Shown in pieces: positions 1 through 64,000 of a stretch of 64,000 nucleotides of DNA. The stretch lies in contig JADNRV010000017.1 of the NCBI GenBank assembly GCA_015499995.1, forward strand, positions 1 to 64,000. Direction: 5' to 3'. The DNA comes from Flammula alnicola. Lineage: Eukaryota > Basidiomycota > Agaricomycetes > Agaricales > Strophariaceae. A program made the position numbers and the translations under genes. Within the stretch, counting starts at the first letter, position 1; every line of letters starts with the position of its first letter. Below the pieces are notes generated by a model. The model did not search any database. It had not been told where the DNA came from and saw nothing but the letters and a program-made list of their open reading frames with translations.

Positions 1-443
1 TGAAGCTGCCGAAGTAACAACTTACCAAAATGGATGATGAGCGAACGATATAGATAAATGAAATCAAACACGGTGTTCATCGTGTCGGCCAGGAAAAGAA
101 GAGCAACCTAGACTCAGTAACATCGTATCGATCGCAGGTCTTTTATGCAGTAGGCGAATAGACCCACGATTGCTTTTAACCACCACTTGTCCCTGTCCAA
201 ATGTCAGTACAGTCGTACAGGAGGACATGAGAAATTGTGACGCACTTCTTGTATTTCGCATAATACATGTACACCTGGGTCGTCATCACACCGAGCAGGA
301 GAGCATTGACAGTGAAACCGATGAACATCCATCGGTGACTTTGAAGAAAGGTGTTTCAGAAAATCATACACGAGTGGAAGGCTGGAAATCACTCACGCAA
401 CCTCTGCAGGGCCTTTCACGCTACCCGTGCTAATTCTCTGCAT
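1..443 (-). CDS. DUF6534-type membrane protein, N-terminal part, cut by left window edge
   Basis: Partial gene of the DUF6534 family, multi-pass membrane proteins of unknown function that are expanded in Agaricomycetes. The first exon starts at the ATG at 443-441 (MQRISTGSVKGPAEVA). A short intron (about 396 to 344) then joins the first membrane helix, HRWMFIGFTVNALLLGVM, followed by TTQVYMYYAKYKK. A later exon near 1-110 reads LADTMNTVFDFIYLYRSL before a splice donor at the edge. It is a paralogue of the gene at 2065-3996, with the same exon layout and clearly similar DNA. The position of the paralogue's start codon is GTG here, so the in-frame ATG eight codons further up is used. The remaining helices and the tail lie outside the window. 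The family assignment is by comparison with the other three copies in this window. Confidence 0.7.
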
Positions 444-2064
444 CCCGGGAAACGACATCGCTCGAAAGAGAAAGGATTTGGGATGGTAAAAAGGCAACCG
501 CCCGTCTGACTACGAATCCGAAGTATTTGAAGTCTCCTGGTTTGTCCCCTGCGTTCACCCCCATTTGACTGGGCTTCGCGTATCTGGTCGTTAACGAATA
601 AGCCTTGAAATTGCGAACGAGGATGATAAAAAATCGTCCGAGATCAGCTAGAGATCACAAGAGATCAGGACACCTTCCAAACAGTTCAGATCGCCGACAG
701 TCGACGACTCTAATTTGTCCATCAGATTCTGCAGAAGTTTTTTGCATTCGTGACCACGTGGATTATCGCCCGATTTCCCGATCTTGGAACGAGTCGCCAT
801 CAATGTCATCGGACCGCCGTTTGCGTAAGGGGTTGTTTACCGTTTAAAGCAGCTTCTGAGCTTTGGGCTTCGAAGGGCTTCGAAGGCTCCAATGTCCAGA
901 AAATCTGCGCGACAACAAGCTAAACCAAGGACAAACGACTTATCTTCTTCAGCTTTCCGTTTTTTTTTAGTTCTCAATGTATCCATAATTAGGATTACTA
1001 CCAGGGATCAGCGTTTCGACTCCTTTGACCATTCAACATTGTGCCGGGTGCCCGCTCCTATAAATCAAGGACTTTTAATAGTTTTCCAATAGAGTCTCAT
1101 TGGATTTTCTAGCCATTGGCTGCAATTCTTATTGAATGAGATCTACATACTGTAGGGACTGTAAGTTTTAACTGATCGGCAAATATCTCTGGCGTCAACC
1201 TACGATCGATGACCAATGAATGTACCAACTGGCCTCCTTTACAGACTCCTATGTATTGGCCAGGTCTGTAAATTCGAGTTTTGGATCCCAGATTCTTGGA
1301 CGTGTGCTACGATGTACCTGTAGCTCCAAACTTTCGCATTAGCGCAATATATTGTTCTTGCCTTTTAGAAGAGCTATGAAAATGTATGTTATTTCAGATG
1401 TTTTAATATCAGAGGTGTGTTGCAGCGCCATTGCTGCCTATGCGCCACTGCACCTGGCATCCTGAGGGTTCCTGAGGTCAGGAGGGGTCAGGTGAAGGAT
1501 CGGTTCCAAATTCTTCAGGAACAGAGAGGAACGGGGATTCCATTGGCCGGGAATCCTGGAATGAAATTTCTACCGAAATTTCATTCCACTTCCCAGTGGC
1601 ACCTGATGCCAGATTCCCTCAGAGCTCAACATAGCGTACTCAAGTATTGCAGAATGGGACCAGAACCATAAAACAACTCGTCCTAATACTTAAGTAGTAT
1701 ACACTGGCATTGCCTGTCATGGCATACATTCATAAGTTATAGATCATGGCAGAGATATCGATATGTAGCTACATACGTAAAGATTTAAGAATATCAAGCT
1801 GACCTCGTGATGCAGGGTCACGATGCTATGGTTCCCGACTAAGGCCGGCCTCCAATCTCCGAGCAGGTGTATCGGTGCCTCTAATCACTGGCATCCGACG
1901 GATAAACAAACACTAGACGCGCGCTCCTTCGTGGCATCGTCTCCAGGAAAGGTGTCATTGCTCCCGATCATCGGCCGCTTTCCAACTCTATCCGGCGACT
2001 GGCGAGATTCGACATGCACAAATACCTCAGGGCACGCCTTTTGGTTAAAACGGAGCGCGGCAGC
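444..2064. other. Intergenic stretch without a supported gene
   Basis: About 1.6 kb between the two left-hand DUF6534 genes. Open frames are short and show no recognisable domain. The only notable structure is the perfect hairpin at 1557-1588, listed separately, and GC-richer sequence with repeated CCTGAGG/GGTCAGG words at about 1460-1500 that could be a decayed repeat. Confidence 0.5.
1557..1588. repeat. Perfect hairpin with 14-bp arms
   Basis: The arm TGGAATGAAATTTC at 1557-1570 is followed by a 4-base loop (TACC) and its exact reverse complement at 1575-1588. It lies in gene-free DNA. It could be the centre of a foldback or MITE remnant; no target duplication was found around it. Confidence 0.7.
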
Positions 2065-3996
2065 CTAGATGGAGCAATAATAGTTCACGAGAGGGGTCAA
2101 AAATATAATCATAAGTGGATATACCGGTCTTGAGAGAGAAGACATAAGCCTAGCACTGAGGCTACGGCTTGGGGAATGCCTGACTTCATTCTGACCGCTG
2201 ATATTATCGGAGAATGCGCGATGATGGCGAAAAGCGCGAGAGCTGCTTGGTGGACTGCTCGAGGCTAGCGGGAGAGAATGCGCGAAATTCGCGGTGGAGA
2301 GCGTTCGCATATTCAAAGTCCCACCCAATTGAACCACTGCGGTATCCTCCTTCGTCGAACCATATCTCCAACCCCGCCGGGAGTTGAGACTGCTCATGAG
2401 CGAGTTTGTATACAGCTTGCAAAGGGGAAAGTTGAAGATCAGGTGCCTGTGATATTTTTCAGTAATCTGTATTCGGTCATCGATGGCAATCACCGACGTT
2501 CCAGTGGGCTAAGATCGCAATCGACATAGTTCAACCAACTGCTTGTGATTTATGCTTTTTTTGGCGACTCACATCCGTCAGGAAGAAGATTAAATCAAGG
2601 GTCGCCACAAGAGATGTTACGAGACCAGTCTGCACGGTAACTGCGAGGGTGAGGAGGGTGAGAACAGTGAAAGTTGGAATTCAGCAACTTGAATTTCAGA
2701 TGGAGATAAACTTACTGCGGATGATGCGGTCCACTATGTAGTCAGACTGTTGGAATCCAGTCTTATGTCGTTTCTGCGACCACGAATTTCCATATTTCAA
2801 CATAAGGTGACCCGTGAAACTCGTAGCACGGGCGCTTACCCTTTTTCAAACAAAGTTGTAGATTTAGAGAAGGAGAGGCGATTTAGCAACTTGAAGTCAC
2901 TCACAAAAACCAGACCAGAATGGTGGTGATGATAATATCGGTAATACTTTCCGACGCAAGCCACATAATGACCACACCCTGTGGTATGGCCGCGTTGTAA
3001 CTTGTTATAGGTGATTAATCAGTAAGAAGCTTACTTGAAATTTGCGAAAGTCGGTAAATTGTGGAATACGGCCAACTTCGAATGATGTTGCTATCGCGCC
3101 AGCTGGAGATTTAAGCCCAATGAGAGAATGGAGACCTCGGAATCTGATTCTCAGAAAACTCGGAGAAGCAACGCACCTGCTCCTGATAGCGACCCCAAGA
3201 AAACTATAGCAGCTAAAGGCCAATTACGCGTCAAGACCTTTACGCGCCAAGCGAAGAAGAATTGTACGAGGCTGGCTATGATGCCCTATTTTTCATCATC
3301 CATAGTACAGCATTAGAAAATGAAACCTGTGAGATTAATCTTCGACTCACGGTAATTGCAGGATCTGGCGAATAATGTTCATGATTAACATTACTTTCAA
3401 AAAGACAATGCAGAACTTACCTGTGGCAAAGACTAGCATTACGTGAAAGAGGGGTTGCGGTAAATATTATTGGAGTAAGAGCGAGTGCTCAGGGACTAAC
3501 GCCAATCTGCTGTAGACAGATATGAAGAGTCACCTAGTGGTAAACAGAAAATTGAGTAAGTATCAAAAAACCTGTTTTAGGGAGACAGGAATTGTATGCA
3601 CCAAAATGAAGTATCAGCGAATGATATAGATAAATGAAATCGAAAATGGTGTTGGCCGTGTCAGCGACAAGGAGAAGGATAACCTATCAGGATTTGAGCA
3701 CGGGGATCTGGACTAGGGATTCCGGGGGGACGGACAAATATTTTCATCCAGTTTTTATCCCTAGACAATTGTCAGCGCTGCATGAGGAATCGGAAGAGAA
3801 GAGACGAGAACGAACTGCCTGTATTTCGTAAAATAAAGATACACCTGCGTGATCATTATCCCATACAGAAAGGCGTTCAACGTGAAGCCGATGAACATAG
3901 GACCGTGACTGTGCATGAGTCCATCCAGCCATCAGTGCAGTGACAATAAGTAAAAGGCGAGAGCGGGACTGACGCAACTCCAGCTGGTCCTTTCAT
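2065..3996 (-). CDS. DUF6534-type membrane protein
   Basis: Multi-pass membrane protein of the DUF6534 family; biochemical role unknown. Exon 1 starts at the ATG at 3996-3994 (MKGPAGVA) and is spliced to AHGPMFIGFTLNAFLYGIM and ITQVYLYFTKYR, the first helix. Later exons read ADTANTIFDFIYLYHSL (about 3650), ASLVQFFFAWRVKVLTRNWP (about 3270) and the family hallmark helix VIMWLASESITDIIITTILV (about 2910-2980). The last exon reads LYTNSLMSSLNSRRGW (about 2370-2430) and then a hydrophilic tail with KEDTAVVQLGG, typical of these proteins, running to a stop at 2065. Several short GT-AG introns are needed. It is a tandem paralogue of the gene at 1-443 in the same orientation. The exact C-terminus is less certain than the domain itself. 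Confidence 0.75.
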
Positions 3997-3999
3997 CTT

Positions 4000-4950
4000 T
4001 GCAGGACAAGATACGAGTAGCTAACACTATCCCGGGTTATATATTGGGGTCAGATGAGCGAGAAGTTAGGAAGGTGTCTTCAATCAGCGTTTGGGTTCAT
4101 GCGCGACCATGTGCAAGCCGCAATTGTGTAGATTAAAACTAACCTTGACTTATATTTATGCGTTCCGTTGGGATTATTCCGACTGAGAAGGCCCGCCGCC
4201 ACTATCAGCCTCGCCCATGCGTCGTCGCCCGTCGAGGGAACGGCAGAGAAGGTCCTGGGTCGGATGCATACTGGCAATAGTAGACGATTCGATAACGGGC
4301 CTCCTTTAAGATTCAACTGGCTTGAAGGGGGAGCGCTGGTAGTGGCCGGCCTGGCTGCTCTGAAGCGATTTAGGCTGCTGGGTCCATTCTGTCCTGAGGC
4401 GAATGCATTGTGTGGCGCGTCTTGAGTTGTCACGTGATGAGTCGCAGATCCTTTACCCCGGTCAATCTGGTATTTAATTACCTTCAAACGGCCAGGCTCA
4501 TCGTTGAGTCTGCCTATCATACTCTGCGTAATTTGCCTTCGAACTAGAACCAGTCATTCGCGGAAACGATCCCACTTTCCATTTGCCGTGGCAATCGCAC
4601 CAGCGAGTACGTTGTCCTCTTGACCTGCTCCAAGGATCAATCACTTCTGGAAACCCTAGCTGTGAATCAGGCCCTCAATGTTCCATGGAATGCAGACCGG
4701 TGAACTTTTGGAATTTACATTTGACATTCGACGTGACTTCTCAAGCCCTCGAGCTCAACGCCCAGGATGACAGGAGTTCCAACTGCTGCCCACTCAAATT
4801 GCGCCCGCCACCATTCGCCTCTTGGACTGATCCCGCTAACCCTATCCGGGCGCGTCGGCTTCTAACGTGCACATGTGAGTAAAGTTGATGACCTGAATGG
4901 AATTCTTCCTCCGAATACTGGATGGTGGAACTTGCTGGTCGGCACGTATA
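4000..4950. other. Unassigned region between DUF6534 and DCAF4-like genes
   Basis: Overlapping open frames of 85-146 codons occur on both strands at 4080-4520, and one of 99 codons at 4583-4882 (+). None shows a recognisable domain, splice-linked continuation or codon pattern that lets me choose a strand. I make no gene call. Confidence 0.4.
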
Positions 4951-4955
4951 GGTCA

Positions 4956-6751
4956 TCAAGTTATTGCCATCGTCCGCTGTCCTAGATGGAACTGATAAAG
5001 ATCCTGATCAGAGGCGGCCCATAACGAAATCCCTGCTTCACCAGGCTCGTCTGTGACCTGCAAGGAGCGGACAGGATGCGGAAACGAGGCCAAGAAAGGG
5101 TTGGCTTGGATGTGGGGTCAGCTGAACTTGTCGCAGAAGGCGGCGAAAGTGGGGTGCCGTTTTTCAAGGACCAGCCTCTGATGCAACAGTCTTGCCCGGC
5201 TGCAAAGAGGAAGCCTTGTTCGCGATCAATGCCAATTCCCTACACAGTAAATATTATATCAGTCCATTGAGTCAAAGACATTCAGAGTCACACGGACAAG
5301 ATGATGGGTGTATGTGTTGACATGACCATGAAATACTTTCACTGGGGATGCGCCTGAAGTAGACGATGAGAATCTAAGATCAAAAGAGACAAGCTATAGC
5401 GAGGATAAAATGAGCAACAATTAAGTATTAAAGCATGCATCACATACATCGCCATTTAAATGGCTCATAAGAAGCTCTTGACCATGTATGAGACTGAGAT
5501 GAAGGACCGAACTTCGAGGAGCGGTTTTGAAGCGAGTATCAAAGATCTTCTGACTTCGATCTTTCGCCAAACGCATATCGAATCTTTCAATAGTACCGTT
5601 ACGCGAACCAGTGTATACAAGATTCTCCAAAGGGAAAGGACATCAGCAAGGCGATGAAGTGAGAAAACACTTTAACATACGTCTTGTTGGATGACGGAGA
5701 ACACATCACTCTTGGTATGCAGATACTGAAGAGAGCTTGAGACGTCTATGTCAGGTATATAGACAGCCTTTCTGCTGGCGCCTGGAAGGTGGTTAGATAA
5801 AGGGACTGGGTGGCAAAGAGATATGAGATACCTAGAACCAGAGTTTGACCCTGGAGATCGGAGGCCCAAATGTCGTAGACACCATTGAGGTTCAAAAGAA
5901 ACATTCGCCTATCCCAAATCAGCTGTTTTATTGCTCCAGTCATTTGCTTCGACATACTCCGGGGTACTTAAGTCTTGAACTGCAATTTTTCCCGGACCAA
6001 GACATGTCGAACTATCATAGATGCTGTCAATAAATTGTTGCCGGTCAGAGATATAAATAATGCGAACATACACGCAACGAGACCCTGACACACATATGGA
6101 GGAAATCTGACAACGCCGGGTGCATAAGTACACGATGACAAGAATTTCAAATGACCGACTGGAGAAGATGGTTGAAGATTCAAGTCAGCAGACCAATAGT
6201 GAATACCATGGCGGGTTTCAGGAGCGAAATCTTTGTCGCTATACAACCACCCTTGGTTATCTCCTATGAAACGCCAGGTGCGGCCGCCGAGTTGGGTGGA
6301 CTGGAAATTGCTCAGTTAGTACACGTATGTGGGAAAGTTCACAAGAATTCAGGACTTACGCAGAAAGCCTGTATATATCCGAGAGTTGGGATTCTGACGC
6401 GGCTCAGACGAGAAGTGGATGCATAATGGAAGCGAAGGATCTCACTAAAGAAACAGTAAGAGTGGAATGCAACATTTAATGGGGTAAAACATACTGTGAC
6501 TCTCTTAACCTTCGGGTGTAACATTCTGTGGATAATCTGATCCTATTCGAATGCAGCGGAACAAGCCATCGCTTGCGTTTTTCATCGGTGCTATCAGTTG
6601 GAGTCGAAGCTTCGAAGTTTGTCAAAGTCTTCTTGTGATGGTTGCTGGCAATGGTATCAGCAGGTGGTGGAGGTTGTTTGGGACGCGAAGACAATGGAAA
6701 ATATCTGTTTCGTGCCTCGTCCCAGTAAAAGCCTGGAAGGTTTTTTGGCAT
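4956..6751 (-). CDS. DCAF4: DCAF4/WDR21-like WD40 protein
   Basis: WD40 propeller protein resembling DCAF4 (WDR21), a family described as substrate receptors for CUL4-DDB1 ubiquitin ligases. The start ATG at 6751 opens MPKNLPGFYWDEARNRYFPL, the family's N-terminal signature. Following exons include RFHYASTSRLSRVRIPTLGY (about 6380-6440), WRFIGDNQGWLYSDKDFAPE (about 6220-6280), and blade segments RKAVYIPDIDVSSSLQYL (about 5740), NLVYTGSRNGTIERFDMR (about 5570-5620), SPVKVFHGHVNTYTHHL (about 5300-5350) and GFLFAAGQDCCIRGWSLKNG (about 5165-5230). The C-terminus LWAASDQDLYQFHLGQ runs to a stop at 4956. Between the last two pieces the frame shifts near 5104 as if one base were missing; without that the protein would end early. 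It diverges from the FAD oxidoreductase gene 592 bp away. Function in this fungus is inferred from family. Confidence 0.78.
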
Positions 6752-7342
6752 AAATGGTTGGTTCGTTGCCTGTGGAAGAAATCAAAAGTAATTCTCCATG
6801 GCTTGCAGGCGGTTGTTTGGCAAAGCAGAGTAAGACAAACTTGGTAACCGTGCGCCGCGGCGCCGCAGGAACTTGAAGGGCTCATGACACTTCAACTACT
6901 TCTACATAGTCACAATAACTAGTGCTAAGAATATATCCTGTATCTACGTGCTAAATCGTCAAAACGGTACTGAATCAGAGAGTCATATATCAGCTGGAAA
7001 CTGAACACTGCGCAAAAGCAGCGCATGAACGAAAGAACGTATTACAAACAACAAGACAACACATTTTTTGGCATAGAAGCATACAATATGAAAGCTCTAT
7101 CAGCACCCCAATTTTCAAAGGGATGGTGGTCATAATGACAGAGATATACCCCCACAGAATGATTGCGAGCGTAGCTCGCTCCGAGTCGCAATAAAGATGC
7201 CGAACAACGCCGACGACGCCGATCGGGCCCCTCATAGTACAGTGTCCAAGCATCACAGGTTGTCTGTCGCCCATGGGTACCATGCCAAACTTTTCCCAGC
7301 TTCCCTTTTACCTCTTACCATCGTGCATAACCGCGGACACGA

Positions 7343-9622
7343 ATGAAGGTCGCGGTCGTAGGCTCAGGAGTCTCTGGTCTAGGAGCTACATGGGTAAGTT
7401 CCGACTCACTCTTGAGAAGGAAGGTTTCCCGAGCCATTATGCCTCTATTGCAGCTCTTGAATGAATACAGTGACCATGAAGTCCATCTTTATGAGTCAGA
7501 CAATAGGCCTGGTGGTCATGCGAATACGGTTCGCTTTGTTCCCAAAGGAAAGACTTGGGAGGAAGGGGTTGATGTTGATACGTACGTGTGTCTACAGAAT
7601 TTCTGAAGTCTCTGGTGTACTTACGGGTCTTCTTCTCTTTAGAGGTTTTGTATGCCCAGAATTCCTTTGCCATGGTTTTGTTTCTTATATTTCTTTCCTA
7701 GATTGTCTGCAACCCTGATACATACCCCAATTTCTTGCGTTTCCTCAAACTTTACCCGCCACGCGAAAATACGCGTCAATCTCGTCTCTCATCGTGGCTT
7801 ACAGGGGGACGCTCTACCGAATATGTGAATGAAGATTCAGGAATCCGTATCCTACCCACTGAAATGACCTTCAGCGTATCTCGGGACGGTGGTACATTTG
7901 AATGGGCAGGCAAGAATCCCGCCACGATATTCTGTCAACCACGTCGACTGGTGGATCCACAGATGTGGCGGATGGTATACGACGTTTTGCGCTTCAATGT
8001 GTGCGCGAGACGCGTCTTAACGATGCCCCAAGATCTCGCCGAAACAGGAATGTCCATTGGAAAATATTTGAATAGAGAGGGCTATTCAGCCGCTTTCCGC
8101 AACAACTACCTGATTGTCAGTTTTTTAAGTAACTCTGCCGTGCTGCATTCCTGATTTCACAAACCTTTAGCCAATGACAGCTGCAATATGGAGTACACCC
8201 CCAGATGACTGCTTTTTTGATTTTCCTGCTCGTACCTTGGTTTGTCTCTCAGTTTCTTATTTATTTGAAGCAAGCTCAAACCTGGATCCCTGCAGATTCA
8301 ATTTATGTACAACCATAACCTCCTTCAAATCACCGGAAAGCCGTCCTGGCTGACAATTTATGGTGGCAGGTTTGTTGCTTGTCACATAATTCCGTTCTTT
8401 TCTCAACATGTTTTATTTAGTCACAAATATGTCAGCAAAATTCTATCGAAGTTGCCTCAAGAAAACCTACACTTGTCCACTGGAATAAAGTCTGTTAAAA
8501 GCCTCGCACCCGAAGATGGCCGAAAACCTCAGGTATTGCTGACCACAGAGCACGGCGATGAAATTAAATACGACCACGTCATTCTTGCTTGCCATTCTGA
8601 TACAACCTTGGAGATTCTTCGAGCCGGTGGAATAAAGGACGAAGAAAAGCGGATCTTAAGCGAGTTCGACTGGAGTCGCAACGAAGTTGTTTTGCATTCC
8701 GACGAGAGAGTGAATTTATTCCTTCCGATACCGCAATATTCACGGATTCTAATCATATATCTTTGCATCCTAGTTAATGCCCAAAAGTCGACTGGCATGG
8801 TCATGTTGGAATTATCTTTCATTTACGCAATCCGTACCACATGGTAAACAGGCGAGTGGATACGCGTCCGATACCGATTCAGAAGATCTTTATGCCGAGA
8901 AAGGAAAAGGTTCAGGGAGGACCGTGACGACGGAAGTGAATGAAGTGTCCTTGTTCGTCTTTCCCTCCTCCCTTCTGTGGGATGGTTTGACCAATATTAA
9001 TGTCATAGGACGTATGGTATGAACAACCTACAGCACATCTCCGAAGCAAAGTATGGGCCGGTTCTCGTCACTCTCAATCCGCCTTTCGAACCAGCTGAAG
9101 ATAAGACAGCTGGGCGATGGAAATATGACCATCCAGTTTTAGATGCTAGGGTACTTATTTTACGTCATCCCCACTTACGACTCGCATTGACGACCTATTC
9201 TGCTCATACAGGCTGTACGAGCACAGAATGAAATGCACAAGATTCAGAACACACGCTCTATCTCTTACGCAGGCGCCTACCTCAAATACGGATTCCATGA
9301 GGACGGTTTTACATCAGGCCTCCTCGCTGCTTGCTCCGTCGATGATGGCCAGGATAGTCTGCCCTCTGCTACCTCCTACACTGCGGCATTAAGCGGCATG
9401 ACGATCCCTACGCGGAAGGTGACCGTTCGTCCCCCTTTTGAGATCCAGCATGCCGATCATCACCTTCGATTGAGTCGGCGGGGATCACAGAACATCAGCT
9501 ACGAGCTGGCGGGTCTGATATTCGATTGCCTTGAAAAGTCGGGTATTAGGGAGTTGATCGGAACTATTGGAGCTATCATGTTGGGCATTGTAGGATGGCT
9601 CCTTGGAATACAAGAGCTATGA
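7343..9622 (+). CDS. FAD-dependent amine-oxidase-like oxidoreductase
   Basis: Predicted flavoprotein of the FAD/NAD(P)-binding amine oxidase superfamily, of the type often found next to cyclopropane-fatty-acid synthases in bacteria. The ATG at 7343 opens MKVAVVGSGVSGLGATW, a dinucleotide-binding GxGxxG loop. The next exon gives EVHLYESDNRPGGHANT, the acidic end of strand 2 followed by the flavin-binding GGHANT. Later exons read TEMTFSVSRDGGTFEWAG (7858-), MTAAIWSTPPDDCFFDFPA (8174-), YDHVILACHSDTTLEIL (about 8568-8620) and RNEVVLHSDERLMPKSR, then TYGMNNLQHISEAKYGPV (about 9010-9060) and NEMHKIQNTRSISYAGAYL (9227-). The end is hydrophobic (LIGTIGAIMLGIVGWLLG), suggesting a C-terminal membrane anchor. 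At least eight introns are used. It converges on the beta-galactosidase gene, 146 bp apart. The substrate is unknown. Confidence 0.82.
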
Positions 9623-9768
9623 CCAGTGCGCAAATCTATCTTCTTGGCGCCCTGACTTCAAGCCTGAACAAGGACGCTGTTTGCATTTCGATCTTTGTTC
9701 TACGATACAGCAATAATTTACAAGATCTCGCTGGGAATTGGAGTGTTTATGTACAACTGAAGAATTCT

Positions 9769-12700
9769 TCACTCTCTTCCTAATGAAGACCATCCAGGAT
9801 TATCGGTCTTGACATTCCCGACACCACCATCATAAATGCCGTCAAGAGTAAGCTGAAGGTCGGGCGAAATTGTTACGTTGGGTGTCATGGCCCACAGAGC
9901 GACAGCAACAGTACTGTAAAACCTATGGTCAAAGTTTGCGAGATCCAGTCGCAAAGTGCTGACTCACTTTTCTCCTTGATAATCCAATATACCTTCATGA
10001 ACTGGGAATTTCGCTTGGGGCCTATCATGCAGGCTAGTCAGCGAGTATCCGTTGACAAGAGCAAGGAACCCTACCCAAGGTTACCGACCCTCTTGCCCAT
10101 CATCCACCCATTCACGAATAAGAGTGCCCGGTAAGGCTGGCCCTGCGGCTCCTCAAAAGTGAAGGACAACATAACGTCCAGACCTTTAGGAATGTTCAGC
10201 TTGAACGTTGAGATGAAGAATCCAACTCCTGCAGCATTGCTTGGAAGTCCCTCAGAGAGATCTCGCGATGCCCATCCTCTTGTCGAGAAGCCAGGAAGAT
10301 GCCAGCCTTGACGTTCGCCAAAGAGGCCGCCTTCGTTCATGACGCCTCGAACTTTATCAGGATAGCTAATGGAAGTTGAGCATGCGACGAATTGGGCCCC
10401 AAGTAGACCGATAAATTAAACTTACTTCTTGTATCCACCGACTTTTCCTTGGACCTTCCATTCCGTAAAAGTATTACCGTCCAGTGCAAACCCTCGAACT
10501 CCACGAGGACTCTTGGAGCTATCGGTATTGGCTGCGAAAGAAACTCGTGAGTCTCGACCATCTCAGGACCACGAGCGACATACATCCGTCTGTCTCATTC
10601 AAACCCATATTATCCTTGTCAAAGTATAAGCTTATGACCACAGTAACAAACAATGAGCCTACCTGAACAACGGTAATCACATTATCTTGACCAGCTTTCA
10701 GAGCGCCTGCTGGCAAGATGAATTTATCGTCTGTTTCCTCGAGGATGTTACGGTTATTGGTCGAGCTTGAAAACAAATAAGTTGAATATATGCGCCGTGG
10801 TTCATACAAAATAAGGCACATACTTTCCGAACGATGTCCCAAGGAAAACGTTGTTGGCCCACACGCTGGCAGCAAAAGCTAATATAGAAGTATGATATGA
10901 AAGACCGTTAATCTCGGTGTTAGGAAGCAAAGCTCACCTTCTCCACCATTGATCGAGAGATTGACGCTCTTCTCGGTTCCAGTAGCGTTGAAATGGCCTC
11001 GCCAAAGGACGACATTCTCGCAGCTGCACTTCGCTTCATTATTTCATCGCATCAAGGAAAACAAATGTACTAACAATCCATAATCACACCCATAAAGGAT
11101 TCGACCATCTCCGTAATAGGGCTTGAGTGGTATATTTGTGGTAGTATGATTTGCAATAGCCCATGAATTGTCGTTGAACGATTCTTGTATTTCGGGAAGA
11201 CTGTCCTTGAACTTCCACCCAGTCAATTGCGGCACCTTTATGCCGGTTAAAGATGGGCTGAGGAGCAATGGACCGACAAATCCTCCAGATTGCGTGAGCG
11301 AAGCGGATGCCGTCAGGTCTCCAGAGACTTTTTCGCCATTCCAAGTGATGGACCTGATACTTTGAGGTGCGATAACAGTCAGCCTTACGTCCGTCTTCAG
11401 GTCTCCCCGAAGGGCTAGTGTTGAGCCGGATAGTGTAGCATCGCGGACAAGATATGGTCCTCCAACCAGGATAGATATGTTCGTCCCAAGTCCCCAGTAG
11501 TTCTTGAGAGGGTTAGTGCTCTGTCCTGCAAGCACTGGAGACCAGAATGTAGCAGCGGTATCGGAGTCGGCAAACAACACCAGTTGGGTATCCGAATCCC
11601 ATACTGTAACCAAACCCTCGATTCCAGAGAGGAAATTTACGACTGTTGTTCCATGGGCTAGGCTTGAGCTATTTGCGGTAAATTGGATGAGAGAAGTCTG
11701 GTTGCATGCAGCTTGTTGGGAGTTCCTGTTAGACGGAGAGCCGCTTCGTGCTCCTGAGTAGAGTTGCCGTAGAGGAAAAGAATATCCCGTTTGTCGATCG
11801 TGCTGGCATAGAATATTTGCGCCGTCGAGTACGCAAGCTTGGACAAAGCGCCAAAGGAATAGTCCGTCACTATGACTTTGGACTGACGGCCTCCCAGAGT
11901 GATGGTTGGAGCGACCAGGGGTATTTGGAGAGACGTGCCGGCGGTTGTAACGTTCAATTTGAAATTCGTCGTTGCACTGAAATATAGATAAATTAAAATA
12001 GTTCAGGTCTCGAGTGACAGGTCAGAAGGAACAGATCTAACGCACGTGGAAGTAGAACTCGCTTGACGAGCGATATAGAAGGCGGCGTTGGTATCGGGAT
12101 TTCTCAGCAATGTGATGAACGCCGCGCTGTTGGTCGAGACTGAAAGCCCAGTAGATGCATCTGCGATCCAATCGGTCTTGTAAAATTCAGGAGAGCTTCG
12201 AAGGAATAGAGCTTGACGCTTCAGCTCGTCGAATTTGGTTGTCAGTTCTCGGGATTCGGAGATCTTATTGAATTTCCCGTATCAGGAGGGATGTTTAGAA
12301 GAATAACAATCCTAGACTCTTACCGATGCGCCATAGTCGTATGAAGTATAGACACCATGAAAAGGAATAGCACCCCAAGAAGTGCCGCTGATTCGAACTC
12401 GAGGTAAGGCATCATGGTAGACAGGAAAAAGACGCATTGTGCTTACCCAAATATCATATAGTAGTTAATTAATTTGGCGTTACTCGCCCAAAGTTGGAGG
12501 TTGAAGACAGATTGGAAGTCAGGTCCTGTTAGAACGCGGCAAGGGGCATATCCTTTCACGGCGACATAACATGAACGTTGAAGAAAGGAGACAAAAAGAG
12601 ATAGCGACAAACCTGGCGCAGTTGGTCCCCAGGCATCGAAGGACCCTCCTTGGAACTCTGTGAAGGATACAAAGTTAACGACGTTCGGGTATTACGCCGA

Positions 12701-14080
12701 AAAGGACGTGCCAGGAATATACCAAGCTTGTGATGGGTTAACTTGCGCATGGTAGGTATGGTAATTGGTCGTAACTGGGTTCCATACAGTAGGATGCGAG
12801 CAGTCGAAACCCTGTGGATAGGAATCCAGTCTGGTTATAGGAAATCTTAGCACTTCGACCACCGATCCGAGATGCAATTTCTTACCCATATAGATCCACG
12901 GCTCCCTGCGAAAAGATGTAAACCATGTATTTAAAGTCAAAAGAAAGCAACCCACAGTCCCATTAATGAAATTCCTCCCTTGCCCAGGATCGTTGTACGT
13001 GAGTGGAACTACAATATCCGAGTTGTGGTACGCGTCCTCAAGTTCTACGAAATATTCTGCCTGGCTAATGGGATTTTGCGAGAATTCGTTATCTGTGCCA
13101 GTTTTAAATTTGCGTTCTATGTCAAAGCGAGTGTAAATAGCTTACCAACTTGGATTGCTATCATTCCCTTTCATTAGTAAGATTCTAAGTTCCAGAAGGA
13201 ACCCACGTACCAATGACTGGGCCACCAGAGCTGATTTGGTTGGGAGCAGTGACGTTGATGATGCCTTTGATATAATCTTGCCAAGCAGCTTTCCAGTCGG
13301 TAGCATTTGTTCGAAGCTGACCAGCAACTTCACTGGTAGCCCAATGAGCGATCCCTCCTGCAGTAGTTTCTGCATTAATGTACTGAAAATACGTTAGCGC
13401 ATGATCAAGGACGTTAACGAAGGTTACCAACAGGACCTTAAGGGAAGAACGTGAGATTTGTTCAGAAGTTGAAACGATGAGAATTACCAGGACGAAGAAC
13501 AATCCAAATTCCAGCAGCCTTCGCTGCGTCATAGAGAGGTTGCAGGGCGCGGAATCCACCGAAATCTACTACTCCGGGGGCTGGGTTAATCAAACCCATA
13601 TGTGTATAGACACTGACGGCGTTCAATCCAGCAGCTTTGACTTTTTCAAGAATGTCGGGCCAGAGAGACGGAACAGGGAGCCTGAATGTGTGGAACTCTC
13701 CTGAACTGAAAAATTTGTCTTCAGAGTTGCATCAATGAAATTTGAGATATAACGTACTATAAAAAGATGCGCTGGCCCTTCAAAATCAAACTGTAGTTAT
13801 CGAATTGCACGTCTGGAGTTCGAGCAAAAGTATTCAGCTGGTTGACGTTTTCATCCAAAGACGGAGTTTCCGCCGCCAGAGAGTGGGCCTTGCGGTCAGA
13901 AACGAATGATCGCGAGATCAGGCCATGAAGATGAGAGACACTAAGCGGCTCAAACGGGTATATCTGGGTGGTTGTTAGTACAAAGACAACCGACACCAGG
14001 CAAGCCAATGCATAGAACCACCCCGATTTTCGTTTTGGCTTGGGACGACTAAGCATAACTGGGGTATCGAAGCCCGTCAT
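9769..14080 (-). CDS. GH35 beta-galactosidase
   Basis: Glycoside hydrolase family 35 enzyme that removes terminal beta-galactose from plant cell-wall or storage polysaccharides. The start ATG at 14080 is followed by a basic stretch and one hydrophobic segment (WFYALACLVSVVFVLTTTQI), so it is probably a type II signal anchor or uncleaved signal. The catalytic barrel is spread over many small exons: KVKAAGLNAVSVYTHMGLIN (about 13595-13650), YINAETTAGGIAHW (about 13335-13375), then AIQV spliced to DNEFSQNPISQAEYFVELED, containing the acid/base Glu. YPQGFDCSHPTVWNPVT (about 12780-12830) and WYIPEFQGGSFDAWGP follow; the nucleophile Glu is in IPEFQ. C-terminal beta-domains include GWKFKDSLPEIQESFNDNSW (about 11160-11215), LKPYYGDGRILYGCDYG and a jelly-roll end at 9769. 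The intron splitting the nucleophile codon has a GC donor. The size and exon-rich layout fit fungal LacA-type enzymes. Confidence 0.87.
12658..12711 (-). other. GC-AG intron inside the catalytic nucleophile codon of GH35
   Basis: On the minus strand the exon TGGTATATTCCTG is followed by GCACGT and ends CTTCACAG, then AGTTCCAAGGAGGG. Joining G with AG restores GAG, the Glu in WYIPEFQGG. No GT donor nearby keeps the conserved frame, so a 54-bp GC-AG intron is the simplest reading. Confidence 0.7.
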
Positions 14081-15780
14081 CAGGGATTTCCAAGAGTTCG
14101 GGGTTGAATATCTCTGTTTTTCGAATATTTCCCCCTTCTTAAAGATGACGTGGAGTCCATTTCTCTGCTACGTTGCTTCATCTTCGTGTCAGAACTTGGA
14201 ACCCTGGGAGCCATTGACAATGTTGAATGGGTCTCATGACTTGCTTGCATGGCGAAGAAGGTGAAATTGGGTGGCAGCGAAGGACGAAAGTCAGGTCATA
14301 AGTAAGAAGAAGAGCACGACCGGAGTCGAGGCGGTCCGCTCATGGTCATCGTCTAGAAGACGTCAAACCGTGACCCACGAACATACGGGACATTATTCCC
14401 ATAAAAGGAACACATCGCCGAGGTCAGATTCATCATAGAGACGTCTCTCGAATGTTGAACGTTGAACGTTGAACGTTGAACGTTGAACAGTTGCAGCGAT
14501 CTACCAGTAACTTCGAGCCCAGCGACGACAAAAATTGATATGTCGAATTCTTACATGGAGTTTCCTCTTTACTTGTTGGATCTAGTACCTCGTCTCGCTT
14601 TCCTCTGCAGAAATCGGAAATAAGGTGCCCATGCCAGCTGCACCTATAGAGTCGACGATAATTTCGGTAAAAACCTCAAATCATGATTCTGAGAAGATCA
14701 CAATATTCCAAGGACGTATTACAGCTCTTCTCACTTTATGTATGTATCGCATCTTCACTTGATTTTCATGACATCAACCGGTCGACTAGTATTCATAGCT
14801 TCGGTCTTGATGGATGGTGGACATCGCAGGTACTGAGTACATAGGATAAGATATTTGGCGAGGCCGTAGGACCGCAAGCGCCATTTGTCTTGATGGAATC
14901 ACAGCTATGTAGCTTCTCGAATCTCGAGTTCAACGTATAAGGTACGAAGGGAAAGTTGCAAACCCACTCTGATGTAGAAGCGCTAGCGGCTTCTCGTGCT
15001 CAAACCTGACTGTATTTCCGGCTCATGGAAATTCTGATCCACCGCTGCCGCTCCGTATGCCTTACCTTACGGGATCACGCCTTCGACGAAGAGATCTGCA
15101 TAAGCATTCAAAATTTTCTATGTTGAGTTTCAGGTTCTCACTTCTTCTATTTCTGCAAATTTTCTAATAATATTTTTTTTCCATAGAAAATCAACTGCAA
15201 CGCTTTATATGAGCTTTGAGCAAATAGAGCCCAGGCAACCGCTCATGCGTTAATTTCTCTACGGCAATGTGACTTATAGTCCCGATGCTGAAGGTTATCG
15301 CGTTCTGATGACGCGCGTCTCCATTCCACAGCGGCGTTATCTCGTGGGCGCTGTGAAATAGCTTTCTTTCATTCTCACGAACGTCCTGAAAACCGAGATA
15401 GGTCAAGATCACGGTCCACATAGAAGGCCCGTCGCGGGACGCGCAGGCCGCTGTGCGATGATCGTTCGTGACGAAAGAAATCCGCGGACGCTCTACTGTA
15501 TCTGGCAACACATTTGTAGCGGTGTCGCAGATCTGCAAGTTCTGTCTCTATACCCTTCGATTGGAGCTCCAGTCGTCGCGTTGCGTTTACAAACCCCGTC
15601 TCAAATCCACTATTCGAAAGTAATATATTGAACAAATGCGAGGGTACGCACAGAGTGCCGACTTTCCAGATATCATACATGCAAACAATCTCTCCGAATC
15701 CAATGTGCACAAAAGTTATAATGAACCTACAAAACGGTAAACTTTCTGTAGAAAGTAAGAGTTTCAGCTATCGTCATTAT
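14081..15780. other. Intergenic region without a supported gene
   Basis: About 1.7 kb between the GH35 start and the next DUF6534 gene. Open frames of 111-115 codons at 15191-15710 (-) overlap each other in different frames and match nothing I recognise. The region holds the five-copy heptamer repeat at 14454-14488. Confidence 0.5.
14454..14488. repeat. Tandem heptamer (GTTGAAC) x5
   Basis: Five perfect head-to-tail copies of GTTGAAC, located about 375 bp upstream of the beta-galactosidase start codon. It is probably a microsatellite-like slippage repeat in the 5' region; a regulatory role cannot be read from the sequence. Confidence 0.9.
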
Positions 15781-17777
15781 TCAGAAAAAAGTCAGTGAAA
15801 TTACTGACCCATCGTAATTATGGAAGCTATTTTCAGGGGACTCTTGGCTGTAAGTCTGTTGTGCGAAGAAAGGCGGATCGACCTGCGTTGCCAATGCCAT
15901 GAAGCAGCGCTCCAGAAATGATGCTGAGAAGAACCTGCCTTATCCCATTGCTCGAGGTCTCTAGGCCCCATACTTGGCATTCGTGTGCCAAGGTGGAATA
16001 GGTTCGTATGGTTGGTGGTTTCCCCTTGATGGTCTGTTCCACGACCTTTAATGTTGCGCCGGGTGTTGAGGCTGTTATACAATCAGGTTAAGCATTCTAT
16101 CGTCTTTTCATCGCAGCCGAAGTCTTACGTAGCCATGAAAGAGATAGCATATACTGAGAACTATAGTCAGCTACACTATGCAATATAAGGGGGAGAGAAA
16201 GTTGGCTCACGTTTACTTAGAATGAAGTATGTAGCCACGAAATAAAGGTTATTCGATGGGGCAACATTGTACTTCAGATTTAGATCAGACTCTTTTCTAT
16301 CCTGAAATTCAGTTGACCTTACCAAGAGCAAAACGGTCACGCTGACAGTACTGTCGGTGACGTTGATTAATTGAAGAACAAAGGCCTGAAGATTCCGTTC
16401 ATACCTTGTCAGGACGCCCGTGTTGATGGCGTAGTTACAAAGACTGTTCACCAGGCTGTCCGACCTGCAAGTGAAAAAGAATGAGAAACATGGCGTTAAG
16501 AATATGTCGTAGATTTACGATCTCAGCCCAGTCCTCAGGCGATTCAGGAAAAAACAGAGCGCTCCGGCGGTGATAATATCGGTGCATACTCCCACTCCCA
16601 ATGATATGGTGCCAAGGGTCTATTGAGACATCTCTGAGAACGTGAAACTACTCTCTTGGTGGAAGACAGACCTGAAGTTGATGAACGGAAAAGATGCTCG
16701 GGAGCTTGAATCTAAAATGTATTTTAGTTAGCCGTCAGGCACGGTCATAAGAGCTACGCACGCTTGGACAGTGAATGCTGTATCAGGCGCAGGTTGATCA
16801 ATTGGTAGCTAGAAATCACAGAAATCACAGAACGCATACCGGACGCAAGACCTACGGAACACCGATAAGAATCAGAAAGAGACAGAGAATTTCGTTCGTG
16901 AGAGTGGTACACACCGAGTTGGCCTAATGCAAGGAGCAGCTGATAGGGCCGAATATTGAATGAGAAACGACAGCGAAAGAAAAGAATCACACTACTGACA
17001 ATGAGCCCCGTGACCCACAAATTACGATCACTGACTGCATTGCCATCAGCGGAGGTGCATGTGGGGAATGGGCGGAAAACGCACAACGCCAAACGCGGAA
17101 GCCGAGATATCTGTTTGTGCGGGGTAAAATTAATGGGGAAGAAATTTAAAGAGGGGGGAGGGGCGGGGGGGACTGACACTTTAACGATTGCACCGACAAT
17201 CGCCTGTTATATTGGTTAGACCTACATCAATTGGTTAGGATGGATAGAATACGTCACTTACTCCAACCGTGAGCTGCAGCTATCAACGAAGCTTCTGTCA
17301 AACTGGCGGGAACACGCGATGCAAATTGTGCACTCACAATGAGGGACCTGAAGACAACAATTATGAGCTCGTCCTCGCCCAAAGATCAAGCCAACGCACC
17401 AGGTCATATTTGCTTTGGCAAAGGTAATGGGGTTGAGATAATTGGTGATACCGTAATAATATACAAGGTGACCGATAAAACATTGGTCGACGGTCTCTAA
17501 CAGCCTAGTTATTTTAGTGGGCGCTTAGCACGACGCGCATATATTCGATGATTTTTGGTTCGCTCACAGAATTATGACAACCTGGGAGGAAAAACGTCAA
17601 TGGCAGATCATAGGTGCGCAGCGTGGTACTCACGAGAAATTTAAAGATCAACTTATCACCAGGATAATTCCGAAAGTAGGAGAAAATTTGAGCTAGGAGG
17701 ACTCCATAGACACTACACGCAATCGCGAAGCCTATGAACACTGCGCCGAGGGTGCGGTCGATGATGGACGAAGCCAT
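15781..17777 (-). CDS. DUF6534-type membrane protein
   Basis: Third DUF6534-family gene in the window. The start ATG at 17777 opens MASSIIDRTLGAVFIGFAIA, the first helix, then VYGVLLAQIFSYFRNYPGDK. The second exon cluster reads LLETVDQCFIGHLVYYYGIT (about 17440-17500). RNLWVTGLIV and LLLALGQLG follow (about 16910-17030). The hallmark segment GVGVCTDIITAGALCFFLNR (about 16550-16605) is spliced to SDSLVNSLCNYAINTGVLT (about 16405-16465). NNLYFVATYFILSK follows (about 16215-16260), and the tail starts SLNTRRNIKGRGTDHQGE (about 16020-16075). The last exon probably ends FFAQQTYSQESPENSFHNYD before a stop at 15781; its upstream splice site is ambiguous. All introns are short. Topology suggests seven helices with a cytosolic tail. 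No function is established for the family. Confidence 0.75.
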
Positions 17778-18394
17778 GGTCGCGACAGAGCCGCTGCGCT
17801 GGAGAAAGAAAGAGTGTGGTGGTTGTGGTAACGAAAGGGAACCTGAGACCCATGTGCTTTCACGATAATGATCTAGTGCTAGTTGGCGCTCGGATGCATT
17901 AGCCTTCCTTCGCGAGTGTTTCAACTGTCGCAAGGGCCAGTACGGTTAGACAGGGCTTCCACAAGAAAATGGAAGCCTCCATGGGGATAGAGACCACATC
18001 TAGCCTAATCTCTGTGATCAACCGGCGTTCCCGAGGGCACTCTTTGAAGGCAAAGTGAGGAACGCAACCGCATGTCAGTGGAACCAAATTCTCACCATCT
18101 CTTCACAAGGCACTAACCATCTTGCCAAATCTGGATCAACGGTGCCGTTACCGGCGCTGCGACACGGTGGTACAATGAGAATTTTGACAATCTCTCTTCT
18201 CAAGAGTTTCTCATATCCGCAGTAATGACTGGTAAGTAAGGTGCCGTAATTAAGTAATGGACAAGGATATATGGCTACGAAGGCACGAATCCCAGAAGCC
18301 AGCTGGTAGTCTATAAATGCTACATAAATTCCGTTTGCGACTGTCAGTGCGCGGGGATGCCGGGGTAAGTTTTGTGAGTGAAAGTAACAAGAGT
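17778..18394. other. Intergenic region between two DUF6534 genes
   Basis: This holds the 5' region of the gene starting at 17777 and the 3' end of the gene at 18395-20491. Minus-strand open frames here (for example 18075-18350) continue from the upstream gene's frame but carry no conserved motif. Confidence 0.4.
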
Positions 18395-20491
18395 TCATAC
18401 ATATACAAATTGCGATACAACGGTTGACAAAACAGCAGAATTCACGGCACATTTTGAGGTCAGGTTTGGAGCGACCGTGTCCCTGGAAACTTGGACTTGT
18501 CCTAGGATATCGGTTATTGCAGGTGCTCAGTGTGAAATACAAAACACTTACGACTGAAGCATCCTGTGCGTCGTATTCCATATCTCCCACAATGGAAACC
18601 TCTTGGTGGATGCCAATTTCCAAGCTCTATATCGTGATGCCAAATTTTGAGGTCGCGAATTCAACTCACAAAATGAATAGACTAACCTTTGTCTGGTTCG
18701 CTGAATACTCGAGATCACGCGGAGCTCGACCGTGGTTTGTAACCATAAAGAATGTATTTCGGGCGTCACTGGTCTTACTGGTAGTATTCCCCTCTGCGTC
18801 CGTTCCTCTGCCCCTTAGGACCTTTCTAGTGTTCAGTGTACACAGGAAAGAAATAGCGTAGACTGATCTCCGAGTCAGTGGGATCCTAAGGAAAGGGAAA
18901 AGAAGGGCGTACGCTTCGACAGCGTGAAATACGAAGCCATGAAGTCGAATGTTTCTGGGCGAGTGTTATACTAAAATAAGCATTAGTGCCTGCGTCAGAC
19001 AAGGAAGAGTGCTGCATTTAAAGATATTCACCAGTACTACTGTCAACAAACTCACGACTCTGTGATATCAATTTCGTAAGAAGCGGATGGTGACATATAG
19101 AATGAGTGAAGTACCCTGTTAAGGCGCCCGTATTGACGGCATAGATGGTCAGTGAGTTGATGAGGGTATCAGCCCTTGTTAGACATAAATGCGATGTTCG
19201 AACAGGGAAAGATTGGATAACAACTCACTTTCGATGTCCAGTACGCAATTTCCTCAAGAAATAACACAGGGCAGCAGCGATGGTCAAATCAGTGATAAGA
19301 CCTGCTCCTAGTGCAAGACTCGCGATGATCTAAAGCATATGAGTTTAGATCTCCAATTATGTGAAACGAAGAGACGTACTCGAAGTGTACGGACATCAAG
19401 TAGGACAATTTGGAAGCTAAAATGGGAAGAATTTAGGACCGGCGCAAGTTATCTTGTAGCATGGACTTACGCTCTGACACAGTAGACTGCAAATGTATCT
19501 AGGTAAGCAGTCGAGTGGGTTAGACGAAGCAATTCTCGTACCGATTGCGAGACCTTTGCATGGAATGAGTCGGCGAAAGGAGTTAAAGGTGAATAAGGTG
19601 GGTACTCACCGAATTGAGCAAGTATCAATAACACCTGTATGAAATCAATCAGATGCCTAATAGCAATAAAGGCAATATACTCACGATTAACCCCGTAATC
19701 CAAATATTCTTTTTGCTGACTGTCATTAAATGAGCGTCTGCAAAAGAGGAGAAATTTAGAACCCACATCGCCATACGCGCATCGCGAAACAACTAAGGCA
19801 GATTTATCAGCCCACGAGACATTATCAGGCAGAAAGAACGTACAATTTCACAACCGTGCCGACGAAATTCTGAATGCAAGTAAGATCCTGGAGTATTACT
19901 CTACTAGAGAAGGAAATCTCACCCCTAAGACTATTTGGACCTGAAGGCATCAAAGAAGTTAAAGCGCCTGTGAAGAAAAAGAGCAAGAGGGATTGGACTC
20001 ACGACTAGAGGCCTAATGATCGCACTCAGCCATTCTGCGAGCGATAACAGCTAGAAGTTAACTCACCAGACGATATGGCCCTTCTGCAGCACCAGCGGTT
20101 GATTATAATGTCTGTTGATGGCGAGGTCAGTGCATTTGTGAATACGGAGACAGAAAATGACGCACGCGACGGTATAGTAGTACATTGAGTACGCGATGAA
20201 GCTCTGATCCACCACCTCAAGGATCCTGGAAGTAACTGATAAATGACGAACGAAACCCTTGTAGCAAAGCCGTTCCCTACCACAGAAATGCAACCTGGAA
20301 ATCTTCTCAGACCAGCTGATCAAATGGATAGGGATAAGAAGTAGGCGCACCAGTAATTTATACGCAATCTTGTCCTGCGGGAATCGCTGGAAGAAAACGT
20401 AGACCTGTGTTGTGAACACGCCGAAAATGACGCAGGATACATAGAAGCCTATAGAGGCTGCTCCAAGCGTGTCGTCGATTGTTACCGCCAT
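18395..20491 (-). CDS. DUF6534-type membrane protein next to the transposon
   Basis: Fourth DUF6534-family gene. The ATG at 20491 opens MAVTIDDTLGAASIGFYVSC and VIFGVFTTQVYVFFQRFPQD. RILEVVDQSFIAYSMYYYTV follows (about 20170-20230), with NYNQPLVLQKGHIVW at the end of that loop. A later exon gives DAHLMTVSKKNIWITGLI (about 19690-19740) and VLLILAQFG. The hallmark helix SLALGAGLITDLTIAAALC lies at about 19265-19330, joined to DTLINSLTIYAVNTGALTG (about 19120-19180). The tail reads TLNTRKVLRGRGTDAEGNTT (about 18780-18840), EYSANQTK and then IGIHQEVSIVGDMEYDAQDA (about 18555-18615), with a final exon ending at 18395. The last exon is the least certain. The Mutator-like element sits 225 bp upstream of this start codon, so its promoter may be displaced or replaced. 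Confidence 0.75.
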
Positions 20492-20707
20492 TGACGACGA
20501 CGAGAGGGTGGGCAGATATTGGAAGGACTCCAGGAGGCGACGAGCGGCCGCCCAGTTATGTACACATGAAAAGAGCCCAAGAGATAAATCTCAGATCAGA
20601 ATGAGCGACTGCGTGGGTACGGAATGAAAAAAATTTCCAAAACGCGTCGCCGTTTACACCGAAAGACTTTTGCTTAAATGGGCGTCTTTAGATCCGCGTG
20701 GGCTTTG

Positions 20708-20716
20708 AGCCGAGAA
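20708..20716. repeat. Target-site duplication, left copy
   Basis: AGCCGAGAA lies directly before the left terminal inverted repeat and is repeated exactly at 26867-26875. Nine bases is the usual size for Mutator-like elements. Confidence 0.93.
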
Positions 20717-20756
20717 GGATAAAACTATTCAGAAACCCCCTTTCTGCCAGAAACCC
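20717..20756 (+). repeat. Left terminal inverted repeat of the MULE
   Basis: Forty bases identical to the reverse complement of 26827-26866. It is followed by further AGAAACCCC copies to about 20790, including a near-palindrome AGAAACCCCGGGTTTCT. Confidence 0.93.
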
Positions 20757-21163
20757 CGGGTTTCTGCCATTCTTGCCAGAAACCCCATATGTCGTTATTT
20801 ACATCCAAATGAGAGCATTTGTCTGCCGACTATGCCGAGGTGAGCTTGCCGTGTGATGCCGAACATGTGATGGAACCTTAGACAAGGCGTCTCTGGATCT
20901 GCCCTCTCTCGACCTCAATGTTGTCAACCACCACTATGTCTCTTTCTTCTACCCTCATGAGATTAGTGTAAATTCTTATGGTAAGCTTCAAGCTTCGTCA
21001 GGTCTATAGGAATCCATTCTAATTATCTCTTTCAGTACATAGATGTAATAACCAATTGAAGTTTACTTCCGCGTATCCGTCGTCCGAATGTTTTTGCCGT
21101 TGAAGTTTTCACTCGAAGAGGTCTTCTAAGTATTCTCCCCATCTCATCTGGCTGTTCTTCAAC

Positions 21164-24100
21164 ATGGACCAGCCATTTCGCTCTTATGCCTCTCCCCCGC
21201 CACACCTGGCCTTTTCAGCAGACTTTTTCCAAAGTCTTACTATCGCGCAAGCTGCTGAACACTCCTACCCAAGCATAGCTCCAATTGGATCAGTTTTATC
21301 GACATCTTTCTCTCAAAATATCCCTCTTTCAGCTGCTGCGACTGTCATTAGACCTGGTGAGGTCATCCCCAATTACAATGACTTGAACACAATCACATCC
21401 AATATTGAGGATGAATACCGGAAAGGTTTTCGGTCGGCTGAGGTGAAGTTTCGACATAAAGGCCTGGAATATTCTGTCGTATATCATTTCTCAAAGGTGC
21501 GCACCAGCATGGCCAGAGAATGTTATATATATCTTATATGCTTCTCTTAGCTTGAGCTCATTCGCCAATGTACTAACTATGAACCTGCGGTCAACGCCTA
21601 CCGACATCTCCTTGCCCATTTACACTCGGAACATTTCAACCTCGGTCCGGCCTTGACAACTTTTCAAGATTCACTGGTCACAGCAAGAATTCAAGGATTT
21701 TGTGTCTCGCATTTCCACCTCGACAAGCTGGGGTGTCTGTTGGGCGAATCCTGGCTCGAGGAAGATGTTTTCAATGTACTCCTTGAGTTGGCCTACTTTC
21801 GCAAGGCTTACCATACAGATGACGCTGTACAAGTCTCCGACATACTCCTTCTTCCAACTTCATTCCTGACTGATGCCCGCAGGGCCTACGAATCCATCCC
21901 TTCTGCTTATACTGAAGAAATATTGGCTGTTCGGGCACGCATTTCATCAACAAATGTACGTCTGGTGGCTATGGGCCGGGTCGATGAAGATCATTTCACT
22001 GCCTTCATCTATCGTCGTGGTTCTTCAATCATTGATTACGGTGATTCCATGCACAAGTCCCCTGCCCGCCATATCCTTCCAATCCTCCAGTGGGTCTTCT
22101 TGGACATCGCTCATCCTTCAATTACAGCTATCAAGCATGGTACCATCGCTAAGCAAAGCATTGGCCGCGGCGGAGGTAGCTGCGGAATTGCTGCTTACAA
22201 TTTCATTGAATTGGCCGCCAAAACACGCAAACGACTTCGTCCATGGAGTGGCTCAGAGGCACAACTTTTTCGTGATGCAGCTCTTGAAGATCTTATCCGC
22301 TTTCATTATCTCGCCACTCAATCCGACGGGACTTTCTCTGACTGGACTACCAAGGTTTTGGATGATGACATGACCTCTGGGGTTTCAGCTGACCTGTCTA
22401 TTGCGACCGGATATACTGATTTTAATATGTTCATTCCTTCGGTATGGCTACATTATTTCTTTTCACAAGGGATGCTAACAGGTAATCCACAGAATCGTCA
22501 CCCAATCACACGATTTGATAAGCTAGAATCAACACCTCTTCATCGTCAACTTGAATATGCCCCACGTACACAAGTTCCCTATGTTTCCGAGCTGGCCGCC
22601 TCTGTACCAACCCTCCTTCCAGCATTTGAACTCTCAGTGAAGTCCATTTCAGCCCCGCTTCCTCAGAAAGCCCCAGTATCAACCTTTATCTCCCCAACCC
22701 GCAAACCCGGCAAGCGACGTCACAGAAGTCTTGACAAGATTGACTTTACTATGATATCCCCGTCTACTCCAATTTCATTAGCGAAACAACCTGTGCCATT
22801 CAAAAAGATTGCACCTTGGCCGGACTCTCCTTCCGACATGATATTTGTCACCTCATCTCCAATTCCTATATCGACTGTCAAACCAATTCCTCATTCCTCC
22901 CATGTTATCGACCTCGTCACGCCAGAGCGCAAAATCAAGCGAATCTCTGTACCAATGGATATCAGTCCCAAGAAGCATAGCGATGATTCAGATAGTGATG
23001 TCATTCTGCTCACCATCAAACAGGAGAAGACTACCAAACCGGAACCTGCGGCAGATGTCTTCGCTCCTGAAAGGCCAAAACTATCAACCACAAAACCTGT
23101 AACCGCACCAGGAATCGTTAAGCAGGAGAAAGCCATCAAAACGGAGCCCATTATCGATCTGTGCTCACCCGAACAGCCAACCCGCCAATCTTTCAACCCA
23201 GTCAAGCATGAAAATGCATCTGAGCGATCCGTTGAGCCTTCTCCTGGTATCGTTCGTGTTGGCTCGATCTACAAAACACTTGACGATGCAAAGAATGCTA
23301 TATTTGCTCGTGAAGAAAGACTTGGCTACAATTGGAAAACAGCTCAGAGTGCGAAGGATGCTCACGGAAATCTCAAGAAGACCACATTCCGATGTAACCA
23401 CTACTCCATGCACAAACCAGCACACTCTGTCGATATTGACCCATCAGACCATCGCACCGGGAAGTCAATGAAGACGGACTGTATGGCGCATGTCAATGTC
23501 AATCGTGTGCGCGGGTCAAGTCACTTGTGGTCAATTACCTTGGTTGAATGGGACCATAACCATCCTCGCCCAATCCCTGAAGGTGCACCGATACGTCGAC
23601 CACCAACCAAGGAGCAGAAAGACGCTATTTCTCGCCTTGCCACAAGCTCGTCAAGTCGCTTCAGTCGAGGCCAGCTTGCAGATATCTTGAAGACGCAAAC
23701 GGGCAGCACCCTTGAGCCCCGTCAGATTGGGAATATCATGAACAAGGCGCGTCTTGAAGCTCGAGAAGAGGTTGGCCGACTGGGTGGGGATATTCACGCT
23801 ATCATTGCTAGCCTTGAGCAGAAGTCCCAGGAAAGACATGGATGGCGATATCACCTTAAGATGGACGATGAATCTGTTGTCACTGGAATCTGGTGGCAAT
23901 CGCCTCTGCAAAGTGAACTCTGTCGGCGATACAGTGATGTGTTGATCAATGATAACACTTACAATCGAAACCGGTCAGGCTATCCTCTCAATATCGGAAT
24001 CACAATCGACAGCCATGGCCATTCACGAAATATCTGGTATGCCTTCCATGCAATCGAGGATCGTGAACATCATGTATGGGTCCTTCGATGTCACCTCGAT

Positions 24101-25917
24101 AGTGCCGGCATTGCGCCCAATTGCTTCATGTCTGACCGAAGTGGTTCACTGATTGCAGCTGTAGAAGAAGTCTTTGTCATTACGGAACACTTCTTCTGCA
24201 TTCACCACCTCGAAGGAAATGTCGACAAGAACTTACCTGGTGTTCTTCCACCCGACCAATGGGCATCATTCAAGAACGACTTTTGGGTGGTATACCGTGC
24301 CATATCACCAGAAGATTTTGAGACAAAGTGGCGGGAACTCACTGCTCGATATCCTCCAGCACAGAAATATCTTGATGAAGAACTTTACCCCTGTCGGCGG
24401 CAGTGGGCATGGGCGTACACCGGCTACAAGTTTACTTGTGGGGTTCGGACAAATGGACGGGTTGAGGTCGAGAATCGGATCACCAAGGCATTCGGAGGCC
24501 CTAAGAAATCGCTCAAGGAACTTTTCGATGCACTGAATGAGCGCACCGATGGACAGGGTGTGCAAGAACTGATTCGAGTGAGAGATGTGCGTTCAACTCA
24601 TTTCACTGTGTCACCTTTCACTTCTGACAGATTGTGACCTTAGTCATCACGCCGTCAACATCCCTCAAGAATCGAAACAATCTTTCCTGGACCTTTGCAA
24701 GTCCTGCGTGAATTTGCTGGCCCTTTCGCGCTTGGGAAATGTTTTGAACAAATGAAGGCCAGCATGTACTACACGATGCGTGCTGTGCCACGTCCAGTTG
24801 GTATGCGAGATTGGGTGAGGCGCTTCATTGCGCTAAGTCTATGTCTGCATGTCGGCTAATATTTGAATTCATAGGATGAATATGCGGTTGAAGTAAGTGG
24901 AGATTTGGGGTATAGCTGGGAACGCGGAGAGGAACAGGTAATTTAAATATTTATTGAAGATCCTCGAGATTCCAATCTAAAGCTAATTCTTTTATTTAAT
25001 AGCGAATGATAAACGACTTCGAGAATGATAATTCACATATTTCAACACTCTTCCTACTTCGTCTAATCCGTGGGCGAGGACTGTCTGTCAAACAGCTCAT
25101 TGAGGTCAAGCATATCGGAGCAAAGTCTTCACACATAGTGGCTCTTCTCACCGATGGTAGCTACGTGTGTGACTGTTGTATGGGCATGAGCATTGGGTTG
25201 TCCTGTCGCCATTATTTTCATGTTCTCAACATGATTCCAACTCTCAAATTCAATCTTGGGGTGATTCGGGCTCGGTATGTGTTTATTATGCCAATATCAG
25301 TTAAAATCTTATAAATATCCTTTATATCTAGCTGGTACCAGGACAAAAACCTCAACTTACGAAACATACCAGAGGTCGAAGCAAGAGAGGCTGAATTTCG
25401 ACGTCTGGACGAAGATGTCCCAACATCGCAACAGACACCCCTTGTCAATTCAAATCCCCTCCAACACGTACAGCAGCCACCATCATCTACCCCTGCCCCT
25501 CCTGCGACACAGACCATTCCAGCTCGGACAGTTTTCCATGAAGCAACAGCAGCCCTCGGACCATTGATGAACCATATCCAAACTCAAGAACAACTGGACG
25601 AGTTATTAGATGGCCTCAATGAACTTCGGTGAGTATAAGGAAACACACTATCGGAAGATGAGCTTACTTTTAAGAGCAGCACATTGCGTCGACAAGCCGC
25701 TGAACGCGAGGACTTCCGCGAACCGCCAGTCCTGAATCCAAAAGGAAGACCCCGCGAGCAAAGAATAACTGGAGCTATAGAAGGCCGCCCAAGAGGAGGA
25801 GGTGCTCGGAGGAAGGCCGCGCAAGGTGAAACTGTGCGGAAATGCAGATTGTGCCGCCAACCGGGTCATACGAGAAGAACCTGTCCTTATTTAGCACCTT
25901 CAGGCGAAGTTGAATAG
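21164..25917 (+). CDS. MULE transposase fused to a Ulp1-like protease domain
   Basis: Transposase of about 1400 residues. Exon 1 starts MDQPFRSYASPPPHL at 21164; a 54-bp intron (21497-21550) joins FSK to LELIRQ. Residues about 210-360 form a Ulp1/C48-like cysteine protease domain with His259 (DEDHFTA), Asp273/276 (DYGDS) and Cys322 (GGGSCGIAAY). Residues about 480-680 are a disordered linker with SIM-like VIDLVT (563), VILLT (595) and IIDLC (645) and acceptor-like IKQE, VKQE, IKTE and VKHE. A FAR1/WRKY-GCM1-type finger follows (Cys, Cys, WDHNHP). The MULE catalytic domain has Asp912 (LINDNTYN), Asp973 (FMSDRSGS) and Glu1083 (TNGRVEVEN). Later exons carry SSRRQHPSRIETIF, a SWIM finger (YVCDCCMG...LSCRHYFH, about 25165-25220) and a terminal CCHC knuckle CRLCRQPGHTRRTC. 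The stop is at 25915-25917. It cuts and inserts the element; the protease role is inferred. A Met at 21653 is internal, not the start. Confidence 0.9.
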
Positions 25918-25948
25918 TTTCAAATACAGTCCTACTTACCTCTCGATG

Positions 25949-26774
25949 TCAGCCTTGACTCGCAAGTAAGAGAGCACGGCCACGTAGCCAAAAATTCCAA
26001 AGCAACATTCTCCTCCCTGGAGCTGAGCTATCGTCGGTGCAGTTGAGGGCCCTATGGCACTGGCGTTGGCGTTCACTTTGGCCAGTGTTGGTATCGGAGG
26101 TCATGCCGCCAACCATGAGTACTACTAGCCACAAGCGGGCCCGCCTACCAGAGATCGGTGCCCACCGCAAGTTGTTAGTTGCGAGTGCACTGCATCCACC
26201 AAAGTTCAGTGCCAGCTGCATTGGAAAGCGAACGGTGCTCTCGCGATTGTGGAGGTAGAGCTACCTGGACGTGCACTGCAAAATCTAGATGATGAATAGA
26301 TCAATAAGTATTAGTATAAACAGATGAAGCAGTTGTGCACCTGACACCTTGTCGAGCCCAGCAATGGCTCCGTTGGCGGTGCGCAATGTGCGCTGTCGAC
26401 CTTCAGTCATTGTGGCTGTCATGGCCATCATCTGTGAAGGGTAGCTTTGGCGAGAAACATCAACGAAGACGGGGGGTGACAGCCTCGATAAACGACGGAG
26501 GTGGAGACAGAACCGCTGGTGGTGGTGTGTTGTGAACTGGTTGCCTCGTGGATTGCTGCGAAGGAATTGCTGATTCTCCCTTAATGTCTACCTGCTCGGC
26601 AGAAGGGGCTGCGTGGCGAGCGACATCGATGAAGGTGGTCAGAAGACGAGAAACAATAATTGAACTGTCGATGTCACGGCCGGTCCGGGTGTTCCGAGGC
26701 CCGACCTTGCGTTTTGCCACAAAGTCACGTGTGGCAAAAGTCAAGTACGTGCTTCGGACTTTAAATCTCGGCAT
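25949..26774 (-). CDS. Second gene of the MULE, function unknown
   Basis: A minus-strand gene converging on the transposase gene inside the same element. The ATG at 26774 opens MPRFKVRSTYLTFATRDFVA, and the frame stays open past 26460 with a Ser/Pro/Gln-rich part. Near 26471-26476, a run of six G (plus strand), the frame appears to lose one base; with that allowed it continues VFVDVSRQSYPSQMMAMTAT and TEGRQRTLRTANGAIAGLDK to about 26350. An intron (about 26345 to 26265) then leads to an exon ending at 25949, reading FGGCSALATNNLRW and ARLWLVVLMVGGMTSD. I recognise no domain. Its promoter would lie in the right terminal repeat region. Some MULEs carry a second non-transposase gene, but no homology is claimed here. 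Exon 2 is tentative. Confidence 0.5.
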
Positions 26775-26826
26775 TTCTGCTGACGTTGTTTGTTCTCCCA
26801 GAAATGGGGTTTCTATATAAGCGTTA

Positions 26827-26866
26827 GGGTTTCTGGCAGAAAGGGGGTTTCTGAATAGTTTTATCC
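26827..26866 (-). repeat. Right terminal inverted repeat of the MULE
   Basis: This is the exact reverse complement of 20717-20756 over 40 bases. It is preceded inward by another GGGGTTTCT copy at about 26800. Confidence 0.93.
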
Positions 26867-26875
26867 AGCCGAGAA
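26867..26875. repeat. Target-site duplication, right copy
   Basis: AGCCGAGAA directly after the right terminal repeat, identical to 20708-20716. Confidence 0.93.
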
Positions 26876-27260
26876 TAGCGGGTGGTGACATTTTGAGTTG
26901 TGACATACTGGGGTGCAAGATGGTCAGCGCAATGTCATCAGCGCCGTGCACATACTTATGTACGCCTTTTCCAAGATATATTGTTGAGCAGAATCAGAGC
27001 AACGTGCAGACGCCGGCAACGCTGTGGTTGACCACCGCTGCTGCCGATGGCTGGGTAATCATTTTCCCGCGGCTGTTATTTGGCTGTAGGCCGGCGCCAC
27101 CTACCTTGACTCCCAACACACGCTCGCAAACGCTAAATGACATGTACAACAGCCAGTTGGTTCTTGTATGTATCTATTCTTCACGGTCAGATTTCCTTGT
27201 AAAGGCTCCCCTCCTCCTGTTTTACTGCCCAAAATCCGATTTCGTATCGGAGGGACGATT

Positions 27261-27904
27261 CACTCCTGGCAACAGGCTATTTAAGTTGACCAAAAATGAT
27301 TAAGAAAATAAATTAAACATGTTTGCATTTTTTCGACCGTTTTCTCAGATCATGAATCTATTAAAAATAATAGATTTTAAGCGTGACAAAATATAATATA
27401 AATCCTACCTTATTATAATGTTTTTAACCCCATGAAACCGAAATTTTATGTCTTGTCTTTTGTGGAGGGAAAATCTTTTGTGAATTTCCGTATTCACATT
27501 TTCTTTTGTTGTCTCGTAAATGATAAATTTAGCATGAATTTTAGTTGTCCGCTAAACAAAAAGAACAATGTTTCGCACCCAAACTGAATTGAAAATATTT
27601 TTAATTTATTTTAAATGGATCAAAACTCGGTGCAAATACTATATTTGACGACGAGAACAATAAGACAATAAACTTTGCCTTTCTGTCACAATTTTTCGAT
27701 CACAAAAATTGGCACAAATATTAGATTCAATAGGCACATAAATACAACTGAAAATGAAGTACTTGGCAAAAGAATTTTCGTACCAACAATTGTTGAGTTG
27801 AAAATAGATTTTATGCGACAGAAAAGCGGCCCAAACACGCAAACATGTTTAATTTATTTTCTTAATCATTTTTGGTCAACTTAAATAACCTGTTGCCAGC
27901 AGTG
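27261..27904. mobile_element. AT-rich non-autonomous DNA element with CACT...AGTG ends
   Basis: The first 66 bases (27261-27326, starting CACTCCTGGCAACAGG) match the reverse complement of 27839-27904 (starting CACTGCTGGCAACAGG) at 64 of 66 positions. The three bases outside each end are ATT, a 3-bp target duplication. CACT termini with 3-bp duplications suggest the CACTA (CMC/EnSpm) superfamily. The inside is very AT-rich, contrasting sharply with the flanks, and has no open frame worth calling (longest about 69 codons). It is therefore a MITE-like element dependent on a transposase elsewhere. It lies 385 bp beyond the MULE. Confidence 0.85.
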
Positions 27905-30182
27905 ATTATCAATGAGGACTTGGGCTTCAATAAATCTCGCAGTTACCCTCGCAAGTCGCACGCAACGCTTCTACCATTGCGACAGAGTCCAAAATGTATG
28001 TGACCCATGGTAATCGTAAGCTCTGTTCAGCTCAGAATCGTCGATACATGAGGTCCTCGACTACGATCGCATTGTCGCTCTTATACTTCCCTCGTGTACA
28101 TGAATAGATAGACCCTACTATGAAAAAGTTGGCACATGGGGAAAGAAGGGAAAAGACATGATGGAGAGAGGCGCTACATAATTACTCGAGCGGCAAGTAC
28201 CGTAATTATCAACACTCTAACACAGATGGGTTATGGAAAACCATGTTTTTCGGGTCCCCGTGCCTGGAGACTCAGACTGGGACGAGAACACAGATGAGCA
28301 CGGGGCGTACTGTGTGAGCCATGTGTTTGCGGTGGAGCCAAGTTAATATCCCGGGAACAGACCAGGGTGGGTGGATACATATGCAGATAAAGTCACATCG
28401 ACATCATGGTACCTCTGGCATCGGGAATATCCTGGAATGTCTCGAGAAACGTAAGGGAACAGATGTCCGACTTTATAAAGTACTGCCAAGGCAGCTTTCT
28501 GAGCGTTTTCCATGAACAAATGTACAGTGTAAATAGTTTCACTGAATTTGGGTCACTGTTATTGCACCTTATTGCACCAGCATGTCTTCTATCTGCAATA
28601 TTTTGTCCGATAGTACTTGAGCTACTTTGGAGTATGACTTTTTGCCCGGCAGCTTATCGCGATCGTGTGCTTATTTTCCTGCTGTAATTAAGTTGCAGAT
28701 GCACGAAAGACTTCGACGGAGTTCCGGAATTAATACCCCGCATTTCCAATCCTTATTCGAGAAGCAGACCTAGTTCTTGAGCAAGTAATAGTGTTCTAAA
28801 TTACATTTGTTCACGATAAACCTGTATCTGAATACTTCTTAATAGCCTACAGGTAGCAAACTCCGTGATTCTAATTTCTCTTGCTTTCCTATGGTTAGTC
28901 GTAATTCTGATTATGTGTTTACATATACAAAGGCAATTGACGAGGAGCTGGAAAGGCCGATTGTATATTATTATTAACGGTCGATATATGTTCGCGGATC
29001 ACGCTTCGATGATCGATCGGAATACATACGATAAGAGGCTAGAGCAAAATAGGAGCCATTTGAATGATGGGGACTCCAGGCCAGAAATTCGAGCAATATT
29101 GCTATTACTCAGTCTTGCAAGTTCCGGGACACGTAATTAAAAGAGACCAAATTCTTGCCTACGGAGCATGCCAAACGTAGTCCATGTAAGTACACTCAGC
29201 AGTTAGCTATAGCTTTTCGGCGCTTAGCGCCCACCATACTCCCGGAACCCGTTGCGGAGATCGCCGATACAAAATATGAACTCCGCTAAATTTGACGGAA
29301 AAGTTCAAGCTCAAGTTCCGTAACACATTTACGAATCCTGTTCCACTTTCACCTGCTTTCACTCCCTCGTTTATTTAAAATGCTGTCTCTCCGATCGACT
29401 GTCGCACGTTTGTCGGTCTAAAGTATCTCCCTCAATACGAGAACCATCTTTTTCAAAAATTCAACGGCCTTGCACGATTCGGACTTGTATGAGGTTGAAC
29501 ATGACAAACTGTCGGAGCGAAATGTTCATGGACGTGCCATGGTGTCTTGTACCAAGCCAGTGAGGAATAATTTATTGCTTTCGAATGAATATCTGAGAAA
29601 CTTACTACGACTCTATTCTAGTACCAGCTCTTGTGGATGACCAAAATTCGTGTGGCTTCAAGGAAACGACGTCAACAATGGCAGAGTATGGCCTCATCTT
29701 AACTTTTTTCCTTTCAACGCCATGGCGTCTTCTCTCTCTGGCTCGTATAACTACCACGTCCCGACAATTCTGCAGCTTAATTTGGTCTCACGCAGTGATA
29801 ACGTCACCACGTGGACCCATTGTCCATTGTCGTGGGTACTGGCAAATCCACCTATGGCTTGCACTATGGGCGCCATCCGACATAATTGCTCCTCTCTCAG
29901 GATGAGGCGCATACGAGCGCCGCCAGCATTTCTCTCGCCACTAAATCTGCTGCTGTATAGGGCGAATTGTCTTCCCATCTGAGCGACGCTCATCTGCCTC
30001 GTCCAGGCTTCGTCTCGTACTTCTCTGTCCCAGGTAAACTGTAAACTGCGCATTCGTTCTGGGACGCCCGCCCCAGGAGAACATCAATCTACTCCGGCTG
30101 CCGTCTGTGAACATCTATCAGGATGCATTCCTGATGCATATATCTTTAGATATTTGGTGACAATAGTGATACTTCGTTGCTG
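27905..30182. other. Gene-poor region before the pectinesterase array
   Basis: About 2.3 kb with short open frames only (up to about 110 codons at 29650-29982) and no recognisable domain. Part of 29.6-30.2 kb may be the eroded 5' half of the pectinesterase relic that follows, but I cannot align it. Confidence 0.45.
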
Positions 30183-30640
30183 GCAGGCTGGAGTATATTT
30201 TTGACCGAATGGGCTTGGCATACTTCGGGGGAAATATTGTCGCAGGCAAGGATGCGGGCTGGGTGAGTGCTGGCGGACGTTGGTCGCGTGACAAGAAGAC
30301 GTAAGTCCCGACTTAACACTTATGTTCTCATCTAAGTTGATACAGCCCTAGACATCTCTAATTAAAACATCCTTGTCCTGGGCCTCTGGCCGCGGTCCTT
30401 TCCTGGTACCTCTGGAAAGGTATACCTCGACAGGCCATGGGGAAATGCTTGTGCTCTCACGCTAACTAACGAACCTTTTAAGGCTTCGTAGATCATGCTA
30501 TATGACTCTGAGCCTGGTGGTTGCCCGGACCAAGCAATATTATGGACCATCTCGGACACGGGTGAACAGAGAATAGATCATGTCTTCTTCCCTGACAATA
30601 ACACCATGAAAGGCATGTTATCCGTGTACCTTATCCCAGC
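30183..30640 (+). pseudogene. Decayed CE8 pectinesterase
   Basis: Pieces of the C-terminal half of a pectin methylesterase in three segments. GRLEYIFDRMGLAYFGGNIV (about 30187-30246) corresponds to the catalytic-Asp strand (GAVDFIFGRTGFAYFGGN in the copy at 33001). TSGKVYLDRPWGN (about 30408-30446) corresponds to AGKVFLGRPWG. A last piece contains QAILWTISDTGEQRIDHVFF (about 30534-30593), matching QTIWSIWNPGDERIDDILF. The catalytic Asp has become Glu (EYIF), a stop interrupts the third piece, and neither an upstream half nor a terminal exon can be found. This is true decay, beyond what a few missing bases could explain. Confidence 0.75.
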
Positions 30641-31086
30641 ATCTTCCTGATCTCGAGTGCAGGTGGAAGCGACCATATGTTATATCAGCTGGCTTAATGC
30701 GGCATACTTTATTTGCAAGTAATGAACTATTTTCGGTGTAGTCCTCCATCCGAAGTTCAACCGTTTGGCCGCCATCTGCTTGCGGCGGGAGGAAAAATTG
30801 TTTGAAGAGGTCTCCTTGAGTGCTTCATGAAGACGGTTATAAACACGTGCCCCAGTAAGCGGCCCGCCTCAGATTCGAGTAAATTGTAATGCTTCTATTC
30901 ACATACCATTATTATTTTCTGTCAGTTCTTCAGGTCATACCCGTTAATATACATATACCGCTTCCGTCTTCCCAAGTGCTCAAGTCCGAATATTAAAGCC
31001 ACAGAAGATACTCGCAACTGTCAAAATCCTCCGCACTTTAACTCTTGTAAAGTTCCTGGTGCTATCCGTCTTATACAAGCCAGACT

Positions 31087-32326
31087 ATGACATTTTCAAT
31101 CCGCTTCATCCTCATTTCTGTCATTCTCGCCTTGTGCGAGAGCGCTTTAGGCGCTTCCAGGACGACGCCTCCCGCAGGGGCAGTAATAGTTCGAGCAGGA
31201 ACAACCACTGCTGGAGAATTTAGCACCGTGTCCAAGGCCGTCAACTCTTTGCCTAACGACAGTTCCACGCGAACGATCTTCATATTCCCCGGCACTTATA
31301 CCGAACAAGTAAACATCACCCGACCCGGACCCTTGACTGTGTGTATGGCTACTGCTTCACGACTCAACGCGTCGGCTGATTTTGTTTCCTCACATAGATA
31401 TTTGGATCCACAACTGACACGACCACCTATACCTCCAATTCAGTGACAATTCAATTCGGATTATCCCTTGGAACGGCGGGCTCAGACGACATTAGCGGCA
31501 CCCTACGGATCCACAAGAACGATTTAAGATGTACAATGTCAACGTGAAGAACACATTTGGCCAGGGTTCTCAGGCTATTGCCATAAGCCAGTATGGAACT
31601 AGGGTCGGTCTATATGGATGTGGCTTCTTCGGATTTCAAGACACAGTTCTGGCCGAGCAGGGTACTCAAGTCTTCTTGAGAGGATACATCCAGGTGCCAA
31701 TTTTATTACTTCTTCACACCGGAACATGTTCGTTGATGGAGAATCGCAATACAGGGAGCCACCGATTTTATTTTCGGGCAGAGAGGCCAGGCTTACTTTG
31801 AACGCAATACCATTGCAGTCTCGGCACATGGGTGTATTACTGCCAGTGGACGCACCTCGAACGACAACACCAGCTGTAATTATAGACCCTTTGCTCAAGC
31901 TGTATTATGTTAAATTCGGTTTGTAGATGTCTTTAACGATAATACCGTCGTTCTGTCTAGTGGTGCTGCCTCCGATACTGCAGGAAGAATTTTTCTAGGA
32001 AGACCATGGGGAGGTACGCATATATTCGCAACATTTTGCTATGGCTTAATAATCTCGTAATTTCAGACTTTGCCAAAGTTATTTTCAAGAATACGGTTGT
32101 AAACGTCGCGCTGAACACCACTGTCTGGTCCATCTGGAATGTCGGCGACGAACGAACGGATGATGTCTTCTTCGCCGATTTTAACACCACGGGATCAGGA
32201 ATTGCTGGCGCAAAACGTGCCAGCTTTTCGACGCTGTTATCTGCAAGTCAAGCATCTGCATTTTCAATCTCCAGCGCAGTCGGAAGTGATTTTGCTACCT
32301 GGGTTGACACCACCTATCTAGCATAA
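31087..32326 (+). CDS. Pectin methylesterase (CE8), copy 1
   Basis: Secreted enzyme that de-esterifies homogalacturonan. The ATG at 31087 opens a signal peptide (FILISVILALCESALG). The mature start has GAVIVRAGTTTAGEFSTVSK and FIFPGTYTEQVNITRPGPL. The next exon gives YTSNSVTIQFG and SGTLRIHKND. YNVNVKNTFGQGSQAIAISQ and GFQDTVLAEQGTQVFLRGYI follow, with the conserved Gln of FQDT. After an intron at about 31692-31750 comes ATDFIFGQRGQAYFERNTIA with the catalytic Asp, then GCITASGRTSNDNTSC. Next is GRIFLGRPWG with the conserved Arg, and the final exon NTTVWSIWNVGDERTDDVFF, ending at 32326. Near 31523 a run GATTTAAG has one T fewer than the equivalent GATTTTAGG of the second copy, breaking the frame. 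I suspect a consensus error, but a recent mutation cannot be excluded. Confidence 0.85.
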
Positions 32327-32527
32327 AATTCGAAGATTGTGTGTGTGTTATTCTCTGAGGGTTTGCATTTCGGAAACGGAAGTTCGTCGTTAACAGAAGT
32401 TCATCATTCGATGGCCAATTCTCATTTATAATTAAACCAATACATACTATTATGAGGCATCGAAGGGCAGATTACGACACCTACAGTTCTTCGATCTCCA
32501 CAGCACCCTTTCACCGCTGCCTACCTT

Positions 32528-32670
32528 GTCGGAGATGAGCGTGTGGATTTGAATGTCTTCTTGGCCCGAGTTCAACAACACCGGACCCGGAATCGCTAAT
32601 GCTACATGCGCCAAATTTTCACAAGAGCTGGTTGCAGATCTGGCAATTTTGTTCGATTCTCTGTGCTAGT
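32528..32670 (+). pseudogene. CE8 pectinesterase C-terminal relic
   Basis: A short remnant between the two intact copies. VGDERVD (about 32528) and EFNNTGPGIANATCAKFS (about 32568-32622), in shifted frames, match the GDERIDDILFAEYNSTGSG region of the neighbours. No upstream exons remain next to it. It indicates a third tandem copy lost by deletion. Confidence 0.65.
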
Positions 32671-33000
32671 AGGCAAAAAACTGGGTAGGTACTGTCCATC
32701 TTACCTTGGGCAATTTCTCCCCATGATATGCATGCTCCACGTCGACTTTTTTTATATAGTTTCGGTTTCGGCATCTTTTGCTTCTGAGGAATTTTGTAAC
32801 GTGCTCGGGGTAGATTGCAATTCTGCATCGGCCCGCGCTTCTAAGCGGCCCGGAGCTTGTAGATCCATCCAACGCACCGCATGGCCCGTCCTCGAAGAAC
32901 ATCATCAGTTGAGGACATTCCATGAGAAGTGGGCGTACCGACGATATAACAGCGGCTTCACGCCGCTGAAGCAATCCAAAAAGTGCTTGCGTCAAAAAAT

Positions 33001-34328
33001 CATGTTTCTGCTGAAACGCTGTCTTGTAGTTGGCGCAATTTCTGGCCTGCTCACGGTGTCGGCTGTGCAACGAACGACGCCCCCGAATGGCGCCCTTTCC
33101 GTGCGTGCAGGCGCCGCTCCTGGGTCCGGAATGTTTGACTCCATAAACGGTGCACTCGCGGCGCTCCCGAACGACAAATCAAACCAAACGATATTTATAT
33201 TTCCTGGGGTCTACCTTGAGCAGGTCAACATAACGCGTACTGGGCCTCTAACAGTGAGCTTTATGGAGTGCCAAGAAATATATCATAATTACTGACCTTG
33301 AGGCCGCGGTAGATCTATGGTTACACCACAGATACGACGACCTTCACCTCCAACCAAGTTGTCATCCAAGCAGGAATACCGGCCAGCACCGCTGGGTCGG
33401 ATGATGCTAGTGGCACCTTGCGGATACACAAAAATGATTTTAGGTTGTACAACGTCAACGTGACGAACACGTTTGGCATCGGTTCCCAAGCCATCGCGAT
33501 CAGTCAGTACGGCAGCCGGGTTGGGTTGTATGCTTCCGCGTTCTTGGGTTATCAAGACACTTTGTACGCCAACCAGGGCACGCAGGTGTATTTGAAGAGT
33601 TATATTGAGGTGGGTGTCATAACTTGTGTATATCCACCTTCAGGAGGTATAACATTCACGGTTGAATGTCCAGGGGGCGGTGGATTTCATCTTCGGCCGG
33701 ACGGGGTTCGCATATTTTGGTGGAAACACCATTGCCACGAAGGCGCCTGGCTGCATTACAGCCAGCGGAAGAATTTCGAACGATAACGGAAGCTGTGCGA
33801 ATTCTTTTTACGAGGCGTGTCAGGAAGTGAATACTAAAAGGCAACTGAGCAGATGTGTTCAATAATAACAAGATCATCTTGGCTCCAGATGCAGCTTCAA
33901 ACACTGCTGGCAAGGTCTTCCTTGGTCGGCCGTGGGGAGGTAGGCAAGTTCCCGTATATCCATGAAATGTGAATCTGACCTAGAATGTTACCAACAAAGA
34001 CTTTGCAAAGTGAGTGCAAGCAGTCGAGAATGCACGTACAAATTCACTAACCGCGGTTATTCCCTCCAGAGTGATCTTCAAAAACACAGTTATCACCGCT
34101 CCCTTAAACCAAACAATCTGGTCAATCTGGAACCCAGGAGACGAACGCATAGACGACATCCTCTTCGCAGAGTACAACAGCACTGGCAGCGGCATCAGCA
34201 GTCCTAAGCGTCCTAGTTTCTCGACGGTGCTCAGCAAGACCCAAGCAGATGCTTTTTCCATCGCGAGCGCTGTTGGAAGCGATTACACCTCTTGGGTCGA
34301 TTTAAATTACTTGTCTAGAGCGTTATAG
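33001..34328 (+). CDS. Pectin methylesterase (CE8), copy 2
   Basis: Second full-length CE8 enzyme. The ATG at 33001 opens a signal peptide (CLVVGAISGLLTVSA). The frame is also open upstream from 32606, but the sequence there is not conserved and the hydrophobic signal fixes the start. Exons give GMFDSINGALAALPND, FIFPGVYLEQVNITRTGPL, and a second exon with YTTDTTTFTSNQVVIQAG, RIHKNDFRLYNVNVTNTFG and GYQDTLYANQGTQVYLKSYI. The next has GAVDFIFGRTGFAYFGGNTI with the catalytic Asp and GCITASGRISNDNGSC. Then come AGKVFLGRPWG with the catalytic Arg, and VIFKNTVITAPLNQTIWSIW to the stop at 34328. The protein is close to copy 1 along its length. Extracellular; acts on plant pectin. The array suggests pressure for pectin-degrading dosage. 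Confidence 0.87.
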
Positions 34329-34555
34329 GACGCGTTCCATGAGGAAGCATCTGGTGCAGGGTTGGAGGACATACTGATCAGATATCACATTAAAAGGATT
34401 TTGTACAAATGTGGTGAATTGAAAGCAAAAAGGAAGCAATGAATCGAGAGAAGAAAATTCTACAAATACAGCAAATGCAAATTGATAAGATAGGACAGCG
34501 CACCACAATCGACAAAATAAGAAGGCAATCCATGGAAAGCAAAGGTGAAAGCTGG

Positions 34556-36405
34556 TCATTTCTTCCTTGGCTTTTTGCTACCGCTCTCCGCTTTGTCATC
34601 ACCCTACGAAGAAACAGTGAGTAAAAGGCAGACGACGAATGACCCTTAAATTAGAGCAAACCTTCCGCTTCGTTCCTTTCGCCTTCGAGTCTGTCTTTCC
34701 GCCTTTACCCTTGGCTGGAGGAGCTTTCTCTTTGGGTTTGACGGTAAAGAATCCATCCAGACGGCCCTGTTGTTTGCTATTAAGGAACTTCTGCAGTTTT
34801 TCAGCTCCCTTGCGGACCCGCTCCTCGCTGTCAAGCGATCAGCCATACATAAACAACGAGAGAGAACTGAAATACATACTTGAATCCCTTTTCTGTGACC
34901 AGGAACTGCACGAGGCCCTCTACATCGGGATTTTTCCACTCAAGCTGGATATATGCGGGAAGAAATCAATAAGAAGGCTCGGAACTCCGAGATTTGCACG
35001 CACCTCGACATCATCAGCAGGTAACACATCTGGCTTCTCGAATATTTTCTTCGCATCCTGCCAGGGCCACTCGTCGGGTACCGTCACACCTCCCTTGCCT
35101 TTGCCCTTTGCCTTGCCTTTAGCTGTTGAAGCCGCCTTCCCTTTCCCGGTCGCCTTCTTTTTCTTCAGCGTCTCCTCGGACGGGACTGGTTTGTCTTCTC
35201 TCACGTCCTCGTCGTCTTCCTCAACGTCAGGTGCCTCGATGTCAGACGTAGGCGTGGGTTCGTCGGCTTCTGACGGTACATTTTCATCTTCGGAATCAGC
35301 TGCAGCTATAGTTGCGGCCTTTTTGCTTTCTGACCTGTAGAAACGGAGCAGATGTTGGCGACTATCTCGAGGAAAGAATGACATTGGGGACGAACTTTTC
35401 TCTTAGGTGCTTCACAACAGCGCCCAGGGTGCCAAACTCTTTGATGAGTTTAAGCGCCGATTTTGGGCCGACACCTTTGATAGGTTCCAGGTAGTCGCAT
35501 CCCAGAAGGATGCAGAGGTCAGTAAACTGTGAGAATGGTCAGAAAGAAGACTACTGGATATGTCATAGAACGTACTTGACTCATGTTCATGTCGAGACCG
35601 TCGAGGGCAGCCTGGAGATTGATTTCGCTAATAGGTTGCTTCTTCGCCTCAGAGAAGGTGAGATGTCGGAAAAGGATGGGTGCACTAAAAGTGAGAGTAT
35701 CCATATCTTCGGAACCTGCCGCATATACCTGAAATTCCTTAAATCTCAAGAGTAGAAGAACACACAGAATACGCGCTCACCTTCCCTCCACGAGCAAGTT
35801 CTGCACACTGTGCTTCCGCTTCTGACGGAGCCTCATGATGGGTGATAAGTAAGGATGAGGATCTATGGATAGGATACTCACAATTACGACAGGTATACCC
35901 ATAAGTTTGAGGAGCCGCCGGCACTCTTCATTATGTTCACGCGTCACTTTCACAGTTCGTCGCGAAAAGCGATCCAAATCCTCTGCAGTTCCCGTCTCTT
36001 TGGCCTCTTCACCCTCAGCCTTGGCCTCCTCTCGCCTTTCAAACCGTTTGGACAGCTATAAGCACCGCGTTGTAAGCAATCAAATATACGCGTCGGTGAA
36101 TGTGGATTACGCACCACTCCCTTCTTCATCTCTGGAGGCTTGCCATCGAAGATGTAGGCCGGCTTAATGCCATTTTCAACTATCCGTATGGTTCGGTAGA
36201 AGAAACCCATGAGATGACTGGTGGTTTCTCCTGCGTCGTTTTGCAGCATTTCACCATCCTTCTGCCGCACAGCTATGAGGAATTGGTAGATTGACATGGA
36301 AGCGTCGATGGCGACTTTGCGACCAAAAAGGGTCTTTATGTCGTGTTCCTTGATGGCATTTGGAGCATGTTGGGAGAGCAATGCGGTTAAGCCTTTGATA
36401 CCCAT
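34556..36405 (-). CDS. FEN1: Flap endonuclease 1
   Basis: Structure-specific 5' nuclease for Okazaki-fragment maturation and long-patch base excision repair. The ATG at 36405 opens [20 protein letters not shown]. The metal site is visible: Asp in [13 protein letters not shown], Asp in [12 protein letters not shown], Glu pair in [17 protein letters not shown], Asp pair in [10 protein letters not shown], and Asp in [18 protein letters not shown], which also starts the helix-two-turn-helix motif. Between the core (REK) and [17 protein letters not shown] lies a charged insert of about 80 residues, first acidic ([12 protein letters not shown]), then Lys/Gly/Ala-rich, as in other Agaricomycetes as I recall. 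The end has a PCNA-binding box QGRLDGFF, and after a last short intron the basic tail [15 protein letters not shown]. All exon joins keep frame. It diverges from the F-box gene 206 bp away. Confidence 0.92.
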
Positions 36406-36611
36406 TTTTTGAGATGGTCGTAGGTAACTCGTCGACTGAGTGATGACTGCAGCTGAGCGTGATGGCCGCTGGCGCGTCATGTGTGATGTAACGCGACATG
36501 TCACGCGACACTGTCACGCTGAGTGGATCTGAGTGAATAAGCTGGGATCACCGAAAACCACCACACAACCATCTCCACTTTTCAAGTTTATCTGTTAGAC
36601 CCAATTTGAAT

Positions 36612-39303
36612 ATGAAGCACGCTCAACTTGAAGGCCCTTCGGATCCTTCAAAACCGACGGCGAAACGGAAAGCTCGACAAATGTCGGATCAGGAGGATGG
36701 AATGAGTGTTTCCTCTGATGGCGAAAGCGAGTACAGCTCAAGTCAGTGCCAAGAAGCCCTCTCTTATTTCGTTCCATTGACGTAATACTTATCCCTTAAA
36801 TCATTTTTACGTGCTCATAGAAAATAAGAGAGCCGGAAAAGCTCGCGCTGCAAAGAAGGCTAGAAAGTCGGGATTGGCATCATGCCAGGACCAACAAACG
36901 CCAGTAAAGAAACCAACTCGCCAAAGAAATACCCTCAGCCTTCTCCCAACAATGCCTCTCGATATTTTGTTCGAGGTATTAACGTGTTATCTCCCATTTT
37001 CTACTACATGTCTGATGATGCTTTATGTAGATCCTAGGATTCCTCCCTCCCGAAGATCTTTTCAATCTAACAAAGACGAATAAACTCTTTAGGGAGACCC
37101 TTTTATCGAGTCAAGCTACCACCGTTTGGAAAGCGGCAAGAGAACGAATGGAGCACCGGAATGTCCGAGCGACCTCAACGAGCCACGCTGGGCGTCGCTA
37201 CTCTTCGGGAATCTTTGTCAGGTGATTTCTTTTCCTCCCTGCAGGAAGATCTATATAACGAAAGCGGCATTTGTTCATAATTTCCTAAAGAATTGCGGAG
37301 CCAAAATACTCATCATAAAGTGGATTTCTATCTAAGACGTCGTGTCTGTATAGCATGCAAGAAACAGAAGTAGGTTGACACTCCCATTCTGTCCGACAAT
37401 TTTTTTGAATTGCTGTTTTATTAGGTTGGTTGCAAAGAAAAGTTCAAAACTCGTTTTCCCGATATCGACAAATCGATCTTGGAACTCGTCCCATCTACTA
37501 ATGGTACTGTCTTGTATTTTTTATTCTCTACACAATGCTCAATGTTTTTCTAGTCGTGGATGGCACAGCACTTCCGGCAGCAGCAGCAAATGCCAATATT
37601 TCTGGACGTCGGACATTGACGACATGTTTCGAAGATTGGATTCCTTGAAGTTAATATAACTAAAGGTCGCCCAGATGCGAAGAAGAACATGGAGAACTTC
37701 AAAGCGGAGCAATGTCAACTTGTTGAAAATATTAGACATGTAAGTGGAATGGCGAGCGAGCTGCGTAGCGCTTATACATACAACCCCCATCTTGGAATGC
37801 GGTCCGCTTGGGGATTGGCAAGCGGATGCCATTTTCAATGCTCAGGAAAGGCGCAAGGACCAGTACGTGCCATGGATTTTAGACCTGTATATGCGATATT
37901 GACCGCCTTTACTATTCAGGATATACGAAAGGTTCCTTCAGCTCGGATACTTAAATGCAGATTTGGAAGACCTGGAAAACGATCCAGAATGCAAGAAAAC
38001 AACAGAGATTACCGATCGAAGTATGTCTCACCCCTTGATCCTGTTAAATAAAAAGTCCCGACTTTGTTCTTCAGTCTGGCAACGCATTCGCCCAGCTCTC
38101 GAAAAAAAGTCCACGACGGAAAGGAAACGCCTTGCGGAAGAACGGGAGAGTGTATTGATCTCTCGAAGACAAATTGTTGACGGGCTTTACACAACGTACA
38201 AATCGACCCTTCAACCTTCTCAGTGGCGGTACCTCCCACGTACCTTGAATGTCTGTCAGTTCGAGTGCTTTGCCCAGCTCATTGAAGCTGGCTCTGATGT
38301 AACTATCACTGCCGCACACTTTATGGAATGCATGCAGATGCTACCAGAATGCTCTCGGGGAATTAGACGCAATGCGAACGAGCTTCGAGGCATGATGGCT
38401 GGTGCGACAATCACTTCGTTCACCAGAAACGATTCTTCTGAAACCCATGCCACTGGTGAATCTTCAACACAATCGTCTACATCGGCTTGGAAAGGTCTCG
38501 ATTGTCTAGACTTGGCCACCGCGGTTTTTGACTGTCAAAAGTATTGTCGGTCGACTGGATGGGGCACCGGTCGCGCTTGGTCATCGGCTGGGACACAATC
38601 GCCACGCATTACTGTGAACCAGAGAAGACGGCCTCGAATTCGGACAGCGCCATTCATCCGTCTCAGTTCCATCCGTAAAGAAATTCAAGTTCGACGCAAC
38701 GGCTGCCAGCATTGCGCAGTCCGTGGTTCTATGTGCTGGGCTCAATGTTGAAACGGCCTTAGCTTCCGACATGGACGCAATGGACCTCAGGTTTACTTGC
38801 ACTCAATGTGAGACCTTCAGGGCATCGGTGGACTTCATCGAGTTGGGTATTCCTGGCGTGCAGCTGTGCGTTCTACCATATTTCGCTTTAGTGCATTTCC
38901 CGCGATCGGGTACTGACACGTCCTCAATTCAGGTTTTACATGGCAAAACTTCACATCGCCATGCGACATCGCCACTCGGTTGGGAAATCCTTTCAAGCTC
39001 TGACACCGAAATAATAAAGGAAAAACAACAACAAACTTCGAGCCGGCAATACCGTCTGTGGACGTGCAGCCATTGCTCGGCATACTTGACTAAACATGAC
39101 CAGCGACCAACCGTTATTCAACATATTGTGAAAGAGTGGGCATCATCCGCCCGTTGATTTTGCTTCTTCGCTGACTTCAATCTGGCAGGCACGGGATCTC
39201 AGTCCCTAAAGAACCTGATGATTTGTTCCTCTTTGAAAGGGTTCAATGGCTGGGATATCCGGTAGTGACCTATCTCGTTCCGAAACCATCAGATGACGCC
39301 TAG
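36612..39303 (+). pseudogene. F-box protein gene with several frame breaks
   Basis: Agaricomycete-type F-box protein, normally an SCF substrate adaptor. The ATG at 36612 opens MKHAQLEGPSDPSK, with a basic N-terminus. LLPTMPLDILFE is spliced to ILGFLPPEDLFNLTKTNKLF, the F-box. After it come ECPSDLNEPRWASLLFG, NCGAK, THHKVDFYLRRRVCIACKKQ (a Cys-rich finger), KFKTRFPDIDKSILELVPST, WTSDIDDMFRRL, RPDAKKNMENFKAEQCQLVE and ERFLQLGYLNADLEDLEND. The final part reads WQRIRPALEKKSTTERKRLA, with PDDLFLFERVQWLGYPVV at the end (stop 39301-39303). The conserved pieces change frame near 37147, 37304 (AAAA), 37648 and 38672, each as if one base were missing, and probably also near 38550. It is either a young pseudogene or an intact gene with consensus errors; order and content of the family are otherwise complete. 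Confidence 0.65.
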
Positions 39304-39487
39304 CGAGCGTTCAGGACGATATTTTTGAAGTAAGTTTACTCATGTGAGGTGCTTCACATTTACAACGATGGTTACATTTGACGCTTATATATAAGTTACT
39401 GAATACCCTAAGTCCAAATACATATTCCATTTCCTCTCCCATTCAAAGCCAACCCTCGATGGTAGACCTTCTACTTGCCGCGACCCT

Positions 39488-41253
39488 TTAATATCCTACC
39501 CACGTTCTCCTCTTACAATGCGGTCCCCTCACGAGTACTACGATAATTTGAGCTCCATACCACGCCAACCCAAAAGCAGCAGATACCCGCCATCCATGTT
39601 CGACGAATATTTTTGAGCCGGCCGATGTTCCTATTAGCTGTCCGAGATAGTACTATGAAATAACAACTCATTAGCCCGTGCACAATAAAGTGCGTCGATA
39701 GATAAGCTAATTAGACCCACTGAAAGCACAACCAATGCATTTAAGCGTGAGGCAGCCTCTATAGATACACTGAACGAGTGCGAGCATCAGTTCATACTCT
39801 TCAAATTCACAGTGAGGGTTAGGACATACCTATACATAAACGCAGCGAGGGAGATATATTGGAGTTGTCTGATTGCATCGATGCCTATGCATGCGACGAT
39901 GAGTGCTGGGAAATAGGATCCCCCGGCGGCAGTTTGTATCGTTTGGAAGAGGAAGAGACCGACGGATGATATGAGAAGGGCGGTCCATGGAGAAATAAGA
40001 TCGACAAGACGCCCTGCAAAGGGGCTGAGAACGATGCCGGTTAAATCGGTGAGTCCAAACAGGCCGATCTTGTACCTAACGAGTGTTAAAAATTATCAAT
40101 AAATCAATGAGCGGGAGATCCAACGAGAGGAGAGCGTACGTCGAGTAGTTGTACGGAGGACCGCCCAGAAGGAAAGTCAGGGTGACAGAATAATTCGAAA
40201 CTGCAACCCCCAAAGCCATGCTGACCAGCTCGGCTTGCATCACCGCAGGCTCGGTGGCTGCATACTTGAACATCGTCCACAGTATGCCCGTGTACGTGAG
40301 GTTCTTGTTTTTTCCGGGAAGTCGTGTATGATGCAGTAAAACAGCACAAGAATAGCGTACTGCGTTGCGAAGGCGAAGTAGAAGACAAACTTCCAGGACA
40401 CTGCTTGCGCTATCACACCGGCAATTAGCCGCGCTGCGAGGACGCCAGAGAGGTAGCCGGCGAGGATGATCGAGTATACCGTGGCACTCCTGGATGGAGG
40501 CGCGTGGTCTCTGGCCAGCGCGATAATGATTTGGGTTGATATGGTGGTCAGTCCAGTTAGGAATACGAGAATCCGAAACAGTAGGAAGGATGATGTGAAG
40601 GCAAGTCCAACTGTGAGGGATGCTGACGCAAGGATTAGGAGAAGAATCATTTGCCGTCGGCGGATGAGGTCGCCAAGCGGGGAGATAAGTAATATGCCCG
40701 TCGCATAGCTATGCTTTGGGTCAGTAAATAATAATACCACGCAGTTATGTATGCATACCCAGCTTCTATGAGTGTCGGTATCCTAAAGATAAAGTAGTTT
40801 GAGTTGGTAGGGAATCAGACGAGAAATAATGAGAACTTACTCTGAAACTTCGTCGTACGAAACATTGAACGTTTTCGCGATCTCAACTACAAGATAGATG
40901 GTAAACTGCGAGAACTAGCTCAGAAGGACGCTTACTCAACAGAGGTTGGCAGTATGCCAAATTTGCGACCACTAAATTAAGAACAATGAGCAAAACACTC
41001 ACAATCGAAGGCTGAGGAATTGAAACATACGGAAGATGGTGCAGAAGCTCAAAAGGCATATCTTCGCCAGGCCGAATTGAATTGGCTCTCCTGGCGTGTA
41101 CCGCAAATGCGCAGGTATGGGGAGAAAAATAAACTCCCTCGTCGGTCCTCGTTCGGTGACTGGGAACCGATCCTTGAGAGTGACGACTAAAGTTTCCAGG
41201 TCCTTGGGGACGTCATAGCGGACATCACCGTTAAGCGTAGCACTAGAAGACAT
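39488..41253 (-). CDS. Major facilitator superfamily transporter
   Basis: Twelve-helix MFS permease. The ATG at 41253 opens a hydrophilic N-terminus; FLPIPAHLRYTPGEPIQFGL leads into helix 1. Short exons give VVANLAYCQPLL and IEIAKTFNVSYDEVS. The long exon (about 40315-40715) has IPTLIEAGYATGILLISPLG and DLIRRRQMILLLI, the family loop 2-3 motif. LARDHAPPSRSATVYSIILA and AGVIAQAVSWKFVFYFAFAT follow. The second half reads LTYTGILWTMFKYAATEPAV, KIGLFGLTDLTGIVLSPFAG, LNALVVLS and, after an intron, LGQLIGTSAGSKIFVEHGWR. The end is GPHCKRRTWVGY before the stop at 39488. It resembles the MFS general-substrate or drug-type permeases common in mushrooms. The substrate cannot be inferred. It converges on the F-box gene. 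Confidence 0.83.
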
Positions 41254-42396
41254 GGTGGGGTTTTTTTTGGGAGATGGAGAGAAGGGCTTCGAAACTTTTA
41301 TGAAGTCGACTCCGCTTTTCAGAGGGTTTTCCGCAACAGCCGCATCAAGACAATGTGGATTTCATCACGGAAGAGAGGCTCAGAACACCAAGGACTCCAG
41401 GCTTCACCGGTTGGTGACTAACTTTGTGTTGTCTGTCCTGCACCATTTTCTTAGTGCTTCTTGTGAAATGCAGTGCACGATATCTCGATGAAATGAGCGT
41501 TCTCGTTAAAATTAAAAACATGAAATTTTAATTGCAACTGACCTCCTGGAGGCAACAAGGATAAACTGTCCACAAGTCACTCCTTCCGCTATCCTGCATC
41601 TTCCTCAACAGGCGCCTCGTCCTGGGGTCCCTAATATAATTTACATTCCACGTGATGCGCTCTTTTGCGTGTCGTGGAAGTGTGCCGAACGACATTGACG
41701 CGAAGAACAGCCGTGATACTCGTGTTTCTAAGCGGATGTCATTCCGAGGTGCGCAGAGAAAAGCTTGTCCACGGAAGTACAAAAGGAGGGCTTGTATTGA
41801 AAAACATCGATCGTAAGGTCGAATCCGATCAGGTAAAACTCCAAGACGTGGCAGGTAACAGCAGGCGACCAGAGCCGTAGAAAACGGAAGACAAAAAGCC
41901 AGGAATTCTTGCGCATGTATCTGAACGGTCATTGGCGCGTAGCAAATGTGTCCACGGAGAAGCTATTCCATGGCTGCCTCATTTGGTGGGTGTAACTATG
42001 AGTCGCAGACTCGCAGTCAGATGAAGCGATTGAGCATGGCGTGAAGCAATGGACGATATGGCGTCAGAGGTGTAACATTGAAACCGCATGTTGGGAGTTC
42101 CGTGGCAGTCAAATATCCTTAGAAATGAGGTTTTGGACCCAGGATTGTACGAGTAGATATGGTATGGGTGGAAGGACTCAGGCTGACTGACCTTTAAAAG
42201 TATCCGGCACTTTCCGTAATATGCTTGTCGTTATGTAAGCTTAAGCGCCTCAGGCTTGAAACAAACTTGAACATGCCATGATGCTCATTGCTCACTCCTG
42301 CTAACTCGCGACGTCGTTCATGCACTGAAACGCCCACATCGTCCTTAAAGAAGTCATGAAAGAACGCAGACATTTGCCTAGGGAGAGGTAGCCGCA
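41254..42396. other. Unassigned region upstream of the LRR-like fragment
   Basis: The first part is the MFS gene's 5' region. A 134-codon frame at 41528-41932 (-) has no recognisable domain and overlaps plus-strand frames. Frame fragments at about 42230-42400 (+), such as KRLRLETNLNM, hint that the LRR-like sequence once extended upstream. Confidence 0.4.
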
Positions 42397-43244
42397 ATGT
42401 ACTCGAGTACCAAACGAGTACATGATCTTTCCCGTCTTTCCTTCTGCAAAGCACCCTCCCTCCACACACTGAAATGGACGATTGTTGATGTTAATGACTT
42501 GCTCCTCATGCTCCCTCCATGGTCCCAGTTACGATCCATTGAATTGCGCGGAGGCTACGCTATCTCAACCATCTTCCCGGCTCTGTCGCAATGCAATGTT
42601 CTCGAGAAGCTCACGATCTGTTATTCGATTTTTCAAGAACCCGAGCCATCGAGCTATATTCCCGTCACGCTTCCCAATATACACGAAGTAGTGCTCGACT
42701 GCGTTAAAAATCAAGGGTGTTATTCCGAAGACTCACTCTTCCCCAGCTACGTTTTTTGTCAGTCTCGAACACCTTGCACAACAGCGATGACGATTGGGAC
42801 CTATTTGTTGCGATGCTTTCCCGATCTGCATGTCCGACGCTGAAGAAATTCGATTTCTATAGCTCTATAGGTCGCATCTCTGACAACGAACAACTATTCG
42901 CGCACCACTACCGATTGTTGATGCCGTCCCTGTCAAAGGTCTCGGAAATGAAACTACGTATACCGGAGCTGATAGACCCAACTATCGAACTGTTCAATGC
43001 AGACGAGAGTTCTAGAGAGCCACGAGCCATCCTTCCCAGCCTCAAAAGGCTAGAATTGTCTACGTGTTTTACCACTCATGGTGTATTATCTTCAATGGTA
43101 TCGAGTCGATTCCGAAACGGGTGCCTTGCTTATATCAGGGCGAAGATGGTGCGGCATGCAGACTTTTATGTTCAAGATACGCGTGTGTTTGAGCTATTGG
43201 TTAGCGAAGGATTGGAGTTGGATTTGATGTCCCATTCCAATTAG
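42397..43244 (+). pseudogene. Leucine-rich, F-box-associated-type fragment
   Basis: A leucine-rich-repeat-like C-terminal half of the kind found in mushroom F-box/LRR proteins. Repeats seen include LSRLSFCKAPSLHTLKWTIV, LRSIELRGGYAISTIFPALS, NVLEKLTICYSIFQ and LPNIHEVVLDCVKN. After a frame change at the GGG near 42716, it continues LFRRLTLPQLRFLSVSN, ACPTLKKFDFYSS and ILPSLKRLELSTCFTTHGVL, ending LELDLMSHSN at 43244. Adding one base in the GGG run restores one frame over 280 residues. No F-box or start region can be found upstream, so it is either truncated or its N-terminus has decayed. The function is unknown. Confidence 0.5.
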
Positions 43245-43691
43245 GCGCCCAAACTTTGTGATGTAAGGGGCATGGAAGCCCTCAGAACCACTGCCAATAT
43301 AAGTATATGTGTTTCAGTTATAGATTAAACACATGAATTGGACTTGTGTGGAATAGATGTGAGCGACAACATGTCTTCTGATACTGTAATGCTAAGGTTT
43401 TTTCTTTAATTATCGAACCGACGGGACGTGCGTCTGTCTGATTGAATTGTAGGGATTCAGATTCATCGACTTGTGAACCTTATCCAGCTTCCATTTGCAT
43501 TGAATTTAACGAAGTATTTTGCCACATTCCTGAGGCCCACTGATTTCACTGAGAGCACCCAATCGCAGGGACACCGGTATAGTGCTAGTGACCCGTCAGA
43601 AGTAAGCGAGCTTCTATTTAGTATTAATAGATCACTAAAATCAGACCACTCTTACATTGTACGACAACCCGACCTTCCTACCATTCCGGAT

Positions 43692-45324
43692 ATGACTGAT
43701 TCTGAGAAATCATTCAAGATTGCTGTCCCAGATGCCAGCATAACTCTCCTGCAGCAGAAGCTAGCTCTGTCCACGTTTCCAGACGAGCTGGAAGAAGCAG
43801 GGTGGGAATACGGTGTCCCTCTCTCCGACATTCGTCGTCTGGCCGCACGGTGGAAGGAAGGTTACGACTGGAGGAAGCATGAGGCCCTGTTGAACGACGA
43901 GCTGCCCCAATTTACACGCGACATCGATGTCGAAGGGTTTGGATCGCTCAATGTGCATTACGTGCATAAGAAGAGCGAGATTGTGGACGCTATACCGTTG
44001 CTGTTCGTTCATGGATGTAAGTTGAAATTCTGCCTATAGTCTCGTGAGGCGAAACGTATTTTAATGGCTGTCATTCGTCGGTGATTACTCCCAGGGCCTG
44101 GAAGCTTCTTGGAAGTGCGAAAGATACTCCCTTTACTGGTGGAAGCGTCTCCTGACCATCCATCGTTCCATGTTGTCGCTTTGGGATTGCCCGGCTACGG
44201 ATTTTCGGAGGCGCCTAAGAAGAAGGGGTTTGCGCTCGCACAATTCGGGGAGGTCAGCTTGTTGAGTCTGCATTTATTCTGACCTCTCACGCGACCGTCT
44301 GTCAGGTCGGTAATAAATTAATGCTCGCTTTGGGGTACAATGAATATGGTGAGTATTTTTGCCTTGAATTTGAACCGCACTGATTTGCTTCGACAGTTAC
44401 ACAAGGAGGCGATTGGGGACACATGGTAAATGATATATAACGAATTCGACTGCCCCGATTTCAACGTGTCCTTTTACTCCCTAGATTACGCGAAAAATAG
44501 CCCAAGTCTACGGTCATAAGCATAGCAAAGCAATGCATTCGAACTTTCCTCTGTTAGTCTCCCTCTGTAACTTGTGTCTACCACCCACTGATAGTTTGTT
44601 CTCCCTTTCGTACATATGTAATAGGGCAGCCCCTCCTCATCCCATTCGCAGACCGTTACTCTTGCTCTCTCATCTTCTCTTTAGCTACTCAGAGGCAGAA
44701 AAAGAAGGCCTCAAACGAACGATGTCGTTCCGAGACAAAGGCAGAGGTTATTTTGAGGAACAATCCACCCAGCCGCAGACTCTAGGTTATAGCCTCGCAG
44801 ACTCTCCCGTTGGGCTGCTCGCTTGGATTTATGAAAAACTCGTCGCTTGGTCAGATAATTATCCCTGGGAAGACGATGAAGGTAAGTTTTTCTCTCCCAA
44901 TTGATAAACGCCTAGCTGACGTTGTGCATCTGCAGTCCTGACGTGGATTTCAATATACTGGTTCTCGCGTGCAGGGCCAGCTGCTTCCGTACGCATTTAC
45001 TACGAAGTGGCCAAGGCTACGCCAGAACTATCCACTGACCAACCTACCACCATTCCTCTGGGTTATTCGTACTTCCCGAAGGAACTCGTGCGCCTCCCCA
45101 AGAGGTAACCATTCTGATTTTTATCGTCATAGGCAGTAAACTAAACTTGCAAATATTATAGTTGGTTAAAAGCGCGCAACTTGGTCTTCCAATCTGAGCA
45201 CGAGAGCGGTGGACATTTTGCTGCCCATGAGAAGCCACAGGAACTGGTCGCAGACGTGAGGAAAATGTTTGGTAGGGGTGGTCCTGCGTTTGGTGTTGTT
45301 CCAGGAAAGACGGGTTATGCATGA
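43692..45324 (+). CDS. Epoxide hydrolase (alpha/beta-hydrolase fold), copy 1
   Basis: Microsomal-type epoxide hydrolase, converting epoxides to diols. The ATG at 43692 opens [20 protein letters not shown], the N-terminal EH domain, with [19 protein letters not shown] and [19 protein letters not shown]. An intron splits the Trp codon of the oxyanion motif [27 protein letters not shown] follows. The nucleophile Asp is in TQGGDWGHM, then [19 protein letters not shown]. The lid exon has [20 protein letters not shown] and [40 protein letters not shown] and [10 protein letters not shown] follow. The last exon has [19 protein letters not shown] with the charge-relay acid and His, ending KTGYA at 45324. 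It is the tandem twin of the gene at 46048. The physiological substrate is unknown. Confidence 0.88.
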
Positions 45325-46003
45325 AATGCTTTGATTTAGACAAATCAGGCCTCACTGCGTTCTTGTAAAGTACACTGCCAAATTTCGCTCTACTAATAAT
45401 GTGTGTGCCAAAACACGTGTCCTACAGGATGTATTCCGTGAGTCCCTCCTTGCGAGCGTTGTGGAGAGGAAGTCTCAAGGCCTTTTTGTCAATGGGTCTG
45501 CATTGAGTGTAATATGTAGTACGCTGTAGTACGAGTGCAGTGCGTATTCATGATTCTGATTCATCACGGTTACCTTCTCGAGCGTGCATTTCCACTTTGA
45601 CTCTGTTCTCTAACAAGGGGGATGCAAAGGGTGATTCAAAGCTACGTCCAAGCTAATTCTCATCACATCTCTGAAATATTGATTCTCCTTTCTCATCATC
45701 GACGCGACGCGTCTGATCGAGTCCAACGTCAGGTGATGTCGTAACCTCGACAGTATGAAGTTTGAACTATACTACGCAGCCTCGATTTACCTCTAACTTG
45801 ACCAAGGTCGTATTTCGGGGCATCCTTGAACCTTCCCAGCGCTGTTTTCAACCTCCCGCGGACTACCTGCCCAGTGCCAGGGACGCCGGCCATGACCGTC
45901 AGAAGCAAGTCAGAAGCGCCGGAGCTTTTAAGCATCATACGTTAGATGACGAAGGCATAAATCAAGCTACATGGGCATAACTCAGACCTATACATAATCC
46001 ACA

Positions 46004-46010
46004 TATAAAG
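46004..46010 (+). promoter_or_regulatory. Candidate TATA box of epoxide hydrolase copy 2
   Basis: TATAAAG lies 37 bp before the start codon at 46048, with a C-rich pyrimidine stretch (CTACCCCTCCACC) between them, a usual arrangement of fungal core promoters. The short distance implies a very short 5' leader. Confidence 0.45.
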
Positions 46011-46047
46011 CTGGTCGCGACACATCTACCCCTCCACCATTGCAGCC

Positions 46048-47705
46048 ATGACTGACTCCGAGAAACCCTTCAAGATAGCTGTTCCAGATGCCAGCATAAC
46101 TCTTCTGCAGCAGAAGCTGGCTCTGGCCACATTCCCAGACGAACTGGACGAAGCAGGCTGGGAATACGGTGCCCCACTCTTCGACATTCGTCGTTTGGTC
46201 GCACGATGGAAGGAGGGCTATGACTGGAGGAAGCATGAGGCCCTGCTCAACGATGAGCTTCCCCAGTTTACGCGCGACATCGACGTCGAGGGTTTTGGAA
46301 CCCTCAATGTCCATTATGTGCATAAGAAGAGTGAAGTCGAGGATGCTATACCATTGCTGTTCGTTCATGGATGTGAGTATGATTTTTGTCTATGTCTTTG
46401 TGACGCGAGATATAGTCTAAACGTTGTCATTCGTTGATGATTACTTTCAGGGCCCGGAAGCTTCTTGGAAGTGCGAAAGATACTCCCTTTGCTAGTGGAA
46501 GCGTCTCCTGAACACCCATCGTTCCATGTTGTCGCTTTGAGCTTGCCTGGCTACGGATTTTCGGAGGCGCCTAAGAAAAAAGGGTTTGCACTCGCCCAAT
46601 TCGCGGAGGTGAGAATCCATGCAGCTTGTTTCCTGCAGTTATTCTGACCTCTGACCTCTGACACGACCGTCTTTCAGCTCGGCAATAAATTAATGCTCGC
46701 ATTGGGATACAATGAATATGGCGAGTATATTGGAATAGGCATAGGGCTGCTCTGATTTGCTTCAACAGTTACACAGGGAGGAGACTGGGGACATATGGTA
46801 GGTGGTAAACGACTAATTTAATGGCTCGATTTCAACGTGTCGTTTCACTCTCCAGATTACGCGAAAAATAGCCCAAATCTACGGCCATAAGCATAGCAAA
46901 GCAATGCATTCGAATCTTCCTCTGTTAGTCTCTTTCTCTCTCTCTCTGTCAACCAACCATTAATAGTTCGTTCTCTTTTTCGTGCTCAATAGCGCAGTCC
47001 GGCCTGATCCCTTTCACAGACCCTTATTCTTTCTTTCATATCTTTTCTCTAGCTATTCTGAGGCAGAAAAGGAAGGCCTTAAACAAACGCTGCACTTCCT
47101 AAGCAAAGGCAGAGGATATTCTGCAGAACATTCCACCCAGCCACAAACTCTTGGGTACAGCCTCGCAGACTCTCCCGTTGGGCTGCTCGCTTGGATTTAT
47201 GAAAAACTCGTCGTTTGGTCAGATAATTATCCCTGGGAAGACGATGAAGGTAAGTTTTTCCTCTCCCCAGTTGATAAGTGTCTCGCTGACGTCGTTACGT
47301 CGTGCATGTGCAGTCCTGACGTGGATTTCAATATACTGGTTCTCGCGTGCAGGCCCAGCTGCTTCTCTGCGCATTTACTACGAAGTCGACAAGGCCACGC
47401 CAGATTTATTCACCACGGATCAACCAACCACTATTCCTCTGGGTTACTCGTACTTCCCGAAGGAACACATACGCTTTCCCAAGAGGTAACTATCCTGATT
47501 TCTATCGTCGTAGGCTGTAAACTAAACTTGCAAATATTATAGTTGGTTAAAAGCGCGCAACTTGGTCTTCCAATCTGAGCACGAGAGCGGGGGACATTTT
47601 GCTGCCCATGAGAAGCCGCAGGAACTGGTCGCAGACGTGAGGAAAATGTTTGGTAGGGGTGGTCCTGCGTTTGGGGTTGTTCCAGGAAAGACGGGTTACG
47701 CATGA
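46048..47705 (+). CDS. Epoxide hydrolase (alpha/beta-hydrolase fold), copy 2
   Basis: Tandem duplicate of copy 1 with the same exon-intron pattern. The ATG at 46048 opens [20 protein letters not shown]. The oxyanion motif HGWPGSF is again split by an intron (about 46373-46450), then [20 protein letters not shown], the nucleophile exon TQGGDWGHM and [70 protein letters not shown] and [12 protein letters not shown] follow. The last exon [19 protein letters not shown] ends at 47705. The first exon differs from copy 1 at roughly one base in six, but the last intron and exon differ at only about five of 195 bases. Function as copy 1. Confidence 0.88.
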
Positions 47706-48723
47706 ACTGCTCTGATTAAATCCTTGTACACGCCGTTGATTTTGAATGCACTAATAATATCATGAAATGTGTTCGACTGGGACAGAGGCGAGCCTGGACA
47801 GTCCGGAGTGAGCGGACCGCCTACACATCGGCCTGCGCTCACGATTCAACGGCCGGGAATTACATATTCCCCAATGACGCCCAACGGACGATTCCAACAC
47901 CAAAGTTGTTCATCTCGCGATTCTGTCTCATTTCGAAAAGGCCGTAAAGCAGCTGTAAGTTTTTTTCTGATAAAAAGAAGCAAGTCACCCAATTCTCAAT
48001 CGACGCTCTGAAGTCGCGTAACTGTTGGGAACGCAGCTTCAATCTGTCGACATCAATAGGAAAGCTCTTGCTTCCTTTCGCTTCTCGGCCAGTTAACATT
48101 ATCATTAGCGAATGTCACTAAAGGTTTGCCCTTCTTCAGCGCTTGTCAAGTTGAGAGTACTTGAATGTCACGTCGACTGAGCCTGAGTTTCGTCCTTCAT
48201 CTAAACATGAGGGTTTGGCTACAAATCGAGGTGATTCCGGGGAAGCCCCCGTCAGCATATGGCATGTTCTTTTCTTCCTTTCTCACCGTCAAAACGAATA
48301 TCCCTATCCAGATTCCAAACAGCGAATCACTGGTGATCTTGACGAATAGTTTCTGAGGTCGAATTGTCAACGGCGCGTCCGACGAGGCTATCTTTTGAAT
48401 CTTGACGAAGCTTGAGGATTGTAGAAATGGAATAGCATATTGGATGTCAAGAGATAAGAACACTGAGAGTGCGCTAAACCAAAAGAGTGAGCTAAAGAAG
48501 CCGAGGTCAAACAAAATTTCTCACGGAAGGGTTACCGGTCAGCCTGGCGACTTGCCAGAGGTTCTCGCCATCCTCCAAGCCTCTTTTCAAATCTTTTATT
48601 CTTATTCCTCGCCACCCCTTCGACGCAAGGAGGACAGCCCTCGGGAGGCCGGATCCCTTGTCTGTGCTTTCTTCGCTTAGGCCCTGAATTTTCCTGCTTT
48701 TTATTTCATTTTCCAACACCGTG
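47706..48723. other. Intergenic region without a supported gene
   Basis: Short overlapping frames on both strands (up to 105 codons at 48197-48514, -) without a recognisable domain. The last 200 bp are pyrimidine-rich and are probably the promoter and leader of the gene at 48724. Confidence 0.5.
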
Positions 48724-51230
48724 ATGGCTCTAACTCAATCGGCACGTCTTGCTGGGCCTTCTTGGGATGAAGAGGTTGTGCCTGCTCTTCGAAAACGTAT
48801 ATATGCTTCACTCTTACGAAGAGGATTCTTATTGATCACCTATTTCAGGGCTTGAAAGCGAAAGTCGAACCCTGGCGCGACGGATGTCCGCCATTTCTCT
48901 ATCATCCGTCGATGAACCATCCAATGCAAATTATTCTGTCTACTCGGACAATACGATACGACAAAGGCAGATGGCACCTCCATCGACCTCTTCACAACAG
49001 GCATCGAGCTCAGGGGCACAAAGGCTGCAGTCGGCTTATCAACAGCGACCTTCTTTAGATCGTACGATGCCCACAGCCACTCCCCGCGCCAACGGCATCC
49101 CCAATTCTTCGAAACCGACCACGAAACCCGACTTCCAACGTGCGCGAACCTACTCCTCTCCATTCGCGTCCGACCTACCCAATGGCCATGCAAACGGAAA
49201 TGCTCGGCCAAAAATGAACACTCCTAAATCCACCGACCCAACTCGTTCATTTTCTCCTCGACCTGTTGATATAAAACCCACACGAATACCAAAAGCATCT
49301 CGGCCTCCAATATCCCTTGCTTCCACCTCTGCCAGCCAGCCGTACACAAATGGGTCTAGTCACGGACCTGCTGTCACATCTTCTTCACGGTCGCCAGAGA
49401 TACCTTATCAGCCATTACCTGACCTACGAGCGGCCCAACGAGGTTTGATTTCTTCCTCCTCCACTCAATCGACGGTGGAGCTGCCGAGCCGCAGTAACCG
49501 CCGGACATCGGGTCTTCTGAACGAATCGCCGCCCTTTCCTACCGAATCAACAATGTCGTCCGGTTTTACACAACCGGGCGGCCAGGAGACATACATGGAA
49601 GAAGATCCTCCGCGACCGTCCATGGAGTCGGAGGAGAGACCGTACGAGCATTGGTATCGCGGAGAGGTGTCTAGGAACGGCGGCGTGGGTGAGCTGAGAG
49701 TAGGGCGAAGACAGGAGATGTTGGATATCGCGAATTACGGACACCTCATCGAGAAGAAAAATTCTGCCGCGACTAGGGTGCCGCCTATGAGTGTGGAAGA
49801 TGATACGCGTCGAAATCGAAAACGTGCGGGCAGCATCGCAGGGATAACGCACAAGGAGCGGGAACGAGGGAGCCTATACCTTGATGACGAGAACGTGGAT
49901 GGAGTCGGCCGTGTGCTTGACGAAAATCCCCTGACGGACTTGGACGGAGAAGGGTCCGAAGTCCATTCCACCTCGGATTACGACAGCGGCGTGGTTGGAT
50001 TGCTTATGCCTACCTGCCAGGGGTAGGCGATAACTCCACTCCACCGAACGAATGGACAACAGTGGCTGGTGCCCACGAGATGCGCAGCATCACGCCAACA
50101 CCCAGCATGCTGCCTCGGCCGTCTTCGCGACAGCAGACCATTCTTCCTCCGACACGAATACCTGGACCTTCCTCGCGGCGCTCGTCAGAGTCGCGTTCTA
50201 CCGCGACGTCTCCAGTAATTGGGGCGCCCAATATGCAGCCTCATTCCTCCTCCTCGAAGACACCCCTTCCGCCCTCTGCACCTTCCTCATCGTCGAATTC
50301 GCGCCAACAAGCGTACGCAAATAGTACCGTGCCCACATCGGCGGCACAGAAACGTGGCGCATCGCCTGCCTCGTCGAAGAAATTGCGGACGCCCCCTGCA
50401 AAATCCCCCAATCGAAAACGCCACCTGGGAAAAGGGAGGACCAGGCGAACAGAGGAAGTGTGGCGTACTACCCCACTCCAGCGGGAGATGGCGAGGATAT
50501 GGCGGATGCTATCCCTTCGTGGACACAGCCTGTACCCCGAGAGGGAAACTGGGACGAGGTGCGTTGGGTTCTTCCAGCTCCTTTTATTTGGTTTTGTGCT
50601 GCTTGTGTTCTAGGCATTGACCAAGGTCGTCCTTCTTCTTTTACTCGTTCGTGTTGTAGGTCGTCTTACCCGTGGTGGCGAGAAAGAAAGGATTGGATAC
50701 GTATTACGAAAATGCAGATGGCAGTCCCAAACCAAAGAAGTATGAAAACACCGTTGAACCAGTGCGTAACATCCCGTCTCTTCCTGCCCTGATTGCCGCC
50801 TGTCAATGTTGTCTCCATCGACACGCGGTATTCCGCTTTTTTGCATGAACATTGAACTGACATTTTGCTGGTGGCGTTTGGGTTACAGGCTCCAGGTACA
50901 TTTGGATTCGACAATTCCAAATACCGTCCACCACGGGGGGATTTCGAGTCCATACCCATGGACGAATTCGGTCGTCCAGCGGACCTGAGGGAGGGGGCGG
51001 AAGAGAATCACGCGGATGGCCTCGGACTGCCGACGATACACGACCAAACGAAGCTGCCTGCGCGAGAGAATTCTCCTTCGCCTGCCCCTTTTTCACACTA
51101 TGCACCCAATGTGCAGGTTCGCGTCCAACAGCCGACTGCGGGCGCGCAGAAGGTGCAAAACGCGCACTCGAAGGAGCAGTTCGAGGACGACGACAAGGGT
51201 GCTGGGTGCTGCAAGTGCGTTATCATGTGA
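48724..51230 (+). CDS. Disordered conserved protein with C-terminal CVIM prenylation box
   Basis: Uncharacterised protein. Exon 1 (MALTQSARLAGPSWDEEVVP) is spliced at about 48800-48849 to LESESRTLARRMSAISLSS. A long Ser/Pro/Thr-rich disordered region follows, with an ordered island EERPYEHWYRGEVSRNGGVG and RQEMLDIANYGHLIEKKNSA (about 49630-49760). Later conserved pieces are PPNEWTTVAGAHEMRSITPT, AYYPTPAGDGEDMADAIPSW, VLPVVARKKGLDTYYENADG and APGTFGFDNSKYRPPRGDFE. The protein ends GCCKCVIM. CVIM is a CaaX box of the farnesylation type, with two extra cysteines just upstream that could be palmitoylated, so membrane tethering is likely. The conserved frame shifts near 50012 and 50411, each like one lost base. 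I do not recognise the family. Confidence 0.72.
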
Positions 51231-53369
51231 TCGCGTCGTACGCCCCCAGTTCCTCTCATATTCTTGATTTACTATGCCTTCGGCTTGTCTCGTTCTTTTT
51301 CTTCATTTCTTACGATCTTTTTGGGTTTTTGAGGTATAAGCAAGCAAACAATCCTTTGTCTTTGTGTCGTTTCTTCATCTCCCGTCTTCTACCCCCTCAT
51401 ATTCACGTTTTCATCGTTCGACAAGCTTTCCGCTCATGTCTTGTTGCTCGGAATATTGTTGGCATCCACTCGTTTTCCGTAATTTCACCAACTACCCCAA
51501 CAATATCCACTGCATGTCCGTCATCTTCAGCAACAGCAACAGCAACAACGTCACGATCAATTCGCTCCCTCTTCGTCGTCACCGCCGCACCGACGCTACC
51601 CATACCTCTTGTACAGTCTCTTTTTTCTTTTTTCTACGTCGCACTTGCTATTCGCAGGCCTTTTCATACGCACATACCTCTTCATGGGTTGTATTTTATC
51701 AATTAGTTTTTTTATGGGCTAGCTACTTACATGCCTTCCGACCACCATCATTCTATTAACTACTATCTATATGGGCCTACACATTGAATCCTCGTTCGCA
51801 TTCTACATGTGTAGACTCATAGCAGTATCTTTCCCTGACGTTTTTCTTCGCCCCTTTCCACCTCCAACTGCTCTGTCTACGCCTACGCATTACATCTCGG
51901 ATGTCTCTTCCCTTCCATCATACCGATAATACTTATACTACTCAATGCATACTCAGATTTCGATACTGAGAACGTTTTGGGTTCTCCAAACAGTTTAATT
52001 GGAGTGCCTGACGGATGTCCGGAATCTGGCTGTGATGGAACCGGTAACCGTTTATGGTAAGTTACTTCGTATGGATGGTCCGGCTCTAGAGCGCCCCAAG
52101 GTCCGTTGAAGAACAGAAATCAGAGATATGTTTTAAATCAATTCTCATACTCACACCCTAGAACCTTTCCGTCTTTTCCGTGGGCGGTGAACGCATATCA
52201 AAACTTACCATTGATCTTTGATAAAAACTGAACCCATGTAACAAAGATACATTTCTGGAAATTTGCATTGCAGGCTTTTGTAGAACCTTATCAGCAGGCG
52301 ACATATGCATCGAAACTTAGTCTCGGAAAACGTTGAAGATGGGGGAGATAGACATCAATATCATCCCGCGATGCTTTCAGAGTTATAAACCCGGTTGTTT
52401 AGAAGCCTGAAAGTGATTGACTTACATGTACACCACTATGCTTCATATTGCCTCATCAGGAATCATAATTAACCTGTGTATATCGGTTTTGTGGCATCTG
52501 CTGTAATAATATACAAATATTCCTGTCGAACCCGTCAACCGTGTCAATGATGGTATGCGTTTGGAGACGTCCCTTTGGCAGTGATGAGGCGCTATCCTGG
52601 AGTAATGATGATAAGGCCGACGGCAGAATGATTGTCGCTAACAATCAAGAGTTTGCAAGATCCCATACAGTTGAATGGCTCTGGGGATTGCCATTTGGAG
52701 GTGATTCATTGAGAAATCAGGAGTTAACACGGTCAGCCTTCGGACCAAGGGCAAGATAGGGGAGATGTAGAGAAGATGAAGCTGTCGAGCGAAATCGGAG
52801 GCACACAGGATATTCTTGTATATCATAAATCACGACAAGGACAAGAAAGACCGACAAGTCCAAGAAGCCGCATTAATCGTGGAGTTTCAGCCGAACAGCC
52901 CTCATATTTGTGATGTTGGAACAGGCGATTTTCTATCCCGAACCCAATGGACTAGAGGTCGACATCGACTAAGTACTTCTGTTCGTTTCAAGTCAAGCTC
53001 CCAGGTTCCAGCAACATCCGAGGAACGAAGATGGGCTCACTTTCTCCCCACAGGTTCTCCTTTTCGACGATCGTCATTTTTTGACGTTTTCTGTGATTGA
53101 ACGGAGTTTACCTGCTCCAAACCCGCGGACGCATAAGTTGACCGACGGGAGGTAGGTGTCGAGATCGACGTCAGAACATAAGATGTGCCTTGCAAGGAAA
53201 GTCTCATGACAGGCCTGGGAGTGCAATTTGTTGTTAAAAAATCATCCGGTCCGAGGTACGTCGAGGGTTCGGAGACGAGTGGAGGGTGAAGATTTTTGGA
53301 GTCCAGAAACCAGGCCTTTTGCGTTTCACGATCCGGTGAGATTGGTGGTTATGTTATCGCAGCGTAAGA
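51231..53369. other. Intergenic region without a supported gene
   Basis: About 2.1 kb. 51.2-51.9 kb is strongly pyrimidine-rich (TTTCTT, CTTCTCC runs) and looks like the 3' untranslated and downstream region of the preceding gene. 52-53.3 kb has only short frames (at most 94 codons) without domains. Confidence 0.5.
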
Positions 53370-55318
53370 TTGACCGAATCCCATTACAACAGTCAGTTAT
53401 TGGTTAGATACTGGCAGAATTCGTGCGGTAGATATTCTGAGCACAACGGCATTAATAGAGGCTGTGTTGATGTGGATAAAGTGGACCCAAAAGTTCGAAC
53501 ACGATGGTCGGAGTGTAAGCCAGGCGATGCTGCCAAGGAGTGCAGCCGCTTTCAGACACTCAAAGCTGATGCCAATAAGAACAAATACCGATTTTTTGAG
53601 GTCGAAGAGCTTGGTGCTCGACGCTGTTCTGAACGTCTTCGCCATGTCAAAGGAGAACTTATTGACTCTCATGTTTCTCTGAAACAATGCCTTAAAGCTG
53701 TTGAGGCTCTCCACTCCCACGAGCTCAAAAGGACGGAAAAGTTCGAAGAAAATCAACTACTCCGGCAAAAGAGCACAATGTATGGCTCAATGTCACAGTC
53801 AAAACAATCCCGTCTAGCCATAAGCTGAAGCCAGTCAAGATGTAGTCTGAAGTTCACAACGTTACTTTCTTTCTCATGCCTACCTAATTTATCTGTTAGT
53901 CCTATTGTTCATCCTTTAGTCGACCCACGGACCAGCCCAGTTTGTTTGATCACGAAGGATCCGCAACGTGAATACAAGGATCTTCTCGAGACGCACAATA
54001 TCAAATTTATCTCAAGAGTTGTCGGAATCGAGAAGCTGAAGGGAAAATTCAAACCTTTCGAGGCACGGAGAATGTTGTTGAAGGAGAACGGCATGTTTTT
54101 GGCAGATGAACGTGTGGTACCATTATTACCAAAGTTGCTGGGATCGAAATGGTTTGAGGCGAAGAAGTGAGTTCTTACAGTTCACTCTGGTTTCTGTCGC
54201 TTACAAGTCTACAGGCAACCAATTCCTGTATGCCTTACTCGCAAAGATCTCAAGGGCGAACTTGAACGCGCCATCTCTTCGACGTACATGAACCAAAATC
54301 AGGGAACTTGCACGTATGTTATTTTCTATAGCTCTTGACAATCTTAATGACTTCTCTTTAATTTCTCTTTAATAGATCAATCAAAATGGAAAGATGTCCC
54401 AAAAACCCTCGCAGATCCTCGACAACATAAAAACTGCTATACCCGCCATCGCGAAAGCTCTTAAAGGAAACTGGGACAATATCCAAAGTTGCATATCAAG
54501 ACGAACTCGAGCGTCAGCCTGCCAATTTGGTCTTGTGTCCTGGACGACACGGAGGGTGGCCGCTGGCACGGCCTGCAGGCGGAAGAGGAAGAGGAAGACG
54601 AGGACGACAATTTCGATGGGGAAAGCAGCGACTCGAAGAGGATGCTGAAGTGACGAAGGCGAAGAAAGCCCCAGTTTCGAAGGGCAAAAAGAGACCGTCG
54701 AGTTCTGACGAAGAGGAGGAGGCGGAAGAGAAGCCGACGAAGAAGTCAAAGGGTATCGACGGTGCACCAGCGTGAAGGAGAAAGCCCCTTTGCCACAAAA
54801 TCAACAAAACTTGCCGAATCGTCTTCGACTCCCGCAAAGACTGCTCCCGCTGGAAAGAAGACCCAGAAAGCCAAGTCTGCCGCGGCACTGAAGTATCCAT
54901 CTCTACAGTGTCGGTGTCGATAGCCGCAACAGCTCCGAGCCAGAAGGAAAGAAAAAGAGGAAAGCCAAGGGTCGGAACCCTCGGCGCCGCCCACGCTCGA
55001 TATCCCGTCGAAGAAGAAAAAGACAAGCCAGGTGGAGCACGCTGTGATACTGCCTCTCCCTCCGCTCCCGATGTTGCAGCGCCGTCAGCAGGGAAAGATA
55101 AACCCTCGAAGGAGAAAAAGAAAATTTCCAAATTACCTCAGGCCGCTGCGTCGCCTGCGGTATCGGCCAAGGCCGTGAAGCCAATACTCTCGAAGGACGA
55201 AATGAAGCAGAAACGCAGCGCCGGTGCTGGCGAGAAGAAGAAGGAGATTATCTCAAAGTTGAAAGGAGGAAAGAGTGTCAAGAATGCTGTGCTAGGGAGA
55301 AAGGTCGCTCAGGAATAA
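53370..55318 (+). CDS. Ribosomal L1-domain nucleolar protein (RSL1D1/Utp30/Cic1-like)
   Basis: L1-fold protein related to RSL1D1/Utp30/Cic1, which take part in ribosome assembly in the nucleolus. The L1 domain starts ELIDSHVSLKQCLKAVEALH (about 53657). PAKEHNVWLNVTVKTIPSS follows, and after an intron (about 53841-53899) come VHPLVDPRTSPVCLITKDP, EYKDLLETHNIKFISRVVG and KGKFKPFEARRMLLKENGMF. Then LADERVVPLLPKLLGSKWFE, PIPVCLTRKDLKGELERAIS and GKMSQKPSQILDNIKTAIPA. The tail is acidic then Lys-rich and ends KQKRSAGAGEKKKEIISKLK and GRKVAQE at 55318. Frame changes near 53760, 54633 and 54790, each like one lost base, are needed; the tail may contain more. The frame is open upstream to 53370, but an ATG at 53644 (MSK) is the more usual start and would require one more missing base. 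Confidence 0.75.
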
Positions 55319-55708
55319 TCTCGGTCGTGATATCAAGCCACACAGTATACCGCATTGCCTTGCTTTCTTCCCCGTTTAATTCTTGCTTTCTCTCTTGGTT
55401 TTCTTTATCCCCACAAATACAGTCTTACTAGAAAGTGAGAAAATGGCACATTGATCCTCTTTGGATTAGATGATGGCGTATGAATGATTGAGGAGGCCTG
55501 AGGACCGGTTTCCGGTAATCATCGACCCGGCTATTTCTGTATATATAACCTTCATTCGCGCAAAAGTCAGCATCTTAAAGTTCTTTGTCACAACTGACGA
55601 GGACAGGCTGTGCATACGGGCTCTTACGGGCATAACTTATTGATTTCTATCGCATTCCATCCAAATTCCATCCCCAACTAGAACCGTGCTACTCATTCCC
55701 GACGGGCA
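55319..55708. other. Intergenic spacer
   Basis: 3' flank of the L1-domain gene, pyrimidine-rich, followed by the short promoter region of the hydrolase. A TATA-like TATATATAA lies at about 55539. No gene seen. Confidence 0.4.
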
Positions 55709-57030
55709 ATGACGGACCGTGCCTCAACCAAGTTGTACATACAACACCCGACTGAGCCAACGATCAAGTTGGTGGGCATCCTGGAACAGCTCGAGCCGGC
55801 AAAGCCACGTATGGGCGTAAAATTGCACTGGTGCGCCTTTTTCTTGCACTGGGATCGGCAGTTGCTAACCTATTCCACGTATGCATGCGCCTGTGCATTA
55901 GATTCTTCATGGCACGATGGGGTCAGTATATCTCCGTATCTCCGTAAACGAGAGCGCTGAGTTGAAGCAGAGGTCACATCTTCTAGGCACAAAGACTATC
56001 TGTTTCAAAGGCGCCTGGCTGTAAAGCTGCCTCTCGATTCGTTTCGATTCGACTTCCGGTGAGCGCTCGTCTTGCCAAAAAAATTATGCTTTCCACTCTG
56101 TGTTGAGTGTTTGGGCCCACCACTGTTCCGTTGGATTATCAATCTCAGTTGCATTGATTGCTGACTCGGTTGCGTCTCAGAGGTAATCATGAAACGGGCG
56201 GTGTATGGAAGCAAGGCGCGCTAGCCGATGACCTGGTGGACCTGCAAGCTGTTGTTGACTACCTGAAATCAACGTACGGATACGTCATCGAATTACTCGT
56301 GGGCCATTCCCGCGGTTCGATCGTCGCTTTCCGCTGGATCGCCACGACGGAGGACGGTAGGAAAGTATCGGCTTTCGTTAATGCCTCGGGTCGTTATAGA
56401 ATGGCTGTACGTACTCTTTCCCTTTCTTACTCTTGCGAGTAATAGAAGATTAACGCGTGCACACGTCCCCCTTGTAGAAAATTCTCGGTAAATCGGAACT
56501 CCTTGCATTCTCATTCGTTAATTAATATTCCATGTCTCTTTCCCAGAATCGCCCGCTGGGACCGTCTGGAAAGAACATTTCGCGAAACATGGGTCCTATA
56601 CATGGCACGTAACTGTGGCTAGACAAAAGATTGTCGCGAAGATTACCCCGGAAGATCTTCAAAACTTGTGAGCTGGGACACATCATTCGTGTGGGATCAA
56701 TTTCCTCCAGCGACCGATGTCCTAACACTCCACGGACTCTCAGACAAGACCGTACCGCCGTATGCTGCTTTTCACCTCGCCCGAACGTGTGAGTAGACCG
56801 TGCTGATCGACTTTTTTAGTTACGACGCGTTAATATACGCCCGCGCACTGAGCGACCGGACGCCTGGAACGCACACCCTGCACCTGATGGAAGATGCGGA
56901 CCACAATTTTACAGGCCGCCAGGATGATGTGGTCGATGCTATCATCCAGTGGTGGGACTTGCGCGGCGCGGAGAGATTAAGACGGGGATCTGGGTTGCTG
57001 GGATCAAGGGGAAACTATGATAATAAATAG
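55709..57030 (+). CDS. Alpha/beta hydrolase (serine esterase or peptidase type)
   Basis: Alpha/beta-hydrolase-fold enzyme. The ATG at 55709 opens MTDRASTKLYIQHPTEPTIK and VGILEQLEP. After introns, ILHGTMG joins HKDYLFQRRLAVKLPLDSFR, an HG oxyanion loop. GNHETGGVWKQGALADDLVD follows (about 56183-). The nucleophile elbow is LLVGHSRGSIVAFRW (about 56295-56340). The next exon reads SPAGTVWKEHFAKHGSYTWH, VTVARQKIVAKITPEDLQN and, after a frame change near 56667 (one base short), VSWDTSFVWDQFPPATDVLT and LHGLSDKTVPPYAAFHLAR, with the acid in LSDKT. The last exon has LHLMEDADHNFTGRQDDVV with the catalytic His, ending at 57030. No signal peptide is seen, so it is probably cytosolic. It resembles the S33/feruloyl-esterase-like hydrolases common in fungi; the substrate is unknown. 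Confidence 0.82.
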
Positions 57031-57816
57031 CTTGCCTCTCCTTTCAATTTTTTTTGGTCTAGCGTGAATCTCTGAAAGATTTCAAGCGGATGGCTCGGGC
57101 AGGAGATTTGCATAGGAAAACGTGTGTTTGGATAGTCCGACCATGACCGCAACATAGTGCGTGTTTTTTATGATTCAAATGAGACGCTGAAAAAGTTGCA
57201 ACCCCTGATGAAATCACTGCATCATCATGCAGTGAATTCACTTTTGGAGATATTTACTGTTCTTGATCTCCGTCTCCGATGTGTTCTCCGAGCGTGTCGC
57301 GTCTAATTTGAGTTGTGGTCGCACATACTACAGCTAGTGGACAATCTCATCATCGTGCTGGCGAGCTTTATCGTGTGGTCAATATTACAAGCATCTACTC
57401 TTCCCCTCGTTATACTCTGGGCCCCGGATCCTTGTCGACCGTGTCGCGGAATGAGTGTTCGATCTACCCCACTTATCCTTGCCCCTCTTCTTCCACCCGT
57501 GGCGGACGTGACGCGTTGCGTGGGACAGATTATCAGATATGTACGTGGACCTTGCTTCGCGAATTGTCATGCCAGTCTATCAATAAGATTTCTCGATCAG
57601 CTCCAACTTCGAAATCAAAATCAACAGGCACTGAAATGTAACCATTATAAATTATAACATTACTATCCGACTTGTAAGCGGGGTAAATGACGTTTCGAGA
57701 AGGTTGTTAGGGGATACATAAAGTTAAAGTTAACAACAAGAGTATTAATGCGAGAAGGATCGCAGTGGCAGCTACTAGTGTGGATGAGGGAAGAATAAAT
57801 AATTAGAAAAACAATG
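57031..57816. other. Intergenic region without a supported gene
   Basis: Two frames of 108 and 114 codons overlap at 57313-57657 (+) in different frames with no recognised domain. Nothing else supports a gene. Confidence 0.4.
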
Positions 57817-58323
57817 CTATTGGCTAGCAAAACGCGAGTGGTCGAAAGTGGAAAGTGGTGGTGGTAATGCTACATGGTGAAATCCAATGAATGGGAACCC
57901 GTCCGTGGTGTCGATCTGTATCTCTCTAGGTGTCCGTAGTCGGATGCTCTCCTCCCATTCCTCCTCTTTCTCCTGGACATTAGACTTCGAAAGGGCGAAG
58001 CCGCGGATTAAGTAGTGCCACTGGGCAGATTAATAGAATTATGGTTGGGGTGGTGTAGCCCGCGGATTAGGGGGCGGGCGTTGGAGTCGTGCACAGTGAA
58101 AGTGCGCGTTCGCGTTGTCGACTGAGCGATGCGTGTTTATGTGGAAGGTGGCAATGAATTCGGAGAAGGTGATAGTGGTGGTGACAACGTTGGGCGATAA
58201 AAATGGGTCGAAGACACCATTAAAAGAAGACTGCACCCGTCGACGATGCTCCGCCCTTGACGGTTGTGGACGAGCTCGAACCCCCGGAGGACTTGACAGA
58301 GCCGCTGTTGGATTGGCTGCTCA
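57817..58323 (-). CDS. Small hypothetical protein, tentative two-exon gene
   Basis: A possible small gene. The ATG at 58323 opens MSSQSNSGSVKSSGGSSSST, a Ser/Gly-rich start running to KGGASSTGAVFF. A later segment with sustained, protein-like composition reads WHYLIRGFALSKSNVQEKEE, EEWEESIRLRTPREIQID and TTDGFPFIGFHHVALPPP (57817-58005), preceded by a good acceptor (ATCTGCCCAG). Joining the two needs an intron of roughly 200-230 bp, longer than others in the window, with its donor near the end of the Ser/Gly-rich part. The 5' side holds a (GGTT)4 tract at about 58359-58374. I recognise no family. Either exon may be spurious. Confidence 0.35.
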
Positions 58324-61300
58324 TTGTGGTGAGAGTTGTAGGGGGTGTGGTGTAAGTGGGTTGGTTGGTTGGTTGTGGTGACGAGCGATTAGGCTAGTGA
58401 GCTGTAAATAGCTGCTATGAAGACTTGGAAGGTAATGAGGAGTCATTGGAGGCTTCCGAAGGTCCCTTTTATAAGAAACTGGGGGCGCAGTTTCAGTATT
58501 AGGAACGGAATGACCATAATTGACTCGAATTGGGATAGGACTAGAAACGGGGCCGTTCTAGGTGTAAGCGTAAGCTCACTCTCACGAAGTATAGAGTTGA
58601 CGGTGAGAAATTGTCTAGTCCGCGATTGAAATGGATCTTGATAGTGATTGCGGCAACGACTCGACGCCCAAAACAAGGGGAAGATCAACCCATTTCTTCA
58701 GGGTTTCAACAAGTCGAAATATGGAGTAATCTCTTTCGCTGACGATTTTGGCTTTCTTTGGTAACTCTCACAGGTGTCTTGCCTCTCAGTTCCTAACAAT
58801 CGGCGAGTTATCTCAGCTACCACCTCAGGCACCCCCGCTAACCGTAGCACAGCCTTCTCTTCTCCTCCAATGCAGGTGATCATCGCCGCCAGCCACGGAC
58901 TGACTCGAAGACATATACGCCTCGATTTTTGTTTTTTCACCCAAGCCTTGTTTAGCCGCTGACCACTACCAGAAACATCAAATAATCGGTGCAAATTTTC
59001 TGCCGTCGCTAATCATCTACACTTCTTGCACTGCTTGTGCTAAAATCAGGTGCGCAACGATGTTCTAGCTCCCCACACATACGGTTGCACACTTGGAAAA
59101 GATGACTCGACATCATCTCCATTTTTCTACGAGGAATTTCTGCGATTATAATCATACACATGTACTGACTTGTGGATGTTTTCTCGAAAGACAAATTATT
59201 TTTTTGACTCCAGTTGAAACAAAGCTATGCGTTTTCCAAGTACCCCTCTCAAATTCATCTCCATCTCTGCTTCGGAACCCCGAATGACCCTAAACTCGCA
59301 ACTGCGCCTCCGACCCAAGTACATGCCCATCCTCTTGGAGATCGTTTTGATTTTTTGAAGCGTCAACGATCAGGTTCACTGGTGCGCCCATCTCAGTCAA
59401 TAATGGCTACGGCTTCTTCCGCCCCAAAGTCCAGACATAGTACAAGTTCGGGATAGTATAATTATCATGACCATTTTCCTATATGGATCTACAGGACAAT
59501 GCGCAGCTGAAGGACTTTCACGCCCAACCTTTACAGAAATTTCTTTTTGTGAGAAAATTATAATGTTTGGCAGATATCAAGACCAAAATCAGTCTCCCAT
59601 GACTTTTGAGCCTGTCTGGTAAGTCCCAATGTCGAACTGTCACTGAAACGCCGTTTGTTTACTCTCTTCCCCTTCTGCTCCGAGGCGAAGGTTCTTGGCT
59701 CACATTTCTTGCGAAGTGAAGAATCAAGCACCCCTCCTCGTGCCTTCCGGAAATGGAAAGGTAGTTCTTCCGATTGTCTTCCAAGAGCCATTGTGTCAAC
59801 GAATCGCCGCACCAACCGGTGTAAAGAACGTATTCTAAGCAAGGTCAGCACTGACGTTATTTTCTGCATCGTCTTGTTATAAAATTAACCAACTGTGCAT
59901 TGCCAGGGAAGATGAACTTACCGTGAAACCCGTCGCTGTGATTCTCTCTAGCGCCGGGCGCTCTGTACTTTCTGTCCTATATTTTTTAAAAGTCTGAGCC
60001 ACGGAAAGATGGGACTTCGGCACCCTGCAGTCGACCGTATTGGCAATTATGTTCCCACCGTTCGTATTCCGGTCCCCCACCAACTTCATTTCGGTCCGAC
60101 AACCCAGCCTCATGTTCTTCATTCAGCTCGAGGGCCTATCGCAGATGTTCACGGAAAATAGTACAAGGTCAAGGAACGTCCGTTCTTCTTTCGGCTTTCT
60201 ATGACGCACGAGCAGAAATTGGCAGCCTCGTTGCAGGCAGGCCGTTATTCAAACTCGGAAAGAAGGTCGGGTTTGGTATGTCTCCACATCCTCCAGGTAC
60301 CTTTCGTTTCTCATTTCTCGGAGGATTGAAAGTGGTTCAGGCCGACTTTCGGTAAGTTTTGACTTTCAAAGAGATACTGTAGTTCTGCCACCTCCAGCTT
60401 TCGTTAGAGTTTCACACTCCTAGCGCTACGCCACCGACCAACATTTTGATCTCCAGCGACGGTTTAAAGATAGTTGGTGGGCTAAACTAAGAGACTATCG
60501 TTCTTCCATGGTCTTCGCTCTCGTCAAATAGGCGTGCATTGCCTAGGCCCGTGGTTAACTAGCCATGTATATCTTATGCTCATGTCAATGCGAAAGGAAG
60601 GCTTTCTCTCTGCCTTTCTCACAGTGATAGTCACAAGGCGTACTCCGATGAGAGGCGGAATGGAAGACAAGAAACGGTGACTAGTTGAGTGGTGCACAAG
60701 GGGCGCCTCTATTTATGTCCTCCTTTAAACGTTTATACATGGCCCGTAGAGCGGCTCAGAGTCGTCACAACGCACAAATGACGGCATATTGTAACATGAC
60801 TTGAAATCTCAGCTGACATTGGATTGGTCAGGAAGGCAGGAACAGAGGAGGATTAATTATCAAGCTTGGAGTATGACACCACCGCGAATAACGTCGTTCC
60901 AAATGATGGCAGGCATGGCAAGTTAAGACCGGACTTTCTCAAGAAATGGCGGCGAACTGTGCGTCCGGTAAATATTTGAAAGGCGAGACAAAACTTCTTC
61001 TGCCTTCTGTGATTGTATCTGGGAACTTTCACTCGTTTACGGACGCATCAGCCCGATTGTCTGTCCCGTGCATGGACAGAACGATGAACTTCTCTTCTTT
61101 ACCGCTGACGCGATCAGATAGCATCGGACTATATCGTCCGTCGCTCTCTTACAAGGGCCCGATGATATCGTATGGCGGCAAGATGCCAGGTTTTTGGTGC
61201 TAGAAATATACATCAAAGCTAGCCACGAGGAATGACCAGCGAATAGTAGGATTTTGATTCAATTTTGGAGTCTTTGGAAGGGCGTGGACGCTAAAGATAG

Positions 61301-62647
61301 TAACCTTTATAACATCGCGGCATTCATTTTATTGGTCTATATCCGGATTTGATCCGTTTGGAAATCACATATGCGTCTTAAGGGCGCTTGCAGGAACAGC
61401 AAGCACATCATTCAGCACATCGAGTAAATAGTTCCACGTTTTTTATTATGTCTCATGGACAGATGAAGAGGGAAGAGATTTCTAAGGGCTTGATGTGTAA
61501 GATCGAATTAAAAATCAAGGAATTAATGTGCTTCCTCTCCATTTGCGTTCTTTCGAAACCTAGGGGATGTTTTTATTTAGGACTTGACATTGCATCACCG
61601 AAATCAAGATTCACGGTCAACTGACGGGCACAAATGCTCAACCGGAGTAGACTGCTATATTTCTATCGAAACGAAATACTAAACAACAATGAAAATGACA
61701 ATATCTTGAAACACGGCTTCCCCATTGGCTTGGTCAATCATTATGATTATCATGCAGAAGTCGAGAACCGGCCATCTCCCCAATCACTGACGTTAGATGG
61801 CCTTTTCCGTCGTCACAACGGCGGAGGGCGGCACGCAGAAAACTCCTTTAAAAGACATGCCGCCACCGAGGCTAAGAAGCACCCTTCAAGACCGAGGACA
61901 ATCCCACGAATGCTTCGAGCTTATCATCGGTTGAAATAAAAAAGACAAGGGTAAACGCAGTGGTTTCGATCAATGGACCGACCGTAGGGAGAGGGCCTTC
62001 AGCGTAGTCATATACATAATCGTGCCTGTCATGTTCGAGTGCTCAAGCGCCCAAGTATTCATAACAGGCCCTGGCAATCGGGACGTCCTAGGACGTAGTG
62101 CGCTGTTGCGGGATCGAAAATCCATTGTATGACCGATCGTGATCAGAGCGGCGACGTGAACCGAAAGTGGGTAAGATGGGAAGAAGCGTCATACTTAGCT
62201 TGATTAAAATCGGAAGCGCCCATTTGGGTTCATTAACCGCGCTTCAGGTCATATGCCCGGGAGTGATGTCCGTTCATGCTCCGAGGCTGCTAAGAGGCAA
62301 CCATGTACAAGAGCTGGTTGTGGGTGAACTCAGATTATGTTCGGGAATAGCTGTAAATGTTGCTTCGAACATTGCACGGTGACGTGCATCGCACGGCAGG
62401 ATATGATGTTGTTCAAACTTACATCTCGAACTTCCGTCGGAATGTTCCAGGCACTGGAATAGGATTTGTACACTGTTGGCGAAAAATGATGCCATGCTCG
62501 TTCAACGTTCAAGGAGCCCAAAGTCCAGAACGTATATTTTAATCTACTCATACGCCGAGAAAACGAGATTTGGCGGTCCCGAGGCGCGTGATACTGATTT
62601 TTGGCCTATATTAATAATACAAGTTCGCCGTTCGAGTTTTAGGAAAT
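58324..62647. other. Long gene-poor region
   Basis: About 4.3 kb with only short frames (at most about 107 codons) on both strands. Some pieces look protein-like in composition, for example NYVPTVRIPVPHQLHFG near 60040 (+), but have no continuation through plausible introns. No terminal repeats, RNA genes or transposon domains were found by eye. It may hold decayed genes or old transposon remains. Confidence 0.45.
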
Positions 62648-64000
62648 TTAAACCACTTCTGCGATTATTTTACCGCTGTTCCTCGGGGTCAGAAATGTCC
62701 GAGCTAAGCACCTTGTTGCTAACGTACCTGTTCTTGTTTTTTTCCATCTCCCGATGCGCAGCTTGTATCTCGGTCCAAGGGTACACCTACGCGAGTTGAA
62801 TATTGTGTGATGACGTGCTAAGCGGGTGGTAGCGGCGTGATCAAATTAGAAGACTTGCCTTGTGGATATATGCCCGAATGGGACCGTTACCGTTCTCCCC
62901 AGTTATCTTTGAAAAAACTTCATTGCGGAACCTGAGAGTGCGTTAAAATAGCAAGAAAAAAAGCGAGAACAATGTTCCCACCTTGCTATAAGTTCCGTTT
63001 GATACTGGATTGTGCGCGAGCGAAGAGTCGATCCTTCTATATGAAGGCGCTTGTATAGAATTGGTGCAAGGTTGACAGAATCAACCACCGCGCCTAGAAG
63101 TTTGTTTAATTTTTAATCTTGCGCCACATTGATAAGAACAGTAATTTTATTACCGCTTAGAAGCGCGAGCATCGTCATCCGGCCGTCAACGGCCATCGCG
63201 TCGATATTTTTGTTGAAGTGGGTCTGGCCAACAAAATCGATAACTACATTTGCACCTTTGTTGTCCGTGACTTCCTTTACGACCGCAGCAAAATCCTGAG
63301 TTTTGTAATTCGCTGCATGGGTAGCTCCATTCGGCAAGCTTAGGAGCCAGTCGTTTTTCTCTTTGGTCGACGTTGTCGCGATAACGGAATGACTTGAAAG
63401 GAATTAGTGTTCGCCAGTATATGGGAATATGCAGAATACTTACGCTCCGTATACACGCGCCAGTTGTATAGCGGAGACTCCCACACCTGAAGCACCCGCG
63501 TGAATAAGGACGTTGTCATTCTCCTTGACCTTGCCAATTACAACTAATGCTTGAAATGCTGTGAATTTCGGTTAGATTGAGTGCGTACCGGTTTGATAGC
63601 GTGACTGTACCTGTTAAGAATACCTCTGGGATACTAGCTGCTTCTGCCCATGTCAGATGGCTAGGCTTTGGAATGATATGTGTTTCATTAACGGCTATGA
63701 ATTCCGCGTACGCCCCCTGATTTGATGAATTCAGTAACACGCTACAGCGCCGAATCTGTCCATCACTTACTCCACCAGCAAGACCTAGCACTTCATCACC
63801 AACTTGCCAAGTAGACACATTTGTACCAAGCTTTGCTATGGTTCCTGAGAATTCGACACCCAGGATTGTCGATGAGCCAGCAGGAGGCGGGTACCTGCCC
63901 TCGCGCTGGGAAATATCCATTCGATTCAAACCAAAGGCCTTGATCTAGGAGGAGCCACCGAGACGTCGCGATTGATATCAAAGCGCGTTATTACACATAG
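62648..64000 (-). CDS. Quinone oxidoreductase (PIG3/TP53I3-like), 5' end outside the window
   Basis: Zinc-free medium-chain dehydrogenase/reductase, NADPH:quinone oxidoreductase family. The first exon in view starts at 63944 with [20 protein letters not shown], so the N-terminal exon lies beyond the right edge. It continues [50 protein letters not shown] and [15 protein letters not shown]. The cofactor-binding motif is [20 protein letters not shown]. Then [39 protein letters not shown] and [11 protein letters not shown]. Further exons read [59 protein letters not shown] and SGKIIAEVV with the stop at 62648. The intron at 62787-62858 has a GC donor. Cytosolic; reduces quinones and other reactive carbonyls. 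Confidence 0.87.
62787..62858 (-). other. GC-AG intron in the quinone oxidoreductase gene
   Basis: On the minus strand the exon ends ATCCACAAG and the intron begins GCAAGT, the classic GC-donor consensus, ending CTCGCGTAG before GTGTACCCTTGG. The join gives IHK-VYPWTEI, as expected for the family. Length 72 bp. Confidence 0.8.

Follow-up and report, generated by a model that had tools for sequence, protein, structure and literature searches.

A Mutator-like element (MULE) of the mushroom Flammula alnicola encodes a DNA transposase in which an Ulp1/SENP-fold peptidase is followed, in the same chain, by a linker enriched in motifs of the SUMO-acceptor (psi-K-x-E) and SUMO-interacting (SIM) types, and linkers of this kind are retained among relatives from three suborders of mushrooms. 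We lean towards the view that this transposase is a SUMO-handling protein, whose linker modules and peptidase would act jointly on host SUMO. The element lies in a stretch of 64,000 nucleotides of contig JADNRV010000017.1, hereafter called the window.

The complete element spans 6,150 bp (20717..26866, forward strand). The hallmark of MULEs is the combination of terminal inverted repeats (TIRs) with a target site duplication (TSD) of 8-11 bp; here the TIRs are perfect over 40 bp (left, 20717..20756, forward strand; right, 26827..26866, reverse strand) and are flanked on both sides by the 9-bp TSD AGCCGAGAA (20708..20716 and 26867..26875). The element is intact. Full-length copies are also found on contigs C40 and C239 of the same genome, each with its own distinct 9-bp TSD. 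Over 6,150 positions, the C40 copy differs from the window element by 13 mismatches and one gap column and carries one frame-breaking deletion in exon 2; the C239 copy differs by 23 mismatches and 29 gap columns, and its exons show no indel relative to the window element. Short non-autonomous derivatives, all with exact 9-bp TSDs, are found at loci L013-L017, L031/L035, L032 and L034: five of them, 636-639 bp long, have ends resembling those of the window element (74-76% over the left 333-383 bp, 93% over the right ~160 bp), and others of 608-613 bp are more diverged. Such short elements are possibly mobilised by the transposase of the window element. Since the full copies are near-identical with TSDs of their own, and the short derivatives display exact TSDs, we infer that the family has been mobile in recent time. 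Near the right end of the element, positions 26681-26757 resemble many short genomic repeats, at 76-97% identity and in either orientation.

The transposase gene (21164..25917, forward strand, as are all features of the protein described below) was modelled with eight exons (21164-21496, 21551-22441, 22493-24586, 24644-24814, 24875-24937, 25003-25274, 25332-25628 and 25680-25917), the introns being deduced from GT..AG boundaries and from homologs. Removal of these seven introns produces a single protein of 1,452 residues with no internal stop. The stretch 22442-22492, 51 bp long, in frame and bounded by GT..AG, is gapped in homologs P0003-P0005 and matched by a few residues in P0006; it was read as a probable intron. 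From the N-terminal region onwards, the protein comprises the Ulp1-fold peptidase, the linker with a basic NLS-like stretch, a FAR1-like domain, the MULE DDE domain, a SWIM motif and a CCHC motif. The putative NLS, KPGKRRHR (22703..22726), appears by eye to be basic also in relatives C849, P0003, P0005 and P0024, weaker in P0004 and absent from P0006. The FAR1-like DNA-binding domain (23318..23566) scores 25.5 bits for a Pfam cut-off of 28.1 and reaches 30.6 bits in C849, whereas the DDE domain (23942..24211; PF10551) scores 48.8 bits for a cut-off of 27.6. The SWIM-type zinc-finger signature CDCCMGMSIGLSCRH (25168..25212) and the CCHC zinc knuckle CRLCRQPGHTRRTC (25843..25884) are pattern matches only. 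In C849, which is 54% identical, the peptidase, linker, FAR1 and MULE domains are split over two neighbouring frames.

The peptidase domain (21719..22321, approximate bounds) was assigned to the Ulp1/SENP fold of the CE clan by profile-profile comparison, catalytic residues and predicted fold. This combination was needed since sequence and profile searches of Pfam and the PDB gave no C48 or Ulp1 match: Pfam C48 had no match in the window protein, in P0003-P0007 or in any of the 21 members of the peptidase alignment, and PDB sequence and profile searches with the domain were equally devoid of C48 or Ulp1 matches. The domain is therefore classed as Ulp1/SENP-fold and CE-clan-like, not as a member of Pfam C48. 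A weak match to Pfam C57, whose viral peptidases belong to this clan too, occurs in 5 of the 21 alignment members (best E 0.03). The putative catalytic set consists of His (21992-21994), Asp (22043-22045), Gln (22154-22156) and Cys (22181-22183); a conserved Trp lies at 21752-21754. Among 22 sequences, His, Gln and Cys are kept in all and Asp in 21, including homologs at 28-34% identity. In the metagenomic Ulp1-like domain P0017 the catalytic Asp is replaced by Asn, which possibly marks an inactive copy or an error. Scoring in the homolog searches covered the 8,000 candidates with the highest number of shared words, so that the family probably exceeds the at least 22 homologs retrieved.

In profile-profile comparison the domain is related, as a group, to five C48 ORF families of the same genome (L054, L057, L060, L061 and L064); taken singly, L061 scores 96.7%, L064 2.4% and the other three 85.3, 67.5 and 60.7%. 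The best-matching C48 profiles come from multi-copy, apparently transposon-borne ORFs and not from host genes, and the two host Ulp1-type genes, taken by themselves, gave a profile that failed to match the peptidase profile (1.3%). Loci L054-L065 comprise several families of ORFs that match Pfam C48; these are near-identical across contigs and also appear to be transposon-borne. Aligned structurally (VIA-align 2, Foldseek candidates), the predicted fold matches SENPs, the deNEDDylase DEN1 and deubiquitinases, differences in Z below 1 counting as ties; among the matches listed, the SENP and yeast Ulp1 entries are 11-16% identical to the domain. An Ulp1/SENP fold with a complete His-Asp-Gln-Cys set is supported. 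The first-pass annotation had called the domain Ulp1-like, and this stands on profile comparison, catalytic residues and predicted fold, with the Pfam C48 model and the PDB sequence and profile searches on the negative side.

The linker is probably disordered, judging from its composition and gappy alignment. All seven motifs named in the first-pass annotation were found in a single open frame, in the order and at the positions given there; its residue numbers were 17 too high relative to the spliced model, because the 51-bp stretch 22442-22492 had been counted as coding. In the linker of the window element, from its N-terminal side, are found the SIM-like HVIDLVTPE (22901..22927; VIDLVT at spliced residue 546), an acidic DDSDSD followed by the hydrophobic VILLT and the psi-K-x-E site IKQE (22982..23026 together; VILLT at 23000-23014, residue 578; IKQE at 23015-23026, residue 583), VKQE (23117..23128, residue 617), the composite module IKTE-P-IIDLCSPE (23135..23173; IKTE at 23135-23146, residue 623; IIDLC at 23150-23164, residue 628), in which acceptor precedes SIM in the arrangement typical of the family, and VKHE (23201..23212, residue 645). 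A further SIM-like block that the annotation had not included, MIFVTSSP preceded by Asp (DMIFVTSSP), lies at 22838..22861; look-alikes are EIITIDSSP in P0004, DIVEIPDSP in P0006 and DFIFVTSSP in P0024. The candidate cores VIDL, IIDL, VILL and MIFV are all four-residue hydrophobic segments with D, E, S or T nearby. Against composition-preserving shuffles, the four psi-K-x-E sites ([VILMFA]K.E) proposed at the outset exceed the 0.41 expected (p 0.0005), and the pattern [PILVM][ILVM]DL occurs twice for 0.06 expected (p 0.003). A loose SIM pattern, three of four residues hydrophobic, is not enriched in this linker (5 for 4.05 expected, p 0.39). Of the three SIM-like cores originally proposed, VIDLVT and IIDLC thus belong to the enriched class, and VILLT is a generic hydrophobic run.

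Seven linkers totalling 1,599 residues were compared, from the window element, C849, P0003 (Agrocybe chaxingu), P0004 (Tricholomella constricta), P0005 (Tephrocybe rancida), P0006 (Favolaschia claudopus) and P0024 (a metagenome fragment), that is, five species and one metagenome fragment. Flammula, Agrocybe, Tricholomella and Favolaschia span the suborders Agaricineae, Tricholomatineae and Marasmiineae. Left out of the counts were three near-duplicates of the window element (the copies on C40 and C239, and the Flammula alnicola protein P0021, 100% identical over the aligned part), the C421 fragment, which is decayed and contains stops, and P0007-P0020, P0022 and P0023, whose pieces stop short of the linker or leave the frame. 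The contigs of P0024 and P0020 have equal lengths and are possibly one and the same. In 2,000 composition-preserving shuffles, [VILMFA]K.E was expected 1.75 times and never exceeded 7, for 22 observed; [PILVM][ILVM]DL was expected 0.62 times and never exceeded 5, for 15 observed, although these counts are partly non-independent since some copies look like plain duplications, as in the P0024 linker. Both are literature-type patterns. Outside the linker, 3,974 residues of five proteins contain one psi-K-x-E and one [PILVM][ILVM]DL. A generic hydrophobic SIM pattern over the seven linkers is not enriched (32 for 28.68 expected), so VILLT carries little weight as evidence. Loss of the motifs in relatives, set beforehand as the outcome that would count against the proposal, was not seen: every one of the seven linkers retains cores of the hhDL type as well as one or more [VILMFA]K.E sites. 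Taken alone, P0004 has a single psi-K-x-E (p 0.20) and P0003 a single [PILVM][ILVM]DL (p 0.08), neither significant, P0003 having the further cores VINL, FIDL and ALDL.

The motifs also follow a preferred order. A K-x-E with any residue before the Lys ends 0-6 residues upstream of the core at 16 of 26 hh[DN][LI] sites, for a mean of 6.19 and a maximum of 13 in 5,000 random placements, and starts within six residues downstream of it at one of 26. The first-pass annotation had described two adjacent pairs, one in each order; the acceptor-then-SIM pair is the family arrangement, and the SIM-then-acceptor pair, given these proportions, is not (its VILLT is itself no hh[DN][LI] core). In the window linker the acceptor comes first at one of three such sites. 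The module can be written as [IV]K.E, a gap of 0-6 residues and [VI]IDLC[ST]P, and is exemplified by IKTEPIIDLCSPE in the window element, IKSESLVIDLCSP in P0004, IKLEPTIDLCSP in P0005 and VKAESVVIDLVTP in P0024. The dipeptide [ST]P follows within two residues at 20 of 24 hh[DN]L cores. The p-values of IDLC[ST]P and of the spacing rules are post hoc, these rules having been noticed in the same sequences in which they were counted; the count for a wide-gap module (19 for 0.04) is likewise post hoc and is kept out of the argument. At the DNA level, sequence encoding [VIM]-I-D-[LF]-C-x-P occurs at seven sites of the 74-Mb genome, five of them in the element family and two in a near-identical pair of unrelated loci (IDFCSP). 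In six-frame ORFs the module is present five times per 8,180 residues in two family loci versus once per 68,677 residues in the other fetched loci, and it is absent from the 12,970 residues of the C48 loci L054, L057, L060, L061 and L064.

The VIDL and IIDL copies of the window element and C849 differ at wobble bases while I, D and L remain constant, which argues for selection on the protein sequence. Pooled over 21 pairs of linkers, motif columns are more conserved than the rest (0.45 versus 0.31), in a site-by-site test whose alignment is itself drawn to the motifs. The expectation that motifs be kept while the linker drifts is borne out by all 15 pairs formed among the other six linkers, and by only 2 of the 6 pairs that include the window element. 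Because of this mixed result, we claim persistence for the type, number and order of the motifs and not for fixed sites; individual copies seem to come and go, as is usual for short linear motifs. The decayed relative C421 (L042-L045), with stops, still displays IDLVT, IKQE and AIDLSTPE-like motifs in its linker and resembles P0024.

Clustered SIMs bind SUMO, and several SENP/Ulp isopeptidases have SIMs outside their catalytic domain. The acceptor-plus-SIM modules may bind SUMO of the host, or chromatin and repair proteins that carry it. They would also keep SUMO-charged E2 near and so make SUMO modification of their own K-x-E lysines likely, and the Ulp1/SENP-fold domain could then remove SUMO from the transposase or, at the donor or the target site, from host proteins adjacent to it. 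A SIM near a lysine can promote modification via SUMO-loaded E2 or E3, as described in work on a ZNF451 tag (PMC12630355), and the host factor HMGXB4 activates Sleeping Beauty transposition, an effect that is mitigated when HMGXB4 is SUMOylated (PMC10138897). We infer from sequence that the transposase may bind SUMO, be SUMOylated and cleave SUMO; the purpose might be to reach SUMO-rich chromatin, to evade SUMO-dependent silencing or to regulate activity, and might also concern target choice, repair or dosage control. A search for host SUMO returned tandem, polyubiquitin-like sequences as top matches. The more ambitious reading, in which one chain kept in three mushroom suborders is reader, acceptor and eraser of SUMO and transposition is gated by chromatin SUMO or edits it, is a tentative one that we regard as a fair possibility, somewhat short of even odds.

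The predicted fold does not discriminate SUMO from NEDD8 or ubiquitin as substrate, and the linker could truly bind and accept SUMO while the peptidase has a different ubiquitin-like protein as its substrate or plays only a regulatory part, with no single SUMO circuit. We consider this unlikely, although a serious alternative; against it, peptidase and SUMO-type motifs occur in one protein in the window element and P0003-P0006, and C849 has them at a single locus in adjacent frames. It is also conceivable, if somewhat less likely still, that the [VI]IDLC[ST]P cores serve to dock some other partner in the host, such as a reader of the PxDLS/CtBP type, or a proline-directed kinase or its reader, and that the K-x-E has an accessory role, acidic or as a modification site, that has nothing to do with SUMO. 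The frequent [ST]P after the cores (20 of 24) and the lack of enrichment of the loose SIM pattern speak for such a partner, as does the degeneracy of SIMs, which are easily over-called. However, psi-K-x-E and hhDL are enriched jointly, with a preferred order and spacing, in proteins with an Ulp1 fold, and phosphorylation beside SIM cores is already known (PMC12751080).

Gene capture is known in MULEs and plant Ulp1 domains have been described as transduplicated (PMC2528002, PMC13317346), which would fit a peptidase and linker acquired as a piece of a host SUMO protease and carried as passenger sequence. This origin is already disfavoured and we hold it to be very improbable: the catalytic residues persist in 22 of 22 sequences (Asp in 21) down to 28-34% identity, the motifs persist in seven of seven linkers, and the best C48 profile matches are apparently transposon-borne ORFs in multiple copies instead of host genes. 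Chance or low complexity has in its favour that the linkers, rich in Lys, Glu, Pro and Ser, are compositionally biased and that some contain duplications (P0024). It is nonetheless largely refuted, and barely credible in our eyes, since shuffles attain at most 7 for 22 and at most 5 for 15, and the spacing of the module and its frequency in six-frame ORFs (5 per 8,180 residues in two family loci, 1 per 68,677 elsewhere) point the same way.

Reports of Ulp1-like domains in transposons go back to about 2006 and concern plant, hydra and lancelet MULEs, CACTA elements of plants, and Ginger1, with unknown function in these elements (PMC2836005, PMC2528002, PMC13317346, PMC6117577); in 2010 it was proposed that the ubiquitin/SUMO pathways take part in transposition (PMC2836005). 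A review casts doubt on an action of plant KIU domains on SUMO (PMC6117577); Ulp1-carrying VANC (KIU) proteins of Arabidopsis are linked to escape from silencing via hypomethylation, the role of Ulp1 being unknown (PMC13317346). Like the window element, the plant Ulp1-MULEs (Kaonashi/KIU, VANDAL/VANC and those of melon, rice and grapevine) carry a C48-type peptidase. In plants the ULP domain is found in either orientation relative to the transposase (PMC2528002): it has the same orientation in melon and grapevine elements, as in the window element (PMC2528002, PMC6117577, PMC13317346), whereas in KI-MULEs it is reverse to mudrA and TIRs are absent (PMC2528002). The window element, which has TIRs, differs from KI-MULEs as described by the in-frame fusion of ULP N-terminal to DDE, with the K-x-E/SIM linker in between. 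The Mutator elements of hydra and lancelet and the Ginger1 transposons of hydra likewise encode the Ulp1 domain with the transposase; Ginger1 combines a Gypsy-integrase-like N-terminal part with a C-terminal Ulp1, and the excerpt of that paper mentions no SIM or acceptor motifs (PMC2836005). With SENP1-7, Ulp1 and Ulp2 the window peptidase has in common the fold and the catalytic set; unlike them it is fused to a DNA transposase. The ZNF451 SUMO E3 module, a short segment of tandem SIMs by which attachment of SUMO to the fused protein is promoted, has two SIMs flanking a PLRP motif (PMC12630355), whereas in the window family K-x-E precedes single cores.

Among the matches listed from the open-access literature, no title or opening of an abstract dealt with MULE transposases that carry SIM or SUMO-acceptor motifs, or with fungal MULEs bearing Ulp1. 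The main text of a Mutator survey (PMC6446971) contains no occurrence of Ulp1, C48, protease or SUMO, and transposition is not mentioned in the excerpt of a paper on SUMO in recombination (PMC4030836). As far as these searches reach, the combination of a fungal Ulp1-MULE fusion and a conserved linker of acceptor-plus-SIM type is new within the open-access literature searched. The finding opens simple tests by point mutants of the cores, the acceptor lysines and the catalytic cysteine. With an Ulp1-like domain at its side, such a conserved linker gives strong grounds, at the level of sequence, for placing this family in the SUMO pathway. If this is true, the family would provide the first DNA transposase known, in the open-access literature searched, with a SUMO-handling circuit of its own, and a short natural module coupling SUMO attachment to SUMO binding.
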